This document shows, piece after piece, positions 1-63,856 of a stretch of 63,856 bases of DNA (position 1 is the first letter of the stretch; each line of letters opens with the position of its first letter). The stretch is taken from positions 1 to 63,856 of the forward strand of contig SKRC01000025.1 in assembly GCA_007118695.1 (NCBI GenBank), in the 5' to 3' direction. This stretch comes from Balneolaceae bacterium (GTDB lineage Bacteria > Bacteroidota > Rhodothermia > Balneolales > Balneolaceae). The translations under genes were made by a program, and so were the position numbers. The notes beneath the pieces are model-generated. The model made no database searches, had not been told where the DNA came from, and saw nothing but the letters and a program-made list of their open reading frames with translations.

Positions 1-1959
1 ACCGCGGTCAAACGTGGTTACAATTCGCAGGGTGTAGTTGCCCGGCTCTCCGGGTGTCCACCGGAAATCGTACGTTTCGCCGACGTGTATATCGAGTTCG
101 GCCGGTTGTATTCTCACCTGACCGGGCGGCAGATCGGCACCGTCTTTGGCGATGAACTGCCATTCCACCAGTTCGCTGTTTTTGAGCAGCGATACGTGCT
201 TGTCATCATCCGGGCTTATGTGCATGAACCGGAGCCGGTATGTTTCCCCCGCACGCAGACCTATCGGCTCGGGTTCAACCTCTCCGTTCACGGCAGCCGG
301 CGGGTCATCACCGGATTCGAGCGATCCGAGTATGAAAAACCGGTCGGTCTCCCGGTGCCACTCTTCGCCCGGTTCCATCACCAAAAACGGACCGTACAGA
401 CCTTGTGCAAGCTGATGGCTCGGCTCGCTGTGCACGTGATACATAAAAGTACCAGCCCGCGGGGGTGTCATCCGAACGGTAAAGGATTGCCCCGGCTCCA
501 CGGCCGGAATCACGGAACCCGACATGCCGCTCCAGCCGGGTACGCCATCGGACCAGCTCTCCAGCTCCAGGCCGTGCCAGTGTACGCCCAGCGACACATC
601 GGTCTGGTTATGATCAGTGATTTCGGTCGGCTCGCCGCGGGTCAGTAGTATCGGGCTGCCGGGGAAGGTGAGCGAGTCGGGTGCCGGAGGTTCAGTCCCG
701 TTTTGCAGCACGAAGGCGTAGGCGGGTTCATTTCCAAAATAGTTATCCCGATTGTTGACATACAGATCGAGCCGCCGCCGGGGTACCTCATCGGCAGGCT
801 GCCATCCCTCTTGGGGCAGCACCGTAACGCCAAGGACCAGTCCTCCCATCAGGTCTGCTCCTTCAAGATCACCGTGTGCATGAGAGGGAGGTTCTCTATC
901 AATCGGGGAGGTCTGAATCCACGACATATGCCGCATAAAGTGGCAGTGGAACACCCAGTTACCCGGCTCTTCGGCAATCCAGCTCAAGCGCATTGTTTCG
1001 GCGGGAGCAAGCATTTCGGTAACAACCAAGCGTCGCTCTTCCGGTTCATATACATGGTCGGCATTCAGATCGCCCTTTGCATCCACGTTGAAGTAGAACC
1101 CGTGAAGATGCATGGGATGGTTTCGGCCGGTGAAGTTGACAACCCTCCAGCGAACGGTATCCCCCTGCGCATAGGTCAGCCGTTCGGTGTGAGGCCACGA
1201 TCGCCCGTTGATGAAAAACCGGGTAGCAGGAAGATAGGTTGACGGATAGTCCCGGTCGGCCCAGTGGGTGAGCAGGAAAAAGCGCTCTTTGGGGTAGATA
1301 GATTCTTCAGACTCATCCACAATCAACAGCCCCTGAAAGCCCCTGTCGGCCTCGGCTGCCCCCGGGAGAGGAGTATCCGGTTCAACACTTACAGGTAAAC
1401 GCTGTGCACCATAGGAATAGGTGCCGGAAAGGGTTGATGTGAAGATAACTTCTGCTTCACCATAGGGAGGTACAATGATCTGATCAGCAATGATACCCGG
1501 CACCCCTCCACCACGGGCTTTATCCCGCAGACCCCGAACCGCAAGGGTGTCCGGTAATGTGTTTCGCACGGTAACCTGAACCGGGGTGCCGGCCGTGAAA
1601 CGGATCAGCGGCCCCGGAATCCGTGGTGGCTGATCATCAACCGTAAATGCATGTGTATAGATGGCCGGGCCTTCCGGTCCCCACGGCTGCCATTCGGCCG
1701 CTCGTGCTTCCAGCTTGATGCGGAGGGTGTCGTTTATCATTACACCGACGGGGTCGCGGTAGTCTTCAAACCCAGCAGATTCGAGGCCGGATGAACGGGA
1801 TTCCTGAGTTTGAATGGCGGAAGTTACGGTACATTCGGCAAGTTCATCTGATGCGCGGTACAGTTCTCTTTCACTTGTACTCCATTGATTGGTTATGGAT
1901 AAATGGATTCCAAAACCGGCCAGCAAGAAACTTAGTATTACAAAAAAGTATGTTCTCAT
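1..1959 (-). CDS. Multicopper oxidase, four cupredoxin domains visible (C-terminus off window)
   Basis: The reading frame is open from ATG at 1959 to base 1 (653 codons) with no stop, so the 3' end lies outside the window. The protein starts with a hydrophobic signal or anchor segment (about residues 3-18). Copper motifs are visible: HPMHLHG at 281-287, HCHFMRH at 338-344, HWHG at 460-463 and YHVH at 507-510. The first cupredoxin domain has lost its histidines: LAVRG (139-143) and YSYG (181-184) sit where HWHG and YHxH are expected. The trinuclear site would therefore be built from domains 2 and 3, the reverse of the usual N-to-C order. Multicopper oxidases couple substrate or metal oxidation to reduction of O2 to water, usually in the periplasm. 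The substrate cannot be told. The following truncated hydrolase (1970-2353) lies just upstream on the same strand. Confidence 0.9.
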   Translation of the reverse strand, partial: MRTYFFVILSFLLAGFGIHLSITNQWSTSERELYRASDELAECTVTSAIQTQESRSSGLESAGFEDYRDPVGVMINDTLRIKLEARAAEWQPWGPEGPAIYTHAFTVDDQPPRIPGPLIRFTAGTPVQVTVRNTLPDTLAVRGLRDKARGGGVPGIIADQIIVPPYGEAEVIFTSTLSGTYSYGAQRLPVSVEPDTPLPGAAEADRGFQGLLIVDESEESIYPKERFFLLTHWADRDYPSTYLPATRFFINGRSWPHTERLTYAQGDTVRWRVVNFTGRNHPMHLHGFYFNVDAKGDLNADHVYEPEERRLVVTEMLAPAETMRLSWIAEEPGNWVFHCHFMRHMSWIQTSPIDREPPSHAHGDLEGADLMGGLVLGVTVLPQEGWQPADEVPRRRLDLYVNNRDNYFGNEPAYAFVLQNGTEPPAPDSLTFPGSPILLTRGEPTEITDHNQTDVSLGVHWHGLELESWSDGVPGWSGMSGSVIPAVEPGQSFTVRMTPPRAGTFMYHVHSEPSHQLAQGLYGPFLVMEPGEEWHRETDRFFILGSLESGDDPPAAVNGEVEPEPIGLRAGETYRLRFMHISPDDDKHVSLLKNSELVEWQFIAKDGADLPPGQVRIQPAELDIHVGETYDFRWTPGEPGNYTLRIVTTFDRG

Positions 1960-1969
1960 TATGAGTGGG

Positions 1970-2353
1970 TTAATGGTTTAATTTCCCGAACCGAACACCA
2001 TAGACGGATCGGTGACAAACTCCGGCCGTTCCGGGACCACCGGGAATATATACAAGCGGATCCGGCTCCGGATCATCACTCAAACTCGATACAATTGCTA
2101 CAGCTAATCGCAAGTGGGACCCGTCCGGCTCAGAGTGATTTTCAGGTACGGTAAGCCAACCGCAACGGATCTGGTTTAGCTGTTCTTGGGAGGCGTGAAA
2201 GGGACAGTGGCCTTCTTCGAAAAGGGGACGATCATCGTGCCCTGCAATCCCGATTGAGTGATCCTTATTTAAGTCTTGCGCAGGAATTTGTACAGGTATT
2301 AAAGCAATTAAGCCACTGATACTGAAAATGATGCAACATATGATTTTAAACAT
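1970..2353 (-). pseudogene. Truncated alpha/beta-hydrolase (TAP / proline iminopeptidase-like) remnant
   Basis: The 127-residue frame has a signal peptide and then matches the start of secreted alpha/beta-hydrolases of the proline-iminopeptidase/TAP type. It has the region with CPF, the QIRCGWLTVPENH block and the oxyanion-hole segment VYIPGGPG, whose GGPG ends at residue 108. Right after GGPGTAG the similarity stops, and 16 unrelated residues lead to a stop. The nucleophile Ser, the Asp/His of the triad and the cap domain (normally several hundred more residues) are absent. The multicopper oxidase ATG lies 10 bases downstream, so a deletion joining the two genes is the simplest reading. A functional short secreted peptide is possible but less likely. 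Confidence 0.75.
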
Positions 2354-2407
2354 ATGCCTGTTGTTATTTGAATTTGTTGTGAAACATGCTTTAAGCGATT
2401 TTTCGCC

Positions 2408-2812
2408 CTAAGGTGATTCTGCAACAACTCGAAATGTACCGGGAGACGCTTCAGTACAGAGCTCCATTAGTTTTCGGATTCCCTCCTGTGCACCACGGTC
2501 GTTGCGCATAGCTTCAACAGCCTCAATACTTTTCCAGGGGCCAAATGAGTAGAACATAGTGGGTTCTGAGGTGCTCTGAATCAGAACTCCTTTACTACCC
2601 GGAGGATTGGGCAGTGCTGCAAAAATTTCTCCAAGATCTTTCCATGCGGTGATGAACTCCTGTTGGCGGCCTTCCTGAACGTGCCAAACGCCGAGTGTGT
2701 ATACGGACTGTTCCATGTTGTCAGTTGTATCCAGGCTTGAGTTTGACCCTGCACAACCAAAGACACCAGGCATAAAAGAGACCAGCAACAAAATCATGAT
2801 GATTTTATACAT
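2408..2812 (-). CDS. Lipoprotein with antibiotic-biosynthesis-monooxygenase (ABM)-like domain
   Basis: The 134-residue protein has a short lipoprotein signal ending in a lipobox-like VFGC near residue 20, so it is probably anchored in the outer or inner membrane facing the periplasm. The remainder, YTLGVWHVQEG followed by a FITAWKDLG helix and a PWKSIEAVEAM segment, has the beta-alpha-beta pattern of the dimeric alpha/beta-barrel (ABM) fold. Members of that fold are small oxygenases, haem-degrading proteins or ligand-binding proteins. No catalytic residue decides among these here. It is convergent with nothing and is followed downstream on the same strand by the truncated hydrolase. Confidence 0.65.
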   Translation of the reverse strand: MYKIIMILLLVSFMPGVFGCAGSNSSLDTTDNMEQSVYTLGVWHVQEGRQQEFITAWKDLGEIFAALPNPPGSKGVLIQSTSEPTMFYSFGPWKSIEAVEAMRNDRGAQEGIRKLMELCTEASPGTFRVVAESP

Positions 2813-3666
2813 GGTGGACTTCCCCTACATCGTTGCCAGAATCAATGTTGTGATTCCATACTGCTAATATGCATGCACCACAGATCTACAACAAACCTGA
2901 TCTGTCTGCTGCATCTAAATCAATCAGAAAAGAAAAGCATCTGATTGTACTTGCGAAGAGTTCCCTGTTTGCCTCTTCTTTGCCTTTTTACCTATTGTGT
3001 TTTTATAAACACACAGTAACCTGCCAATCGAACTTCAAATTGAATTTTGAATAAAACAGGTAAGAATTCAAATTTAATGAGTTTAAAATATACATTATAC
3101 TGGGGGTATAGTGCAAGTCAATGGCTTTCAAGACAATGACTTCAGAGTTTAACTCCATTTCAGCTGTGTTTCTGCTTCTTCACATCCATTCAGTATGAGC
3201 CCCAAAAACCCAAACAGCATTGCAGGCAAGATAAGCTTCGATGATCTCCACTGATTTATGTTTTGTAGTTTAACCATAGCATGAATGTTTGGTTGTCAGT
3301 TGAGTATTATAAGTATATGCATTCTAATTAGTTTGTCATATTTCAAGAACCGTATTTTAAACCAATTCAGATTGATCAGTATTTGCCTGATTCTCTTGAA
3401 ACAGTTGGAAAGTATCAATAGGCGAACTCTTTTATCAATCGGAAATTTTTTCCCGGATGTTTTATATGAGAATTATGGCCAAAACCGACCGGCAATACAA
3501 TGCGGGCATCAGGAAATACACCGGCATAGGTTTATTCAGTCACTTTACGGGTGACATGGCACTAGCCTCTTCTTAATTGTTCATATAAACCAACTCTGTA
3601 AATAAACCTGGTTCACGGTGACTGTCGGCTTCACCGGATGAGCCGGCGTTATCCTTTAGGATTCTA
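2813..3666. other. Long AT-rich spacer without a convincing gene
   Basis: This 854-base gap is clearly more AT-rich than its surroundings. Two plus-strand open frames of 61 and 89 codons occur (2869-3054 and 3285-3554). Neither encodes a recognisable motif, and both look like chance frames in AT-rich DNA, although the second has a hydrophobic start. An inverted repeat CGGCT...AGCCG near 3626-3645 lies beyond the 3' end of the minus-strand gene at 3667 and could help end its transcript. The promoter of the minus-strand ABM lipoprotein should lie just right of 2812. Confidence 0.5.
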
Positions 3667-4827
3667 TTAATTACATCCGGCTGTCAGCACCTTCTCGATC
3701 ACCGTGAGCAACCCGATGTCGTTCACCCGAAATCTCTCTCCCGGTCCGCCCGGAACCGATTCCGGTACGGCTCCGCTTCGCCGCCACTCCATCAACAGCG
3801 CAAAATTTTCTGCCATCAGCTCATCGGGGTGGATGATGTACGAAGAGTTGCGCTGCATGCGTTCGATCCAGTCGGTGTCTTCAAACTGATACACGATCGG
3901 ATTCCCGCTATCATCGCGGAGTACGGTGCGCGTGGCGGTATCGAACGGAAGCAGGACGAAGTCAATCGCCTCGAAGATCGCACGCATCCCGCCCTCAGAA
4001 ATTGCGATGAATTCTTCAAGAGGAAGAGCAGACTGATACACGGGCGTCACATCGACCGGACCGGAGGCCGTTTGCACAGTGAATGCATACTCATATCGGG
4101 ATCCATACACCGGATTGCTCAGGCGACGGTCCTCAAGTTCCACCGGATATTCAAATCCCGGGAATCGCTTAAATCCAAGAAGGGCGTAGAGTTCATCACG
4201 CCGGGACGGATACTCCTGGGACAGCATATGAAATAACTCATGCGCAAGCAGAAAGAAATCGCGTGGCACATCTCCGGCAATATCGACACGTCCCTGGGGG
4301 AGAATAATGGATTGATTACGGACGTATACCGCATTGAACTCCTCCAACCCGGTTGTTTTCACCATCCAGGCATCCGGTATATTCAGATTCATTCCTTCCA
4401 TCGCCTCACTGAGCTGATCGATCAGTGATTGCCAATAGAGCTGTTCATCATCCGTCCAGGCGGCTGCCGCTCCGGAAATGAACTCAAGTAAGTCGAGTGT
4501 GTTTGTGGGTTCCGGCGTTCTCATTCGCACCCCCCTGTCGAACACGCTGAGCTGCCGAGCCCATTCATCGGACCGTCCGAGAATCTCACGTGCCTGCTCG
4601 ATGCCGGCAAACTTCAAGCGCTCAGACAGTGTCGTCTTCGTCAGGCATGTGTCTCCGCCGGAACGTTCAGCGGACATCGTTAACAAAGCCTCACGATCCA
4701 CCACACGTCCCTCACTGATGATCACTAGGTCAGCCTGCTGAAGCTGCGTACACTGAGTGAACGACAGCGTTAAGATCGCTGCGAAAACCGCGAGGATTAC
4801 ATGGTCAGCGTTATATCGTGTTTTCAT
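3667..4827 (-). CDS. Putative zinc metalloprotease lipoprotein (HELFH motif)
   Basis: The start is taken at ATG 4827 because the protein then begins with a proper export signal (MKTRYN, a hydrophobic stretch, then FTQCTQ as a lipobox-like cysteine). The longer frame to 4866 would add 13 residues ahead of the signal. The mid region carries LLAHELFHMLSQ, an HExxH zinc-binding motif inside a hydrophobic helix. A downstream HPDELMAENFALL segment offers a glutamate that could be the third zinc ligand. I do not recognise the family, so the peptidase role is inferred from the motif alone. It is the last of three same-strand genes, 42 bases after the truncated amidohydrolase, and probably shares their transcript. 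Confidence 0.7.
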   Translation of the reverse strand: MKTRYNADHVILAVFAAILTLSFTQCTQLQQADLVIISEGRVVDREALLTMSAERSGGDTCLTKTTLSERLKFAGIEQAREILGRSDEWARQLSVFDRGVRMRTPEPTNTLDLLEFISGAAAAWTDDEQLYWQSLIDQLSEAMEGMNLNIPDAWMVKTTGLEEFNAVYVRNQSIILPQGRVDIAGDVPRDFFLLAHELFHMLSQEYPSRRDELYALLGFKRFPGFEYPVELEDRRLSNPVYGSRYEYAFTVQTASGPVDVTPVYQSALPLEEFIAISEGGMRAIFEAIDFVLLPFDTATRTVLRDDSGNPIVYQFEDTDWIERMQRNSSYIIHPDELMAENFALLMEWRRSGAVPESVPGGPGERFRVNDIGLLTVIEKVLTAGCN

Positions 4828-4869
4828 TTCCGTTCTCTGTAATTTGGAATCATTGTTCAGAATCAATAA

Positions 4870-5667
4870 TCACATATCGTGATGCCTGGCAATCTCCTCC
4901 TCGCTCAATCTCACAAACCGCACAGCATTATTGTAGAATATATCCCGCTTCTGCTCCTCGCTCAGGAAGGGGGCTTCCTCGATGATTGCGATAGCCGGCT
5001 CGATTATTCCCGGCCAGAACATCTGATCCGAACCGAACATAATGCGTTTGCCGAAACCGGCGTCGATGAACTTCCTGAGTTGCTCATAAAAGTATGGTCT
5101 CGGATAAGCACACTGGATGCCGCCGATGTCTACATAGAGCTGGGGGTATGCCCCAAACATGGCAATCATCTCATCGACAAGCGGTGAAGCATAGTGCATA
5201 ACCGAGACGCGTAGACGCGGATGACGGCTCAGTACATCCTCCAGTAAAAAAGGACTAGTGATCCGGGCACGATACTTAGGGTACCGGTATGCAGCCCCGG
5301 GAGGGCCTTCTCCCACATGGATGGCGACCGGAATGTCCAGCTCTTCGGCCAATGCCCAGTACGGTGCCATTCGCTCATCATCGGGGACAATCCCTATATA
5401 CTGATTGGTAATCTCACCCAGTACCGCGAAAGGCCCCTCTTCAAATAACCGTCTCAGGTCGACGGGTGACAATGCATCATCATCAAGTTGAAAATCGATA
5501 GCAGGGATAAAACGATGCGACGCCGCCTCATACCAACGCTTAACCCACTCCGGCGGACCGCTCAGGACCCTGATGATGTTGTGCCGCTCGAGAACTTCGA
5601 TAGTCTGTTCCATGATTTCTTCGTCCGTCATCGGCGACCATACAGGATCGGGACACGGGGGATTCAT
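4870..5667 (-). CDS. Amidohydrolase-family TIM-barrel protein, N-terminally truncated
   Basis: The 265 residues match the body of the COG2159-type metal-dependent hydrolases: VAIHVGEG and VSVMHYASP supply two expected metal-ligand histidines, and RIMFGSDQMFWP supplies the catalytic Asp. The opening MNPPCPDPVWSPMTDEE looks like an internal part of such proteins. The usual signal peptide and first-strand HxH motif are missing, and an in-frame stop lies at 5677-5679, only four codons above the start. The gene is therefore either a 5'-decayed copy or a divergent protein without the binuclear site. It is paralogous to the neighbour at 5710 and lies 42 bases downstream of it. Confidence 0.75.
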   Translation of the reverse strand: MNPPCPDPVWSPMTDEEIMEQTIEVLERHNIIRVLSGPPEWVKRWYEAASHRFIPAIDFQLDDDALSPVDLRRLFEEGPFAVLGEITNQYIGIVPDDERMAPYWALAEELDIPVAIHVGEGPPGAAYRYPKYRARITSPFLLEDVLSRHPRLRVSVMHYASPLVDEMIAMFGAYPQLYVDIGGIQCAYPRPYFYEQLRKFIDAGFGKRIMFGSDQMFWPGIIEPAIAIIEEAPFLSEEQKRDIFYNNAVRFVRLSEEEIARHHDM

Positions 5668-5709
5668 TTTTTTACTTCAGGTAGTTCATGAATTTATTTT
5701 TTTATTCAA

Positions 5710-6762
5710 TCATTGGTTTCCGGTTGACGCAAGCTCTTCCGCCCATGCCGTAAAACCGGGGTAGAAACTGTTGAGCCGGGTAATGACTTCGGGAATGGGT
5801 GCCGTTATTTTTTCTTCCAAACCCAGCACCCGGATAGCATTTTCCCACAGAATAGCGTGCTTGCCCTCTGGCGTGAGATAGTCGGCATCACGGATTGTCT
5901 TCACCGAGCGGCCAATCAGCTCCGGCCAGGCCATCTGAAGGGTGCCGAACAGGATCCGGTCGCTTCCGGCGGTTGCCACTGCTTCGGCCAGCATACGATT
6001 GAAAAGCGCAGGTCTTAGAACCCAGATCGCCACGGACGTTTCCATATATACATTGGGATAGGTGCCCAGCATGTAGAGTGCATGGTCAAAAAACGGCCAG
6101 CCCATGTGCATCATCACGATCTTCATGTCCGGAAACCGGATCACCACATCCTCGAGCAGCAGCGGGTCTGCCGTGCCGATGCGGAAGGCAGGGCTGATAC
6201 GATTCTGTGGATCGGGCCCGGAGAAACCGGTGTGAATGAATACGGGAACGCCAAGCTCTTCGGCCACTTCGTAATAGGGAAAAAGAGCCGGAGTGTTGAG
6301 CGGTATACCGGCATACACCAGGCCGAGTTCGCCCAAAGCAGCGTACCTGCCCTCGCGTACGCCCTGTGCAAACTCCGCTGCTGCAGCAGTATGATCCTCC
6401 AGCGAAAGATCCGGTTCAAACGAAAGCAGAAACCGGGCCGGGTGGGCGTCATGCCACGCTTCCTTGTGCGATCCGTGGCTGAGCAGGCCGTAAAGGATGC
6501 CATTTTGATCCATCTCCGAAAGGCTTCGGCGGATAAGTTCAGAGCTGTCTGCCACCAGCTCTCCATACCGTTCCATCCGGTGGATGCCGAAATCGACTCC
6601 CACCATGGCCCGGTCGAACCAGGCGGGATCCACGCCCTGCATCGCGATGTCGAAAACAGGGTTTTGTTTTTGAGTATTTGTTTGTTCCGGTACTTCCACC
6701 CCGGAACAACCCGCCGTATATATGGCTGCTGCCAAAACAAAGATAAAGATTGAGGTTTTCAT
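5710..6762 (-). CDS. Amidohydrolase-like lipoprotein lacking catalytic aspartate
   Basis: The start is set at ATG 6762, which gives a lipoprotein signal with lipobox TAGC; the longer frame to 6840 adds 26 non-signal residues. The body resembles the next gene (4870-5667): VFIHTG and IVMMHMG match its VAIHVG and VSVMHYA. Where that copy has FGSD, this one reads FGTLQMAWP, so the catalytic Asp is replaced by Leu. No HxH is seen at the first strand (GVDFGIHRM instead). The fold is probably kept while classical metal-dependent hydrolysis is doubtful. It heads a probable three-gene transcript ending at 3667. Confidence 0.75.
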   Translation of the reverse strand: MKTSIFIFVLAAAIYTAGCSGVEVPEQTNTQKQNPVFDIAMQGVDPAWFDRAMVGVDFGIHRMERYGELVADSSELIRRSLSEMDQNGILYGLLSHGSHKEAWHDAHPARFLLSFEPDLSLEDHTAAAAEFAQGVREGRYAALGELGLVYAGIPLNTPALFPYYEVAEELGVPVFIHTGFSGPDPQNRISPAFRIGTADPLLLEDVVIRFPDMKIVMMHMGWPFFDHALYMLGTYPNVYMETSVAIWVLRPALFNRMLAEAVATAGSDRILFGTLQMAWPELIGRSVKTIRDADYLTPEGKHAILWENAIRVLGLEEKITAPIPEVITRLNSFYPGFTAWAEELASTGNQ

Positions 6763-7396
6763 ATGTGCCCGATTGTTAGTTGAGATCTGTGTTCCGGGAG
6801 ATATACCACTGCTCCGTACGGATGCTGCTCCATCAATCAATCCCTCACATTTTCTGATTGCATTTCAGGAGAAATCTGAAAATACTTACGCATCCAACTG
6901 TTTTCGATTCCCTCATTTTTTTGCCACATCGGGCGGAGCATTTACGGTGCATTCTCAGGACATGAGGAAAGCAATTGAGTCCGACCGATTACCAATTTTA
7001 CACAATCCTGACAATTAAATCAAAAACCGGAGTTGGTATGATCGTGCCCGGTAAAATGCTTATATTACCTTTTATGATCGTTTCATCTGCTGCCAAAATC
7101 CTCATATGCTTTTCCAACTGCTTAGCGAGTGAGCCCTGTTTCTCTTATTCAATCAGTCAAAACGCTTCATCCATACGGCCCATCTCGATCATTTGTTCAG
7201 CCTTCAGGAGTTTACGTTCGGATCAATCCATGGCTCGTCCGGAATAATCGAGGGCACAGCATATTTAATCTCAGACTCCTGAAAAAACCAAATTCTAATG
7301 ATATGGTTTCTCCTGTTTTTCAGCTTTACAGGTTAAACGGGCGAAATAAAGAAGGAGATCTGTTTTAGCACTCTTAAACAAATAAACCACAAAACC
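6763..7396. other. Divergent intergenic region, no gene seen
   Basis: These 634 bases separate the minus-strand amidohydrolase operon from the plus-strand DUF4242 gene, so they should hold both promoters. Plus-strand open frames at 6975-7247 and 7129-7368 overlap each other in different frames and carry no motif or signal peptide. I regard them as chance frames. No repeat, RNA gene or clear terminator was seen. Confidence 0.5.
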
Positions 7397-7672
7397 ATGC
7401 CAAAATATGTAATTGAACGAGAGGTTCCCGGAGTTGACAAACTGGAAGGGCGCGACCGTCAGGCTGCTGCTCTGCAATCACTGCGGGCATTAAAAGAAAT
7501 CGGCACTAATATTCAATGGGTTCATTCCTATATCAGTGAAAACAGAACCCACTGTGTTTATGTTGCTGATAACATTGATTTGATCTACGAACATGCAGAA
7601 AAGAGTAAATTTCCGGTAACAAAGATTTTTGAGGTCAGCTATATACTGGAGCCGGTTTCCGGTGAAGCTTAA
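7397..7672 (+). CDS. DUF4242 family small protein (nickel-binding ferredoxin-like fold)
   Basis: The 91-residue protein begins MPKYVIEREVPG and contains IQWVHSYISENRTHCVYVA followed by a helix ending in EHAEKSKFPVTKIFEVS. This is the pattern of DUF4242 proteins, which form small ferredoxin-like dimers; characterised relatives bind nickel through histidines. The WVHSY histidine and a second near EHA are present. It has no export signal, so it is cytoplasmic. It stands alone, convergent with the sigma-factor gene at 7770. The function in the cell is unknown. Confidence 0.75.
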   Translation: MPKYVIEREVPGVDKLEGRDRQAAALQSLRALKEIGTNIQWVHSYISENRTHCVYVADNIDLIYEHAEKSKFPVTKIFEVSYILEPVSGEA

Positions 7673-7769
7673 CTGAACCGCCACATAAACAATAGATCTG
7701 TGATCCATCACTGGTTTTATAAACTGGGTGGAATTAACAGGATGAATGTCTGAGTTCCCGTAAATCCGT

Positions 7770-8357
7770 TTACGTATTTCCGTTCACTTCATCACCACCG
7801 CGTTCTGCAAGTTCGCGGTTGAGCCAAGCCCGGGCCATTTTCCAGTCACGGCTGACGGTGGGGGGAGAAACCCCAAGTGAATTTGCCGTTTCATCAATAG
7901 TCAACCCGCCAAAAAACCGGCATTCAACCACGCGAACCTGTCTCTCGTCCACCGATTCCAGCCGTTTCAGGGCATCGTGGATGGATATTACATCATCCAG
8001 GTTAACTTCAGTGACTGCATCAGCCTCCCCGAGGGTAACCCGCTGCCTTTTTCCGCCGCGTTTTTCAGCCTTTTTTTTCACGGCATAATCGACCAGAATG
8101 TTACGCATTACTTGTGATGCGATGCCGAAAAAATGTGCCCGGTTTTGCCAGTCGATCCGGTTAAAATCAACCAGTTTGAGATACGCTTCATGGACAAGGG
8201 CTGTAGTACTCATGGTATGATCGGTTCGCTCACCGAGAAGCCACCGGTGGGCCATTTGCTGCATCTCGTCATAGACCAGGGGCATGAGTTCGTCTAACGC
8301 CTCTTTATTTCCTGCGGAATGGGCTTGAAGAAGTTTTGTGATTCTGGCCGTGTCCAT
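7770..8357 (-). CDS. ECF sigma factor, TIGR02999 type
   Basis: The chosen start (ATG 8357, MDTARITKLL) gives 195 residues, the usual length; the frame to 8426 adds 23 atypical residues. Sigma region 2 spans about residues 20-95 with TTALVHEAYLKL and FFGIASQVMRNILVDYA. Region 4 follows at about 125-185 with the helix-turn-helix LTIDETANSLGVSPPTVSRDW. This is the subgroup often found beside Ser/Thr kinases with TPR tails, as here (kinase at 8829-11555, upstream on the same strand). No anti-sigma factor gene is present, so activity is presumably tied to the kinase or to expression level (inference). A DNA element shared with the kinase promoter lies at 8525-8562. Confidence 0.9.
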   Translation of the reverse strand: MDTARITKLLQAHSAGNKEALDELMPLVYDEMQQMAHRWLLGERTDHTMSTTALVHEAYLKLVDFNRIDWQNRAHFFGIASQVMRNILVDYAVKKKAEKRGGKRQRVTLGEADAVTEVNLDDVISIHDALKRLESVDERQVRVVECRFFGGLTIDETANSLGVSPPTVSRDWKMARAWLNRELAERGGDEVNGNT

Positions 8358-8828
8358 AATAAACTTATTCAATGTTTTCTGAGGCAACCAAGAAAGTCGA
8401 TTCCAATCACCTGTCAAGCGAAACAAAGAAACCTTATATCAATGCATTAAACATGATAGAGTGTTCCTTTTTTTGGCTATAAATAGTAAAAGGGTTTCAC
8501 AGGTACGTAACCTTGCACAACCATGAAACTGTAAAGTAAACAAACGAATGCTATTTATACCAGCTTAATTAATTATGCCGATTTCTCTGGAATGAGAGAG
8601 TAATCTTAATCAAACATCAATTAGGAGATGTTGCCCGGGCAAATCAAAACCCCAGCCGGTCCGGGGCCTGATATATGGTGGCTGACTATTTTTGAGGCGA
8701 ATAACGATTAATTAAAAAGATATTATTGATTCAATCAGGCATTAAGATAAGATAGTTTGAATAATCAAGAATGATCTCCGGGGTGTGAAAATTCCGGTGA
8801 TCCTGAAACAAATCGCAGAAGAATCAGG
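8358..8828. other. Spacer between kinase and sigma-factor genes, likely sigma promoter region
   Basis: The 471-base gap contains no gene. It is long for an operon spacer, so the sigma factor probably has its own promoter. It holds the conserved element at 8525-8562 and, next to it, a partial palindrome GGTACGTAACC at about 8502-8512. A GC-rich inverted repeat CCCC...CCGGGG near 8651-8667 lies beyond the kinase stop and could act as a transcript end. Confidence 0.5.
8525..8562 (-). promoter_or_regulatory. Conserved upstream element, copy A (sigma factor)
   Basis: On the plus strand this reads GAAACTGTAAAGTAAACAAA, then ten less conserved bases, then TTATACCA. The same arrangement occurs at 11614-11650 ahead of the kinase gene. 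In the first 20 bases the two copies differ only by one inserted base; the last eight are identical. It lies 168-205 bases before the sigma ATG. Being shared by the sigma gene and its kinase partner, it is a candidate promoter or operator for the pair (inference). Confidence 0.5.
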
Positions 8829-11555
8829 CTATAAATCAGCCAAAACCGCTTGATACATGTCAACTTTTTCCGGTTGATCCAAGTTTTCGTACAACCGGAT
8901 GAGGTGTTCAAGTGTATTCTTCCGGAGCTCTTTATCTCTGTCCGGTTGTTGTTCGAGTGTTGTATGTGCGTCAAGTAGAAATGATTCCGCCTCATTGTAC
9001 TGTTCAAGGTTTATCAGGCACAAACCAAGCATGTTTTTAACCTCGATGACTTCGGCATGATCCTCTGGCAGTGCGTTATTTCGAATTTCAAGTGCATCGC
9101 GAATCAAAGGCTCGGCTTCTGCATGATTTTCTTTTTTCATGAGGATCCGTGCAAGTCCGATTGAAGGATATGCAACTATGGGATGAGTCTCGCCGAGCGA
9201 GTTACTTAATATGGAACGGGCTTCACCGATTTTGGAAGCCGCTACTTCGAGTTGTCCTTGGCTTTCAAGCAGATTTCCCAGATTGTTCAGGCTTTCACCA
9301 ATCCTCGGATGATTGTCATCGAGCAGTTCCCGGCGCATCTCAAGTGCTTCGCGCAGGACAGGTTCTGCTGCTTCATCATCACCCATATCACGCAGCAGTA
9401 ATCCCAGCCCATTGAGGGTTACGGAAATACTCGGATGTTTGTCCCCATAAAGGGATCGTTTAAGCGATAATGTCTCCCGATATACCGGTTCGGCCGCTTT
9501 ATAGTCGCCTTTTTTCCGAAGCAGCATCGCCAGGTTATTCAGGCTCATTGTCACCCGCGGATCCAGGTCACTGAGCAGATTCCGCCGTATTTCCAGTGCT
9601 TCACGCATGGAGGCCTCGGCGGCTTCCAGTTCCCCTTTCTCATCCAGTAATAGGCCAAGAATATTGAGTGTTTCTGAAACATCCAGGTGATCATCATCAA
9701 AAATGTTTCGCTGCAGCTCTAAAGCATCCCTGAGTATGGTTTCAGCTTCATCATATTTACCGAGCCCCATCAGAACACCCCCCAGAGTACTGAGTGTTGA
9801 GGCTATTTCAGGATCGTCTGGCTCCAGGATTTGTCTTTGTATTGCAAGAGCATCGCGTAAATGAGGCTCAGCCTGCTCGTAATTGCCCGAGAAATGGAGG
9901 GCTTTGGCCAATTGAACTTTTGTGGATGCAGTTCTCGGATGATTCTCTCCATATGTTTCGTTCCGGATGGCCAGAGCCCGGTTTAAAAATTCTTCTGATT
10001 GTTCGTATTGACCGAGTCGGGAATAGACCTGCCCCACCACATCAAACATTTGCGCCTGAACACCGGGTTGCTCATCGAGTTGTTCGGCTTGTTGTATTCC
10101 GCGCTCGAGAAGCAGGCCGGCAGTAACCGTATCTCCCAGCGATTCTGCCGGATCACTGGCTTCGAACATACTCAAGAGGAAATCGGTCACCTGTTCAGCC
10201 CGGGCCGTCTCTGTTTGAGCCTGTTCGAGCGCCATTTGTGTTCGTTGGGAATGCCAGGTAATGGTGGCTGCATAACCGATGAGCAGCAGGATGATCACCA
10301 TAGTGGATGCAAATCCTGTTTTGTGACGCCGGATGAATTTCCCTGCCCGATAGCTTCGCGAATCCGGGTGAGCGGTAACCGGCCGTCCTTCCAGGTAATA
10401 CCGGATATCCGCTGCCAATTGTTCAGCCGAATCATACCGCCGGTCCGGTTCTTTTCGCAATGCCTTCATCACGATCGTATCCAGGTCCCCGCGTAAATGT
10501 TTCTTTAATTGGCCGGGGTTGTTTTGCTGCACATTTGATATCCGGAGCTCCGGAGAGGCGGCTTCAATGTTGGAATTCGATGGTTTTGTGATAGCCGTAC
10601 TTGGCCGGTCAGGCTGTTCTTCACAAATGATCTGTTCAATTTCGCTGGGTGTTTTACCCGAAACTTCATAGGGACGGATACCGGTCAATAATTCATATAG
10701 AATGATACCGAGTTGATAAATATCGGAAGCTGTTGAGATGGGCTCACCACGTACCTGTTCGGGGCTGGCATATGCCGGTGTCAAGGGTAGCAGCCCGGTG
10801 CGTGTCAGCGGGATAGCTTCCCCGTGCAGATCCTCATGCTTCAGTACTTTTGCAATTCCGAAGTCGAGCAGTTTCACCGTGCCATCTTCAGTTACCAGGA
10901 TATTTGAAGGCTTCAGATCGCGATGAATAATCAGCTTTCGGTGAGCGGTTTGCACAGCGTCGCATATCCTGAGGATAAGATTTAAGCGTTGCCTGAGGGA
11001 GAGCTGCTGTGAATTACAATAATCATCGATTGCAAGACCTTTTACATATTCGAGGGCAAACCAGGGTTGTCCGTCACGGGTAACACCACCGTCGAGCAGC
11101 CGGGCGATGTTCTCATGGTTCAGAGAGGCCAGAATCTGCCGTTCAGCCAGGAAGCGCAGGGTCTGGTTTTCCGAGGTAAACCCGGTTCGAAGCAATTTAA
11201 GCGCTACCTGTTGTTTGAACTGACCATCAACTCGTTCGGCCAGGTAGACGCTGCCCATTCCGCCATGGCCCAATTCCTCAATAATCTTATAAGGCCCGAT
11301 TTGCTCTCCTTTTTTGTTGGCGGACTGCTGCCGGGAAAATACGGTTGTTACGAGCTGGTCGGGGCGATTGTCCAGTATTCCGGGTTGATCATGGGCTTTC
11401 AGAAGTGAAAGTACTTCCTTTTTCAAATCCTGGTCATCGCCACATACTTTATCCAAATATTCTTTCTGTTCACTCTCCTCCATCTCTAGAGATTCATTGA
11501 AAATCTGTTTCAGTTTTTGCCAGTCGTTATGTGTGTTTTCATCCTTCATGTTCAA
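8829..11555 (-). CDS. Transmembrane Ser/Thr protein kinase with TPR tail
   Basis: The 908-residue protein has an N-terminal helical region (1-80), a PknB-type kinase domain (about 88-390), one membrane helix (about 415-433) and a long run of 42-residue TPR units of the kinesin-light-chain type (about 440-905). The kinase motifs are intact: glycine loop GHGGMGSVY, lysine 120 in VALK, HRDLKPSN from 211 and DFG from 231. It should therefore phosphorylate Ser/Thr in cytoplasmic proteins, with the TPR region on the far side of the membrane as a sensor or protein-binding part. It is upstream of the ECF sigma factor on the same strand, and divergent from the secreted TPR protein at 11742. A joint signalling role with the sigma factor is inferred from context. 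Confidence 0.92.
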   Translation of the reverse strand: MNMKDENTHNDWQKLKQIFNESLEMEESEQKEYLDKVCGDDQDLKKEVLSLLKAHDQPGILDNRPDQLVTTVFSRQQSANKKGEQIGPYKIIEELGHGGMGSVYLAERVDGQFKQQVALKLLRTGFTSENQTLRFLAERQILASLNHENIARLLDGGVTRDGQPWFALEYVKGLAIDDYCNSQQLSLRQRLNLILRICDAVQTAHRKLIIHRDLKPSNILVTEDGTVKLLDFGIAKVLKHEDLHGEAIPLTRTGLLPLTPAYASPEQVRGEPISTASDIYQLGIILYELLTGIRPYEVSGKTPSEIEQIICEEQPDRPSTAITKPSNSNIEAASPELRISNVQQNNPGQLKKHLRGDLDTIVMKALRKEPDRRYDSAEQLAADIRYYLEGRPVTAHPDSRSYRAGKFIRRHKTGFASTMVIILLLIGYAATITWHSQRTQMALEQAQTETARAEQVTDFLLSMFEASDPAESLGDTVTAGLLLERGIQQAEQLDEQPGVQAQMFDVVGQVYSRLGQYEQSEEFLNRALAIRNETYGENHPRTASTKVQLAKALHFSGNYEQAEPHLRDALAIQRQILEPDDPEIASTLSTLGGVLMGLGKYDEAETILRDALELQRNIFDDDHLDVSETLNILGLLLDEKGELEAAEASMREALEIRRNLLSDLDPRVTMSLNNLAMLLRKKGDYKAAEPVYRETLSLKRSLYGDKHPSISVTLNGLGLLLRDMGDDEAAEPVLREALEMRRELLDDNHPRIGESLNNLGNLLESQGQLEVAASKIGEARSILSNSLGETHPIVAYPSIGLARILMKKENHAEAEPLIRDALEIRNNALPEDHAEVIEVKNMLGLCLINLEQYNEAESFLLDAHTTLEQQPDRDKELRKNTLEHLIRLYENLDQPEKVDMYQAVLADL

Positions 11556-11613
11556 TATGAAGTACCCGTGTTCAGATCTTAGTGAAGCAAAAGCCTTTCT
11601 TTAAGAAGTCTTT

Positions 11614-11650
11614 GAAACTGTAAATAAACAAATGTTAGATACTTATACCA
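11614..11650 (-). promoter_or_regulatory. Conserved upstream element, copy B (kinase / TPR divergent region)
   Basis: GAAACTGTAAATAAACAAA, a ten-base variable stretch and TTATACCA, matching copy A at 8525-8562. It lies 59-95 bases before the kinase ATG and 92-128 bases before the plus-strand TPR gene ATG, so it could serve either. The orientation matches copy A relative to the minus-strand genes. Confidence 0.5.
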
Positions 11651-11741
11651 TAGAAATTTTGATAGACTAATTCCATTTTTTCGGCTTTATTCAATAAAGG
11701 GAATGAATATTATCAACGAAAACAATTATCGGAGGATCACT

Positions 11742-13385
11742 ATGTTTAGAAAACACGGATTAATTTCAGGGATGATTGCCATCATACTGTCGCTCGTTCT
11801 GGCCTGGAGTCCTGATGTTTTGGCCCAGCACGAGCATATGCATGATGAATATCCGATACCCGACGATGACAAGATCGGGGTCATTGACTTCAAGGCAGAC
11901 TGTGATGAAGATGTACAGGAGGATTTCGATCATGCCCTGGGGATGCTGCATCACATGATGTATGTATCAGCAAGGGAGAATTTCCGGGAGGTCGCTGAAG
12001 CAGACCCGAACTGTGCCATGGCATATTGGGGTATCGCGACGACTCTTTTTCAGCCGCTTTGGGGAACCCGTCCGAGTGAGGAAGATCTGCAAAAAGGCTG
12101 GGAAAACATTCAGAAGGCAATGGAGCTAGTCGATTCTGAACGGGAGAAACTGCTGATTAACTCAACAGCGGAATTTTTCCGCGAGCCTGAAACGGCTGAT
12201 TTCCGCACCCGGATTGACCGCTGGACGGATGGTGTAAAGGCGGCGTATGAAGCCTACCCTGAAGACCACGATATCGTCGCCTTCTATGGGCTTACTCTCT
12301 TGACGGCCGCACAATTTACCGATGACCGGGGCCCGCTTTATGATGAAGCTGAATATGTGTTGCGTAATGTTTTTGAGGAAAACCCTGAACATCCGGGAGC
12401 GATCCATTACAGTATCCATGCCACCGATATTGATGGCAGGGCCAAAAATGCGTTGGACATGGTCGAAGCGTATGCTGAAATTGCCCCGGGTACTCCTCAT
12501 GCGCTGCACATGCCTTCACATATATATGTGCGCCTTGGCAACTGGCCGGAGGTGATTACCTGGAATCAACTTTCGGCTGAAGCGGCGCTCAATCACCCGG
12601 TAAATGGCGCCGAATCGCATCACTACATCCATGCAATCGATTATCTGGTCTATGCATACCTGCAGCGGGGTGAAGACGAGAGAGCCGAAGCTGTATTTGA
12701 AGAAGCGTTGACGAAAGAAAGGCATCAGGCATCTTTTGTCAGTGCTTTCCATTTTGCTGCCATCCCGGCAAGGCTTGCCGTCGAACAACGGGATTGGGAG
12801 CGCGCTGCCAATCTGCAGCCCCGCACTAACGATTATCTGCCGTGGGATGCATCTCCCTGGGCGGAAGCCCTGACCTGGTATGCGCGGGGACTCGGTGCTG
12901 CTCATACTGGTGACCTTGATGATGCCCGGCAAGCTGAACAACGCATGATTGAACTTCGTGATATCGCCAAAGAGAGAGGAGACGATAATATGGTGGCTTA
13001 TATCGAAGCCGACCGTCATGTATTGGCAGGCAGGATTGCACTGGAAGAGGGCAATACGGAGAAAGCGATTGAACTGACACAAAAAGCCACCGAACTGGAA
13101 GGCTCAGTGGAAAAGCATCCGGTTACCCCGGGCGCTCTGCAACCGACCTACGAAGCCCTTGGTGATCTGTACATGGATTTGAATCGTCCGGATCATGCAC
13201 TCGCAGCTTATGAGGCATCCGATGATTTGTGGCCCGGACGAATGAACACCCTGATGGGAGCTGCCCTGGCTGCAAAAATAAACGGCAATGAACAAATTGC
13301 ACGGCAATACTTTGCAAGATTGTTAAACAGTGCCTTCACGCAGGAGATTGAGCTGATCGGGGCGGCTCATGGTTCTGAAGATTAA
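11742..13385 (+). CDS. Secreted TPR-repeat protein
   Basis: The start at ATG 11742 is decided by a strong GGAGG at 11731-11735 and a following signal peptide ending around VLAQHEH; the frame to 11703 would put 13 residues ahead of it. The mature protein (about 520 residues) is made of TPR-like helical repeats, including FDHALGMLHHMMYVSARENF and DPNCAMAYWGIATT. This is a common but uncharacterised secreted TPR family in Bacteroidota-like genomes, with a conserved cysteine pair (DCDED, DPNCAM). It presumably works in the periplasm as a protein-interaction scaffold. It is divergent from the kinase gene, with which it shares the 186-base regulatory region. Confidence 0.8.
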   Translation: MFRKHGLISGMIAIILSLVLAWSPDVLAQHEHMHDEYPIPDDDKIGVIDFKADCDEDVQEDFDHALGMLHHMMYVSARENFREVAEADPNCAMAYWGIATTLFQPLWGTRPSEEDLQKGWENIQKAMELVDSEREKLLINSTAEFFREPETADFRTRIDRWTDGVKAAYEAYPEDHDIVAFYGLTLLTAAQFTDDRGPLYDEAEYVLRNVFEENPEHPGAIHYSIHATDIDGRAKNALDMVEAYAEIAPGTPHALHMPSHIYVRLGNWPEVITWNQLSAEAALNHPVNGAESHHYIHAIDYLVYAYLQRGEDERAEAVFEEALTKERHQASFVSAFHFAAIPARLAVEQRDWERAANLQPRTNDYLPWDASPWAEALTWYARGLGAAHTGDLDDARQAEQRMIELRDIAKERGDDNMVAYIEADRHVLAGRIALEEGNTEKAIELTQKATELEGSVEKHPVTPGALQPTYEALGDLYMDLNRPDHALAAYEASDDLWPGRMNTLMGAALAAKINGNEQIARQYFARLLNSAFTQEIELIGAAHGSED

Positions 13386-13413
13386 AGAAAGAAAATCTGG
13401 CAGCGATCCCGCA

Positions 13414-13435
13414 ATCCCGCAAACTTTTGCGGGAT
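13414..13435. terminator. Tight hairpin after the TPR gene
   Basis: ATCCCGCAAA (13414-13423), a two-base loop and TTTGCGGGAT (13426-13435) form a perfect ten-pair inverted repeat, 29 bases after the stop at 13385. No U-run follows, so it may be a transcript-end or stability hairpin rather than a full intrinsic terminator. Confidence 0.4.
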
Positions 13436-13471
13436 CCTGTCAATGTTTATATGGTTGTGAGGATATTCATT

Positions 13472-14032
13472 ATGGCAAATTCAAATTCAAATTCAATCAA
13501 AGACTCATACGAACGTAACAGAAAATTATTAACGATAAAGCCGTCGAAGGGGCAATACACTACCACTACCAAAGTGCGGCTTCTTGAAGGGACAACTTGT
13601 GAGGTCGAACATAAACACTGGACATTCAAAGCTGATGTCGGGAAAACAGAAGGAGGCAATGATGCCGGACCGGGGCCAAGTGTGCTGCAGCGGGGAGCAC
13701 TGGGAAGCTGCCTTGCTATAGGATATGCCAAGTGGGCTGCTATCCTGGATGTTCCGGTCGACAGCCTGGAAGTTGAGGTTGAAGCCGACGTCGATGCCAG
13801 GGGTACATATGGAATTGATGATATTACCCCGGGCTACAAAGCCCTTCGATACAGGGTGATCATTGACAGTCCGGCGCCGGAGGAGAAAATTCGTGAGGTT
13901 ATCGAAAAAGCCGATGCACAGAGCCCTTTGTTGATGGATTTCAAACGGCCGGTTCCGGTTGATCGGGAGATCAAAATAGCGAAAAGCCAAAACGCAAAAG
14001 TGAAAAGTGAAAAGGCAAAAGTGAGAAAATGA
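13472..14032 (+). CDS. OsmC family protein with repeat-encoded C-terminal tail
   Basis: The start at ATG 13472 follows a GTGAGGA ribosome-site-like stretch and gives MANSNSNS; the longer frame adds 15 residues. The OsmC/Ohr fold is shown by DVGKTEGGNDAGPGPSVL, the helix RGALGSCLAIGYAKWAA with a catalytic-type cysteine, and KALRYRVIIDS. OsmC proteins reduce organic peroxides with paired cysteines. The other cysteine here is TTCEVEH, earlier in the chain, so the usual pairing is not certain. The last 17 or so residues (Lys/Ala/Val-rich) are encoded by six tandem heptamers AAAAGNN (13982-14023), an evident repeat invasion of the gene end. A methyltransferase follows downstream. Confidence 0.82.
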   Translation: MANSNSNSIKDSYERNRKLLTIKPSKGQYTTTTKVRLLEGTTCEVEHKHWTFKADVGKTEGGNDAGPGPSVLQRGALGSCLAIGYAKWAAILDVPVDSLEVEVEADVDARGTYGIDDITPGYKALRYRVIIDSPAPEEKIREVIEKADAQSPLLMDFKRPVPVDREIKIAKSQNAKVKSEKAKVRK

Positions 14033-14112
14033 TGAACTCGTGACTCACGACTCAAGACTCACGACAATTCACTCACTACTCAATACTAACTACTAAATAC
14101 TCACTACTAAAC
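13982..14112 (+). repeat. Period-7 tandem array (AAAAGNN then ACTCANN)
   Basis: Six heptamers AAAAGCC/AAAACGC/AAAAGTG-type run from 13982 to 14023 in the OsmC-like gene end. After a short interruption at the stop codon, eleven heptamers of ACTCNNN/ACTANNN type run in strict register from 14036 to 14112. The methyltransferase begins 3 bases later. Such arrays resemble the short tandemly repeated repetitive sequences described in cyanobacteria. Similar arrays lie at 22981-23070, 31567-31672, 40325-40387 and 40452-40530. Confidence 0.85.
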
Positions 14113-14115
14113 TAA

Positions 14116-14931
14116 ATGGACCCAAGACTACAACGACGCGTTCAACGATACGGCTGGGATAAAGCAGCCGAATACTATGAAGATTCATGGAGGGATCAGC
14201 TGAAGCCGGCACAGGATAAAATGCTGGAAATGGCAGCATTACAGCCGGGTGAAAAGGTAGTGGAGACCTCCTGCGGTACCGGACTTGTAACGTTTCGTGC
14301 TGCCAAACAGGTGGAACCAGGCGGTGAGATCGTTGCCACAGATATATCAGAGACCATGATCGAAATGGCCGGTACCATAGCAAAAAAACAAAAGATCGAA
14401 AATGTAACATTTCACAGAATGGATGCGGAGGAGCTTGATCTTGAAGACGATCAATTTGATGTGGCCATCAGTGGTCTTGGACTGATGTATTTCCCCGATC
14501 CTGTACAAGGCCTGAAAGAGATGCAGCGGGTTCTGAAGCCCGGGGGCAGGGCCTCGGTAGCGATCTGGGGGGAAAGAAAAAACTGCGGCTGGGCGGATAT
14601 ATTCCCAATTGTGGACAAACGGGTGGCTTCGGACGTATGCCCGATGTTTTTTCAACAGGGTACAGGCAATACTCTTGAGCACTCTTTTCATGCTGCCGGA
14701 TTTGAGGATGTTGAAACAGATCGTTTTAAAGTTTCCATCTCTTTTCCCACACCGGAAAAAGCCGTAATGGCTGCATTTGCCGGTGGGCCCGTTGCCCTGG
14801 CTTATCGAAAATTTGATGAGCAGACAAAAGAGGAAGCCCACAGAGAGTATCTCGAATCAATATCCGAATTCCGGATCGGGAGCGGGTTTGAAATTCCGGG
14901 CGAATTTGTAGTGGCATCCGCTATTAAATAA
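14116..14931 (+). CDS. Class I SAM-dependent methyltransferase
   Basis: The 271-residue protein has a UbiE/UbiG-like Rossmann methyltransferase domain. Motif I reads VVETSCGTGLVTF (near residue 50), followed by EIVATDISETMIEMA, the acidic FDVAISGLGLMYFPD loop and VLKPGGRASVAIWG. SAM binding is well supported. The substrate is not indicated. The N-terminus (DPRLQRRVQRYGWDKAAEYYE) is typical of small-molecule methylases acting on quinones or related compounds. It starts directly after a heptamer array and is likely cotranscribed with the OsmC-like gene. Confidence 0.85.
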   Translation: MDPRLQRRVQRYGWDKAAEYYEDSWRDQLKPAQDKMLEMAALQPGEKVVETSCGTGLVTFRAAKQVEPGGEIVATDISETMIEMAGTIAKKQKIENVTFHRMDAEELDLEDDQFDVAISGLGLMYFPDPVQGLKEMQRVLKPGGRASVAIWGERKNCGWADIFPIVDKRVASDVCPMFFQQGTGNTLEHSFHAAGFEDVETDRFKVSISFPTPEKAVMAAFAGGPVALAYRKFDEQTKEEAHREYLESISEFRIGSGFEIPGEFVVASAIK

Positions 14932-14945
14932 TGAAGTCACTCATC

Positions 14946-15027
14946 TAAACCGCATTTTCACCAAGCTCATTTTTTGTACGCGAAGCGAAATTTTTCCCTC
15001 AGCAAGGCGAAGCTAATATAGCAGCGG
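14946..15027 (+). repeat. Dispersed MITE-like repeat, partial copy R1
   Basis: TAAACCGCATTTTCACCAAG opens this copy and matches the inverted ends of the elements at 26451-26684 and 52792-52933. It continues into the family core CTCATTTTTTGTACGCGAAG and then a CCCTCAGCAAGGCGAAGC block. It lies between convergent genes (methyltransferase and alr). No matching right end was found, so it is a fragment. Confidence 0.75.
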
Positions 15028-15047
15028 ATACGTCCCCTACCGCTGTT

Positions 15048-16205
15048 TCACTTCACTGCAACCCGCGGTATGGCGTCGGGGAGCCGGCTCACCAGTTCAT
15101 TGTTGATAGCGTTTGTAAATTCAGAGAATGACCGGATAGTGATAACATGATTCATTTGCCGGCCAATCAAAATTACTTCATCACCCGAGGTAATATCTTC
15201 GATTGAGCTCACATCAACCATAAAAACGTTCATATTAATGAGCCCTACAATCGGAGCTTTTTTGCCCCGGATGATCACTTCCCCCCTGTTTGACAGAGTT
15301 CTCGGATATCCATTGCTGTATCCCAGCGGAAGAACTGCAATTTTCATATCATACGGAGCCTGATAACTGGTTCCGTATCCCACAAATTCACCTTCTCTTA
15401 TCCTTTTTATATGCATCACATCGGTTTTCCAGGTAAGAACCCGTTTCAAAGGCGAGTCCTGTTTTTTGCCAGTCTGCTGAAGGTGCAGATTATAGATATC
15501 GGGACTGGGCCACATGCCGTATTGTGCGGTACCGACCCGTACCAGGTCCATGACCGTTTCAGGAAAGGCGAGGGCTGCGGCTGAACAAGCGGTGTGCCGC
15601 AATGTGGGTTGTAATCCACTATCTGTTACCTGTTTATAGAGCTCATTAAACTTCTGAAGCTGTTTTTGAGTGCGAAACTGATTCGATAAAGACTCAATAC
15701 CGGCATAATGGGTGCAGAACCCTTTCAACTGGAGAGTGCCGGAATGATTTCTCAGATACTCCAGCGCTTCGGGAAGCTTTGATTCAACCAGGCCGGTTCG
15801 ATTACCTCCCGTTTCCACCTCAAGATGAACGATCGCCTTCATGCCCAGTTTTTCAGCTGTCTCCTTTGCTTTTTTTAGCCGGGCCAGGTCAAAGACAAAA
15901 AATTCAACCTTGTTCTTAATCACCCACTCCAGGTCTTCATCATACAAAATACCCATAATCATGATGATGCTGTCTTGTGTGCAGGCGCGGCTTACCTGCC
16001 AGGCCTCATAGCTTGATGCGACCGAGAAATGCCTCACACCCGCTTTTTCTGCCATCGGAACAAAAGTGCCGATCCCATGTCCGAATGCATTTGCTTTTAC
16101 GACAGACGAAATGATGGCATCCGGGCCGATCTTCTTTCGTATGAAATTAATATTCTGTTTCAGAGCCGATTGACTCAATTCAATTCTGGATGAGTGACGG
16201 ACCAT
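15048..16205 (-). CDS. alr: Alanine racemase-like PLP enzyme
   Basis: The 385 residues span the whole family. The PLP lysine K37 lies in SVVKANAFGHG, the second catalytic base is Y277 in VGYGTSY, R223 lies in the RVGTAQYG block and M325 in GLINMNVFMVDV. The enzyme would interconvert L- and D-alanine or a related amino acid. The position that usually holds a carbamylated lysine (HLKVDTG) reads HLEVETGGNRTG, so E129 replaces Lys. This may affect substrate or activity. It is the last of three same-strand genes with an unusual Cys/His protein and an ATP-grasp ligase. That suggests a dedicated D-amino-acid pathway and not only cell-wall supply (inference). Confidence 0.88.
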   Translation of the reverse strand: MVRHSSRIELSQSALKQNINFIRKKIGPDAIISSVVKANAFGHGIGTFVPMAEKAGVRHFSVASSYEAWQVSRACTQDSIIMIMGILYDEDLEWVIKNKVEFFVFDLARLKKAKETAEKLGMKAIVHLEVETGGNRTGLVESKLPEALEYLRNHSGTLQLKGFCTHYAGIESLSNQFRTQKQLQKFNELYKQVTDSGLQPTLRHTACSAAALAFPETVMDLVRVGTAQYGMWPSPDIYNLHLQQTGKKQDSPLKRVLTWKTDVMHIKRIREGEFVGYGTSYQAPYDMKIAVLPLGYSNGYPRTLSNRGEVIIRGKKAPIVGLINMNVFMVDVSSIEDITSGDEVILIGRQMNHVITIRSFSEFTNAINNELVSRLPDAIPRVAVK

Positions 16206-16352
16206 GATTTGAGACTATGTTTTGAAATTAATCGTTTTGGGGTTGGTGGAGGCCTCCGCCCATTCAGGAGTCCAATATCCCTCAAACAAAACACTCAATG
16301 CGCCTGGAAATCTCAACTCGGAGGCAGACATTAAATACTCCCTGAACACATG

Positions 16353-18335
16353 TTACATTGCAAAACCCGCCTGATTTAGCCACTGATAAGATTCACCCCA
16401 ACTGTTTTTTGCCAGCTCCGTTACTTTAACGACCTCTTCATCGTCTACGCTTTGTAAATCTTCCAGGTCGGATTGGTTAAAATGGAATGCATAAAGACGC
16501 GATGCAAACTGGTGAAACGGCAGTGAAGATTCTCCTGCTCGTTCACCATTTCCGGCTACGGTTGGCCTCATATCATCCTGCCACCGCTGGCGGCCTTCAT
16601 TATTGGGATTAAGAATGAATACCCGAACCTGTCCCTTTACTCTTTGAACGCGTAAAATAGAAACAGCATGAAACCCGATTAGTTTCCCTGTAGAAGAGGT
16701 CAAAAATATCCCTACAGGATTTGGGTATGCGAGGTTGTTCCCGCCGTTATATTCGGGATGATGGGTGATGTAGAATGTTCTGATAAACTTTTCATACTCC
16801 TTGATCGAGTTCGTCAGGTAGTCGTAAGCCGAAATAAACCCGGTCGGAATCCAGTGGCCGTACATTGCCGGATTTACCCACTTATGTGGATCGTCATATC
16901 GGTTGGCCGCGCGCCGCATCATCTCATTGTAAATCTTGTCAAGGTGAGGAACCAATACAATGGAAACGGCGTCCAGGTTGTAGTCCAGCTCTTTCACAAG
17001 GCCAAGCACCTGCTCATCCGATTTGATAACGGTCCCTTCAAACCTCATCGAGAGGCTGTTCGATTTCGCCGCATTCTCTACCATATTCAGAAGTTTACCG
17101 GGTGCATGACTACTCCATAAACTAATCCCGCGGGCCGATTGACACGTCGGATTCCATCCCTGGCCCACGCCTAAGGGCTGCCCAAGGATACTCAGACAGT
17201 CTGCCGTTAAAATATGCTTGGGATCAAGAGTACTGTTTTGCCTTGATTGGCGAATATTTCCTTCCACATCTTTGTGCAGCTTCATTCCCAAAATTCGCTG
17301 CAAGCCGCTCTTGACGGGCTGATGAGAAAGCAGCGAACGTTCCAGCAATTTGGCAAGCCCGTAGCAGGATCGTCCCGTATCGGGATGGATTACGGTGCGA
17401 ATCAACTCTGTGACAAAATCTTTATGCTTATCCAGCTCTGCCTTTCCAACATTATCCAGTCCGAGGGCAAGTTTGACGAGAGCTCCTTCATGTGCCACAT
17501 GATTCAAATGTACAGCGTGATACCCGGTGGCCAATCCCGTTTCATGCATCGTATCAGCCAGCATTTCACACTCATGCACAATTTCTTTTCGCCTGGCCTT
17601 GTTCAGATACACCCTGTACTCATCAACGGTTAATTCCCCGGTTTTTTCAGAGGGTGAATAGACCGCATTAACGTAATATCTCAGGCGCCGGTCATCATCA
17701 TTTTCGGACGACAACTCTATTTCATTTTTAACTGTTGAGATGATTTCAAGAACCCGGTCGGTAACTACCGGACGCTGCGCACATATCAGTTCCAGCTCTT
17801 TCGCCAGCCGCCCTTTAATCTTGTTAACAGAAATCTGTTCGGTTAAAAAATTAAAAAGTGCGCTGATCTTTTTTCTTGTGTCTGCATCGATCAATCTCTC
17901 TTCTTCCGATCCATCAGGGAAAATCAGGTCGATATTGCTGACGAGTGCTTCCTCGAGAAATGTCTTTGCCTTTCCGGCAGAAAAATTCTTCAGTTTGATG
18001 GAGCCGTTTGCAATGGCTAGCAACCGCAGTTCACTCAAAATTTCAACAATGGTGTTTTGCCCGCCTGCCTTCAGTGTTCCGCCCACGAGCGACGGGACTA
18101 ATCTTGCCGGATCATCCCACATGGTATCCCTGAATATTCCGGCATCCACGAGCTCACTGATGTGATCATACAGAAATTTCATCCCATCCTCCCTGTCTGT
18201 CAAAAGGTCCAGGCTACTGAGCAGTTTCTTTTTATGAGTCTCCGCCAGCAGGGGTGAGGCTTGTTTAAAGTTCTCAAGTGTTTCACGGAACTTGTCTCTT
18301 ACGCCTTGGGGTATTTTTTTACTGTTTTTATTCAA
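16353..18335 (-). CDS. Unrecognised 660-residue protein with possible Cys-peptidase-like core
   Basis: I do not recognise the family. The first 350 or so residues are mostly helical and charged. The C-terminal part has the block GQGWNPTCQSARGISLWS with C398 at a helix start, KLIGFHAVSILRV with H556, and VFILNPNNEG with N576. The order Cys, His, Asn, with His on a strand leading to NP(N/D), is that of papain-like and C39-like peptidases or transglutaminases. Histidine-rich segments (HECEM...HETG...HLNHVAHEG, about 254-283) could bind metal or be structural. No signal peptide or membrane helix is present, so it is cytoplasmic. It lies 147 bases upstream of alr and 202 bases downstream of the ATP-grasp gene, all on one strand. 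Confidence 0.7.
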   Translation of the reverse strand: MNKNSKKIPQGVRDKFRETLENFKQASPLLAETHKKKLLSSLDLLTDREDGMKFLYDHISELVDAGIFRDTMWDDPARLVPSLVGGTLKAGGQNTIVEILSELRLLAIANGSIKLKNFSAGKAKTFLEEALVSNIDLIFPDGSEEERLIDADTRKKISALFNFLTEQISVNKIKGRLAKELELICAQRPVVTDRVLEIISTVKNEIELSSENDDDRRLRYYVNAVYSPSEKTGELTVDEYRVYLNKARRKEIVHECEMLADTMHETGLATGYHAVHLNHVAHEGALVKLALGLDNVGKAELDKHKDFVTELIRTVIHPDTGRSCYGLAKLLERSLLSHQPVKSGLQRILGMKLHKDVEGNIRQSRQNSTLDPKHILTADCLSILGQPLGVGQGWNPTCQSARGISLWSSHAPGKLLNMVENAAKSNSLSMRFEGTVIKSDEQVLGLVKELDYNLDAVSIVLVPHLDKIYNEMMRRAANRYDDPHKWVNPAMYGHWIPTGFISAYDYLTNSIKEYEKFIRTFYITHHPEYNGGNNLAYPNPVGIFLTSSTGKLIGFHAVSILRVQRVKGQVRVFILNPNNEGRQRWQDDMRPTVAGNGERAGESSLPFHQFASRLYAFHFNQSDLEDLQSVDDEEVVKVTELAKNSWGESYQWLNQAGFAM

Positions 18336-18537
18336 CAGATAGCTCTTAATTAATTCTGTATTGCTGATGTATCTATAACATGAATAATAGAGATGTTTCA
18401 GGGCAATTATAAACGATCTTTTCGGATCAAATTAAGCCCCTTCATCCTTTGCACGTTCGATTGGATAAAGAGGCATCGTTTATTTATTGCAGGAAGGGGA
18501 AATGTTCCGCTACTCCTGTAAGGGAAACAAAAAATCT

Positions 18538-19761
18538 CTATGCATAGAAATCAATATCCTGGTAATGCCGCAAAAGTTCGCGCATTCGGTCCGGGTCATC
18601 TCCGTTGAAAAATACGGTGCCGTAGTGATTTCCGAAACCCTCGCGCTCATCAGATACTTTATGTTCCGACGGCGTGTAAAGCGTGTGATCTTCAAAGAAG
18701 GAATCCTCTTTGAGTTCATCAGGAATCTGAAGTTTGGTAATTCGTCCCGGCTTGGGATAGACCATTACGCTGCCTGCGTAATTTTGATCATCTTTGATAT
18801 CCTGTTTCGGGAAAAAGTTTTCAACTTCTTCATCCGTGGCTGAAGGGTCACTGCATAGAACAAGGCCCTGAATGGGATCAAAGCCGTGTGCTTTTTCAAT
18901 CAGTTCAAAGATGTGTCCCCCGGGTATGCGGCAGGCAACTTCGCCAAAATTGAGAGTATTGTCTTCCGTCAGGAACCATTCGGGATGGATCATTCCATAT
19001 TCAATCCCAAAGGATTTAACCAGCCGCTCCATCGCATCGCGGATCAGCGGACGCTTTGCTTCGAGATCCGGCCCGGCAGGCACAAAATTAGAATAGCCGA
19101 GCTTCACATATTCGGTAATATTCAGGAACCGGATTTTTCCATTATGGATGAACGCTTCACATGAAAACTCTTTCCCTGGCAGATGACTTTCTACCATACA
19201 TGGAAAATCCTTGTCGATCACTTTCTCTTCAATATCATCTTTAGTCCGCAGGAGTTTGTGTCCGACTGTACCTGCGGCACTGAACGGTTTCAGATGGACC
19301 CAGGCATCCTCTTCACCGGGGAGCTGAAGATTCGCTTCATTCAGCCTCTCCATGAAATCATGGACACCCTGTTTGGTATAGACCTCTTCAAACAGCCCCA
19401 CTCTCAGACCGGCCAGTAGTGCTTTTCTTTTCATGATCGCTTTATTTCGAAACAGGTAGGCGCGATTCAACAGCCTGGGATCATCACGGAAGATAGAGTT
19501 TAATGCACCGGCCCATTCTACAGTCTCCTCATAAAGGGGAACTGCAAAATCAACATCAAATTCATCCAGAAGTGCTTTTAACTGCAAACTGTTAGATTGT
19601 TCATTCCACTCCTTGAAGTTCCACCCTACGAAATCGATTGCGTTATCTTTGGCGGCCTGTTCGAACTCCGGAAAACTGACAACGACAAAAGGACGATCTG
19701 TCTTTTGTATGCTCTCTATTGCCTGCAGGCTCCAGCCTAAAAGTGCTACTTTATTACCCAT
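18538..19761 (-). CDS. ATP-grasp ligase (carboxylate-amine ligase type)
   Basis: The 407-residue protein has a short Rossmann-like N-terminal domain (GNKVALLGWSLQAIESI), a central ATP-grasp domain with VHLKPFSAAGTVGHKLL and CMVESHLPGKEFSCEAF, and the magnesium-binding strand NFGEVACRIPGGHIFELI. These enzymes make an acyl phosphate from a carboxylate with ATP and join it to an amine, as in dipeptide and D-Ala-D-Ala ligases. The amino acids used cannot be predicted. It is upstream of the Cys/His protein and alr on the same strand, so a D-amino-acid or peptide product is a reasonable guess only. Confidence 0.85.
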   Translation of the reverse strand: MGNKVALLGWSLQAIESIQKTDRPFVVVSFPEFEQAAKDNAIDFVGWNFKEWNEQSNSLQLKALLDEFDVDFAVPLYEETVEWAGALNSIFRDDPRLLNRAYLFRNKAIMKRKALLAGLRVGLFEEVYTKQGVHDFMERLNEANLQLPGEEDAWVHLKPFSAAGTVGHKLLRTKDDIEEKVIDKDFPCMVESHLPGKEFSCEAFIHNGKIRFLNITEYVKLGYSNFVPAGPDLEAKRPLIRDAMERLVKSFGIEYGMIHPEWFLTEDNTLNFGEVACRIPGGHIFELIEKAHGFDPIQGLVLCSDPSATDEEVENFFPKQDIKDDQNYAGSVMVYPKPGRITKLQIPDELKEDSFFEDHTLYTPSEHKVSDEREGFGNHYGTVFFNGDDPDRMRELLRHYQDIDFYA

Positions 19762-20481
19762 AACTGATTGATTTTCTTTTAAAGTGTGTTTGATCTGAAC
19801 AAATACGTCAAAGGCATCTGGTAATTAGATATAAAATTTTGGTATGCAATGACTTACTTATTCATTTAATGAAACTGGAGTCAATATCATTCCATTAGAT
19901 GCTGTGTGGATCAATATTTAAACCAGCATCAGGCCCAGTCTAACCCGGATATCTACCAGAAAAACAGGGTGTTTTTTTCGAAGACTCCAAAATGGATCAT
20001 AAAAAATTTTAAATATCAAATATCAAAGTGACATTACGTTTAACATATTTACTGTGAGATATCCGGGTTAATTGTACCGGTCAAAAAACCAATGTTGAAT
20101 GTAGATGGGTTCACTCCTGCGATCTGACGTTGCCCGCATTTTTCACCAAGACATTTTTCCCTCAGCAAGGCGAAGCTAAAATGGCAGCTAACCCGAATTT
20201 ATCACCAAGCTCATTTTTTGTACGCGAAGCGCTCCGAGTGAAGCGATTCCCACGTAGTGATATTTGATTGTATGCAAGGCGTCCCGAAAATGGTGGCGGA
20301 AACATCCCGTACAGCTGTCGGATGTTGAACACGCTATTATAGCTTTAACGCAGCTGAGGGGAATAGTTCGCCGGAAAACATCCTGTTCATACACTCCCTC
20401 AAACTCACCGGCAGTTCTTTACAGAAGACCTTCAGGTTGAAGCGGTTCGTTATCATCCCCCGACACACTGTTGCCATTGCC
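19762..20481. other. Spacer between gyrA 3' end and ATP-grasp gene
   Basis: The 744-base gap holds the promoter of the ATP-grasp cluster at its left end and dispersed repeat R2 at 20131-20314. The stretch 19870-20060 is AT-rich without any frame worth calling. The right end holds the gyrA hairpin. No gene was seen; the open frames in it are short and overlap the repeat. Confidence 0.5.
20131..20314 (+). repeat. Dispersed MITE-like repeat, composite copy R2
   Basis: Begins TGCCCGCATTTTTCACCAAG and runs into a CCCTCAGCAAGGCGAAGC block. It then restarts with ATCACCAAGCTCATTTTTTG and the core TACGCGAAGCG, and ends with ATTGTATGCAAGGCGTCCCG and a GAAAATGGTGGCGGAAAC block. The last part is the reverse complement of the right half of element R3 (26451-26684), so this copy is rearranged or nested. 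Confidence 0.75.
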
Positions 20482-20504
20482 ACACTGACACACTGTGTCA
20501 GTGT
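20482..20504 (-). terminator. Perfect hairpin directly after gyrA stop
   Basis: ACACTGACAC (20482-20491), loop ACT and GTGTCAGTGT (20495-20504) form a ten-pair perfect stem that begins one base after the gyrA TGA. No U-run follows on the minus strand, so it is either a non-canonical terminator or a 3'-end stabilising hairpin. Confidence 0.5.
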
Positions 20505-20505
20505 A

Positions 20506-22971
20506 TCAAAGCTTCGTGGCGTCTTCCTCATCGTCTTCGTTGACCACACGGGTGACGGCGCCGATTTTACCTTCATCATCCAGGCGCATAATCCGCACTC
20601 CCTGGGTATTTCGGCCCATGGTTCGGATGCCCTTGCACTGCATGCGGATCACTTTGCCCCGTTCGGTGATAATCATCAGATCATCATCATCGGAGACCTC
20701 TTTCAGGGCGATGAGTTTACCGGTTTTCGGGGTAACTTTCAGGGTGATCACACCTTTGCCGCCCCGGCTCTGTTCGCGGTAGTCATCAACGAGCGATCGC
20801 TTGCCGTATCCGTTTTCGGAAATGGCCAGAACGGTTGCCTCGTGGGTGTTCTTGATAACAACCATATCCACCAGCTCATCATCCTTCCCGAGTTTCATGC
20901 CCCGGACTCCGGATGTATTCCGCCCCATTTCCCTTGCCTGCTCCTCGTGGAAACGGATGGCCCGGCCATTCTTGTTGGCCAGGATGATGGTACTGTCCCC
21001 ATCGGTTAGCGCAGCGCCAAGCAATTTGTCACCCTCTTTGATGTTGATTGCGATAATTCCATCACGACGGGGCCGGCTGTAAGCTTCAAGCTTCGTTTTC
21101 TTCACCTGGCCTTCCTTGGTCGCCATGATGATGGAGTGCTTGTTGATATACTCTTCATCGTCGAGCGTTTTTACGGGGACAAATGTCATGATGCGGTCAT
21201 CTTTTTCAATATCGATAAGATTGACAATGGCGCGGCCCCTGGAGAGACGTGAGCCTTCAGGGATTTCATAAACCTTCAGCCAGTAGCAATTGCCCATTTC
21301 GGTAAAGAAAAGAATGTAATTGTGGTTGGTGGCGACAAACAGATGTTCCACAAAATCATCATCCTTGGTTGTCGTACCTTTCATTCCCTTGCCGCCCCTG
21401 CGCTGCCGCCTGTAGCCGCTAACCGGCATCCGTTTGATGAAGCCTTTATTGGATATTGTGACAACCACATCCTCATCGGCGATCATATCTTCGATATCGA
21501 AATCTTCGGCCGAGTAGACGATCTGCGTACGGCGCTCATCATTATATCGATCCTTAAGATCCTGAAGTTCCTCCTTAATGATTTCCGCTTGCTTATCCCT
21601 GTTGGAGAGTAGTTCGCGGTAGCCGCCGATGCGGTCGATGATCTCCCGGTACTCCTGGTCGATTTTTTCCCGCTCCAGTCCGGTCAGTTTCTGAAGGCGC
21701 ATGTCCAGGATGGCTTTGGCCTGTATATCGGTCAGGGCAAACTTCTTTCGAAGCTGGACATTGGCTTCCTGGGGATTCTTCGAGGCCCGGATGGTTTTGA
21801 TAACCTCATCGAGGTTGTCGAGGGCAATTTTAAGCCCTTCAAGAATATGGGCGCGAGCTTCTGCCTGATCCAGATCATAAATGGTCCGGCGGATAATGAT
21901 ATCAATCCGGTGTTCAACGAAATGTTTAATCAGTTCGTTGAGCGCCATGACTTTCGGCCGTCCCTGGACCAAAGCCAGGTTGATGATGCCAAAGGTTTGC
22001 TGCATCTGTGTGTACTTGTAGAGCTGATTAAGTACAACACCTGCATTTGCCCCCCGTTTGAGCATAATTACGACACGCATGCCGTCGCGATCCGATTCAT
22101 CACGAACTTCAGAGATCTCGGTGATTTTCTCATTATTGACCAGGTCGGCAATCTTTTCAATCAGGGTTGCCTTATTTACCTGGTAAGGTATTTCGGTAAC
22201 GATAATCTGTTCGCGGCTGTTTCGCAATTCTTCCGTGTTGGCACGGGCTCTCATGGTCACTTTGCCACGGCCGGTTTCATACGCTTCCTTTACGCCTTCA
22301 TACCCGTAGATGATGCCACCGGTCGGGAAATCAGGAGCCGTAATGTGTTCCATCAACTCTTTGACCTCTATTTCCGGATTTTCAAGATAGGCATGAATGC
22401 CGTCAACCACTTCTCCCAGGTTGTGCGGGGGCATGTTGGTTGCCATTCCCACGGCAATGCCAGATGCGCCATTGAGCAGCAGGTTCGGCAGCATGGATGG
22501 CAGTACAGTCGGCTCGTTCAGGGTATCATCAAAGTTCCATTGATAATCAACGGTTTCCTTGTTGATATCCGTCAGCATCTCTTCTGCAATGCGCTGCATG
22601 CGAACTTCCGTATACCGCATAGCCGCCGCGGAGTCTCCGTCTACCGACCCAAAGTTGCCCTGCCCGTCCACGAGCGGATAACGCAAGGAGAAATCCTGGA
22701 CCATTCGCACGATGGAATCGTAAACAGCCGAGTCACCATGCGGGTGATACTTACCCAAAACTTCACCGACTATCCTGGCACTTTTCTTGTAATTGCGATT
22801 ATGAAGCATTCCGAGCTCGCTCATGCCGTAAAGGACTCGGCGGTGAACCGGCTTGAGTCCGTCGCGCACATCCGGCAGTGCCCTAGATACAATTACCGAC
22901 ATCGAGTAATCGATGTAGGACGATTGCATTTCGTCTTCAATGCTAATGGGAATTATTTTTTCTCTGGCCAT
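20506..22971 (-). CDS. gyrA: DNA gyrase subunit A
   Basis: The 821-residue protein is full length. The breakage-reunion domain contains the DNA-linking tyrosine Y120 in [10 protein letters not shown]. The C-terminal beta-pinwheel carries the GyrA box QRRGGKG and repeated GRNTxGVRxM strands, which separates it from topoisomerase IV ParC. With GyrB it introduces negative supercoils using ATP. The quinolone-determining stretch [10 protein letters not shown] keeps S81 and D85, the sensitive-type residues. It follows gyrB on the same strand after a 109-base spacer that contains a heptamer array, so both are probably one transcript. Confidence 0.97.
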
Positions 22972-22980
22972 GCTTTATAG

Positions 22981-23070
22981 GAGTCTTGAGTCTTGAGTAT
23001 TTAGTAGTAGTAGTGAGTTGAAAGTTTCGGGTTCCGGCCTAAGACCGTGTACACTTTTCACTTTTGCATT
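22981..23070 (-). repeat. Period-7 repeat array in the gyrB-gyrA spacer
   Basis: Read on the minus strand (gene direction), the spacer carries AAAATGC AAAAGTG AAAAGTG heptamers, then ACTCACT, ACTACTACT, ACTCAAG, ACTCAAG. These are the same two heptamer classes, in the same order relative to transcription, as in the OsmC-methyltransferase spacer at 13982-14112. Confidence 0.75.
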
Positions 23071-23080
23071 TTCACTCGTT

Positions 23081-25027
<1,947 letters not shown>

Positions 25028-25296
25028 TTAGGGGTTGGTTCTTTTCTTTAATAGCCGTTTACACGCTTGAAAATACCGCTATTATGCGCAAAAACAAAAT
25101 AAGGAATGGTTTTTATCGAGAGGTGTTGAGTTGACGCTTCCTGAACGATTCTGGTGATTGCAGGCAGGGCCCTGAAAGGAGAGGAAAACGGGCTGCGTAA
25201 ATATCTTGAATTTTTTCGTTAAAACAACGTTGAAATTATTTCTGTTTAACGGTATTTTACTGGTCTATCAAAAATTGAAAGGATACTGAATTACTT

Positions 25297-25542
25297 ATGG
25301 CACGCAGAGACGATATTACTGGAAAGAGGCCGTTGAATGGTTATCGTTCTTCGAAGTCAAACAATAAGACGAAACACCGTTTTCACCTGAATCTTCAAAA
25401 ACGCCGGTTTTATATCCCCGAAGAAGATCGGTGGATTACCCTGAAGGTGACTGCAAAAACCCTTCGAACGATCAATAAAAAGGGAATATCAGCAGTATTG
25501 AAAGAGGCCAAAGAAAAAGGAACATTGCTTAAAGAGGTTTAA
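25297..25542 (+). CDS. rpmB: 50S ribosomal protein L28
   Basis: The 81 residues match L28 across the length: [42 protein letters not shown] and the C-terminal [17 protein letters not shown]. The usual pair of cysteine motifs is absent, so this is a zinc-free form. It binds 23S rRNA in the large subunit. It is first in a three-gene operon, ending two bases before the rpmG ATG. Confidence 0.95.
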
Positions 25543-25544
25543 CC

Positions 25545-25709
25545 ATGGCAAAAGGTAATCGCATACAGGTTATTCTGGAGTGCACCGAAAAACCGGGAAG
25601 CTCCAGGTACGTTACGACCAAAAACCGCCGGAATACCCCGGACAGAATTGAAATGAAAAAGTACAATCCGGTTCTCCGGAAACATACGGTACACAAGGAA
25701 ATTAAATAG
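25545..25709 (+). CDS. rpmG: 50S ribosomal protein L33
   Basis: The short frame encodes 54 residues: [40 protein letters not shown] and a basic end HTVHKEIK. This is the L33 pattern. Only one cysteine remains of the two CxxC pairs in zinc-binding L33, so it is the C-minus form, as for L28 next to it. It starts two bases after the rpmB stop, so the two genes are translationally close. Confidence 0.95.
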
Positions 25710-25718
25710 GGATCAGTT

Positions 25719-25889
25719 ATGGCTAAAAAACAGGCATTTGGAGAACAAGCCCAGCAATTGAAAGCTGCGCATCGGAAAATGGCAAAAGTGATTATTGCCA
25801 CGAAGAACGAAAGAGGCAAGTTTGCCTACAAAGAGGCGATGGTCGATCAGGATGAAGCCAGAAACTTTATACAGAAATTCAAGTCCTGA
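25719..25889 (+). CDS. DUF4295 family small basic protein
   Basis: The 56-residue frame begins MAKKQAFGEQAQQLKAAHRK and continues with MAKVIIATKNERGKFAYKEAMV. It matches the DUF4295 family, which is found in Bacteroidota-like genomes directly after rpmG, as here (nine bases after its stop). The basic composition and fixed position suggest a ribosome-associated role. The function is not established. The operon ends at the terminator at 25921-25963. Confidence 0.85.
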   Translation: MAKKQAFGEQAQQLKAAHRKMAKVIIATKNERGKFAYKEAMVDQDEARNFIQKFKS

Positions 25890-25920
25890 TACCTCAATTT
25901 AACCGGTATCATTCACGATT

Positions 25921-25963
25921 AAGGTTGTATCTCTGCAGCAGGCAGGATACAACCTTTTTTTTT
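25921..25963 (+). terminator. Rho-independent terminator of rpmB-rpmG-DUF4295
   Basis: AAGGTTGTATC (25921-25931), a 14-base loop and GATACAACCTT (25946-25956) form a perfect 11-pair stem followed directly by a run of T to about 25963. It lies 31 bases after the DUF4295 stop. Confidence 0.88.
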
Positions 25964-25994
25964 GTGTAAATTCAAAAGAAAAAAGAATACAGCG

Positions 25995-26453
25995 ATGAAT
26001 TTGAAAGATCAGATCTTAAGCGATATAAAAGCAGCCATGAAAGCGAAACAAGCCGATAAACTCAGGGTTCTGCGCTCCATAAAGGCCAAATTAATGGAGA
26101 AAGAGATCAGTGAAAGAAAAGGCGGTGAAGGTTCGCTGAGCGATGAACAGGCAACCGAGGTTCTTATGAAGGCGGCCAAACAACGAAAGGAATCCATTGA
26201 GCAGTATGAACTGGGCGGACGCGAGGACCTGGCTGATGCAGAGAAAGAAGAACTCAAAATAATTGAATCCTACCTTCCGGATATGATGGATGAGGATGAG
26301 ATTCGTAAAATTGCCAGGAAAAAAATAGAAGAACTGGGTGCTTCCGAAATGTCGGATATGGGTAAGGTTATGGGAGTGCTGATGCAGGAACTAAAAGGCA
26401 AAGCCGACGGCTCCCTGATCAGCTCTGTGGTTAAGGAAGAACTCTCCAGCTAG
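25995..26453 (+). CDS. GatB/YqeY domain protein
   Basis: The start at ATG 25995 gives MNLKDQILSDIKAAMKAKQA, the family's usual opening; the longer frame to 25962 runs back into the terminator. The 152 residues contain DKLRVLRSIKAKLMEKEISER, LMKAAKQRKESIEQYELGGR and the C-terminal DMGKVMGVLMQELKGKADG. All are typical of stand-alone YqeY proteins, which resemble the tRNA-binding tail of GatB. A role in tRNA amidation is only suggested by that homology. The TAG stop is formed by the first bases of the inverted-repeat element R3. Confidence 0.9.
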   Translation: MNLKDQILSDIKAAMKAKQADKLRVLRSIKAKLMEKEISERKGGEGSLSDEQATEVLMKAAKQRKESIEQYELGGREDLADAEKEELKIIESYLPDMMDEDEIRKIARKKIEELGASEMSDMGKVMGVLMQELKGKADGSLISSVVKEELSS

Positions 26454-26684
26454 CCCGCATTCCTCACAAGATAATTTTATGAAAAGTTATAAGTCATTGA
26501 TCTATAAAATATTCCATCTATTTTTGATCTTTAGCATAAATTACACTCTGTCAGATGCTGCGAAATTTGTCCGTCTGCTGCGTTGTCCCGAAAATGGCTT
26601 GCTCAACGTACTCGGGTACGTTTCCGCCACCATTTTCGGGACGCCTTGCATACGATCAAATTTCTTGGTGAGAAATGCGGGCTA
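26451..26684. mobile_element. MITE-like palindromic element R3 with TA-flanked inverted ends
   Basis: TAGCCCGCATT at 26451-26461 is the exact reverse complement of AATGCGGGCTA at 26674-26684, and the match continues imperfectly inward (CTCACAAGA and TCTTGGTGAG). Inside is a second inverted repeat, GTCCCGAAAATGG with CCATTTTCGGGAC. There is no coding capacity in 234 bases, and the ends include TA dinucleotides, as for elements that insert at TA. The left end supplies the yqeY stop codon. The right end supplies an extra in-frame ATG five codons before the cvpA start. Confidence 0.78.
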
Positions 26685-26689
26685 AACGG

Positions 26690-27244
26690 ATGAACCTTCT
26701 CGATCTGGCCATACTTATTCCGATCGCCCTGTTTGCCCTGCAAGGCTTCCGGAATGGTATAGTACGAGAAGTATTTACGATCATCGGTGTGATCCTGGCT
26801 GTTTTTATCGCCTTTCAGTACATGGAGGATATGGCCTTTCTGGTAAACCTGGTAATAGATCAGCCGGAAGATGTGGTAACCCTGATAGCCGGATTTATTC
26901 TGTTTATGGCAACTTTTATACTCGTTCTCACAATCGCTTTTTTAATCAGGATATTTCTCGAGTTTATTAAATTGAACACGATCAACCGCATATTCGGACT
27001 TTTTTTCGGAAGCCTGAAAGCCGGGATTGCGGTCAGTGCCATATTGCTTCTTTTTGCCGGCTTTGGACTGCCCGGTGATGAAACCCGCAGCAATTCAATC
27101 ACCTATCCAATTGTGATTCAATTGGCACCGGCTGCCTATAACCTGGTCGCCGCCGTCTATCCGGGAACCAGTGATTTTGTAAGCAAAATCGAGGATACAC
27201 TCGATGAAACGAACCCGATGCAACATCTGCCAATTTTTAATTAA
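26690..27244 (+). CDS. CvpA family membrane protein
   Basis: The start is taken at ATG 26690 (MNLLDLAILIPIALFALQGF). An upstream in-frame ATG at 26675 lies inside the inverted end of element R3 and is probably an accident of insertion. The 184-residue protein has about four membrane helices, with the CvpA signature GFRNGIVREVFTIIGVILAVFIA and FGLFFGSLKAGI. In enterobacteria CvpA is linked to colicin V production and envelope stress. The exact function is unknown. It is in line with tyrS, five bases downstream. Confidence 0.85.
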   Translation: MNLLDLAILIPIALFALQGFRNGIVREVFTIIGVILAVFIAFQYMEDMAFLVNLVIDQPEDVVTLIAGFILFMATFILVLTIAFLIRIFLEFIKLNTINRIFGLFFGSLKAGIAVSAILLLFAGFGLPGDETRSNSITYPIVIQLAPAAYNLVAAVYPGTSDFVSKIEDTLDETNPMQHLPIFN

Positions 27245-27249
27245 TCGTT

Positions 27250-28464
27250 ATGAGTTTTCCATCTGTTGAAAAACAACTTGAAGTTATTAAAAGAGGAACC
27301 GTTGAAATTCTGCCGGAAGAGGAACTGGTAGGGAAACTGCAAAAATCAACGAAAGACGGTAAACCCCTGAGGATCAAGCTCGGTTGTGATCCGACCCGGC
27401 CTGATCTTCACCTCGGCCATTCGGTGATTCTCCGGAAACTGCGGCAATTCCAGGATCTTGGCCATCATGCAATCCTCATTATCGGTGATTTCACAGCCCT
27501 GATCGGCGACCCGTCGGGACAAAATAAAACCCGGCCATCCTTGTCAGCCGATGAGATCCGAAAAAATGCGAACACCTACCTGGAACAGGCTGGAAAGGTG
27601 CTGGATCTGGATAAACTCGAGATTGTCTACAACGCCGATTGGCTGGGTAAGATGAGTTTTGAAGATGTGATCCGGCTGAGCTCCAAACTGACGGTTGCAC
27701 GGATGATCGAAAGAGACGACTTCTCAAAACGTTATCAAAACAATGAACCGATTTCCCTGCACGAATTTCTTTATCCGTTGGCGCAAGGGCAGGACTCGGT
27801 GCATCTGAAATCGGATGTGGAACTGGGCGGAACAGATCAGAAGTTTAATCTGCTGGTCGGGCGGCACCTGCAGCAGCTCGATAAGCAGCCTCCACAGGTA
27901 TGCCTGATGATGCCGCTGCTGGTTGGGACCGACGGAACTCATAAAATGTCCAAATCATACGACAATTACATCGGTATCGATGAAAATCCGAATGATATGT
28001 ATGGAAAAGTGCTTCGAATTCCCGATAATCTCATCTACAATTGGTTCGAATTGTTAACAGATGTTGAAGTGGAGAAGTTGGCTTTTTATAAGAAAAAAGC
28101 AGAATCAGATCCGAGAGATGCAAAACACGACCTGGCATTCGTTATAACAGAGATGTATCATGGCAAAACGGCAGCCGAAGAGGCCCGTAACCACTTTGAA
28201 CAGACTGTCATAAAGAAGGAGATGCCGGAAGACGCCCTGGTTCTCAGTTTTGAACCCGGAACGAAACAACGGCTGATTGATATTATATCAAATACCGGCT
28301 TTACATCAAGCAATGGCGAGACTAAACGCCTCATGAAACAGGGAGGCGTATCAGTGAACGATGAAAAAATAACGGATATGAACTTTGAACTGACGTTTAC
28401 ATCAGAGAGTGAATTCCAGCTAAAAGTCGGTAAAAGGAATTTTGCCATTCTGAGGTCGGAATAA
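27250..28464 (+). CDS. tyrS: Tyrosyl-tRNA synthetase
   Basis: The 404 residues form a complete class I synthetase: the HIGH-type motif DLHLGHSVILRKL near residue 53, GDFTALIGDPSG, the tyrosine pocket with YPLAQGQDS, and KMSKSYDNYIG near residue 233. The C-terminal S4 RNA-binding domain starts around FTSSNGETKRLMKQGGVSVND. It charges tRNA-Tyr in the cytoplasm. It begins five bases after the cvpA stop, so they are probably cotranscribed. No T-box or other leader was seen. Confidence 0.96.
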   Translation: MSFPSVEKQLEVIKRGTVEILPEEELVGKLQKSTKDGKPLRIKLGCDPTRPDLHLGHSVILRKLRQFQDLGHHAILIIGDFTALIGDPSGQNKTRPSLSADEIRKNANTYLEQAGKVLDLDKLEIVYNADWLGKMSFEDVIRLSSKLTVARMIERDDFSKRYQNNEPISLHEFLYPLAQGQDSVHLKSDVELGGTDQKFNLLVGRHLQQLDKQPPQVCLMMPLLVGTDGTHKMSKSYDNYIGIDENPNDMYGKVLRIPDNLIYNWFELLTDVEVEKLAFYKKKAESDPRDAKHDLAFVITEMYHGKTAAEEARNHFEQTVIKKEMPEDALVLSFEPGTKQRLIDIISNTGFTSSNGETKRLMKQGGVSVNDEKITDMNFELTFTSESEFQLKVGKRNFAILRSE

Positions 28465-28564
28465 CCGAATGCCTGTACAGCGACATTCATTTCATTGGGA
28501 AAATCCGGTAAAAGGTTGTAATTGTTTTCGTATCAGCCAGTTGAAAACATATTTTACGTAAATC

Positions 28565-29014
28565 ATGGGAACACATTTTAAAGGTACTGAAGAGGAGGTT
28601 CTGACACTGAATGCTTTTATTAAAATGATGAGAGCATCAGAATCTGTAAATAATCGCCTCAACCGGCATCTTGCTGAAAATGACCTTACTCTCAGTCAGT
28701 TCGGGACGCTGGAAGCATTGCTGCACCTGGGTCCGCTCAATCAACGCGCCATTGGCCAGAAACTTTTGAAAAGCGGCGGAAATGTAACGATGGTCATCGA
28801 CAATCTGGAAAAAAGCGGATTGGTATCCAGAAAACCGGATCCAAACGACCGCAGGGCTTCTTTGGTTCATCTTACCGATAAAGGCAAATCATTCATCCGA
28901 GAATTTTTCCCTGAACATCTGGCTAAAATCAAAGATGAGTTTTCTGTGCTGAGCAATGAAGAAAAGCGTCAGCTGGCTGATATCTGTAAAAAGCTTGGAC
29001 TGAAAGAGGAATAA
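28565..29014 (+). CDS. MarR family transcriptional regulator
   Basis: The 149-residue protein has the winged-helix MarR fold: LTLSQFGTLEALLHLGPLNQ, recognition helix IGQKLLKSGGNVTMVIDNLE, and the wing KPDPNDRRASLVHLTDKGK with the conserved DxRxxxxxLT motif. It would bind a palindromic operator as a dimer and respond to a small ligand. The nearest gene downstream is the comEC-like gene, 49 bases away on the same strand. That it controls this gene or itself is only a guess. Confidence 0.88.
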   Translation: MGTHFKGTEEEVLTLNAFIKMMRASESVNNRLNRHLAENDLTLSQFGTLEALLHLGPLNQRAIGQKLLKSGGNVTMVIDNLEKSGLVSRKPDPNDRRASLVHLTDKGKSFIREFFPEHLAKIKDEFSVLSNEEKRQLADICKKLGLKEE

Positions 29015-29063
29015 TTCTCCCCATTTTAATGTAAGGATTGCCTGGTTTTTCGATCCTACATGT

Positions 29064-31490
29064 ATGGGAAGGATCATAGCATATCAATTTCCATGGGCCC
29101 GGTATCCCGGCGTAAGAATTGCAGTTCTATTTGCTGCCGGAATAGCCGTTCAAGCTGTTGTATCGGCAGATTCCGGCTATCTGTTTGTTCTGTTTGTTTT
29201 GCTGCTGGTTATCTGGCTTCTGACAGAGACAGCAAACCGGGAAAAAATTACAATAGCTTTTACATCCATCGCGGTGGTATTGTATGTAATCTCTTTGTTT
29301 GTGTTTGGTGCATTGCGACTGGGCTATCAGAGTGAAAAACTTGAGTATGAAAAAGAGACGGCAGGCCGGATTTTGGCCTTTGCATGGGATCATATCCGGG
29401 CAGATGCCATAGTCATCCATCGGTTTGTCTCATCATCAGGCCGGGAGACGTTCAACCTGGAAGTTCTTGAGGCAGATTTCGGATCGGGAATTTGGAATCA
29501 TGCCTTTAAAATCCGGGTTTACGGAAGCGTGGATAATACCGAATGGCATGATTTCCGGGTCGGCAGCCGGATTTCGGCAGGCATACGAATTTATGACCTG
29601 GAAGGCCCGGTGAATCCGGGTCAGTTTGATTACAAAAAATTTCTCCACAGGCAGGGAATATTTCTCCATGGAGATTTGGATTCGGTGGTGCTTATTGAAA
29701 GCAATGTGGAGAGGATTAATTGGAGCAGGCTGAGGGATGCTGTACACAGCCGGATTGAAAATCTGTTTGATGAATCAACCACTCCTCTTGCCAAGGCACT
29801 TCTGACAGGGGACAGGCAGGAACTCGACCGGGATGAGCAGCAATATTTTGCCCGGGCGGGTTTGTCGCACATCATGGCCGTTTCCGGGATGCATGTTGGG
29901 TTCATCGTTGCACCATTCTGGCTGGTTATCCCCTGGCTCTGGCAATGGAGGTATGGCGGCTGGATTGGCCTGCTGTTGTTGTCAGTTATCTTGATTTCTT
30001 ATGCCGGGCTTACCGGATTCAGTCCTTCTGTCAGCCGCGCATCGCTGATGGCGTGGCTGCTGAGTACAGGCAAATTACTGAGAAGAATGAAAGATTCCGT
30101 CAATTTGATGGGTGTTTCGGCATTTATCCTGCTGCTGATCAATCCGTCGCAACTCTTTGAAATTGGATTCCAGCTCTCGTTCGGAGCTGTGTTTGTGATC
30201 TTGCTTCTGATGCCGGTTTGCCAGCAGATCATCCCGCAGCGCATCCGGTATACGAAAAGAGGCAAATTGGCCATGGTGGTGTTGGTCTCATTTGTCGTGC
30301 AGCTTGGACTGTATCCGCTGCTGGTATGGTATTTTGGTGAATTTTCCATAATAGGCCCGGTTGCCAATGCCCTTGTTGTCCCCCTTCTATCTGCAGTTGT
30401 ACCCGGCACTTTTCTGCTTCTGCCTTTTGCTGATAGTATTCCGCCAGGGTTAATGTCCGTGTTAAATGCACCAAACCTCTATTCCCTGAAATGGATTGGG
30501 TTTGTTGCAGAATTTTTGGGCGGTTGGCACAGGAGCTGGATCACTGCTGAAATCGATACAGCCTGGTTTTTCATCTTTTGGGCAGCGGCCATCGGTTTTT
30601 TTGCCACATTGAAAATTCCGCAGCTGCGTTACAAATACCTGATCGTTTTGCTTGGAGTGCTTTGTCTGATGTTGATAAAAGACCTTAAGAAAAGCATAGG
30701 TATATCGGAGTTAAAAGTCGTGATGCTGGATGTGGGTCAGGGAGACGCCGTTCATATTCAGACCCCCGGTGGCAAGAATATATTCATTGATACTGGCAGA
30801 TGGAATCCAATGAGTAACAGCGGAGACAGGGTAATAATGCCGTACCTGGAATCGAAGGGTATCGACAGGCTTGATGCGGTCATTTTATCTCATCCGCATG
30901 CCGATCATATCGGAGGGATGCCGACACTGCTTAATGAGACCGATATCGGGGTTATCTACTATTGTGGTTATGATTACGATTCGGTGCTTTACAGGGACTA
31001 CAGAACGTTAGCCCGGCAGGTTGGTGTAAACATGCAATCGGTTGTGAAAGGGGATTTGCTGCCCATCGACAAGACAATCCGGGTTTTTGTGTTGGGACCA
31101 GATGGCCGGGTACACAACTCGAATCCCAATGATCACTCCGTAGTTGTAAAAATGGTATACAACCGGGTTCATATGTTGTTTACCGGTGATGCGGAGCAGC
31201 ATCAGGAAACAAGAATCAGAGATGTGTACGGTGATTTTCTAAAATCCGATTTTCTCAAGGCAGGCCATCATGGCAGCCGGACCAGTTCGCATCTGAACTT
31301 TCTGGAGAAAGTTCAGCCGGCCAAAGCCGGTGTTTCGCTTTCATTCAGGAATAGGTTTAACCACCCACACCCCGACGCGGTGGCAAGGCTGCATGCACAT
31401 ACCGGTAATATTTTTTATACAAGCCTTGAGGGGGGGCTGGTTTTTACAACAGACGGCAATACAATTGAATATAAAGGAGGTGAAAGATGA
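29064..31490 (+). CDS. comEC: ComEC/Rec2-type DNA uptake channel protein
   Basis: The 808-residue membrane protein has an N-terminal region with helices and a soluble OB-like part (about 1-220), a competence domain of many helices (about 230-520, starting near ALLTGDRQELDRDEQQYFARAG and LSHIMAVSGMHVGF), and a C-terminal metallo-beta-lactamase-like domain (about 560-800) with VILSHPHADHIGGMP and MLFTGDAEQ. ComEC carries single-stranded DNA across the inner membrane during natural transformation; the C-terminal part may be the strand-degrading nuclease. The metal-ligand histidines are kept. No other competence gene is seen in the window. Confidence 0.9.
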   Translation: MGRIIAYQFPWARYPGVRIAVLFAAGIAVQAVVSADSGYLFVLFVLLLVIWLLTETANREKITIAFTSIAVVLYVISLFVFGALRLGYQSEKLEYEKETAGRILAFAWDHIRADAIVIHRFVSSSGRETFNLEVLEADFGSGIWNHAFKIRVYGSVDNTEWHDFRVGSRISAGIRIYDLEGPVNPGQFDYKKFLHRQGIFLHGDLDSVVLIESNVERINWSRLRDAVHSRIENLFDESTTPLAKALLTGDRQELDRDEQQYFARAGLSHIMAVSGMHVGFIVAPFWLVIPWLWQWRYGGWIGLLLLSVILISYAGLTGFSPSVSRASLMAWLLSTGKLLRRMKDSVNLMGVSAFILLLINPSQLFEIGFQLSFGAVFVILLLMPVCQQIIPQRIRYTKRGKLAMVVLVSFVVQLGLYPLLVWYFGEFSIIGPVANALVVPLLSAVVPGTFLLLPFADSIPPGLMSVLNAPNLYSLKWIGFVAEFLGGWHRSWITAEIDTAWFFIFWAAAIGFFATLKIPQLRYKYLIVLLGVLCLMLIKDLKKSIGISELKVVMLDVGQGDAVHIQTPGGKNIFIDTGRWNPMSNSGDRVIMPYLESKGIDRLDAVILSHPHADHIGGMPTLLNETDIGVIYYCGYDYDSVLYRDYRTLARQVGVNMQSVVKGDLLPIDKTIRVFVLGPDGRVHNSNPNDHSVVVKMVYNRVHMLFTGDAEQHQETRIRDVYGDFLKSDFLKAGHHGSRTSSHLNFLEKVQPAKAGVSLSFRNRFNHPHPDAVARLHAHTGNIFYTSLEGGLVFTTDGNTIEYKGGER

Positions 31491-31566
31491 ATATGATCGA
31501 GGTGAAAAATGCACATGATCATAGCAATCATTATAAAAAAAGGTTCAACCCAAACATAAATTCAAA

Positions 31567-31672
31567 TTTTTCGCTATTCGCTATTCGCTATTCGGTTCGA
31601 CATTCAATATTCAATATTCAATCGTTCGTCATTCGTCATTCGTCATTCGTTATTCAATATTCAATATTCATT
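31567..31672 (+). repeat. Period-7 tandem array (ATTCNNN)
   Basis: Strict seven-base repeats: three of ATTCGCT type, three of ATTCAAT type, three of ATTCGTC type and then again ATTCAAT. The array lies between comEC and xseB and is the clearest of the heptamer arrays. A 69-codon open frame across it (31487-31696) is made of the repeat and is not taken as a gene. Confidence 0.85.
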
Positions 31673-31738
31673 CCGGGTTTGAAGGAATCACTTTGAAGAG
31701 TTAAATTCATGCGTTACGAATAAAATCCATATACAAAG

Positions 31739-31960
31739 ATGGCTGAGAAGGAACGCCCGAGCTTTGAAGAAGCTTTACGTAAGCTGGAAACGATCGTCAA
31801 AAAATTGGAAGATCCTGAAGTAACTCTGGAAGAGTCGATAGAGCTGTATGAGGAGGGCATGAAGCTTTCCAAATATTGTTCAGAAACCCTTGAAGATGCT
31901 GTTTTAAGAATTGAAAAAATAAATACAAGCCCTGAACCTGATACAGAATCCCCCGACTGA
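31739..31960 (+). CDS. xseB: Exodeoxyribonuclease VII small subunit
   Basis: The 73-residue acidic helical protein has the XseB signature SFEEALRKLETIVKKLEDPE, VTLEESIELYEEGMKLSKYC and the following TLEDAVLRIEKI. It would stabilise the large subunit XseA in the nuclease that trims single-stranded DNA. XseA is not next to it in this window. It lies nine bases before dxs, an arrangement common in bacteria, so both are likely on one transcript. Confidence 0.92.
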   Translation: MAEKERPSFEEALRKLETIVKKLEDPEVTLEESIELYEEGMKLSKYCSETLEDAVLRIEKINTSPEPDTESPD

Positions 31961-31969
31961 GGTTTTTTT

Positions 31970-33892
31970 ATGAAACTAAAAGAGATAAAAGCCGGTCCGC
32001 TGCTCTCAAAAATTAATTCTCCGGACGATTTAAAAAAACTGAAACCTGAACAGCTTCAGGATGTATGTGATGAGCTTCGCGACTATATAATTGAGACTGT
32101 ATCGGTTTATGGAGGACATTTTGGTGCCAGCCTCGGAGTGGTTGAACTCACGGTAGCATTGCATTATACTTATCATACACCCAAGGATCTGATAGTCTGG
32201 GATGTAGGACATCAGGCATATGGCCACAAAATACTTACCGGCCGCCGTGAAAAATTTCATACCAACCGGAAACACAAAGGATTGTCCGGATTTCCCAAGC
32301 GCACTGAAAGCAATTACGACACATTCGGCGTGGGGCACTCCAGCACGTCGATATCCGCAGCTTTGGGTATGGCTGTGGCCCGGGATCTAGATAAGTCGAA
32401 TAAGAAAGTGGTTGCGGTCATTGGAGACGGGGCTATGACGGCAGGCCTTGCATTTGAAGGGATGAACAATGCAGGGGCTCTCGACAGCGACATGCTGGTC
32501 ATTTTAAACGACAACTGCATGTCGATTGATCCGAATGTAGGTGCCCTGAAAGAATATCTTGCTGAGATTACAACCAGCAAGACATTCAATAAGATGCGAG
32601 ATGAAATTTATGATCTGCTGGGCCATTTCAAAAAAGCAGGCGATAAAATGCGTAAGATTGCATCGAAGCTTGAACGGGCTGTCACCGCAGCAATTACTCC
32701 GGGAGCACTTTTCCAGGCTTTGGGCTTCAAATACTACGGCCCTGTGGATGGTCATAATGTGGATTCACTGCGCCGTCACCTGGAAGATTTGCAAAGTGTT
32801 TCCGGGCCGAAACTGCTGCATATTGTAACGATCAAAGGAAAGGGATTTGCCCCGGCTGAACGGGAACAAACCAAGTGGCATGCGCAAAGCAGCCCGTTTG
32901 ACAAGATTACAGGCAAGTCGCTTGCACCCAAGTCTAACGGCGGTGAAGCTCCAAAGTACCAGCAAGTTTTTGGTGATGCACTGGTTGAACTCGCCGAGAA
33001 AGATGAACGAATTGTAGGGATAACCCCTGCCATGCCGAGTGGGTCCAGCCTGTGGCCGATGATGAACAGATTTCCGGATCGCGCATTTGATGTCGGCATT
33101 GCCGAGCAGCATGCCGTTACATTTGCGGCCGGCCTTGCGACAGAAGGGAAGAAACCGTTTGCAGCACTCTATTCCACATTTCTTCAGAGAGCCTACGACC
33201 AGGTAATCCATGATGTAGCCGTGCAGAAGCTTCCGGTTGTCTTTTGCATTGACCGTGCCGGCCTGGTGGGGGCTGATGGGCCGACTCATCACGGGCTGTA
33301 TGATATTTCCTACCTTCGTGCAGTCCCAAATATGGTTGTTTCATCTCCACTTAATGAACAGGAACTGCGGGATATGATGTTCACGGCATCAGTTTATGCA
33401 GAGGCTGCATGGGCAATCCGGTACCCCCGGGGGCGTGCAACCGGAATGGACATTCATGTGGGATTCAAAAAAATGGAAATTGGAAAAGGCCAATGCATCA
33501 GGAAGGGTGAGAGAGTAGCTCTGCTGAGTTTTGGGCCGATCGGAAAATATGTCATTGAAGCTGCCGGCCGACTGCAGGATGAGGGCATTGAGATTGGCCA
33601 CTACGACATGCGATTTGCAAAACCTATCGATACCGGGCTGATCGATGAAGTACTTGCCTCGTACGACTATATAATCACACTGGAAGATGGCACCCGGCTG
33701 GGCGGGTTCGGCTCTGCCGTGACGGAATATGTTGCATCGAAATCCGGTCGTGTTCCAGTCAGGATCATGGGTGTTCCGGACCAAATCATTGAACATGGCA
33801 CGCAGAGAGAACTTCATGACGAAGTGGGAATCGGCCCGGACGGCATCATAGCCGAAGTTAAACGAACACTTGGTGTGGAACTGGAAGTGTAA
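31970..33892 (+). CDS. dxs: 1-deoxy-D-xylulose-5-phosphate synthase
   Basis: The 640-residue enzyme has the thiamine-diphosphate motif GDGAMTAGLAFEGMNNAG with a later LNDN, the KGKGFAPAE region, and a transketolase-type pyrimidine domain with DVGIAEQHAVTFAAGLA. The C-terminal domain contains LEDGTRLGGFGSAV. It joins pyruvate and glyceraldehyde-3-phosphate in the first step of the MEP isoprenoid pathway and supplies DXP for thiamine and pyridoxal. It is full length. Confidence 0.96.
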   Translation: MKLKEIKAGPLLSKINSPDDLKKLKPEQLQDVCDELRDYIIETVSVYGGHFGASLGVVELTVALHYTYHTPKDLIVWDVGHQAYGHKILTGRREKFHTNRKHKGLSGFPKRTESNYDTFGVGHSSTSISAALGMAVARDLDKSNKKVVAVIGDGAMTAGLAFEGMNNAGALDSDMLVILNDNCMSIDPNVGALKEYLAEITTSKTFNKMRDEIYDLLGHFKKAGDKMRKIASKLERAVTAAITPGALFQALGFKYYGPVDGHNVDSLRRHLEDLQSVSGPKLLHIVTIKGKGFAPAEREQTKWHAQSSPFDKITGKSLAPKSNGGEAPKYQQVFGDALVELAEKDERIVGITPAMPSGSSLWPMMNRFPDRAFDVGIAEQHAVTFAAGLATEGKKPFAALYSTFLQRAYDQVIHDVAVQKLPVVFCIDRAGLVGADGPTHHGLYDISYLRAVPNMVVSSPLNEQELRDMMFTASVYAEAAWAIRYPRGRATGMDIHVGFKKMEIGKGQCIRKGERVALLSFGPIGKYVIEAAGRLQDEGIEIGHYDMRFAKPIDTGLIDEVLASYDYIITLEDGTRLGGFGSAVTEYVASKSGRVPVRIMGVPDQIIEHGTQRELHDEVGIGPDGIIAEVKRTLGVELEV

Positions 33893-34341
33893 TAGGGGAC
33901 CAGCGAAGCGGAAAAACAATAGAGCAGAATAGTTGATTAATAGTGCAGCAGAACAAATGAACAGTTACATCGGGCCGAATCAATCCAACTTGCCCGGCTT
34001 GATCTAAACAGTCCCGGAATCGGCTCTTTCCTTTACGATCTTAACAGGTTATTATGTATGCTTCTCAATAAAAATTCACTGCTATAATAACTCAAACTTC
34101 CACAAAATGGTGATGTAGTTGCTGCGAGTATAAGTTTTAATAAAAAGTAATGGCCCTATTGAATGGCATCATCTTTCATATTACTAAATAACAATTAAGA
34201 CTAACTTTGTCTATAGCACTACATATCAATATCACGTTTAAAGCCAAATGACAGCCAAAGCTTAAACTTTGCGGAACTTGAGATAAATGGCAACTGGCTA
34301 GAATTATCCACAAATTCCAAAAGTCAAAAAATTCCTGATAT
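33893..34341. other. AT-rich spacer before the YtcJ-like pair
   Basis: The 449 bases after dxs hold no gene, repeat family member or clear terminator. The right half is AT-rich and presumably carries the promoter for the tandem amidohydrolases. Confidence 0.45.
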
Positions 34342-36126
34342 ATGAACGCACTTATGCAACTGAGAATCTGGATAGGCATAATCGTAATTGGAACATTATC
34401 TGTTTCATGTGCTGCTTCATCAGAAGATGACTCCACAATGGCCGACCTGGTACTGCTTAATGGGAATGTTATAACAGTTGATGGCGATTTTTCTTATGCT
34501 GAAGCATTTGCTATTCGTGATGAGGAGTTTATTGCAGTAGGTTCCAACGAAGACGTACAGGATTATATCGGGAATCAAACAAGTATTATCGATGCAGATG
34601 GCAAGACCGTGATTCCCGGGTTGATAGAGTCGCATGTTCAGGCAACAGCAGCGGCCCGAAATGAGGCTGTTCAGCCATTTTTGCAACTGGGTTCGATATC
34701 TGAGATTCAGGAATGGCTGCAAAACGAAGTTCAAAACAGACCTGCAGGAGAATGGATTAGATTACCCCGAGCAGATGTGACACGTATTCGGGAAGGTCGC
34801 ATACCTTATCCTGAAGAACTTGATGCAGCAGCTCCGGAACACCCCGCCGTTTTTATCTGGCAGTTTGCTGACCAGCAAACACAGGTATTAAACAGTGCGG
34901 CTATGGAAGCTGCCGGGATTACAAGTCAAACATCTGTACCGGAAGGAGGGAGAATGTACCTGGATGAAGATGGAGAACCAACCGGTGTTTTGGAAAACAG
35001 TGGTGAATTAACTGAAGAATATCTCAGTATCCCTGAAGTTTCCCAAGAAGAGCATCTGTTTAAATTGGAAGAGCTTTTAGGCTTATATAACAAAGTTGGA
35101 ATCACGTCTGTTTATGAGAGAAATGGAAGTCCTGAGGCTTATCAGTTATTTAATCAATTGAAACAAGATGGGCGTCTTACTACCCGGGTAATGGTGACTA
35201 TTAATCTGTCATCAGATGGTACGTTGGAGGGGACTGAAAGGGTGATTCGGTCCATGCCATTGCGGTACAGAGATGGTGACGACTGGGTTCATGTAGGACC
35301 ACTTATGATCCGTGCTGATGGAGGCATCCTTTATGGAACAGCTTTTATGCAAGAACCATACGGTGTAGATGCCGCCGCTTTTTACGGCTTTGAAGACCCG
35401 AATAACCGTGGATCACTATTAATCGGTGATGATGAATTATGGAATCTGCTTTTCACCGGGCATCGAATGAATTGGCCAATGGCCGTGCATGTGACAGGCG
35501 ACGCTGGAGTCGATGCAGTTTTAGACGTCTTCGATTCATTGCGGGAAAGTATACCAGGTAGCAGCGATCTTCGCCCTACACTCATCCATGCATACTTTCC
35601 CAACCCGGAAGCAGCTGAGAGAGTTGCAGAGTTGGGAGTTGGTGTGGATACTCAAACCGCCTGGTACTACAAGGATGGTGATGCTCTGTCAAATGTTCTC
35701 GGCTCCGAACGAATCGAGAAGTTTATCGGCCTCAGGACCTGGAAAGATGCTAGTGTCAACATTGCACTAAATTCAGATCACATGCAGGGTTTTGACCCAA
35801 ACAGATCCCTCAACCCCTACAACCCGTTTCTAACTATGTATACTGCAATCACACGCAAAACAGAAGGAGGGCAGGTATTTGGGCAACATCATCAAATTTC
35901 GCGTGAAGATGCAATTCGGATGATGACTATTGACGCTGCCTGGTTAAACTTTGAAGAAGAACGTAAAGGGTCCATTGAAACTGGCAAACTCGGTGATTTT
36001 GCGATCCTTTCGGAAGACTTTCTCACGTGTGAAGAAGAAAAAATCAGGGAGATTCATTCTCAGCTCACCGTTGTCGGTGGCAATATTGTCTATGAAGCCC
36101 CCGGATTTACTTCAAGACAACGGTAG
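34342..36126 (+). CDS. YtcJ-like amidohydrolase lipoprotein, metal ligand changed
   Basis: The 594-residue protein has a lipoprotein signal (SVSCAAS), a beta-sandwich N-terminus (LVLLNGNVITVDG) and the COG1574 TIM-barrel body. Metal-site segments seen are VIPGLIESHVQAT, MAVHVTGDAGVDAVLD, LIHAYFPN and ALNSDHMQGFDPNRS. Residue 100 is Gln (codon CAG at 34639-34641), so the usual HxH is HxQ. The following paralogue has His at the same place. This copy may have lost one metal site. Such enzymes hydrolyse N-acyl or cyclic amide bonds; the substrate is unknown. Confidence 0.85.
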   Translation: MNALMQLRIWIGIIVIGTLSVSCAASSEDDSTMADLVLLNGNVITVDGDFSYAEAFAIRDEEFIAVGSNEDVQDYIGNQTSIIDADGKTVIPGLIESHVQATAAARNEAVQPFLQLGSISEIQEWLQNEVQNRPAGEWIRLPRADVTRIREGRIPYPEELDAAAPEHPAVFIWQFADQQTQVLNSAAMEAAGITSQTSVPEGGRMYLDEDGEPTGVLENSGELTEEYLSIPEVSQEEHLFKLEELLGLYNKVGITSVYERNGSPEAYQLFNQLKQDGRLTTRVMVTINLSSDGTLEGTERVIRSMPLRYRDGDDWVHVGPLMIRADGGILYGTAFMQEPYGVDAAAFYGFEDPNNRGSLLIGDDELWNLLFTGHRMNWPMAVHVTGDAGVDAVLDVFDSLRESIPGSSDLRPTLIHAYFPNPEAAERVAELGVGVDTQTAWYYKDGDALSNVLGSERIEKFIGLRTWKDASVNIALNSDHMQGFDPNRSLNPYNPFLTMYTAITRKTEGGQVFGQHHQISREDAIRMMTIDAAWLNFEEERKGSIETGKLGDFAILSEDFLTCEEEKIREIHSQLTVVGGNIVYEAPGFTSRQR

Positions 36127-36249
36127 AAATTGTATGTAGTATGTAACATAATTCGACTGAATCCAGTACTTTCTTTCAGGCGATATGTCCTGATGACAAA
36201 TTAAAATAATTGAACAAGGATTATTATCCAGCATCTAATATTCACACAA

Positions 36250-38016
36250 ATGTGTAAAATAATACAACCTCCGATTTGGGTTTTTCTCACATTAATTGGA
36301 ATGTTCATTGCAGCGTGCACCGACTCACCGCAGGAATTCTCACCTGCAGACATGGTAGTTCTTAACGGTAACATCCTCACAGTGGACAATAACTTCTCAA
36401 CGGCTGAGGCATTTGCTATCCGGGACGAAAGGTTTGTTGCCATTGGATCCGATGAAGAAATTGAAAACCATATCGGTGATCGGACGCATGTTATAGATGC
36501 AGATGGAAATACCGTCATTCCGGGACTGATTGAATCCCATGTGCATGCCACAAGTGTAGTACAACGTGAATATGCAACACCTCATCCGTTTCAACAACTT
36601 GGCTCTATTGGTGAGATCCAGGAGTGGCTGCGAACAGAAGTCGAAAGAACTCCGCAGGAAGACTGGATCCGGTTACCACGTGTAGATGTGACACGGATCC
36701 AGGAGGGGCGGATACCAAACCGCGAGGAGCTTGACCGGGCAGCCCCTGATCACCCGGCTGTGTTCATATGGCAATTTGCCAATCGTCAGGTACAGGTGCT
36801 TAATTCCGCTGCTTTGGCAGCAGCCGGAATCACCGCTTCCACAACTGAACCCGAGGGGTGTTTGATTGAGATTGGTTCGAACGGTGAACCTTCCGGAGTA
36901 CTGGAGAACTGCAGTGAGTTGACATCCGATTTTCTGCATACCCGTGAAATACCTGAGGAAAAGTATCACGAGGATTTGTCAAGACTGCTCGGCTACTACA
37001 ATGAAGTAGGAATAACCTCAATTTCTGAACGCGGCAGTAACCCGGCCGGATTTCGTACTTATCAACAACTCAAAGAACAGAACCGGCTTCCGGTTCGGGT
37101 TAATGTGACGATGTATGTTCAATCCGACGGAACTGTTGATGACACCGAAGAGGCGATCCGGTCACTTCCGGTCAGTTATGGTGAAGGTGATGACTGGGTG
37201 CGTGTCGGCCCTCTTAAGCTTCGAATCGACGGAGGTATACTCTATGGATCGGCCTATATGCGAGAACCATATGGTGAGGATGCCATTGCATTTTATGGTT
37301 TCAACGACCCTGACCACCGTGGCGCTTTGCTAATGAGTCCGAATGAGATCAAGAATAGAATCCGTGCCGGTTATAATCTCGATTGGCAAATGTCGGCACA
37401 TGTAACCGGTGATGCTGGTGTGGATGCCGTTTTGGACGCTGTTGAAGCGGTACAAAAGGAACTTGATGACCACAACAGGCGATTCATACTCATTCATGCC
37501 TACTTTGCAAATCAGGAGACTGCCGAAAGGGCTGAACGGCTTGGAGCAGGAATCGATACTCAACCCGCCTGGTTTTATAAGGATGGAGATGCTTTGGCTG
37601 AGGTGTTAAGTGGGGAGCGAATGAATGAGTTTATCGGTTTGCAAACCTGGCAAAATTCAGATGCAAGAGTTGCACTAAATTCAGATCACATGCAGGGATT
37701 TGACCCGGACAGGTCCCTTAATCCTTATAATCCGTTCCTTACTATGTATACCGCAATTACTCGCAAGACAGAAGGTGGGCAGGTGATTGCTCCGGAGCAG
37801 CGAATTTCGCGTGAGGATGCCTTACGCATGATGACTATCGATGCTGCCTGGTTCAGCTTCGACGAAGATATTAAGGGCTCCATTGAAGTAGGAAAACTTG
37901 GTGATTTTGCCATTCTTTCAGATGACTTTCTTACCTGTGACGAAGAACAGATCAAAGAAATACGTTCCCTGATCACAGTCGTCGGAGGTAATGTCGTCTA
38001 TGAAGCCGGGAATTAA
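36250..38016 (+). CDS. YtcJ-like amidohydrolase lipoprotein
   Basis: The 588 residues align with the preceding gene over the full length and share blocks such as TEGGQV, SREDA and MMTIDAAW. The lipobox is IAACTD. The metal motif is complete: VIPGLIESHVHAT, then MSAHVTGDAGVDAVLD, LIHAYFAN and ALNSDHMQGFDPDRS. This copy is therefore expected to be catalytic. It lies 123 bases after its paralogue, a tandem duplication with clear divergence. The role is periplasmic hydrolysis of an unknown amide-type compound. Confidence 0.87.
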   Translation: MCKIIQPPIWVFLTLIGMFIAACTDSPQEFSPADMVVLNGNILTVDNNFSTAEAFAIRDERFVAIGSDEEIENHIGDRTHVIDADGNTVIPGLIESHVHATSVVQREYATPHPFQQLGSIGEIQEWLRTEVERTPQEDWIRLPRVDVTRIQEGRIPNREELDRAAPDHPAVFIWQFANRQVQVLNSAALAAAGITASTTEPEGCLIEIGSNGEPSGVLENCSELTSDFLHTREIPEEKYHEDLSRLLGYYNEVGITSISERGSNPAGFRTYQQLKEQNRLPVRVNVTMYVQSDGTVDDTEEAIRSLPVSYGEGDDWVRVGPLKLRIDGGILYGSAYMREPYGEDAIAFYGFNDPDHRGALLMSPNEIKNRIRAGYNLDWQMSAHVTGDAGVDAVLDAVEAVQKELDDHNRRFILIHAYFANQETAERAERLGAGIDTQPAWFYKDGDALAEVLSGERMNEFIGLQTWQNSDARVALNSDHMQGFDPDRSLNPYNPFLTMYTAITRKTEGGQVIAPEQRISREDALRMMTIDAAWFSFDEDIKGSIEVGKLGDFAILSDDFLTCDEEQIKEIRSLITVVGGNVVYEAGN

Positions 38017-38115
38017 AAACGGTCGGTTTTAATCACGATATTTTTGTGTTTCATGATATTAGACTAATTACTGATTTGATGTAATCCCTTGAAATTCAGT
38101 ATCTGCCTTCTACCA

Positions 38116-38982
38116 CTACTGTCCAGCCTGATCAAACTCACCCAAACCCCATCGAATCGCATTTACAAGTAATCTGCGATAGGATGAAACACCGAAATCA
38201 GCCGGATGGCCTAATGAGGTATAAAAAATACGGCTGTCACCAGCATACCGGGTCCATGCAATCGGTTCAACATCATCTTCTGCATGTCCGGTAATCAGCA
38301 CAGTAATATCCTTATCAAGAAGTTTGTTGTGATATACATTTCCGGTACTGTGCCACTGCAATCGTTGGCCTTCAAGGATCGGATGGTCGGTCATTTCAGG
38401 CACAACATTGACCCTTGTACCCACAGCGGGTGAACCATATCCCTGATTTTCGCAACCAAGCACATCTGATACAAATGCCCACCAATCTTCATAGCCATCA
38501 GGAATTGTTCCATCACCCTGTCTGACAGAAAAGCCATGATTAGCAGTTCTAATTCCGACAAGGGGGTTACCGTTGTCTATGAAGTTTTTTATTGCATTGA
38601 GCTGGTCGACGGGGAGTGCTATACGTCGGAAAAAGATCACTAACAGGTCAGCCTCTGCAATTGCAGAGTGTAAATCCGGGAAGTGAAATGCGTTCAGATC
38701 CCCTTGACCTTGAATTACAGTCGTTTCAAAATTATGATCCCGATTGAGCATCCGGGCGAAGCGGGGGATGGTTTTGTGGGCTTCATAATTGTTCGGATCT
38801 TCACTAATGAGGAAAAGAATATGAGCCTGTTCTTTTTCAGTGATTGATGTATCATCCGTCATTGCACTCGTATGATGTAAAAGAATTAGCCCAATTACTT
38901 TGATCATACTGGCAATGAACAGATTCTGTAAATTGACGAGACTTCCGAATGTTGAATATTTTTTTCCCGCAGTGAAATTCAT
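38116..38982 (-). CDS. ThuA-domain protein
   Basis: The body has the ThuA fold (class-I glutamine-amidotransferase-like): AHILFLISEDPNNYEAHKTI, a central LLVIFFRRIALPVDQLNAI and NPLVGIRTANHGF, then LQWHSTGNVYHN and RIFYTSLGHPADF near the end. ThuA domains occur in secreted sugar-metabolism proteins; their reaction is not settled. The start is uncertain. ATG 38982 is used, and ATG 38907 (MIKVIGLILL) would give a neater signal peptide. The frame to 39090 runs into an inverted repeat and is rejected. Confidence 0.8.
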   Translation of the reverse strand: MNFTAGKKYSTFGSLVNLQNLFIASMIKVIGLILLHHTSAMTDDTSITEKEQAHILFLISEDPNNYEAHKTIPRFARMLNRDHNFETTVIQGQGDLNAFHFPDLHSAIAEADLLVIFFRRIALPVDQLNAIKNFIDNGNPLVGIRTANHGFSVRQGDGTIPDGYEDWWAFVSDVLGCENQGYGSPAVGTRVNVVPEMTDHPILEGQRLQWHSTGNVYHNKLLDKDITVLITGHAEDDVEPIAWTRYAGDSRIFYTSLGHPADFGVSSYRRLLVNAIRWGLGEFDQAGQ

Positions 38983-39076
38983 AATCATGATTATTTTATT
39001 TATAGTGACAGAGTATTTATAATAAAACATCACGTAAAAAGTACATAATCCAATTCTGATCCTTATACTCTCTGAT

Positions 39077-39136
39077 AGGAGGCTTTGCAAAATCGCTTCG
39101 CGTTCAAAACATGAGTCTGGTATTGCAAAGCCTCCT
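39077..39136. repeat. Inverted-repeat element R6 with the dispersed-repeat core
   Basis: AGGAGGCTTTGCAA (39077-39090) and TTGCAAAGCCTCCT (39123-39136) are perfect reverse complements enclosing 32 bases. The enclosed TCGCTTCGCGTTCAAAACAT and GAGTCTGGT closely match the core of R4 (45121-45150). The core therefore sits here between different inverted ends from those of the other copies. It lies between thuA and queA, which diverge. Confidence 0.75.
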
Positions 39137-39222
39137 GATAATTATTCCAGCCAAATTCAGAGGAACAATTGATAATATTTAGTATGAAGAATACAGGTAA
39201 ACAACAATTATAACCGTGTCCA

Positions 39223-40224
39223 TTGGCCTATAACCTAAGTGATTTTGACTACCATCTTCCCGGGGAGTTGATTGCCCAGGAGCCTGTAAAACCCCGCGAT
39301 CATTCAAGGCTTTTGGTTTACGATCGTAAGACCGGATCAATAACAGACGATTATTTCTACAACCTGAGTTCGTATCTTGTGAAGAATACCACACTTGTGG
39401 TTAACAACAGCAAGGTTGAAAAATGCAGGCTGTTGTTTGAAGGAGGGTCCATGGAGATATTTGTTGTCAACACGATCAACCATCAAACTGTGGAGGCGAT
39501 GGTCCGCCCGGGCCGAAAATTCAAACCGGGGAAAAGGGTCAGGCTTGCAGATAAAATAGAAGCTGAAGTGCTTTCTGTTTCGGCAGACGGAATCCGTACC
39601 CTGAAACTGAGCCGGCCCCTGGATAAACCTATATATGATCCCTATCGCGCCACCCCGTTCCCACCCTATATCGAGCAGGATGAATCCCTGTCGGAGGAAT
39701 ATCAGACCGTTTATGCCCACGATACCGGAAGCAAGGCCGCCCCAACTGCGGGTCTGCACTTTACGGATAATCTGATCGAAAAACTGAAAAGCCGGGGTTT
39801 TCACTGGACAGAGATTACCTTGCATGTGGGTTTAGGGACATTTGCACCGGTTAAATCAGAGAACATAGATGAACATATCATGCACAGTGAGTGGTACCGG
39901 ATCAATGAACAGACAGCCACGGCACTCAACCGTTCCACACACAAAACGGCAGTCGGTACTACCAGCATCCGGGTCCTGGAGTCAGCCGTCTCGGATGATG
40001 GCACATTTCAACCCTGCAGTGGCGAGACCAATATTTTCATCACGCCGGGTTACACGTTCAAAGCTGTCGATTCCCTGATCACCAATTTTCACCTGCCTAA
40101 AAGTACCCTCTTGATGCTGGTAGCTGCCTTTATGGGATTGGATGAGACACACCAGGTTTACCAACACGCTATTCGGGAAAAATACAGGTTCTATTCATTC
40201 GGAGACGGAATGCTGATTTTGTAA
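39223..40224 (+). CDS. queA: S-adenosylmethionine:tRNA ribosyltransferase-isomerase
   Basis: The 333-residue protein matches QueA over its length: LSDFDYHLPGELIAQEPVKP at the start, HDTGSKAAPTAGLHFT, TEITLHVGLGTFAPVK, VGTTSIRVLES and the end TNFHLPKSTLLMLVAAFMG. It moves the ribosyl part of SAM onto preQ1 in tRNA to make epoxyqueuosine. No ATG exists near the N-terminus. An in-frame stop at 39211-39213 leaves TTG at 39223 as the only sensible start, and no preQ1 leader or clear ribosome site was seen before it. Confidence 0.94.
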   Translation: MAYNLSDFDYHLPGELIAQEPVKPRDHSRLLVYDRKTGSITDDYFYNLSSYLVKNTTLVVNNSKVEKCRLLFEGGSMEIFVVNTINHQTVEAMVRPGRKFKPGKRVRLADKIEAEVLSVSADGIRTLKLSRPLDKPIYDPYRATPFPPYIEQDESLSEEYQTVYAHDTGSKAAPTAGLHFTDNLIEKLKSRGFHWTEITLHVGLGTFAPVKSENIDEHIMHSEWYRINEQTATALNRSTHKTAVGTTSIRVLESAVSDDGTFQPCSGETNIFITPGYTFKAVDSLITNFHLPKSTLLMLVAAFMGLDETHQVYQHAIREKYRFYSFGDGMLIL

Positions 40225-40324
40225 ATAGGGTACTGTATTCATTTCCCCATTTCTGTTATTTCCCGCGAACACCCCACACGATCAGCCGGGAACATCCGCC
40301 TGATCGATCTCCCCTCAAGGTCAG

Positions 40325-40387
40325 AACTCAGAATTCAGGACTCAGGACTCAGGACTCAGGATTCGCATCTCACTTTATACGACTCAC
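40325..40387 (+). repeat. Period-7 array (GACTCAG)
   Basis: Heptamers AACTCAG, AATTCAG, three GACTCAG, GATTCGC, ATCTCAC, TTTATAC and GACTCAC follow in exact register. It lies 100 bases after queA. The remaining bases between queA and the small gene at 40517 hold no gene. Confidence 0.8.
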
Positions 40388-40451
40388 GACCACACAACTG
40401 TCTGTTCCTAGCATAGCTTAACCAATTAATCAACAAGCTATGAACCGACAC

Positions 40452-40530
40452 CAACTCACTACTCCCTACTTGTTACTCAACACCACCGTACTCAATACTC
40501 ACTACTCATTCACTCACTACTCATACTCCG
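40452..40530 (+). repeat. Period-7 array (ACTCANT)
   Basis: ACTCACT, ACTCCCT, ACTTGTT, ACTCAAC, then ACTCAAT, ACTCACT, ACTCATT and more ACTCACT units, with small register slips. The right end overlaps the stop codon of the minus-strand gene at 40517, so the array has reached the 3' end of that gene. Confidence 0.75.
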
Positions 40531-40717
40531 CCTTGAAAGCATTCTTGATTTTCTGGTTCATATGCCTCTTGTAGTGCTTAAATTCATATTCACTCACCGT
40601 GAAGCTGGACCGGTAGGTGCCATCGTTACACTCTACTTTCAATCGGGTAGGGTTATCAGTCTCGGTGATTTGAACCTCAATTTTCCCGATTTTATATGAT
40701 TCGATTTCCTTGCCCAT
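40517..40717 (-). CDS. Small unknown protein (66 residues)
   Basis: MGKEIESYKIGKIEVQITET is followed by a beta-rich middle (RLKVECNDGTYRSSFTVSEY) and a basic helical end. No family is recognised. The composition and regular strand pattern look coding, and the frame is set off by spacers on both sides. It has no signal peptide. Its stop lies in a heptamer array, so the C-terminus may have been altered by the repeat. Confidence 0.55.
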   Translation of the reverse strand: MGKEIESYKIGKIEVQITETDNPTRLKVECNDGTYRSSFTVSEYEFKHYKRHMNQKIKNAFKAEYE

Positions 40718-40867
40718 AAGCCAAAGTTAATCCGGGGCAGGATTAAAAGAAACCCAAAACTGAAATAAACCATCTCGTGGCAGAGCTGCAGGGGCATCAA
40801 TCCGATTATAGTCTGATTTTTACTTCCGGCCCAAAAGGTTGGTCAGGGAGTTGAACCACCCTGAAAT

Positions 40868-41131
40868 TTAACCACCGGCATTAAATACCATACCAAAAGC
40901 ACCAAAAGTGAGAACCCTTCGATTGTGTTTTGTATAGGTAAAAACAAGCAAGTTATGGTATGTCAGGTTCGAACTTGATTGGGTCAATGACACTTGAACC
41001 ACTTCGGTATTAGTTTCACTGGATGTGAATATCTCCTGGATCTTCTTTTCGTGTGCATCCATATCCGGTGATGTCAAGAACATAACCACCAACATACCAG
41101 TATAAATCATCCATTTTTTTATAACAAACAT
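40868..41131 (-). CDS. Small exported protein of unknown function
   Basis: The start at ATG 41131 is set by a GGAGG five bases before it; an ATG at 41143 overlaps that ribosome site. The 87 residues begin MFVIKKWMIYTGMLVVMFLT, a signal peptide with likely cleavage before DMDAHEK. The mature part (about 60 residues) has a VVQVSLTQSSSNLTYHNLLV strand region and ends in Gly/Phe-rich TFGAFGMVFNAGG. No family is recognised. Confidence 0.6.
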   Translation of the reverse strand: MFVIKKWMIYTGMLVVMFLTSPDMDAHEKKIQEIFTSSETNTEVVQVSLTQSSSNLTYHNLLVFTYTKHNRRVLTFGAFGMVFNAGG

Positions 41132-41269
41132 AACGGCCTCCATTTAATTTTTCTGTTTCCGGCTCGGTAATCGCTAAATCATTGAACGCGAAAAATTATT
41201 ATGGATTTATTCTTTCAGGGGTATTAATTACATTAATGCCAGAATGTAAATGGCACAAAATGTGAACCC

Positions 41270-41824
41270 ATGTATATAAAAGAGAAAGTTTTTCTGATTT
41301 GTTGCAGTTTAATTTTAATTAGTTGTGGAAATGATGAACCACAGGACCCCAGAGATTCATTTTTTGATACGCTCTCTGCCTATTGCGGAGATACATTTAC
41401 AGGCGAAGGAGTCTATCCGGATGACCCGGATCATGACCTGATTGCAACAGAATTGAGGGCTCACTTATCTTCCTGTGATGATGATATGATAACGATTGAT
41501 TTATATCGAAACGGTGGTGAGACCTGGCATGCGACCTGGATTCTTGAGCATAGAGAAGGAGGCTTGCACCTCTATCACGATCATGCGGGAGACCGCGATG
41601 AGGACGAACTTGAGGATGTTCTGACCGGTTATGGCGGGTATGCCGATGAGCACGGCACTGCAACGCAGCAGTTTTTTCCGACTGATAATCATACCGCAGA
41701 AATTTTGCCCGAAGCCGCGACCAATGTCTGGATGATGGAACTGATTGAAGATACCGGTCAGTTCATTTACTACCTGGAACGCCATAATGAACCGAGGTTC
41801 AGGGCGGAATTGACCTTGAATTGA
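41270..41824 (+). CDS. Conserved hypothetical lipoprotein
   Basis: The 184-residue protein has a lipoprotein signal with LISCGND. The mature part is acidic and resembles a secreted conserved hypothetical seen in marine bacteria: DSFFDTLSAYCGDTFTGEGV, a HATWILEHREGGLHLYHDHA segment, GYGGYADEHGTATQQFFP and the end PRFRAELTLN. The two cysteines near residues 39 and 69 may pair. No catalytic motif is seen. The HLYHDH histidines could bind metal, which is speculation. Confidence 0.7.
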   Translation: MYIKEKVFLICCSLILISCGNDEPQDPRDSFFDTLSAYCGDTFTGEGVYPDDPDHDLIATELRAHLSSCDDDMITIDLYRNGGETWHATWILEHREGGLHLYHDHAGDRDEDELEDVLTGYGGYADEHGTATQQFFPTDNHTAEILPEAATNVWMMELIEDTGQFIYYLERHNEPRFRAELTLN

Positions 41825-41982
41825 AACTTCTGAATCGAAAAACGTTCCCCTTTGAAGGTGGTGCAGGTTTAGGCTTTTGCGACATTCCGGCACATCGAAA
41901 GGGATGACCTGCTACGGACAGTATTGTTGATACTAAACGAATTGAATGGTTGTAACACCAGGATGGACATGGTGAGACACCC

Positions 41983-42008
41983 TTCCCTCTCCCTCCCGGC
42001 AGAGGGAA
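41983..42008. terminator. Hairpin after the S9 peptidase gene
   Basis: TTCCCTCT (41983-41990) and AGAGGGAA (42001-42008) form an eight-pair stem with a ten-base loop, 14 bases beyond the stop of the minus-strand gene. No U-run follows, so its use as a terminator is uncertain. Confidence 0.35.
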
Positions 42009-42021
42009 GAAATGTATGCAT

Positions 42022-44088
42022 TTATTCAGGCGCCACTTCCCAATGGGGAATCTCTGCTTCTGTGTCACCAGTTTTCAAATAAGTATCGAACCACTGGAAC
42101 ATGCGAAGCGTGTAGTCGTACCTGGCAGTAGAATTGACATTGCCATGCCCTTCACCCGGATAGAATACCAGCCGCAGCGGCACTTCCGGCTTTCGTACTT
42201 TCAGATGACGGTATAGCTCCAGTGATTGCCCGGGATGAACCCTGGTATCTTCCGATCCATGCAGAATCAGGATAGGTGTTTCTGCCCGGTCAACCCAGTA
42301 GATCGGGCTCCTCCTCAGGTAATCCATCCACTTATCATCCGACTCCCACATTCGCTCACGGGAATGAACCAGGTAGAGCTCTTCAGGTATATCGCTGGTT
42401 CCCCATTTCGACAAATTATTGCTGATGCCGACAAACATCACGGAGGCCGCAAACCGTTCGGAATAGTAGGTGCTCATCCATGCCGAAGCATAACCGCCAT
42501 AGGAGCCGCCGGTTACACCGATCCGGTCCGGGTCGGCAATCCCCTGGTCGATCAGGTAATCCACTCCATCAACAATATCGTCAAACTCTTTTCCGGCCAG
42601 ATCACCCTGACTGCTGTAGATAAACTCAATTCCGCGCCCGGTGCTTCCGCGGTAATTCGGGTAGAAAACCGCATAGCCTTTGGCTGCTGCCATCTGTCCG
42701 GGAATCTGATATGCGGTCAGCCAGCCGTTGCTGTAATGCGCCTCCGGGCCTCCGTGTACCATGGTAATGACCGGAATTCGGTCGCCTTCAGTATAATCAA
42801 GCGGATAGATTATAATCCCCTCAATTTCAAACTCGCCATCCCTGGTTGTATACCGTACTACGTCCTGGTTGCCCATCTGCACATCTTCCAGCCAGGGATT
42901 TGTTGTGGTCATTCGCTCGGGCTGCTGATGCTGATTACCCAAAACATAAAGTTCGTTCGGATGGGATCTGGAGTTGGCTGTGAACAATGTCCTGTTGCCT
43001 GCCTGATCAAACGTTCCTAGTATCAGATTACCGGGTTCCACAATGTATTGTTTGTTTGACCCGTCAGGCTGAATGGTACCGAAAGATCTTTTTACCCCCT
43101 CACTGGCTAAAAAATGGATGGTATTGCTTCCGGTCCAGGCAATTTGCTCATACTTTCCCTCGAAATCCCTGTCGATGATCCGGGGGACTCCACCACGGGC
43201 ATTCACGATCAATATACGCCCGTCGATCGGGTCATGGATATCCTGTCCGGTACGCAGTGCAAGACGGTCACCGTCCGGGCTCCATTCGACCTGCCCGATT
43301 TTTCCTTCGTTATTAATCTCAGCAACGATTTCCCGGGTTTGGGTATCGACCACAAAAACCTGCTGGAACATATAATAATCGTCAATATGAGGTGTCGGAG
43401 CCACACTGACTGCCAATTTGGAATCATCGGGGCTCCACTGCATCATATAAACGGTGCCATCCACCTGAATCCGGTGGGATTCAGGATCTGTATGGCCTGC
43501 ATTTGTGATAAATGCATGATGGTTCGGGATGTTTTCTTCAAAGATTTCCGGCTCATAAGGAAGTTTCGATTCCGGTTCGGGGAGCTCCTCATGAGCGGTA
43601 ATTGCAATGTGATTCCCGTCACCCGCCCAATCATAGGTGATGATATTTTTTTTATAGGAGAAGAGTTTTACAGCCTCACCCCCATGAAGCGGCAGTTCAT
43701 AGAGTGACCGGGTATCATCGCCCTCTCTGGTTGTTAAAAATGTAATGCTTTCATGATCCGGGCGAAACGTGACCCCGCCAATGGATGATTTCGAATAATA
43801 AGGCCGTGTCTCGCCGGTTTCGATATTCAATACATGCAGTTCAGTTCTGTTGGGCCTGTTCTCCTCATTGGGATCGGCCGGAACACTGATTGTATAGGCG
43901 GCATAGTTGCCATCATCGGAGATGGCTGCTCCGGTGACGGTTTTGATCTTGGTTACATCCTCGGGAGTCAATCCCTGCTGGGCAACGGCCAGGGACGAAA
44001 AAAGCAAAAACAGGAATGTGGTCAACACCGAAATAAACATCCGGTGAGAGTTGTGTGAATGCTCAGTGAATTTACGCTCAGTCATCAT
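42022..44088 (-). CDS. S9 family prolyl-oligopeptidase-like peptidase, exported
   Basis: The start is placed at ATG 44088 (MMTERKF); ATG 44040 (MFISVLTTFLFLLFSSLAVA) would start right at the signal peptide and is an alternative. The mature protein has an N-terminal beta-propeller (about 40-400) and a C-terminal alpha/beta-hydrolase domain with nucleophile GGSYGGYAS, acid GSEDTRVHP and histidine PGEGHGNV. It should cleave short peptides, acylaminoacyl or dipeptidyl type, in the periplasm. It stands alone between convergent and same-strand neighbours. Confidence 0.9.
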   Translation of the reverse strand: MMTERKFTEHSHNSHRMFISVLTTFLFLLFSSLAVAQQGLTPEDVTKIKTVTGAAISDDGNYAAYTISVPADPNEENRPNRTELHVLNIETGETRPYYSKSSIGGVTFRPDHESITFLTTREGDDTRSLYELPLHGGEAVKLFSYKKNIITYDWAGDGNHIAITAHEELPEPESKLPYEPEIFEENIPNHHAFITNAGHTDPESHRIQVDGTVYMMQWSPDDSKLAVSVAPTPHIDDYYMFQQVFVVDTQTREIVAEINNEGKIGQVEWSPDGDRLALRTGQDIHDPIDGRILIVNARGGVPRIIDRDFEGKYEQIAWTGSNTIHFLASEGVKRSFGTIQPDGSNKQYIVEPGNLILGTFDQAGNRTLFTANSRSHPNELYVLGNQHQQPERMTTTNPWLEDVQMGNQDVVRYTTRDGEFEIEGIIIYPLDYTEGDRIPVITMVHGGPEAHYSNGWLTAYQIPGQMAAAKGYAVFYPNYRGSTGRGIEFIYSSQGDLAGKEFDDIVDGVDYLIDQGIADPDRIGVTGGSYGGYASAWMSTYYSERFAASVMFVGISNNLSKWGTSDIPEELYLVHSRERMWESDDKWMDYLRRSPIYWVDRAETPILILHGSEDTRVHPGQSLELYRHLKVRKPEVPLRLVFYPGEGHGNVNSTARYDYTLRMFQWFDTYLKTGDTEAEIPHWEVAPE

Positions 44089-44372
44089 GAATAAGTATTT
44101 AATGATTGATTCAGTGAAAAGATAAAGTTCCAAAAAAGTTGATGAACCCAATATATATTGTCTTGGAAGCAATGATCCCGACTGTTGAGCCGGACTTTGG
44201 CCGGCGGGCCGGTGCTAAATAAGGGCGACTTTTTCGGGCTTACCTTTTTGTGTGATTCGTTGAGATATTAAGGAAAAATTTGAATGGCTTGCGACTCACG
44301 CACTGCTGTCCCGGTGAGTTAGTTTCATGTAAATCGATACGCAGAAAATGTAGAAGGCGGGTATGACCGTTA

Positions 44373-44852
44373 CTACACTTCCCTCAATGCATCGTTTAAA
44401 AAACGGCTCAATTCAACAACGCCCATGAAACCCCGGCGGGTTTTCAGAACATTACCCTCTGCATCCATAATCACCGTAAACGGGAAAGCTGTCAATCCCA
44501 TTTTATTGGCAAATTGCTTTTTCGTCATGGTTTCACCATCATAAACGAGGGTATTATCAGAATTGCCATTAACTTTTACAGGAATGAAATTACGGTCGAG
44601 AACCGTACGAATTGACTCGGAAGGATAAACTTCCCGTTCCATCTGTCTGCAAAAGCGGCAACCCACTTCGTAAATGTCGATCAGAATCAGCTTGTCCGAT
44701 TGTCCGGCCTCAGTTTTCGACATGGCCTCTTCCAGGGTAACCCAGTCTGGAGCATTTTCAATTTCCATGGGCGTGATCTGCACCATGGAATAGTAGACAA
44801 ATACAGCAATGAATGCCGTTATTACCGAACCGATAATGAGTTTCCTTCTCAT
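44373..44852 (-). CDS. Membrane-anchored thioredoxin-fold protein
   Basis: The 159-residue protein begins with a membrane anchor (MRRKLIIGSVITAFIAVFVY). The periplasmic part is a thioredoxin fold with active site VGCRFCRQM, the loop AFPFTVI with the cis-proline, and a downstream RNFIPVKVNG strand. The CxxC suggests a reductant of protein disulfides or cytochrome-maturation partner. The exact partner is not shown by its neighbours. Confidence 0.85.
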   Translation of the reverse strand: MRRKLIIGSVITAFIAVFVYYSMVQITPMEIENAPDWVTLEEAMSKTEAGQSDKLILIDIYEVGCRFCRQMEREVYPSESIRTVLDRNFIPVKVNGNSDNTLVYDGETMTKKQFANKMGLTAFPFTVIMDAEGNVLKTRRGFMGVVELSRFLNDALREV

Positions 44853-45207
44853 ATTCTGGAAATTTCGATTTCTTCAGTTAACGCATGAAAGTTACATCAA
44901 ATTTCACATTATTTTTGACTAAAATGCAACAGTGAATGTTCCAAATTATACTTGAAATGAAAGAGATGTTTAAGCTTATACATATGACTGTAAGTCCGCA
45001 TTTCGTTTCACGGGAATTGTTTCACTTCGTGGGTATCGATACGCTTGCAGCGCTTCGCGTGGAAAAGATGAGCGTTCGTAGCTCACAACTATTTTAACTT
45101 CGCTTTGTTGAGGGAAAAATTTCGCTTCGCGTACAAAAAATGAGCTTGGTGAAAAATGCGGGATAGTGTAACCGATCAAGTCATGTATCGCTGGCGGTTC
45201 TAATGAG
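44853..45207. other. Spacer with dispersed repeat R4
   Basis: The 355 bases between the thioredoxin-fold and YdjM-like genes contain no gene. Element R4 fills 44991-45165. The promoter of the thioredoxin-fold gene should lie at the left end. Confidence 0.5.
44991..45165 (-). repeat. Dispersed MITE-like repeat, copy R4
   Basis: The right end GTGAAAAATGCGGGATA mirrors a decayed left end TAAGTCCGCATTTCGTTTCA at 44991. On the minus strand it reads TTTTTCACCAAGCTCATTTT, the core TACGCGAAGCGAAATTTTTC, then CCTCAACAAAGCGAAGT. That order matches R1 and R2. At 175 bases it looks like a near-complete but diverged member. Confidence 0.72.
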
Positions 45208-46236
45208 TTATTCCGGCCTTTCACCCCAGAACCGGTCCCAAATTTTCTGTCTGTCTTCTACATTGGCATCTATGATGGGGATTGATCTGTCAAAATCGAC
45301 CACTTCGGTACTATCTTCATTGAAAGTAAACCGGTTGGACCAGATAAAGTCGGCATCATCATCCAGCCAAAAATCAGCCCTGCCAAACCTGAGGTCGTGA
45401 AGATAAATTCCGTCATCTTTCTGTTCCATTTTGTAGTAGCCCATAGAGAACCAGTACAGCACCTCTGCCGGCCAGTCATCCAGCCATGGCTCCAGAAGAT
45501 GTGAGTTTTTGGCGACGCCTTTGAAATGGAGGTCGTATTCGTCATCAAAAAGAGAATAGGTACTGGCGTAAAGGGAGTCTTTTCTTTCCATATACCCCAT
45601 CCACATGAATGTAGTGAACGGCCCCGGAATGGTTTTGATCCTCTCATAGCTGCCGTATTGGTGCTTGAATGAGGTATCGAAAACCTGGTTGACATGAGCC
45701 TTGATTCCAAGCCCCCAGATCAGGTAGAGGCTGCTGACCAGCAGTGCGATTCGGGGAGCCAGGAATCTGGCCCTGGAATCGCGTTGTTGCAACAGGGCAA
45801 CAATAACTCCGGCAATTAACGGGGATGTATAAAACGGGTCGATAATAAAAATGGAATCGGTGGTAACCGTGTGACTGCTGAAAGGCTCAAAGATCTGGGT
45901 GCCATAACTGGTGGGAATATCAATGAGTATATGGCCTAAAATGGACCAGAAAGCGACCCATCCCCAGGGCTTCCAGCCAATACCGTCATCTTTGTGAATA
46001 TGGTTGATGAGCCAGCCGAGCAGGGGGGATGCCAGAATGAGAAAGGTAAATGAATGGGTAAACCCGCGATGGAAACGAAGTTCCTGCGCGGAGTCCAGAA
46101 ACGGGTTTAACAAAACATCCAGATCGGGCAGTGTGCAAAGGGCTGCCCCCCAAAGTGCCGCTTTGTAGCCCACTTTTCGCCCAAGTTTTGCCTCACCAAT
46201 CGCTGCTCCCAATGCAATGTGGGTCAGTGAATCCAT
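45208..46236 (-). CDS. YdjM-type (DUF457) membrane metal-dependent hydrolase
   Basis: The 342-residue protein opens with the family block MDSLTHIALGAAIGEAKLGR, TLPDLDVLL and FHRGFTHSFTFL, then GHILIDIPTSYG. The histidine/aspartate pattern is that of DUF457/YdjM proteins, predicted membrane-bound metal-dependent hydrolases. Five or six membrane helices fill residues 1-190. A soluble C-terminal domain (about 195-342) of unknown role follows. The substrate is not known. It is divergent from the RND efflux genes. Confidence 0.85.
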   Translation of the reverse strand: MDSLTHIALGAAIGEAKLGRKVGYKAALWGAALCTLPDLDVLLNPFLDSAQELRFHRGFTHSFTFLILASPLLGWLINHIHKDDGIGWKPWGWVAFWSILGHILIDIPTSYGTQIFEPFSSHTVTTDSIFIIDPFYTSPLIAGVIVALLQQRDSRARFLAPRIALLVSSLYLIWGLGIKAHVNQVFDTSFKHQYGSYERIKTIPGPFTTFMWMGYMERKDSLYASTYSLFDDEYDLHFKGVAKNSHLLEPWLDDWPAEVLYWFSMGYYKMEQKDDGIYLHDLRFGRADFWLDDDADFIWSNRFTFNEDSTEVVDFDRSIPIIDANVEDRQKIWDRFWGERPE

Positions 46237-46438
46237 GGCCGGTGTTTGATCTTGATCAGATTTTTTTTCTCAATGAACAATTGATTCTGATGCATAAACG
46301 TTCTTTTTGCAAATTTTTCCTGCTGTTTTAAAACATTTAACAAATCCATATGAAGTAAATACCGATTGTTAAACGTTAAACATTCCTTGACTGCTGTAAA
46401 TATGAAGTAGTTTTGACATTCCTTACTAGATAATTAAA

Positions 46439-47728
46439 ATGAGAACAAAATATTTTATCCTGCTCACCACAGTGGCATTTCTGTATTTATCCGGGTGCAG
46501 CTCTGGAGAGCAAAGCAATAATAACAGGGGGAACCGGATCATTCCCTCTGTAGAAGCTGTTCAGGCGCAATTCGGATCACTCCCGCTGGAAGAACGCCTG
46601 AGTGGTGTCGTACGGGCCGGCAACCAGGTTGAAATTTATCCGCGAATAACGGCTCCGATTGTAGAGATCCATGTCGAAAATGGCGATCCGGTTGAACGAG
46701 GCCAGAAGCTAATAACTCTGGAAGACCGGGAATATCGAGAGCGTGTGGAACAGGCAAAAGCCAGCCTGAGAATTAATGAAGCCCAGGTGCGGCAGGCAGA
46801 AGCCCGGCTGAATGAAGCCCGCAACAACCTCAGACGAGAGCGAACGCTTGCTGAAAGGGAACTGAGCAGCGAAGTTGAACTTGAAAGAGCTGAGGCACAG
46901 GTACAGTCGGCTGAAGCTGATCTGGAACTTGCCCGTGCGCAGGCCGACCAGGCACGGTCTACCATCAATGAAAGGGAGGAAGAGTTGAGCAGGACGGTGA
47001 TCCGGTCTCCGATTTCCGGCATTGTGGGAGGCAGGAATGCCGAGGTCGGGATGCAGGTCAATAATAGCACACGTCTGTTTACTGTCGGTAATGTCACAAA
47101 TTCCAAGGTACTCGTCAGCCTGACTGAAGCTATGGTTCGTCAGATCAATGTCGGGCAGACGGCCAGGGTTTTTGCGGAAACCCTCGGAGATACCCTGCTC
47201 TACGGAGAGGTTTCCAGAATTTCACCTTTCCTGAGCCAGGGTAGTTTTAGCACACAAGCTGAAATCGAGATGTCTAATGAATCGGGCCTGTTGTTGCCCG
47301 GTATGTTTGTAACCGTGGACATACTCTACGGCGAAACCGAGCAGGCTACCATTGTGCCACTGAGTGCTATTTACCAGCATCCGAGAACGGGGGAGCAGGG
47401 CATTTATGTAGCTTCGTACTTTGGTGCGGAAGTGGAACCGATTACAGAGGTGGATTCCTCAAACCCGCCACCGCTAAGTGAGCCTACAGAGCTTGAATTC
47501 CGGCGCGTACAGGTTATCGCAAAAGGACGGGAAGCAGCCGGAGTGGTAGGTATCAACAGCGGTGATTGGGTCGTAACCGTAGGCCAAAGCCTGATGATAG
47601 GAAGCGATGATAACCGGGCAAGGATTCGTGCAGCTTCCTGGGACAGAATCATCAGCATGCAGAGAAGTCAGCCGCAGGATCTGATTGAACAGATCATGCA
47701 GCAGAATGTCTTTGGTACAGCACAGTGA
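46439..47728 (+). CDS. RND efflux periplasmic adaptor lipoprotein
   Basis: The 429-residue protein has a lipobox YLSGCSS, a barrel-lipoyl half (GVVRAGNQVEIYPRITAPIV, ENGDPVERGQKL), a long coiled-coil hairpin (about 100-185, rich in EAQVRQAEARLNEARNN), the returning lipoyl half with VIRSPISGIVGG, and a beta-barrel. It would link the inner-membrane pump to an outer-membrane channel. The pump gene follows 34 bases later. No TolC-type gene is in the window, so the channel must be encoded elsewhere. Confidence 0.93.
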   Translation: MRTKYFILLTTVAFLYLSGCSSGEQSNNNRGNRIIPSVEAVQAQFGSLPLEERLSGVVRAGNQVEIYPRITAPIVEIHVENGDPVERGQKLITLEDREYRERVEQAKASLRINEAQVRQAEARLNEARNNLRRERTLAERELSSEVELERAEAQVQSAEADLELARAQADQARSTINEREEELSRTVIRSPISGIVGGRNAEVGMQVNNSTRLFTVGNVTNSKVLVSLTEAMVRQINVGQTARVFAETLGDTLLYGEVSRISPFLSQGSFSTQAEIEMSNESGLLLPGMFVTVDILYGETEQATIVPLSAIYQHPRTGEQGIYVASYFGAEVEPITEVDSSNPPPLSEPTELEFRRVQVIAKGREAAGVVGINSGDWVVTVGQSLMIGSDDNRARIRAASWDRIISMQRSQPQDLIEQIMQQNVFGTAQ

Positions 47729-47762
47729 AGCTTTTCGGAAATTTTAAAATGGTAAATGAATC

Positions 47763-50700
47763 ATGGGATTGACAGACATCTCCGTAAAAAGGCCCATCGC
47801 TACAACGATGGTCTATCTGATAGTGATAACACTTGGTATTGTTGGTTTTCGATTCCTTCCTGTGGATCTTCTGCCGCCAATTGAATTTCCGAGGCTTTCG
47901 ATACAGGTGAATTATCCGAATGTCGGCCCGGAAGAAATTGAGAACATCATCACCGACCGGATTGAAAATTCGGTAGCCGGTGTGGCCAATCTTGAGGAGG
48001 TAACCTCCAATTCATCGGAAGGTCAGAGCAGAGTCAATCTAACATTCACGCAGGGTGTGAATCTGGATGAAGCAGCCAATGATGTGCGGGATGCTCTCGA
48101 CAGGGTAAGAAGCAATCTGCCGGCCGAAGCCGATCCCCCCCGAATACGGAAATTTGATCCAAACGACTCACCTATTGTTATACTTGGTGCGCAATCGGAA
48201 CGCCCGATGGATGAGCTGACCCGGATACTGGAACGCGACATCGCCAAACAGATCGAACAGGTGCCGGGTGTGGGGGCCATCGATATTTGGGGTGGGGTTT
48301 ACAGGGAGATCAGGGTCAACCTGAAACGGGACCGCCTGATAGCCAGCGGGTTGTCGGCCAGCCATGTTCAAAATGCCATTGCCGCAGAAAATCAGACGTT
48401 GCCGGGAGGGAATGTAAAGGACGGGCTGAACGAGCTTTATGTGAGAACATTGGGCGAATATGATACCATCGATCAGATTGCCAATACCATTATTACACGT
48501 GTCGACGGCAACCCGATAAGGGTACGCGATATTGCACAGGTCGAAGATACCTATCAGGATCTCAACAGGCTGGTACATATCGACGGTAAACCGATGGTCC
48601 GGATGGGTATTCGCAAGCAGACCGGATCCAACACGGTGGCGGTTTCAAGAGGTATTCACAGCGAAATCGAACGTATCAACCGGGAGCGTTCGGATGTAAA
48701 CCTGGTTCTGATTACAGATCAGAGTGATTTCATTCAAAATTCCATCGATAATGTGCAGCAGGCAGCGATCTGGGGGGGATTGTTGGCCATATTTGTACTC
48801 TACCTGTTTTTAAGAAACGGATCGACGACTTTTATCATCGCCCTTTCCATCCCCATTTCCATTATCGCAACCTTCGGGCTGCTCTACTTTAATGACCTTA
48901 CGCTCAACCAGATGAGTTTTGGCGGACTCGCCCTGGGGGTGGGCCTGATTGTTGACAATGCCATCGTGGTACTGGAAAATATTGTGAGGCTTCGAAGCGA
49001 GGGTAAAGACCGTACTACCAGCTCCCTGGTGGGAACCAAAGAAGTAGGCGGAGCTATTGTTGCTTCGACCCTTACCACATCGGTGATTTTCCTTCCGGTT
49101 GTTTTTATGCAAACCATTACCGGAACCATGTTCCAGGAACTGGCCATGGTTGTTGTATTTGCACTTGCCTGTTCACTGTTGATTGCTTTGACGCTGGTTC
49201 CGATGCTGGCAAGCCGGTTTATGACCATCAAGCCTGATGCGGAACTGACAGATAAAGACAGGGGATGGTTTCAGAAGAAATTTGAAAAATTTGAATACAC
49301 ATACGCCGGGTTTTTAAAGAAAGCGATCAACCGGAGATTTGTTGTTTTCGGGGTTACAGTTGTATTGCTTGGAGGCGCATTTTATACCTGGAAGTATATC
49401 CCGGTTGAACTGGCTCCACAGACGGAAGCCGACAATGTGCGTATTGACTTTTTTTTGTCTGAGGGATTAAATATTTCCATCGCCAATCAATACCTGGAGG
49501 AACTGGAAACCCGGGTGAGGACTTTGGTGCCCATGGACCAGGTAAAACATATTACTACGGATGTAAGGTCCGGTAGGGCGTGGATTGATCTGGACCTGGT
49601 GGATGTCAGTGAGCGAAGCATCAGTTCTTATGCACTTGCCGATGAACTCCGGTCAAAGCTCGAAGGAATCATTCCCGGTGGAACAGTGAGAGTTCGTGCC
49701 CAATCAGGTTTGTGGATATTACGGCGGATATTTGGCGGTGGTGGTGATGAAGATGAGGCGGTCCAAATACAGCTTCGCGGGTACGACCTTGCCCAGGCTG
49801 ATGAAATTGCCGATCAGATGAGAAACAGGATGGAGCGTATTCCGGAAGTACGGGGGGTCAGGTCCGATCGACAGGAGGGCAGGCCGGAGCAGAATATTTT
49901 ATTTGACCGTGAGAAGATATCCGACTTGGGTCTGACGGTACGGGAAGTGGCCCAGGCAATCCAAACAAATGTCGGGGGGAGCAGGGCCGGCATTTTCAGG
50001 GATGGCGGTGAAGAGTATGATATTATGGTAAGGCTGCGTCAGCAGGACAGGATGAGTACGTTGGATCTTGACAACATCTCTGTAACTACTGCAAATGGAG
50101 AAGTAATACCGGTGTCAACGGTGATCCAACAGCAGTCTGCAAGGGGGCCTACTTCCATTAACCGTGTAAATGGGCAGCGTATCACAAATATTACTGCCAA
50201 TCTTGAAGCCGGAGTTCCATTGGGAGAGGCTGTAAACAAGATCCGGGCTGAACTTGCAGATATACATCTTCCTACCGGCTTCTCCATCTCCTATGGAGGT
50301 GAATATGAAGAACAACAGCGTGCACAGCAGGACTTTTTTATGGCCATTGTGATGGCCCTGATCCTGATTTATATGGTGATGGCTGCCCAGTTTGAACGGT
50401 TTGTCGACCCGCTTATCGTGATGTTTGCCGTACCTGTAGCTGTTGTCGGTATTGTGCCGACCATGCTGCTCACCAATACCACACTCAATATGCAAAGTAT
50501 CATGGGTATAATAATGCTGATCGGTATCGTGGTGAACAATGCGATTGTATTGGTTGATTATATCAACCTGATGCGGCGGGATCGGGGCATGAAAGTCTTC
50601 GATGCAGTGGTTGAAGCAGGACGGCTGAGGCTGAGGCCCATCCTGATGACGACACTTACAACCGTTTTGGGGCTCCTTCCACTCTCTTTCGGCTGGGGAG

Positions 50701-50888
50701 CCGGCGGGGAGATCCAGGCGGCTCTTGCGCGTGTGGTTATCGGTGGATTAATGGCCTCTACCCTGATCACTCTTGTCCTGATTCCGGTTGTCTATATTAA
50801 TGTTGACAGGATTTTGGTCTGGTTCAGGCAAAAAGAATTCTCAAGATTATGGAGAACCGAACAGCCGGTTCCTGCGATCACGGAATGA
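47763..50888 (+). CDS. RND efflux pump permease (AcrB/MdtB-like)
   Basis: The 1041 residues form a complete HAE1-type RND transporter: an N-terminal helix (DISVKRPIATTMVYLIVITL), two large periplasmic loops, and twelve membrane helices. The proton-relay segment is GLALGVGLIVDNAIVVLENI in helix 4, with Asp-Asn where AcrB has Asp-Asp, a common variant. The helix 10-12 region has GIVVNNAIVLVDYINL. It exports hydrophobic or antibiotic-like compounds using the proton gradient. Substrates are not predictable from sequence. It is cotranscribed with the adaptor. Confidence 0.95.
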   Translation: MGLTDISVKRPIATTMVYLIVITLGIVGFRFLPVDLLPPIEFPRLSIQVNYPNVGPEEIENIITDRIENSVAGVANLEEVTSNSSEGQSRVNLTFTQGVNLDEAANDVRDALDRVRSNLPAEADPPRIRKFDPNDSPIVILGAQSERPMDELTRILERDIAKQIEQVPGVGAIDIWGGVYREIRVNLKRDRLIASGLSASHVQNAIAAENQTLPGGNVKDGLNELYVRTLGEYDTIDQIANTIITRVDGNPIRVRDIAQVEDTYQDLNRLVHIDGKPMVRMGIRKQTGSNTVAVSRGIHSEIERINRERSDVNLVLITDQSDFIQNSIDNVQQAAIWGGLLAIFVLYLFLRNGSTTFIIALSIPISIIATFGLLYFNDLTLNQMSFGGLALGVGLIVDNAIVVLENIVRLRSEGKDRTTSSLVGTKEVGGAIVASTLTTSVIFLPVVFMQTITGTMFQELAMVVVFALACSLLIALTLVPMLASRFMTIKPDAELTDKDRGWFQKKFEKFEYTYAGFLKKAINRRFVVFGVTVVLLGGAFYTWKYIPVELAPQTEADNVRIDFFLSEGLNISIANQYLEELETRVRTLVPMDQVKHITTDVRSGRAWIDLDLVDVSERSISSYALADELRSKLEGIIPGGTVRVRAQSGLWILRRIFGGGGDEDEAVQIQLRGYDLAQADEIADQMRNRMERIPEVRGVRSDRQEGRPEQNILFDREKISDLGLTVREVAQAIQTNVGGSRAGIFRDGGEEYDIMVRLRQQDRMSTLDLDNISVTTANGEVIPVSTVIQQQSARGPTSINRVNGQRITNITANLEAGVPLGEAVNKIRAELADIHLPTGFSISYGGEYEEQQRAQQDFFMAIVMALILIYMVMAAQFERFVDPLIVMFAVPVAVVGIVPTMLLTNTTLNMQSIMGIIMLIGIVVNNAIVLVDYINLMRRDRGMKVFDAVVEAGRLRLRPILMTTLTTVLGLLPLSFGWGAGGEIQAALARVVIGGLMASTLITLVLIPVVYINVDRILVWFRQKEFSRLWRTEQPVPAITE

Positions 50889-51434
50889 GAGGGTTTCGCG
50901 GACTGAATTGAATGATTTATGAATTTATGAGTGAGTGAGTATGAGTAAATGAGGGAGATTTTGTAGAGTGTACCCGGGGCGCCGGGAACCTTTCCATGCT
51001 AAGCTGACCGGTTTGGAATAAGAGAAAATCAATAATCAATTCTTTTTAATCCTTGAATGAAGGATTATACAGTTTCCGGAATTGAAGCACTTTCACCATT
51101 GTGGTGGCCTGCAATTTAAAAAGCGGCCCCGGCCAGGGCGAGGTTTTTCAGCAGATTCGGCAAGGCCTTATCGCTCGTGATGGAAAACCATCATGCTTCA
51201 ATGTTAAAGGTTACAGACAAAAATCAAAACCGGAGTTGGATGGAGGGTGGTTTTTACAGTGAAAGAAAAGCTATTTCTGAAACGTAATTATTACCAATAT
51301 ACAGCGGGATACCGGTTGGATCCAAATTCAATTTTTTTTGACGGATTAATAGTATATTAAAACCAAATAAAATTAAGTTATATGTGTTTATTATACATGT
51401 AATATAAACAGAGTTAATCGAATAAAATCCAATT
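50889..51434. other. Spacer after the efflux operon
   Basis: The 546 bases contain no gene. A short run of ATGAGTG/AGTGAGT/ATGAGTA units at 50926-50956 is a weak minus-orientation member of the heptamer class. The region 51280-51434 is AT-rich and should carry the promoter for the HTH gene. Confidence 0.45.
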
Positions 51435-51848
51435 ATGCCAAAAAAGATAGGTGATCTGAAGCTGTATTCAGTTGATGACCTCCATGATATGCTGGGCATC
51501 AGTAAAATGACCATCAGGGCGTATCTCCGGGAAGGAAAGCTTAACGGTAGAAAGATGGGAGTAAAATGGTTTGTCACCGAAGATTCCTTGCGCAGGTATT
51601 TTGAGGGCGCCGATGGTGATGGTTCCGGTGACGCCAGGGAAAGCGGTAAACAATTTCGGTACGTGGTTCAGGGAATCAACGATCTGGTCAGTGAAACGGA
51701 GGAGTGCGACACGGTGGAAAGCACGATTGAATGTATCAAAAGTCAGGCTATTATCAGTCTCTTCCAGATAGCTGTGGTTGACCGGGATACGGATGAGGTG
51801 ATCGAACTGGTAAAAGCAAGGGATTTTTTGGAACGTCACACAAACTGA
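51435..51848 (+). CDS. Excisionase/MerR-like HTH DNA-binding protein
   Basis: The first 57 residues are an HTH_17-type winged helix: LYSVDDLHDMLGISKMTIRA, then YLREGKLNGRKMGVKWFVTE and DSLRRYFEG. A flexible Gly/Asp linker and an 80-residue C-terminal part of unknown fold follow (FRYVVQGINDLVSETEEC...). No integrase is nearby, so a phage excisionase role is unlikely; a transcription factor fits better. The next gene begins three bases after the stop, so the two form a small operon. Confidence 0.72.
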   Translation: MPKKIGDLKLYSVDDLHDMLGISKMTIRAYLREGKLNGRKMGVKWFVTEDSLRRYFEGADGDGSGDARESGKQFRYVVQGINDLVSETEECDTVESTIECIKSQAIISLFQIAVVDRDTDEVIELVKARDFLERHTN

Positions 51849-51851
51849 GGC

Positions 51852-52136
51852 ATGGAAAAAGAAGATACAAAACTGGAAGTATTTTCATTCGGCAACAACC
51901 CCGGCGACAGGTTTTATTGCCTGGTTGATCGCAAGGTGTGTCCGGATGGGTTGGATGTGGAAAAAATGAAATTGATTGATCCTCGTAATTTTGATCAAAT
52001 GCTCCGGGAGTTGGGGTGTTTGGCAATGCTGACCGAACTGGAGGTGAACGAACTTGCCAAACGCAATGAACTTGAGATGAAAGACCTTCATACCGAGTTA
52101 TTCGAACTCTGTAAAAAAGAGGGGATCATCGGATAG
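51852..52136 (+). CDS. Unknown 94-residue partner of the HTH protein
   Basis: No family is recognised. The acidic protein starts MEKEDTKLEVFSFGNNPGDR, has one strand-rich half (RFYCLVDRKVCPDGLDVEKM) and a helical C-terminal half (LGCLAMLTELEVNELAKRNE). Two cysteines in the first half could bind metal or pair. It begins three bases after the HTH gene, so coupled expression and possible physical partnership are inferred. Confidence 0.6.
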   Translation: MEKEDTKLEVFSFGNNPGDRFYCLVDRKVCPDGLDVEKMKLIDPRNFDQMLRELGCLAMLTELEVNELAKRNELEMKDLHTELFELCKKEGIIG

Positions 52137-52144
52137 CTATCTGG

Positions 52145-52735
52145 CTAACTGAAGAAAACTTGAAATGGGGAGTGCTGTTCCCACCACATTTTTGTTTTCA
52201 GCAGTGAACAGATTGTCTTGGCATCTGTGATATCGCCCATCGAAATCATGTGGATGGCATCTTTATACGGTACCCTCACGTTGATCAGAAATTCATCAGC
52301 ATCGGTATGTTCGTCAAGTTGTTCAAGGTCCCAGGCGGTATAGATGTGGATGATTTCATCGGAATAGCCAATACCGGGATAAAAATGCCCGACATATTCA
52401 AGCGCTCCTGCACGCAGGCCGGTTTCCTCCTCAGTCTCCCGTTGTGCGGTCTTCTCCGGGGGTTCATGCGCGTCAATTTTTCCGGCGGGAACTTCAAAAA
52501 ATATCTGATTTGTTGGATAACGAAATTGTTTCACCAGCATAATGCTGCCATCCCGAAATACAGGAACGACGGCACAGGCCCCGGGATGCCTGATCCATTC
52601 CCGCGTAGAGCTTTTGCCATCCGGCATAGCAGCCGTATCTACATAAAGATGCAGCAGTTTGCCTTTAAATTGCAGATTGGATTCAATGGGGGATTCCACA
52701 AGCCGATTTGCGTTTGCCCAGGTGCTTAATTTCAT
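52145..52735 (-). CDS. NUDIX hydrolase (ADP-ribose pyrophosphatase-like)
   Basis: The 196 residues hold a full NUDIX box: GKIDAHEPPEKTAQ followed by RETEEETGL, matching Gx5Ex7REUxEExGU. The preceding strand VKQFRYPTNQIFFEVPAG is typical of ADP-ribose pyrophosphatases. It would hydrolyse ADP-ribose or a related nucleoside diphosphate sugar in the cytoplasm, with magnesium. It converges with the HTH operon and diverges from the phosphatidyltransferase gene. Element R5 lies in the divergent promoter region. Confidence 0.9.
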   Translation of the reverse strand: MKLSTWANANRLVESPIESNLQFKGKLLHLYVDTAAMPDGKSSTREWIRHPGACAVVPVFRDGSIMLVKQFRYPTNQIFFEVPAGKIDAHEPPEKTAQRETEEETGLRAGALEYVGHFYPGIGYSDEIIHIYTAWDLEQLDEHTDADEFLINVRVPYKDAIHMISMGDITDAKTICSLLKTKMWWEQHSPFQVFFS

Positions 52736-52791
52736 TCGATTCCTCTGGTTTGAGAATTAAATATTATGGATATCAAAAAAAACTGTACTTT

Positions 52792-52933
52792 TAGCCTGCA
52801 TTATTCACCAAGCTCATTTTTTGCAGCGTTTGTTAAAATGTTGCAAAATATGTGGGCTTCATTTAAGGTATCTTTTTGGTACACTTGTGGTTAAAGCCAT
52901 ACAAAAATATTTTTTTGTGAATAATGCAGGTTA
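52792..52933. mobile_element. MITE-like element R5 in a divergent promoter
   Basis: CCTGCATTATTCAC (52795-52808) and GTGAATAATGCAGG (52917-52930) are perfect 14-base inverted ends, flanked on both sides by TA one base outside. Immediately inside the left end is CAAGCTCATTTTTTG, the family core start. The 142-base element has no coding capacity and lies between the divergent NUDIX and phosphatidyltransferase genes, ending 29 bases before the ATG of the latter. Confidence 0.8.
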
Positions 52934-52962
52934 GACCTTCATTTTGAGTGAAATAAAGTTGG

Positions 52963-53559
52963 ATGGAGAAATACAAACTAACAAATATAGACGGCGAAAA
53001 AATATCGGTAAAAGATCATGTCTTTACCTGGCCTAATTTTATATCATTAACCAGGTTATTGATCGTTATTCCTGTTATCTATCTGCATATGAGGAATAAT
53101 TTTCATGTGGACATTGTGATTACCACCTTAATCGTCTATGGCATATTTTCCGATTATCTGGATGGATTGGTCGCCAGAAAAACCGATGAAATTTCCGAAC
53201 TGGGAAAAATCCTGGATCCGGTTGCCGATAAACTCCTGGCATTCTTCTTGTTTGCATATACCGTATGGCTCGGCTGGATTCCGGTTTGGTATTTTGTGAT
53301 CGGTGTTGCCAGAGATTTGATGATCATGGCCGGCTCGGCATATATCAAACGTATTCGCGGCAAAGTGGCCATGGCTGTGATGTCCGGGAAAATATCGGTC
53401 AACATAATGGCAATATACTGGGTTTCGGTTTTCTTCCTGCGGGATGCGACAGAATTACACACCTTTTTGATGATCGTATCAGTTTTTATGATGGTATTTT
53501 CATTCATACACTACCTGCACAGGTTTAATCAAATCAGAAAAGGAGCAGATTTTAACTGA
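52963..53559 (+). CDS. CDP-alcohol phosphatidyltransferase
   Basis: The 198-residue membrane protein has the family motif DYLDGLVARKTDEISELGKI then LDPVADK, matching DGxxARxxxxxxxxGxxxDxxxD. Five or so membrane helices follow. It would transfer a phosphatidyl group from CDP-diacylglycerol to an alcohol. PgsA (glycerol-phosphate acceptor) is the most likely type by size and hydrophobicity, but the acceptor is not proven. It is followed nine bases later by ftsY. Confidence 0.88.
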   Translation: MEKYKLTNIDGEKISVKDHVFTWPNFISLTRLLIVIPVIYLHMRNNFHVDIVITTLIVYGIFSDYLDGLVARKTDEISELGKILDPVADKLLAFFLFAYTVWLGWIPVWYFVIGVARDLMIMAGSAYIKRIRGKVAMAVMSGKISVNIMAIYWVSVFFLRDATELHTFLMIVSVFMMVFSFIHYLHRFNQIRKGADFN

Positions 53560-53567
53560 GATACTAT

Positions 53568-54527
53568 ATGGGATGGCTCGATAAACTTGGATTAAAAAAG
53601 AAAGAAAAACTGGATAAAGGCGTCGAAAAGAGCCGGGAAGGGCTGCTTCAAAAACTGGGGAAAACCCTGGTTGGCAAAGATTCGGTCGATGCGGCCGTAC
53701 TCGATGAGCTGGAAGAAATATTGATTTCATCCGATGTCGGGGTAAAAACGACGATTGAGATTATTGAACGGATAGAAGAGAGGGTCTCCAGGGACAGGTA
53801 TCTGACACAGGACGAACTCAATCTGATCCTGAGAGAAGAGATCATAGCGCTTCTGAAGGAGAACCAAAGTGATCAGCCTGCTGAATTTGAAGCGGATCTG
53901 CCCCATAAGCCGCACATCATTCTGATTGTGGGGGTTAATGGAGTAGGGAAGACCACTACCATTGGTAAACTGGCTTTTCTTTACAAAAAAACGGGTAAAA
54001 AAGTACTGCTCGGCGCTGCAGACACATTCCGGGCAGCTGCCGTGGATCAGCTGAAAATATGGAGTGAACGCGCAGATGTTCCCATCATACAGCAAGGCCA
54101 GGATGCCGATCCGGCCGCTGTTGCATTTGATACGGTGGCTGCCGCCAAATCCAGAGATGCTGATGTGGCGCTGATAGATACAGCCGGCCGGCTGCACAAC
54201 AAAAAATCCCTGATGGATGAACTTGGTAAAATCAAACGTGTGATGGGCAAAGTGGTGGACGGTGCACCTCACGAAGTGATCCTGGTATTGGATGCCTCGA
54301 CCGGGCAAAATGCCATGCAGCAGGCAAAAGCGTTTACGGACGTGGTAGATATCACCGGGCTGGTACTCACGAAGCTCGACGGTACAGCCAAGGGAGGCAT
54401 TGTGATCGGTATTTCCAATGAATTAAGTGTGCCGGTAAAATACATTGGCGTGGGAGAAAAAATTGAAGACCTGCAGGTTTTTGACCGGGAAGCGTTTGTC
54501 AATGCCCTCTTCGGTGCTGAAATTTAA
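53568..54527 (+). CDS. ftsY: Signal recognition particle receptor
   Basis: The 319-residue SRP-type GTPase has an N-domain helix bundle (about 20-100) and an NG-domain with P-loop GVNGVGKTTTIGKLA, GAADTFRAAAVDQL, DTAGRLHNK and TKLDGTAKGG. The N-terminal acidic A-domain found in E. coli is nearly absent; a short basic start (GWLDKLGLKKKEK) may serve for membrane contact. It docks ribosome-SRP complexes at the membrane. Confidence 0.96.
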   Translation: MGWLDKLGLKKKEKLDKGVEKSREGLLQKLGKTLVGKDSVDAAVLDELEEILISSDVGVKTTIEIIERIEERVSRDRYLTQDELNLILREEIIALLKENQSDQPAEFEADLPHKPHIILIVGVNGVGKTTTIGKLAFLYKKTGKKVLLGAADTFRAAAVDQLKIWSERADVPIIQQGQDADPAAVAFDTVAAAKSRDADVALIDTAGRLHNKKSLMDELGKIKRVMGKVVDGAPHEVILVLDASTGQNAMQQAKAFTDVVDITGLVLTKLDGTAKGGIVIGISNELSVPVKYIGVGEKIEDLQVFDREAFVNALFGAEI

Positions 54528-54629
54528 TTTTCAACTGTAGTGATGGATTAGTAACATACAAGCAAGCATAATAGTAGTCTCTGTTGGCACTCTATCCCGA
54601 AACCCGGGTTATCAAAAATTGGCGAATCA

Positions 54630-57600
54630 ATGAATTTCCCACTCACGCACCTGCGGGTCTTGTTTACGGCGTTGGTATTTCTATATCTATTCACAGCCCC
54701 GCCGGCACAATCCCAGTCCGGAGATTCCAGCGGGGAAAATCTCTTTGAAAGCGCGGTTACGCACTATATCAACGCAGAATATGAGACAGCATATGCCATT
54801 TTTGAAGAGCTTTCCGGGTTTTACAACAATGAGAAGCAATGGGAGAAGCTTGTAGATGTATTAATCTACAAGTCGACCATCAAACGAAATAACCGGGAAT
54901 TTGAGGAGAGTGCAAAACTGATCAGCCGGGCTGAACAGGTATTCGAGAAGTATATCGACAAAGGACATATCCTCTATACGGCTCTTTATAACAGCAAAGC
55001 CTATAAAGCCGACATACATCTTGACTTGGACAAGGCACTTGACTGGGCATTGAAAAGTGTAGAATTGGCAGAAAACCATGAGCATGAATACATGCGTAAA
55101 GTGAGGGCTTATGCAACTCTTGGATATATCCAGGATTCAAGGGGTGACTACAGAGCGGCCATCAAAGCTCATAGTAAAGGGGCCGAGTTGTCGGACCGCA
55201 TTACAGATGAGAGGGATCATTACTATTCCAAAACATTGGTTTACAATAATCTTGGTGTCGCTTACAGGAAAGCCGGTGAACCCCAAAAGGCGATGCAATA
55301 TTATGAAAAAAACCGGGTGTTCCTGGAAAAACTGTTTCATGATGAGCATCCCGAAATTGCGATGAATTACAACAATGTGGGTGCCATCCATTATGTGGCG
55401 GGTGATATTGCACGAGCTGCACAGTATTTCGTAAGAGCGGCCAACATCATGGAAAAAAACTATGGCAGAAATCATCAAAGTGTAGCCGCCGCTTATAATA
55501 ATGCCGGAACCTGTTATTTCCGGCTTGATGAGCTGGAAGAAGCAATCCGGTACCTGGAAATGGCCCAGGAGATAAAAATTAATGTGCTTGGGGAGGATCA
55601 TCTCGATACGGCAATCGGCCATTCTAATCTTGCTGCCATCTACAAGAGCAGGGAGGAGTTTGACTCGGCATTGCGTAACTACAACCGGTCATTGGACATT
55701 CGGAGGAATAATTTTGGAAGTGACCATCCCAATCTCGTCAATCCATATTTGCAGCGCAGCAAACTTTTTCTTGCAATGGAACAGCCCTACCGGGCACTGA
55801 ATGATATACGAGAGGTATTAAACATTGCCAGATACAAACTGGGTGAGTTTCATCCGCATGTGGCTGAGACATTTATTCTTAGCGGAAATGCCCACCGGGC
55901 TATAAATGAATATAAAGCAGCCCTTGGCAACTACCAGCAGGCCCTGATAAGATTGGCTGATGGGTTTGAAGAAACGGATGTTCATAGTAATCCACTTGAA
56001 TTGAAATCCAGCCATCCAACCCTTTTGCTCAGTGCACTCTCGTCTAAGGCAGATCTTATGAATGATTATTACCTACTGAAGCGGGACCAGGCAATTCTTG
56101 AAACGGCGAATGAAACGTTCAAACTTGCCATTGAGCTTATTGGGGATCTTCAGATGAACTATCAGCATGAGGCCTCAAAACTGAATCTGCTGGGCGAGAA
56201 TTTCTCGATTTTCGAAGGGGCCATGGTTTCTGCCTATAACCTGTACAGATCGACAGGCAAAGACACCTTTCTAGATGAACTATTCACTTTTACTGAACAG
56301 AGTAAAGCAAGAATAGCCAGTGAACTGTTTCAGGAATCGCAAGCCAGGGAATTTGCAGGTGTTCCCGGCGACGTGCTTGAACAGGAGCGAAAAAACAACG
56401 CAAAGATCGCCAGTCTCCATCAGAAATTGACATTGGAAAAGGAGAAGGGAGAAGAACAGGACATGCAGAAGGTGCGTGAGCTTCAGGATAGGCTTTTTGA
56501 TGCACATACGGCGCAGCAGGAATTCATAGATATGCTTGAAGAGGAGTACCCGGCTTATTTTGAAATGAAATACGTTCGTGAAATTCCGGCGCTTGAAGTG
56601 GTGCAGAAAAATTTGGTGGAAGAAGATCAAATTGTATTGAATTACCTGGTGGGTGATGAACATACGTTTGTTATGGCTATCAGCCGCAATGATGTTTCGA
56701 TACATAAATTATTGGAAATTGAAAAAAACCTGCCGGATAGGATCGCGGAATTGCGAGCGGCCATTGAGAATAAAGATGCATCGGCCTACAGAATAAAAGC
56801 GGCCGGATTGTATAACCAACTATTGGGTCCTGTTGAAGAACGTATTGAGGGTAAAAGTAATTTATTGATCATTCCCGATCATGTGCTTCATTACCTGCCA
56901 TTTGAGCTTTTATTGAAAGAGCAGGCAGAGACTGACAGAGCCGATACCTGGTCATACCTGCTACGGGATCATCATGTGAGTTATGCTCCGTCAATGATGG
57001 TCTATGAAAACATGCGGGATAAAGGTGATTTTCATGCCAATAATCTATTGGCTCTGGCCCCGTATATCGATGGTTCCATAGAGTATAGCGGTGAGGCCAG
57101 CATGCGTGACTATACAGCAGGGTTGTCGCCGCTGCCCATTACCCGCTATGAAACCGAAGAGATAGCAAATATTTTCAAGTCTCAAAGACGATTCTGGAAT
57201 ATATTATCGCCCAGGCAAAATGTAACCTTATTGCAAAACCAGGCCGCATCCATTCGGACATTAAACGATCTGGACCTGAGCAACTACGGTTATCTGCATT
57301 TTGCCACTCACGCCTTTATCCACAAATCGAGTCCGTCGCTTTCGGGTATCCTGCTGGCCGGCGATGGAGACGGTGAAAAAATGATATACCTTGGCGATAT
57401 CTACAATTTACAGTTGAACGCCGACCTGGTGGTATTAAGCGCTTGTGATACAGGAGTCGGTTCTATAGCAAGAGGAGAGGGAATAATCGGGTTTAACCGG
57501 GCATTTATCCATAGCGGGGCACATAATCTGCTGGTCTCATTATGGAAAGTGGATGACCGGAATACATCTGAATTGATGATCCGTTTCTACAGGGAAATGT

Positions 57601-57713
57601 TCAGTGGTGCAGGCAAGGCGGAGGCACTTAGGGCGGCTAAACTATCCATGATTGACCGGCCCGACACCGCCTTTCCCAGCGAATGGGCCTCCTTCGTACT
57701 CATCGGGAGATGA
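54630..57713 (+). CDS. Exported TPR-CHAT caspase-like protein
   Basis: The 1027-residue protein has a signal peptide (LFTALVFLYLFTAPPAQSQS), about 11 TPR units of the kinesin-light-chain type (about 40-480), a coiled-coil stretch (about 585-635) and a C-terminal CHAT domain (about 720-1027). The caspase-like dyad is intact: H894 in LHFATHAF and C939 in LSACDTGVG. CHAT domains are clan CD cysteine peptidases, some of which are effectors in immunity. Here the export signal places the protein outside the cytoplasm, which fits a secreted or periplasmic peptidase better. No adjacent immune genes are present. Confidence 0.9.
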   Translation: MNFPLTHLRVLFTALVFLYLFTAPPAQSQSGDSSGENLFESAVTHYINAEYETAYAIFEELSGFYNNEKQWEKLVDVLIYKSTIKRNNREFEESAKLISRAEQVFEKYIDKGHILYTALYNSKAYKADIHLDLDKALDWALKSVELAENHEHEYMRKVRAYATLGYIQDSRGDYRAAIKAHSKGAELSDRITDERDHYYSKTLVYNNLGVAYRKAGEPQKAMQYYEKNRVFLEKLFHDEHPEIAMNYNNVGAIHYVAGDIARAAQYFVRAANIMEKNYGRNHQSVAAAYNNAGTCYFRLDELEEAIRYLEMAQEIKINVLGEDHLDTAIGHSNLAAIYKSREEFDSALRNYNRSLDIRRNNFGSDHPNLVNPYLQRSKLFLAMEQPYRALNDIREVLNIARYKLGEFHPHVAETFILSGNAHRAINEYKAALGNYQQALIRLADGFEETDVHSNPLELKSSHPTLLLSALSSKADLMNDYYLLKRDQAILETANETFKLAIELIGDLQMNYQHEASKLNLLGENFSIFEGAMVSAYNLYRSTGKDTFLDELFTFTEQSKARIASELFQESQAREFAGVPGDVLEQERKNNAKIASLHQKLTLEKEKGEEQDMQKVRELQDRLFDAHTAQQEFIDMLEEEYPAYFEMKYVREIPALEVVQKNLVEEDQIVLNYLVGDEHTFVMAISRNDVSIHKLLEIEKNLPDRIAELRAAIENKDASAYRIKAAGLYNQLLGPVEERIEGKSNLLIIPDHVLHYLPFELLLKEQAETDRADTWSYLLRDHHVSYAPSMMVYENMRDKGDFHANNLLALAPYIDGSIEYSGEASMRDYTAGLSPLPITRYETEEIANIFKSQRRFWNILSPRQNVTLLQNQAASIRTLNDLDLSNYGYLHFATHAFIHKSSPSLSGILLAGDGDGEKMIYLGDIYNLQLNADLVVLSACDTGVGSIARGEGIIGFNRAFIHSGAHNLLVSLWKVDDRNTSELMIRFYREMFSGAGKAEALRAAKLSMIDRPDTAFPSEWASFVLIGR

Positions 57714-57802
57714 AAGAAATTTTTGAGTGGAGTTTACTTCCCGGGAGCTCGCTATGAAATTCAATGGATCGAATGAATCCTGAATACTACAGAAAGTGTT
57801 CT

Positions 57803-57832
57803 CATTTCCGGCCGGGAGAAGGCCCGGAAATG
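57803..57832. terminator. Inverted repeat between convergent CHAT and M28 genes
   Basis: CATTTCCGG (57803-57811) and CCGGAAATG (57824-57832) form a nine-pair stem with a GC-rich loop. Its place between two converging genes suggests a shared transcript end, although U-runs are lacking. Confidence 0.45.
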
Positions 57833-57842
57833 AAATCTTACC

Positions 57843-59549
57843 TTACCTTGGCATGTTTCTGGTAATATCAATAAACTGCTGGTTGTCCACTTCCGGGCGG
57901 CCGTCGTAGTTGGCCACCTGCAGGGTGGATGAATAAACCAGCCGGGTAGTTCGGGTCAGTTTAGGAAAATCAATTTTATCGACCGTATCGCCCGGACGAT
58001 GATAATCTTCATGAACCCCTGTAAAGAAAAAGACAAAGGGAATTTCGAGCCGGCCAAAATTCCAGTGATCACTTCTGCGATAAAACTGGTTTCTGTCTTC
58101 CAGGTCGTTGTACGTATAGTCGAGTTCCATGTCCACACTCTCCCGGTTGGCAACATGAACGAGACTGTCGAGCGACGAAGAAATAATGTCTCCGCCGATG
58201 ATAAAAATATAGTCGGTATCACCTGAGGCCTGGCGTTCTGTGGTACTTCTGCCGATCATATCGGCATTGTAATTGGCAATTGTATTTTCAATAGGGAAAA
58301 TCGGATGATCGGAGTAGTAACGGGACCCCAGCAACCCGACTTCCTCGGCTGACACATGGAGGAAAAGTATGCTGCGGCGAGGGCCAATACCGTCTTCAGA
58401 TGCTTTCTGCAAGGCGTTGGCGATAGCCATCAAGGCAACCGTGCCGCTGCCGTTATCATCAGCACCGTTGTTGATATAATCGCCTGTTTCATCGGGTTGA
58501 GTGATCCCGATATGGTCATAATGAGCCGTCAGAATTATAACCTCATCCTTCAGGTCCGGATCACTTCCCTCCAAATAGGCAACCACGTTTTCAGTTTCTA
58601 TCTCTACGATCCCTTCATGGGGTGAGTAGTCGAGCAGATAAGAAAGCTGATGGGGTATGAACTCGGTGATGTTTTTCGTAAGTCCCTCTTTGAGTTGCCG
58701 GAGTTCAGCAAAATTGTTCAGGCCAAGCAGTTCAATGGCAATATCAGGGCTGATTTGAACATAACCTTTTGGATATCCCCGCCTGGCGGGTGATCTTTCC
58801 AGATACTGAAGCCTCATGTTCCCCGGTTTGGATACCAGGTGGGAGTTTAATCGTTGCAGATCTGTGAATTCTTCGGGAGTTTCATTGCCAATGACTAGGA
58901 TTCCCTTTGCATCATTGCGGCTGACGATCTCTGTGAAGCGATTGTTGTTGCTGAAGCCTGGATTGACCAGTGTATCGCCATCGACAATATAAGGAATGTC
59001 TTCAAAGACCAGTACCCACTTGTCTTGCAGTTCTGTTCCATCGAGATGTTTTACCCCTCTGTCGGGGTCATTGGCTCCAAAACCGGCAAAGACAATATCA
59101 CCCTTCAGGGGCTTTGCCCCTCCAAATAGTTGTATGTAATCGGAATGCGATTCCGGAGATGCAACAGAATGATCGACAAGCGTCGTATCGGAGCCTTCAA
59201 TTCGATAAGTCCTATAAACCAGGCTGTCTGCTCGTTCGGCATCGAGCTTAAAACGTTGAAAATATGTATCGTTATCACCGACAGGGGTAAGGCCCAATCC
59301 GGTGTAATAATCAGACAGGTATTGAGCGGTAATTTTCTGGCCCGGCATGCCCGTTTCGCGTCCTTCCAGGGAATCGTGGGCAATGACTGACAGGTGTTGA
59401 TAGAGAAATTCTTCCGTAATATAGTCCTGGAAAGGCAGCAGTCGTTCATTCAATTCGGCAGAGGATGGGAAATCATCCGACTGCAGGTATCCCAGGCATC
59501 CGGCTGCAAACAACATAAGGACAGGAACAGATAGGTAAAGCTTTCTCAT
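57843..59549 (-). CDS. M28 family aminopeptidase lipoprotein
   Basis: The 568 residues begin with a lipoprotein signal (LMLFAAGCLG). A protease-associated-like insert (about 130-270) precedes the M28 catalytic core: TAHYDHIG, NGADDNGSGTVALM, VSAEEVGLLGSRYY, IANYNADMIGR and HEDYHRPGDTVDKID. These supply the two-zinc ligands His, Asp, Glu, Asp and His and the catalytic Glu. It would remove N-terminal amino acids from peptides outside the inner membrane. It stands alone, followed on the same strand upstream by scpA. Confidence 0.92.
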   Translation of the reverse strand: MRKLYLSVPVLMLFAAGCLGYLQSDDFPSSAELNERLLPFQDYITEEFLYQHLSVIAHDSLEGRETGMPGQKITAQYLSDYYTGLGLTPVGDNDTYFQRFKLDAERADSLVYRTYRIEGSDTTLVDHSVASPESHSDYIQLFGGAKPLKGDIVFAGFGANDPDRGVKHLDGTELQDKWVLVFEDIPYIVDGDTLVNPGFSNNNRFTEIVSRNDAKGILVIGNETPEEFTDLQRLNSHLVSKPGNMRLQYLERSPARRGYPKGYVQISPDIAIELLGLNNFAELRQLKEGLTKNITEFIPHQLSYLLDYSPHEGIVEIETENVVAYLEGSDPDLKDEVIILTAHYDHIGITQPDETGDYINNGADDNGSGTVALMAIANALQKASEDGIGPRRSILFLHVSAEEVGLLGSRYYSDHPIFPIENTIANYNADMIGRSTTERQASGDTDYIFIIGGDIISSSLDSLVHVANRESVDMELDYTYNDLEDRNQFYRRSDHWNFGRLEIPFVFFFTGVHEDYHRPGDTVDKIDFPKLTRTTRLVYSSTLQVANYDGRPEVDNQQFIDITRNMPR

Positions 59550-59565
59550 AAATCAGAATGGTTTT

Positions 59566-60324
59566 TCAATTGGCAGCAGGGATACCTGAGCCGATGATTT
59601 CATCAACAGGTTTCAGGTCAATGTAAAAAACGGTAGGATCGTCTTCCATAAACAAATTGATCTGCTGCTCTTTCAGCATCTCAAGGACGGCGAGAAATGT
59701 AACGACGACGGCAATTGTACTGGTAAATGATTCACAAAGTTCGGTAAAAGAGCATCGCCCTTTTTCCTGCAGGGTTCTGAGCACAAATTCAGATTGATCT
59801 TCCACAGTGTGGCTGACCCGTTCCACTTTGTGATAACTGGTATTTCTTTTGATATCGGTGAGTACTTTTTGGAAGGCAGCCATCAGATCAAAAAGCGTAA
59901 CATCCTTTAGGGCCTCACCGGAGGCCTGTTTGTCTACCTGGTCTTCATCAAAATAGCCCCGATAATATTTTTTACGGGTTTCTTCGTCAATAATTACCAT
60001 TTTTTCCGCCATCTCCTTGTAACGCTTGTATTCAAGGAGTTTCTGAACCAGCTCATACCTCGGGTCGTCCTCGTCGATCTCTTCCTCTTCTTCCTGATCG
60101 CGGGGAAGCATCATCTTGGCCTTGATCGACATGAGCATACTTGCCATCAGGATAAATTCGCTGGCAATGTCCAGGTCGAGCTCTTCCATCAGATGCAGGT
60201 ATTCCAGGAACTCTGTGGTGATGTGAGAGATAGGGATGTCGTAGATATCAAGCTCATCCCGCTTGATAAAAAAAAGCAGAAGATCGAGAGGACCTTCAAA
60301 ATTTTTAAGTTGTACTCTATACAT
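59566..60324 (-). CDS. scpA: Segregation and condensation protein A
   Basis: The start at ATG 60324 gives MYRVQLKNFEGPLDLLLFFI, the family opening; the longer frame adds 15 residues. The 252-residue kleisin has an N-terminal SMC-binding part (RDELDIYDIPISHITTEFLE), an acidic linker (EEEEEIDEDD) and a winged helix near the end (GRCSFTELCESFTSTIAVVV). With SMC and ScpB it condenses chromosomes. ScpB is not next to it. The gene ends 16 bases before the M28 gene start and may be cotranscribed with it. Confidence 0.93.
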   Translation of the reverse strand: MYRVQLKNFEGPLDLLLFFIKRDELDIYDIPISHITTEFLEYLHLMEELDLDIASEFILMASMLMSIKAKMMLPRDQEEEEEIDEDDPRYELVQKLLEYKRYKEMAEKMVIIDEETRKKYYRGYFDEDQVDKQASGEALKDVTLFDLMAAFQKVLTDIKRNTSYHKVERVSHTVEDQSEFVLRTLQEKGRCSFTELCESFTSTIAVVVTFLAVLEMLKEQQINLFMEDDPTVFYIDLKPVDEIIGSGIPAAN

Positions 60325-60433
60325 GCAGGTAGTCGGGGGTTGCCGTTGAGATAAGATCGTAAATTGCATAAGAAAAAAGAAATAGAAGTTTTCACCTTTC
60401 GGAAAAGTTGACTTTCATCGGATCCCTTTTATA

Positions 60434-60445
60434 TTGTATATACAA
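60434..60445. promoter_or_regulatory. Perfect palindrome at the MarR gene start, probable operator
   Basis: TTGTATATACAA is its own reverse complement and abuts the ATG at 60446. MarR-family dimers bind such AT-rich palindromes, so self-repression is likely. It lies in the 121-base divergent region shared with scpA. Confidence 0.5.
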
Positions 60446-60868
60446 ATGGATGAACTCAGTTTACATATCTACTTTTCCGCCAACACGATTGCCAGAAAAC
60501 TATCGAAAATGGCGGACGACCACTTCAAGCCGTTCGGTTTTACCAGCAGTTATGCGTTTATGATAATGGCCGTAAACCGTAACTCGGGTTTGAGCCAGAA
60601 GGAGGTAAGCACACTCTTTCAGCTTGCACCATCCACAGTTACCCGGTTTGTCGATAAACTGGTAAAAATGGGATTAATGGAACGCAAACAGGATGGCAAG
60701 GAGGTAATGCTGGTACTCACGCCAAAGGGCAAAGAAATGGTGAAAAGGATAGAAGATGAATTTGCCCTGCTCAATACCAGGATCTCGGAGGCATGGGGCG
60801 ATAAATACCTCGACACCCTGAACCGGATGGCACGACACGGCATCCAAATGCTGGATGAACAGGATTGA
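60446..60868 (+). CDS. MarR family transcriptional regulator
   Basis: The start is set at ATG 60446 (MDELSLHIYF); a TTG at 60434 lies inside the palindrome and would add four residues. The 140-residue protein has the MarR winged helix: LSQKEVSTLFQLAPSTVTRF then VDKLVKMGLMERKQDGKEVM and LTPKGKEMVK. It should act as a dimer, with the adjacent palindrome as its likely site. No target gene follows on this strand; scpA is divergent. Confidence 0.87.
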   Translation: MDELSLHIYFSANTIARKLSKMADDHFKPFGFTSSYAFMIMAVNRNSGLSQKEVSTLFQLAPSTVTRFVDKLVKMGLMERKQDGKEVMLVLTPKGKEMVKRIEDEFALLNTRISEAWGDKYLDTLNRMARHGIQMLDEQD

Positions 60869-61076
60869 ATCAGAAATTTCAATGAATCCCGTCTGCCGGA
60901 TCATATCCGGTCTCTGAACACCCTGGTACTGGCTGCTTTATACTGCTAATCTCTTCCCCTGACCTTATGCCTTTATTAACTTGAAAGCATGAGTCCAGTG
61001 GTTGTTTAAAAATCCGTAGCGAACCCAGATCAGCGCGAGTAGTACCGGAACAAATAACGATAGTTGATCACGGGTG

Positions 61077-62105
61077 TCATGGAATTTTCAGTGGTTCACG
61101 TGAAAAGGTGATGTAAGGAAAACACTCCGGGATATGGGAATCCCAGATACCGTGTGAACTCAGGCTCCAGCCTCCGGAGTCGTCTGCCGGCGGGGCTTCT
61201 TTATATGGATTAAACCGGGAAAAATCGATACGCCACACATCACCGTCTTCGGGTGGAAGTGCACGTTGGTCTGCGTTGGCAAGCCATTTCATTCCTTCCC
61301 AGGGAAAAGCCAATTCAACTGTCCATCCTCTGTCACGATCAGTGTCATCATTTAGTGTACCGTCTACATATACAGCACTTTCCAGGCCGGGGAACCAGAA
61401 GTCCCAGGATCCGAGCCGCATACCGCGAGGGTGTTCTCTATAACCCACACCATTAAACTCTCTGACAAGAGGATTGTCACGTTGAAAAGCCGGTTCTGAA
61501 TCGAATCCACCCCGTTCATATGCTTCTTCCCAGATGAAAAAAGCTTCGTAAATTGTTCCAAGTGCATTGATTTCAAATTCATAATATGAATCTTTACCGG
61601 CAATAAAAACCTCTGCATTGTTTTCGTTATAAAGAGGGTCGTTCCTTTCGGTCATGGATCCGCGAACAAATGGTTCTTCAAGCCAAAAAGCGATATACAG
61701 GTTCTCGTCATCCCAAAGTACTGCGGCACGCGTTTCATGAATCGTTTCACTACCCGATATAAGATCAACAAATCGCCGTGTACGAGGAACAGCTTTCCAG
61801 GCGTCCTCATCCAGTCGCCCGTCAATCTTCAGGGGTATCGGGACATAATATGCCGTGTATTCCGGAATTTTATCTTTGTCGCATGGAAATGGCCAATCTT
61901 CTGGGGCATAATATTTATCTGATATATTCTCCAGTGATTTATTTTGAATATTTATTAATGATGCTTGCGATCCAGTCTGATACGATTTATCTGGATTTGG
62001 GTATAAAATTAATTCTGTAAACCCTTTATTCCAATCAAAAACTGAAACCAATAATATCAGAGTACCAAAGATCAATAGATTAACAAATGTCAGTGTGTTA
62101 TTCAT
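61077..62105 (-). CDS. Exported CBM9-like carbohydrate-binding protein
   Basis: The 342-residue protein has a membrane anchor or signal segment (residues 5-24). The body resembles the CBM9/DOMON-like family in secreted sugar-binding proteins: PLKIDGRLDEDAWKAVPRTR, AAVLWDDENLYIAFWLEEP, YYEFEINALGTIYEAFF and GWTVELAFPWEGMKWLA, with EVFIAG before the third block. No enzyme active site is seen. It probably binds polysaccharide at the cell surface. The divergent beta-helix gene at 62435 may belong to the same carbohydrate function. Confidence 0.78.
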   Translation of the reverse strand: MNNTLTFVNLLIFGTLILLVSVFDWNKGFTELILYPNPDKSYQTGSQASLINIQNKSLENISDKYYAPEDWPFPCDKDKIPEYTAYYVPIPLKIDGRLDEDAWKAVPRTRRFVDLISGSETIHETRAAVLWDDENLYIAFWLEEPFVRGSMTERNDPLYNENNAEVFIAGKDSYYEFEINALGTIYEAFFIWEEAYERGGFDSEPAFQRDNPLVREFNGVGYREHPRGMRLGSWDFWFPGLESAVYVDGTLNDDTDRDRGWTVELAFPWEGMKWLANADQRALPPEDGDVWRIDFSRFNPYKEAPPADDSGGWSLSSHGIWDSHIPECFPYITFSREPLKIP

Positions 62106-62434
62106 TGTCTCAATATAGTTTATATATTATTTAATATTTCATATGGTAAATTTCAATTGGTTATTTTACATTCTGCATTTACTTCCATCGATCTTTTATC
62201 ACTATTAGTGTCTTGTCAACCGTGCGTCTTGAGGTAAGTCGAAGGTATATTTGCTTCCGGCAATGCGAAAAAAATGTGCATAACCATAGCTGTGTGCATA
62301 TTTTTAAAGCATCCAGGAATGATAAGATTCCCGACAAAATGTCGGGAGCCCCGCAAAAGTATGGTTGACTAAACACTAACCTCAATTTCCGGTAATTGCA
62401 TGTAAAGTAAAAAGAGAAACAAAAAAAAGTATAA
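62106..62434. other. Divergent region between CBM9-like and beta-helix genes
   Basis: The 329 bases hold no gene and should carry two divergent promoters. A seven-pair hairpin CCCGACA-AAA-TGTCGGG lies at 62330-62346, followed by a GC-rich CCCCGCAAAA. No member of the MITE-like or heptamer repeats was found. Confidence 0.45.
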
Positions 62435-63856
62435 ATGACTACCAGATTGTATTCCAGATTTCGGAAATCAGATAATGTGATTCCAATGCTATGGTTACTA
62501 TTGTTAATATTAATGTTTTTTCCAGCAGAAGTCCGGTCGATTGAGTCTGTTATTTACTGGAATGAATTACTAAATGAACGCAGCGCCGGTTCGGATTATG
62601 AAGGAATACCGGCCGACCCACAATACTGGCCAGAGCCGACACACTTCATAGCACCTTCAGGATCGGACGACAATAGCGGGACAACATCGGGAGATCCATG
62701 GGGTACTTTTGAACATGCAGTACGTCAGTTAAAGCCAGGAGACGTACTGGGAGTAATGGACGGAAAGTATTATCCAGAGACAACCGGCTTGCTTCATATT
62801 AATGGCGGCCACCGCGGAAATGCAATGTCTGGGCTGCCCGACAAGCCAATTACGGTTCGTGCTGTCAACGAGCGTGTTCCGATACTGAAATCTGACGGAC
62901 TTATACCTGGAATCTATATTGCCAGAACCCGATACTGGAACATTTTGGGTTTGACCGTTACTGGTGAAGATAAAGCTACTGACAGCACAAACACCCTGCA
63001 TCTCGGAAGTCCCGGCATGGAATCAGTATACTCGCTTGTAGAGGTTAACCGTAGTAATCGAATAACCCTGAAAAGGATACTTGCCAGCCACTCCAACAGG
63101 CTCGGTTTGAACAGCAATAATCATATTTACCTGCTCCTGAACAGCAGTAATGTTCTGGTTGAAGAATCGGAAGCTTACCTGCATCATCGGCACGCATTTA
63201 TCGCCTGGCAGACGGAAAATATTACATTTCGCCGCAATTACATACATCCAAGAGAACATTATAAAGGTGATATGATTGAAGAACAATTTGCCCAGGGCAG
63301 GCGCTTTTCGGATGAAGCTATTGCCTTTTATCGTGGTTCCTGGGGGCTGGTAGAGAACTGCATTAATGAAGGGACGAATGTCGGTTTTCATGCTCACGGA
63401 GGTGATACATTTGCACGAAACTTGGGAGGATCTTATAACGAATTTTATGGAAATATCGGTCTGAATAATTTTCATGGTTCAAGAATTGACGCACGACGGA
63501 CCCCCTATATTGAAGCCAAACCTGCAATCGGTAACAAATTTGTCGACTTTTTGGTAATCGGCCAGCCTGGGATCGGGCTTTGGCATAGCAGTGCTACAGA
63601 TAATATCAATCGTAATATCACCCTATATGGCGGGGAGGGTACAGGGTTTCGTGCGGATTCACGCTCGGAGCCTCCATGCCAGGAGGTAGAACAATATGGT
63701 GGCTGTACATTTACTCTGACTAATACTCTGGCTTTTAACAATAAAGGATATGGGATCAGTGTCATAGAACAGGATCAGTTTCTTATCGAATATGCAAATG
63801 CCTGGAATAACGCGGAGGGTAATTTTGATGGAGTTGACTACTCAATTGCAAGTGAT
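62435..63856 (+). CDS. Exported right-handed beta-helix (pectate-lyase-like) protein, C-terminus off window
   Basis: The frame is open from ATG 62435 to the last base (474 codons). The N-terminus has a basic start and a hydrophobic stretch (MLWLLLLILMFFPAEVRS), a signal peptide. The body starts with the block THFIAPSGSDDNSGTTSGDP, typical of surface beta-helix proteins, and goes on with WNILGLTVTGED and repeated Asn-rich turns (NNFHGSRID, ENITFRRNYIHP). This is the parallel beta-helix of polysaccharide lyases and hydrolases. The catalytic residues cannot be fixed. A sugar-polymer substrate is likely from the CBM9-like neighbour. Confidence 0.8.
   Translation, partial: MTTRLYSRFRKSDNVIPMLWLLLLILMFFPAEVRSIESVIYWNELLNERSAGSDYEGIPADPQYWPEPTHFIAPSGSDDNSGTTSGDPWGTFEHAVRQLKPGDVLGVMDGKYYPETTGLLHINGGHRGNAMSGLPDKPITVRAVNERVPILKSDGLIPGIYIARTRYWNILGLTVTGEDKATDSTNTLHLGSPGMESVYSLVEVNRSNRITLKRILASHSNRLGLNSNNHIYLLLNSSNVLVEESEAYLHHRHAFIAWQTENITFRRNYIHPREHYKGDMIEEQFAQGRRFSDEAIAFYRGSWGLVENCINEGTNVGFHAHGGDTFARNLGGSYNEFYGNIGLNNFHGSRIDARRTPYIEAKPAIGNKFVDFLVIGQPGIGLWHSSATDNINRNITLYGGEGTGFRADSRSEPPCQEVEQYGGCTFTLTNTLAFNNKGYGISVIEQDQFLIEYANAWNNAEGNFDGVDYSIASD

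Follow-up and report, generated by a model that had tools for sequence, protein, structure and literature searches.

This locus of a Balneolaceae bacterium (assembly GCA_007118695.1, contig SKRC01000025.1; the whole stretch analyzed, 63,856 nt, is denoted the window) raises the question of what product, if any, is made jointly by three consecutive minus-strand genes. An earlier note had placed here, in this order, an ATP-grasp protein, a 660-residue protein and an alanine racemase (Alr), and the corresponding open reading frames are present: a ligase of 407 aa at 18538..19761 (-), an unnamed cysteine enzyme of 660 aa, hereinafter P660, at 16353..18335 (-), and an Alr-type PLP racemase of 385 aa at 15048..16205 (-). 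The ligase and P660 genes are separated by 202 bp, and the P660 and racemase genes by 147 bp. The P660 start codon is TTG, at the same position as in close relatives in the alignment, and none of the three proteins contains an obvious signal peptide as judged by eye. A comparison of the 10-26 kb region of the window with Rfam at the gathering threshold yields no matches, and promoter and terminator scans produce hits at chance level only. None of the three proteins is matched by a PADLOC model, and the idea of a defense or phage system finds no support in PADLOC or PHROGs.

P660, the product of the central gene, has no match in Pfam, NCBIfam, PADLOC or PHROGs, and phmmer and profile searches against PDB sequences detect nothing credible; whether the search is started with a single sequence or a profile, assignment to the known peptidase or transglutaminase families in Pfam, NCBIfam and PDB fails. 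Judged by sequence, P660 belongs to no named family. However, the alignment of 39 homologs (A1, including paralogs, with identity down to ~30%) contains four invariant residues in the order Gln, Cys, His, Asn that is typical of papain: Q392 (17160..17162), the counterpart of the oxyanion Gln; C398 (17142..17144), the presumed nucleophile; H556 (16668..16670), the presumed catalytic histidine; and N576 (16608..16610), the presumed third catalytic residue, all on the minus strand. Q392 precedes C398 by six residues, the same spacing as between Gln19 and Cys25 of papain. The earlier proposal that C398, H556 and N576 form a papain-like series, which hinged on the conservation of C398 and H556, is thus upheld in all 39 sequences.

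The AlphaFold2 model of P660 built from this alignment (mean pLDDT 88.5) consists of an all-helical N-terminal region (approximately residues 10-371, 17223..18308 (-), delineated with DSSP and the alignment) followed by a predicted papain-like catalytic domain (approximately residues 372-620, 16476..17222 (-)), the latter suggested by the order of secondary structure elements in the model and by weak Foldseek similarity to cathepsin B. In the model, helix 398-410 starts with C398, H556 lies within a strand (552-566), and N576 immediately follows the adjacent strand (569-575), an arrangement that is shared with papain and cathepsin B (clan CA). A Foldseek search with this model returns no significant match; cathepsin B is the only coherent group of enzymes among the hits (probability up to 0.66, E ~0.25, low TM-score), and the remaining hits, all at the noise level, are helical-repeat proteins, in agreement with the all-helical first half. 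Unlike papain and cathepsin B, P660 is 660 aa long, appears to be cytosolic, and lacks a sequence match; it also differs from these enzymes by the helical N-terminal half, in which E98, R104, R188, E255 and Y325 are invariant. Because four of these residues (E98, R104, R188 and E255) are charged, the N-terminal half is probably more than a spacer. Taken together, the model and the invariant residues are best compatible with a papain-like mechanism, and a papain fold is likely.

A single scan of GTDB genomes identified 90 relatives of P660, of which 80 were kept; the hosts belong to Bacteroidota and Bacillota, with the addition of one Gemmatimonadota metagenome-assembled genome (MAG). Searching the open reading frames of these loci for partner genes with phmmer shows that, in each of the 75 loci that contain both genes, the gene immediately upstream of P660, in the same orientation, encodes the ATP-grasp protein, often at a distance of 6-25 bp. 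The racemase gene, where present, is downstream of P660 on the same strand (47 of 47 loci) and mostly overlaps it; it belongs to the Bacteroidota form of the cluster and is missing from the Bacillota loci. Many Bacillota loci encode a second P660 paralog, and in 25 loci, nearly all from Bacillota, a divergent gene for a protein of ~190 aa is located just upstream of the ligase gene (e.g., L048, 5996-6565); the two copies of this protein that were scanned show a weak match to the GNAT family (PF13508, 28 bits). The module is patchily distributed, being found in 4 of 296 genomes in a sample of the phylum and in 9 of 92 genomes of the window's own family. Among 249 genomes sampled evenly from one Bacillus order, 36 encode P660 and the identical 36 encode the ligase, a coincidence with a chance probability of ~10^-43 under a calculation that ignores relatedness. 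The gene order and co-occurrence are far beyond chance, and the absence of conserved linkage, which would have undermined the earlier note, is not what the neighborhoods display.

This coupling bears on the chemistry of P660. Papain-type residues are most often proteolytic, and in two Bacillota genomes copies of P660 that lack an adjacent ligase gene have an M20 dipeptidase gene in the vicinity, as might be expected if P660 were a hydrolase acting on the dipeptide product of the ligase, in its trimming, degradation or recycling. However, P660 without the ligase occurs in none of the 249 genomes of the Bacillus order, the two genes are tightly coupled, and the duplication of P660 in many Bacillota is equally compatible with a synthetic step. 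A hydrolase therefore appears unlikely to us, and an acyl or peptidyl transferase is the preferred reading.

The ligase itself scores just above the threshold of the Pfam family ATP-grasp_4 (PF13535, 28.3 bits, cut-off 27). A Foldseek search with its AlphaFold2 model (pLDDT 88.9) places the L-amino-acid ligase RizA (4wd3) first with an E-value of 1.3e-24, BL00235 at ranks 2 and 4, and YwfE/BacD at ranks 5-7 (TMq up to 0.79), and RizA is also the best hit of the ligase profile in PDB (5.3e-11). Characterized L-amino-acid ligases are thus the closest structural relatives, and the protein is predicted to share their overall ATP-grasp fold and might, like them, act in stand-alone dipeptide synthesis independent of nonribosomal peptide synthetases (NRPS). 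In contrast to these enzymes, it has an obligate partner, P660, belongs to a family linked to ornithine genes (see below), and is below all NCBIfam cut-offs as well as that of LAL_C2 (14.8 bits vs 29.4 for LAL_C2; 12.8 vs 850 for the BacD equivalog). Across phyla, members of the family are 53-92% identical to the window protein (alignment A3), a higher level of conservation than that of P660. RizA shows high specificity for dipeptides whose N-terminal residue is arginine, and mutations of its residues K83 and S84 altered activity and specificity (PMC9321006). The invariant E78-E79-T80 of the present family aligns with E82-K83-S84 of RizA; the extra acidic residue would suit a basic substrate, which is a faint hint at best. 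With sequence identity to RizA of just ~18%, the substrate specificity of the ligase cannot be read from that enzyme.

The racemase contains both Alr domains (Ala_racemase_N, PF01168, 157 bits; Ala_racemase_C, PF00842, 133 bits) and exceeds the alanine racemase threshold of TIGR00492 (286.4 bits, cut-off 168). The PLP lysine K37, Arg136, and the catalytic Y277, the equivalent of Tyr265, are invariant in the cluster racemases (alignment A2), which share 55-84% identity with the window protein. A distinct feature is N369 (15099..15101 (-)), at the position of the inner-layer Tyr354 of Geobacillus Alr: among 20 cluster racemases, this position is occupied by Asn in 17, by Gln in two, and by Ala in one. 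In Geobacillus Alr, Tyr354 restricts the substrate to alanine; its counterpart is Thr in the lysine racemase Lyr, Ala in the broad-specificity racemase Bar, and Asn in VanT (PMC3485190). The cluster racemase thus resembles VanT, Lyr and Bar as an Alr-fold PLP racemase in which Tyr354 is replaced, and it is not a clear member of either type. Although it has the Asn of VanT, it scores 251 bits against a VanT-G cut-off of 460, and although position 354 fits Lyr and Bar, the conserved Arg is followed by Thr (motif NRTG) rather than directly by Asn as in these enzymes. The loss of Tyr354 is suggestive and no proof of a new substrate because the other Alr of the same genome lacks this tyrosine as well, with His in its place.

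This other Alr (359 aa, TIGR00492 307.8 bits, 31% identical to the window protein) is encoded on contig C77, which makes the window racemase a second Alr in this genome, and the possibility that it is the only one, on which the earlier interpretation would have foundered, is dismissed. The accompanying premise that in Bacteroidota the cell-wall racemase is often fused to MurF agrees with four cluster-bearing Bacteroidota relatives that have, in addition to the cluster racemase, a reading frame of 813-848 aa, which by length alone corresponds to a MurF-Alr fusion; in the window's own genome, the C77 gene is instead stand-alone. A cell-wall function of the whole module, with the racemase providing D-Ala or D-Ser, the ligase attaching it to another residue destined for peptidoglycan, and regulation accounting for the association with arginine genes described below, would accord with the TIGR00492 score and with Asn at position 354, the state of the VanT serine racemase (PMC3485190). 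Nevertheless, we consider it highly improbable: no mur, ddl or van genes were noticed beside the module in the locus maps inspected, the genome possesses another Alr, the Bacillota module has no racemase, and the ligase matches RizA and BacD, with no Ddl among its 50 best structural matches. Because only the Bacteroidota form includes the racemase, D-residues are not the core of the pathway. The earlier proposal of a pathway that makes or processes a peptide containing a D-amino acid accordingly retains its peptide-making part, which the RizA/BacD-like fold of the ligase and the papain tetrad of P660 favor, but loses its emphasis on the D-amino acid, which was rejected as the core because Bacillota clusters lack the racemase.

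The strongest clue to the substrate, one that the earlier note did not foresee, is the linkage to argB-D-C-J. Clustering of the neighboring open reading frames identified ArgC, ArgJ, ArgB and ArgD in both Bacteroidota and Bacillota. Genes for these enzymes are present within the flanking DNA of 14 of the 80 loci, and a fifteenth case, L119, comes from the window's own family, with the gene order argB-D-C-J-ligase-P660-racemase. The arrangements vary: the arg genes are upstream in tandem in L045, L047 and L119, downstream in tandem in L024, L026, L027, L043 and L044, and divergent in L039, L087, L015 and L018, whereas in Bacillota they follow as argC-J-B-D in L060 and L062 and as argJ alone in L065. 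Some of these arrangements are on the same strand with gaps of 16-33 bp. With the exception of Cyclobacterium, where the neighbors include argG and argF, the linked genes encode exactly the steps from glutamate to ornithine.

Most of the cluster loci, the window's included, have no arg gene within the flanks examined (66 of the 80), as would be expected if the linkage had arisen by chance or only for regulatory reasons and ornithine had nothing to do with the substrates. Against this, about 0.5 arg-linked loci would be expected by chance (a rough estimate) compared to the 14 observed, the linkage must have changed no fewer than 9 times along the ligase tree, and, among the neighbor families listed, no specific metabolic families other than ArgC, ArgJ and the core genes recur across both phyla. 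A coincidence of this kind is quite improbable, although shared regulation may account for the linkage in part.

The phyletic distribution of ArgJ is compatible with a connection to ornithine. Of the 39 cluster-bearing genomes, 37 encode ArgJ (the exceptions are G302 and G305), compared with 123 of the 296 genomes sampled from the phylum; within the window's own family, ArgJ is found in 8 of 9 genomes with the module and in 25 of 83 without it (p=0.001). Four Bacillota genomes (G301, G327, G328 and G330) encode a second ArgJ, as expected of a dedicated ornithine set. In most of the Bacteroidota, argJ is a single-copy gene, so their arg genes are needed for regular arginine biosynthesis as well. 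In the window's genome, argB-D-C-J is located away from the cluster, on contig C77 (5528-9957).

A related reading retains the module and replaces free ornithine with arginine or N-acetylornithine as the basic substrate, so that an arginyl-type dipeptide would be formed as by RizA, the closest solved relative of the ligase. The argG and argF neighbors in Cyclobacterium fit this possibility, and the divergent GNAT protein of Bacillota could N-acetylate the product or ornithine; however, all other arg-linked arrangements end at ornithine, and we consider these substrates unlikely. The neighborhoods with arg genes further resemble the LysW/ArgX carrier pathway of arginine synthesis, in which an ATP-grasp ligase is likewise encoded beside homologs of argB, argC and argD. 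Unlike in that pathway, no LysW carrier is seen here, the module also exists without arg neighbors, and, given the presence of argJ, the acetyl cycle is complete.

Together, these observations lead us to propose, as a reading that we would put at even chances, that the genes constitute a cytosolic module for the production of a small ornithine-containing, peptide-like metabolite, with the ligase and P660, the latter as a transferase, performing the key reactions and a D-residue included in Bacteroidota. Under this scheme, ArgB, ArgD, ArgC and ArgJ, encoded next to the module in many relatives and on a different contig in this genome, would supply ornithine. Through an acyl phosphate formed at the expense of ATP, the ligase would then couple ornithine (or arginine) with another amino acid. 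The Cys-His-Asn site of P660, assisted by the Gln, would pass an acyl or peptidyl group from a thioester to an amine, so that the product is completed or rearranged. In Bacteroidota, the racemase, freed from the restriction to alanine, would supply or make the D-residue, perhaps D-Ser or D-Orn. The gene linkage, the co-occurrence, the conserved residues, the predicted ligase fold, the substitution in the racemase and the association with ornithine genes are observations, whereas we infer the substrates, the order of steps, the transferase rather than hydrolase activity of P660, and the product.

The pairing of an ATP-grasp ligase with a papain-like enzyme is reminiscent of BtrJ and BtrH of butirosin biosynthesis, an ATP-grasp ligase and a papain/NlpC-like acyltransferase that act together. 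The present module differs in that no carrier protein was noticed in the loci inspected, and P660 has no BtrH_N match and possesses the long helical N-terminal region. Among the neighbor families listed, there is no conserved transporter, carrier protein or NRPS beside the module, and a metabolite that is kept in the cell, as an osmolyte or a store, would fit this composition of the neighborhoods. Judging by record titles, many of the Bacteroidota hosts come from marine, hypersaline or soda-lake habitats; soil bacilli carry the module too.

N-delta-acetylornithine is a reported solute of aerobic Firmicutes (PMC2329653), and its synthesis was considered here given that Planococcus carries the module. 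As such, this explanation was rejected, because one acetyltransferase should suffice for that compound, leaving the ligase and P660 unexplained; by analogy with this solute, an osmolyte role is nevertheless a suggestion worth considering. More specifically, and only tentatively, the product could be an undescribed natural product or compatible solute, namely an ornithine dipeptide or pseudopeptide that in Bacteroidota includes a D-residue and is made by a core of two enzymes, a RizA-like ligase and a member of a new group of papain-fold transferases.

We found no description of the ligase-P660-racemase system in the open-access literature, and the three-gene pathway is conserved in bacteria and absent from the libraries searched. 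P660 accordingly represents a family with an invariant papain-type tetrad that spans two phyla and one Gemmatimonadota MAG and has no relative in Pfam, NCBIfam or PDB. The strict pairing with the ligase and the recurrent linkage to ornithine genes yield a concrete, biochemically testable hypothesis on the substrate. If this hypothesis is correct, ornithine peptides would have a new biosynthetic route that does not involve NRPS, and P660 would define a new family of transferases with the papain fold.

Several individual loci deserve mention. The two P660 copies without an adjacent ligase gene (L126, 7536-9527, and L127, 7794-9776) are each found near an M20-type dipeptidase gene, the one in L127 matching PRK08201 with 714 bits, and both of these Bacillota genomes carry a paired ligase-P660 elsewhere. 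In four Bacillota cases (G581:C33, G598:C31, G449:C57 and G404:C52), the match to the second P660 contains one or two stop codons, which may reflect either decay of the paralog or a match that runs past the end of the gene. The ligase of L048, from a record titled Chryseobacterium sp. ISL-80, nests among those of Bacillota, and the gene arrangement is of the Bacillota type, so the assembly is probably mislabeled or contaminated. Similarly, L024, from a record titled Rickettsiales bacterium NP5, has a ligase that hardly differs from the one in L026 from Marinoscillum pacificum, and the NP5 MAG is therefore probably misassigned. Finally, the window contains a dispersed intergenic repeat (14955-15025, 20140-20231 and 45123-45155) that consists of the 33-mer TTTTCACCAAGCTCATTTTTTGTACGCGAAGCG and a neighboring 39-mer; the counts of the 33-mer are 3 for the window, 15 for the genome and 0 for the reversed-pattern control, and two copies of the repeat flank the three-gene cluster.
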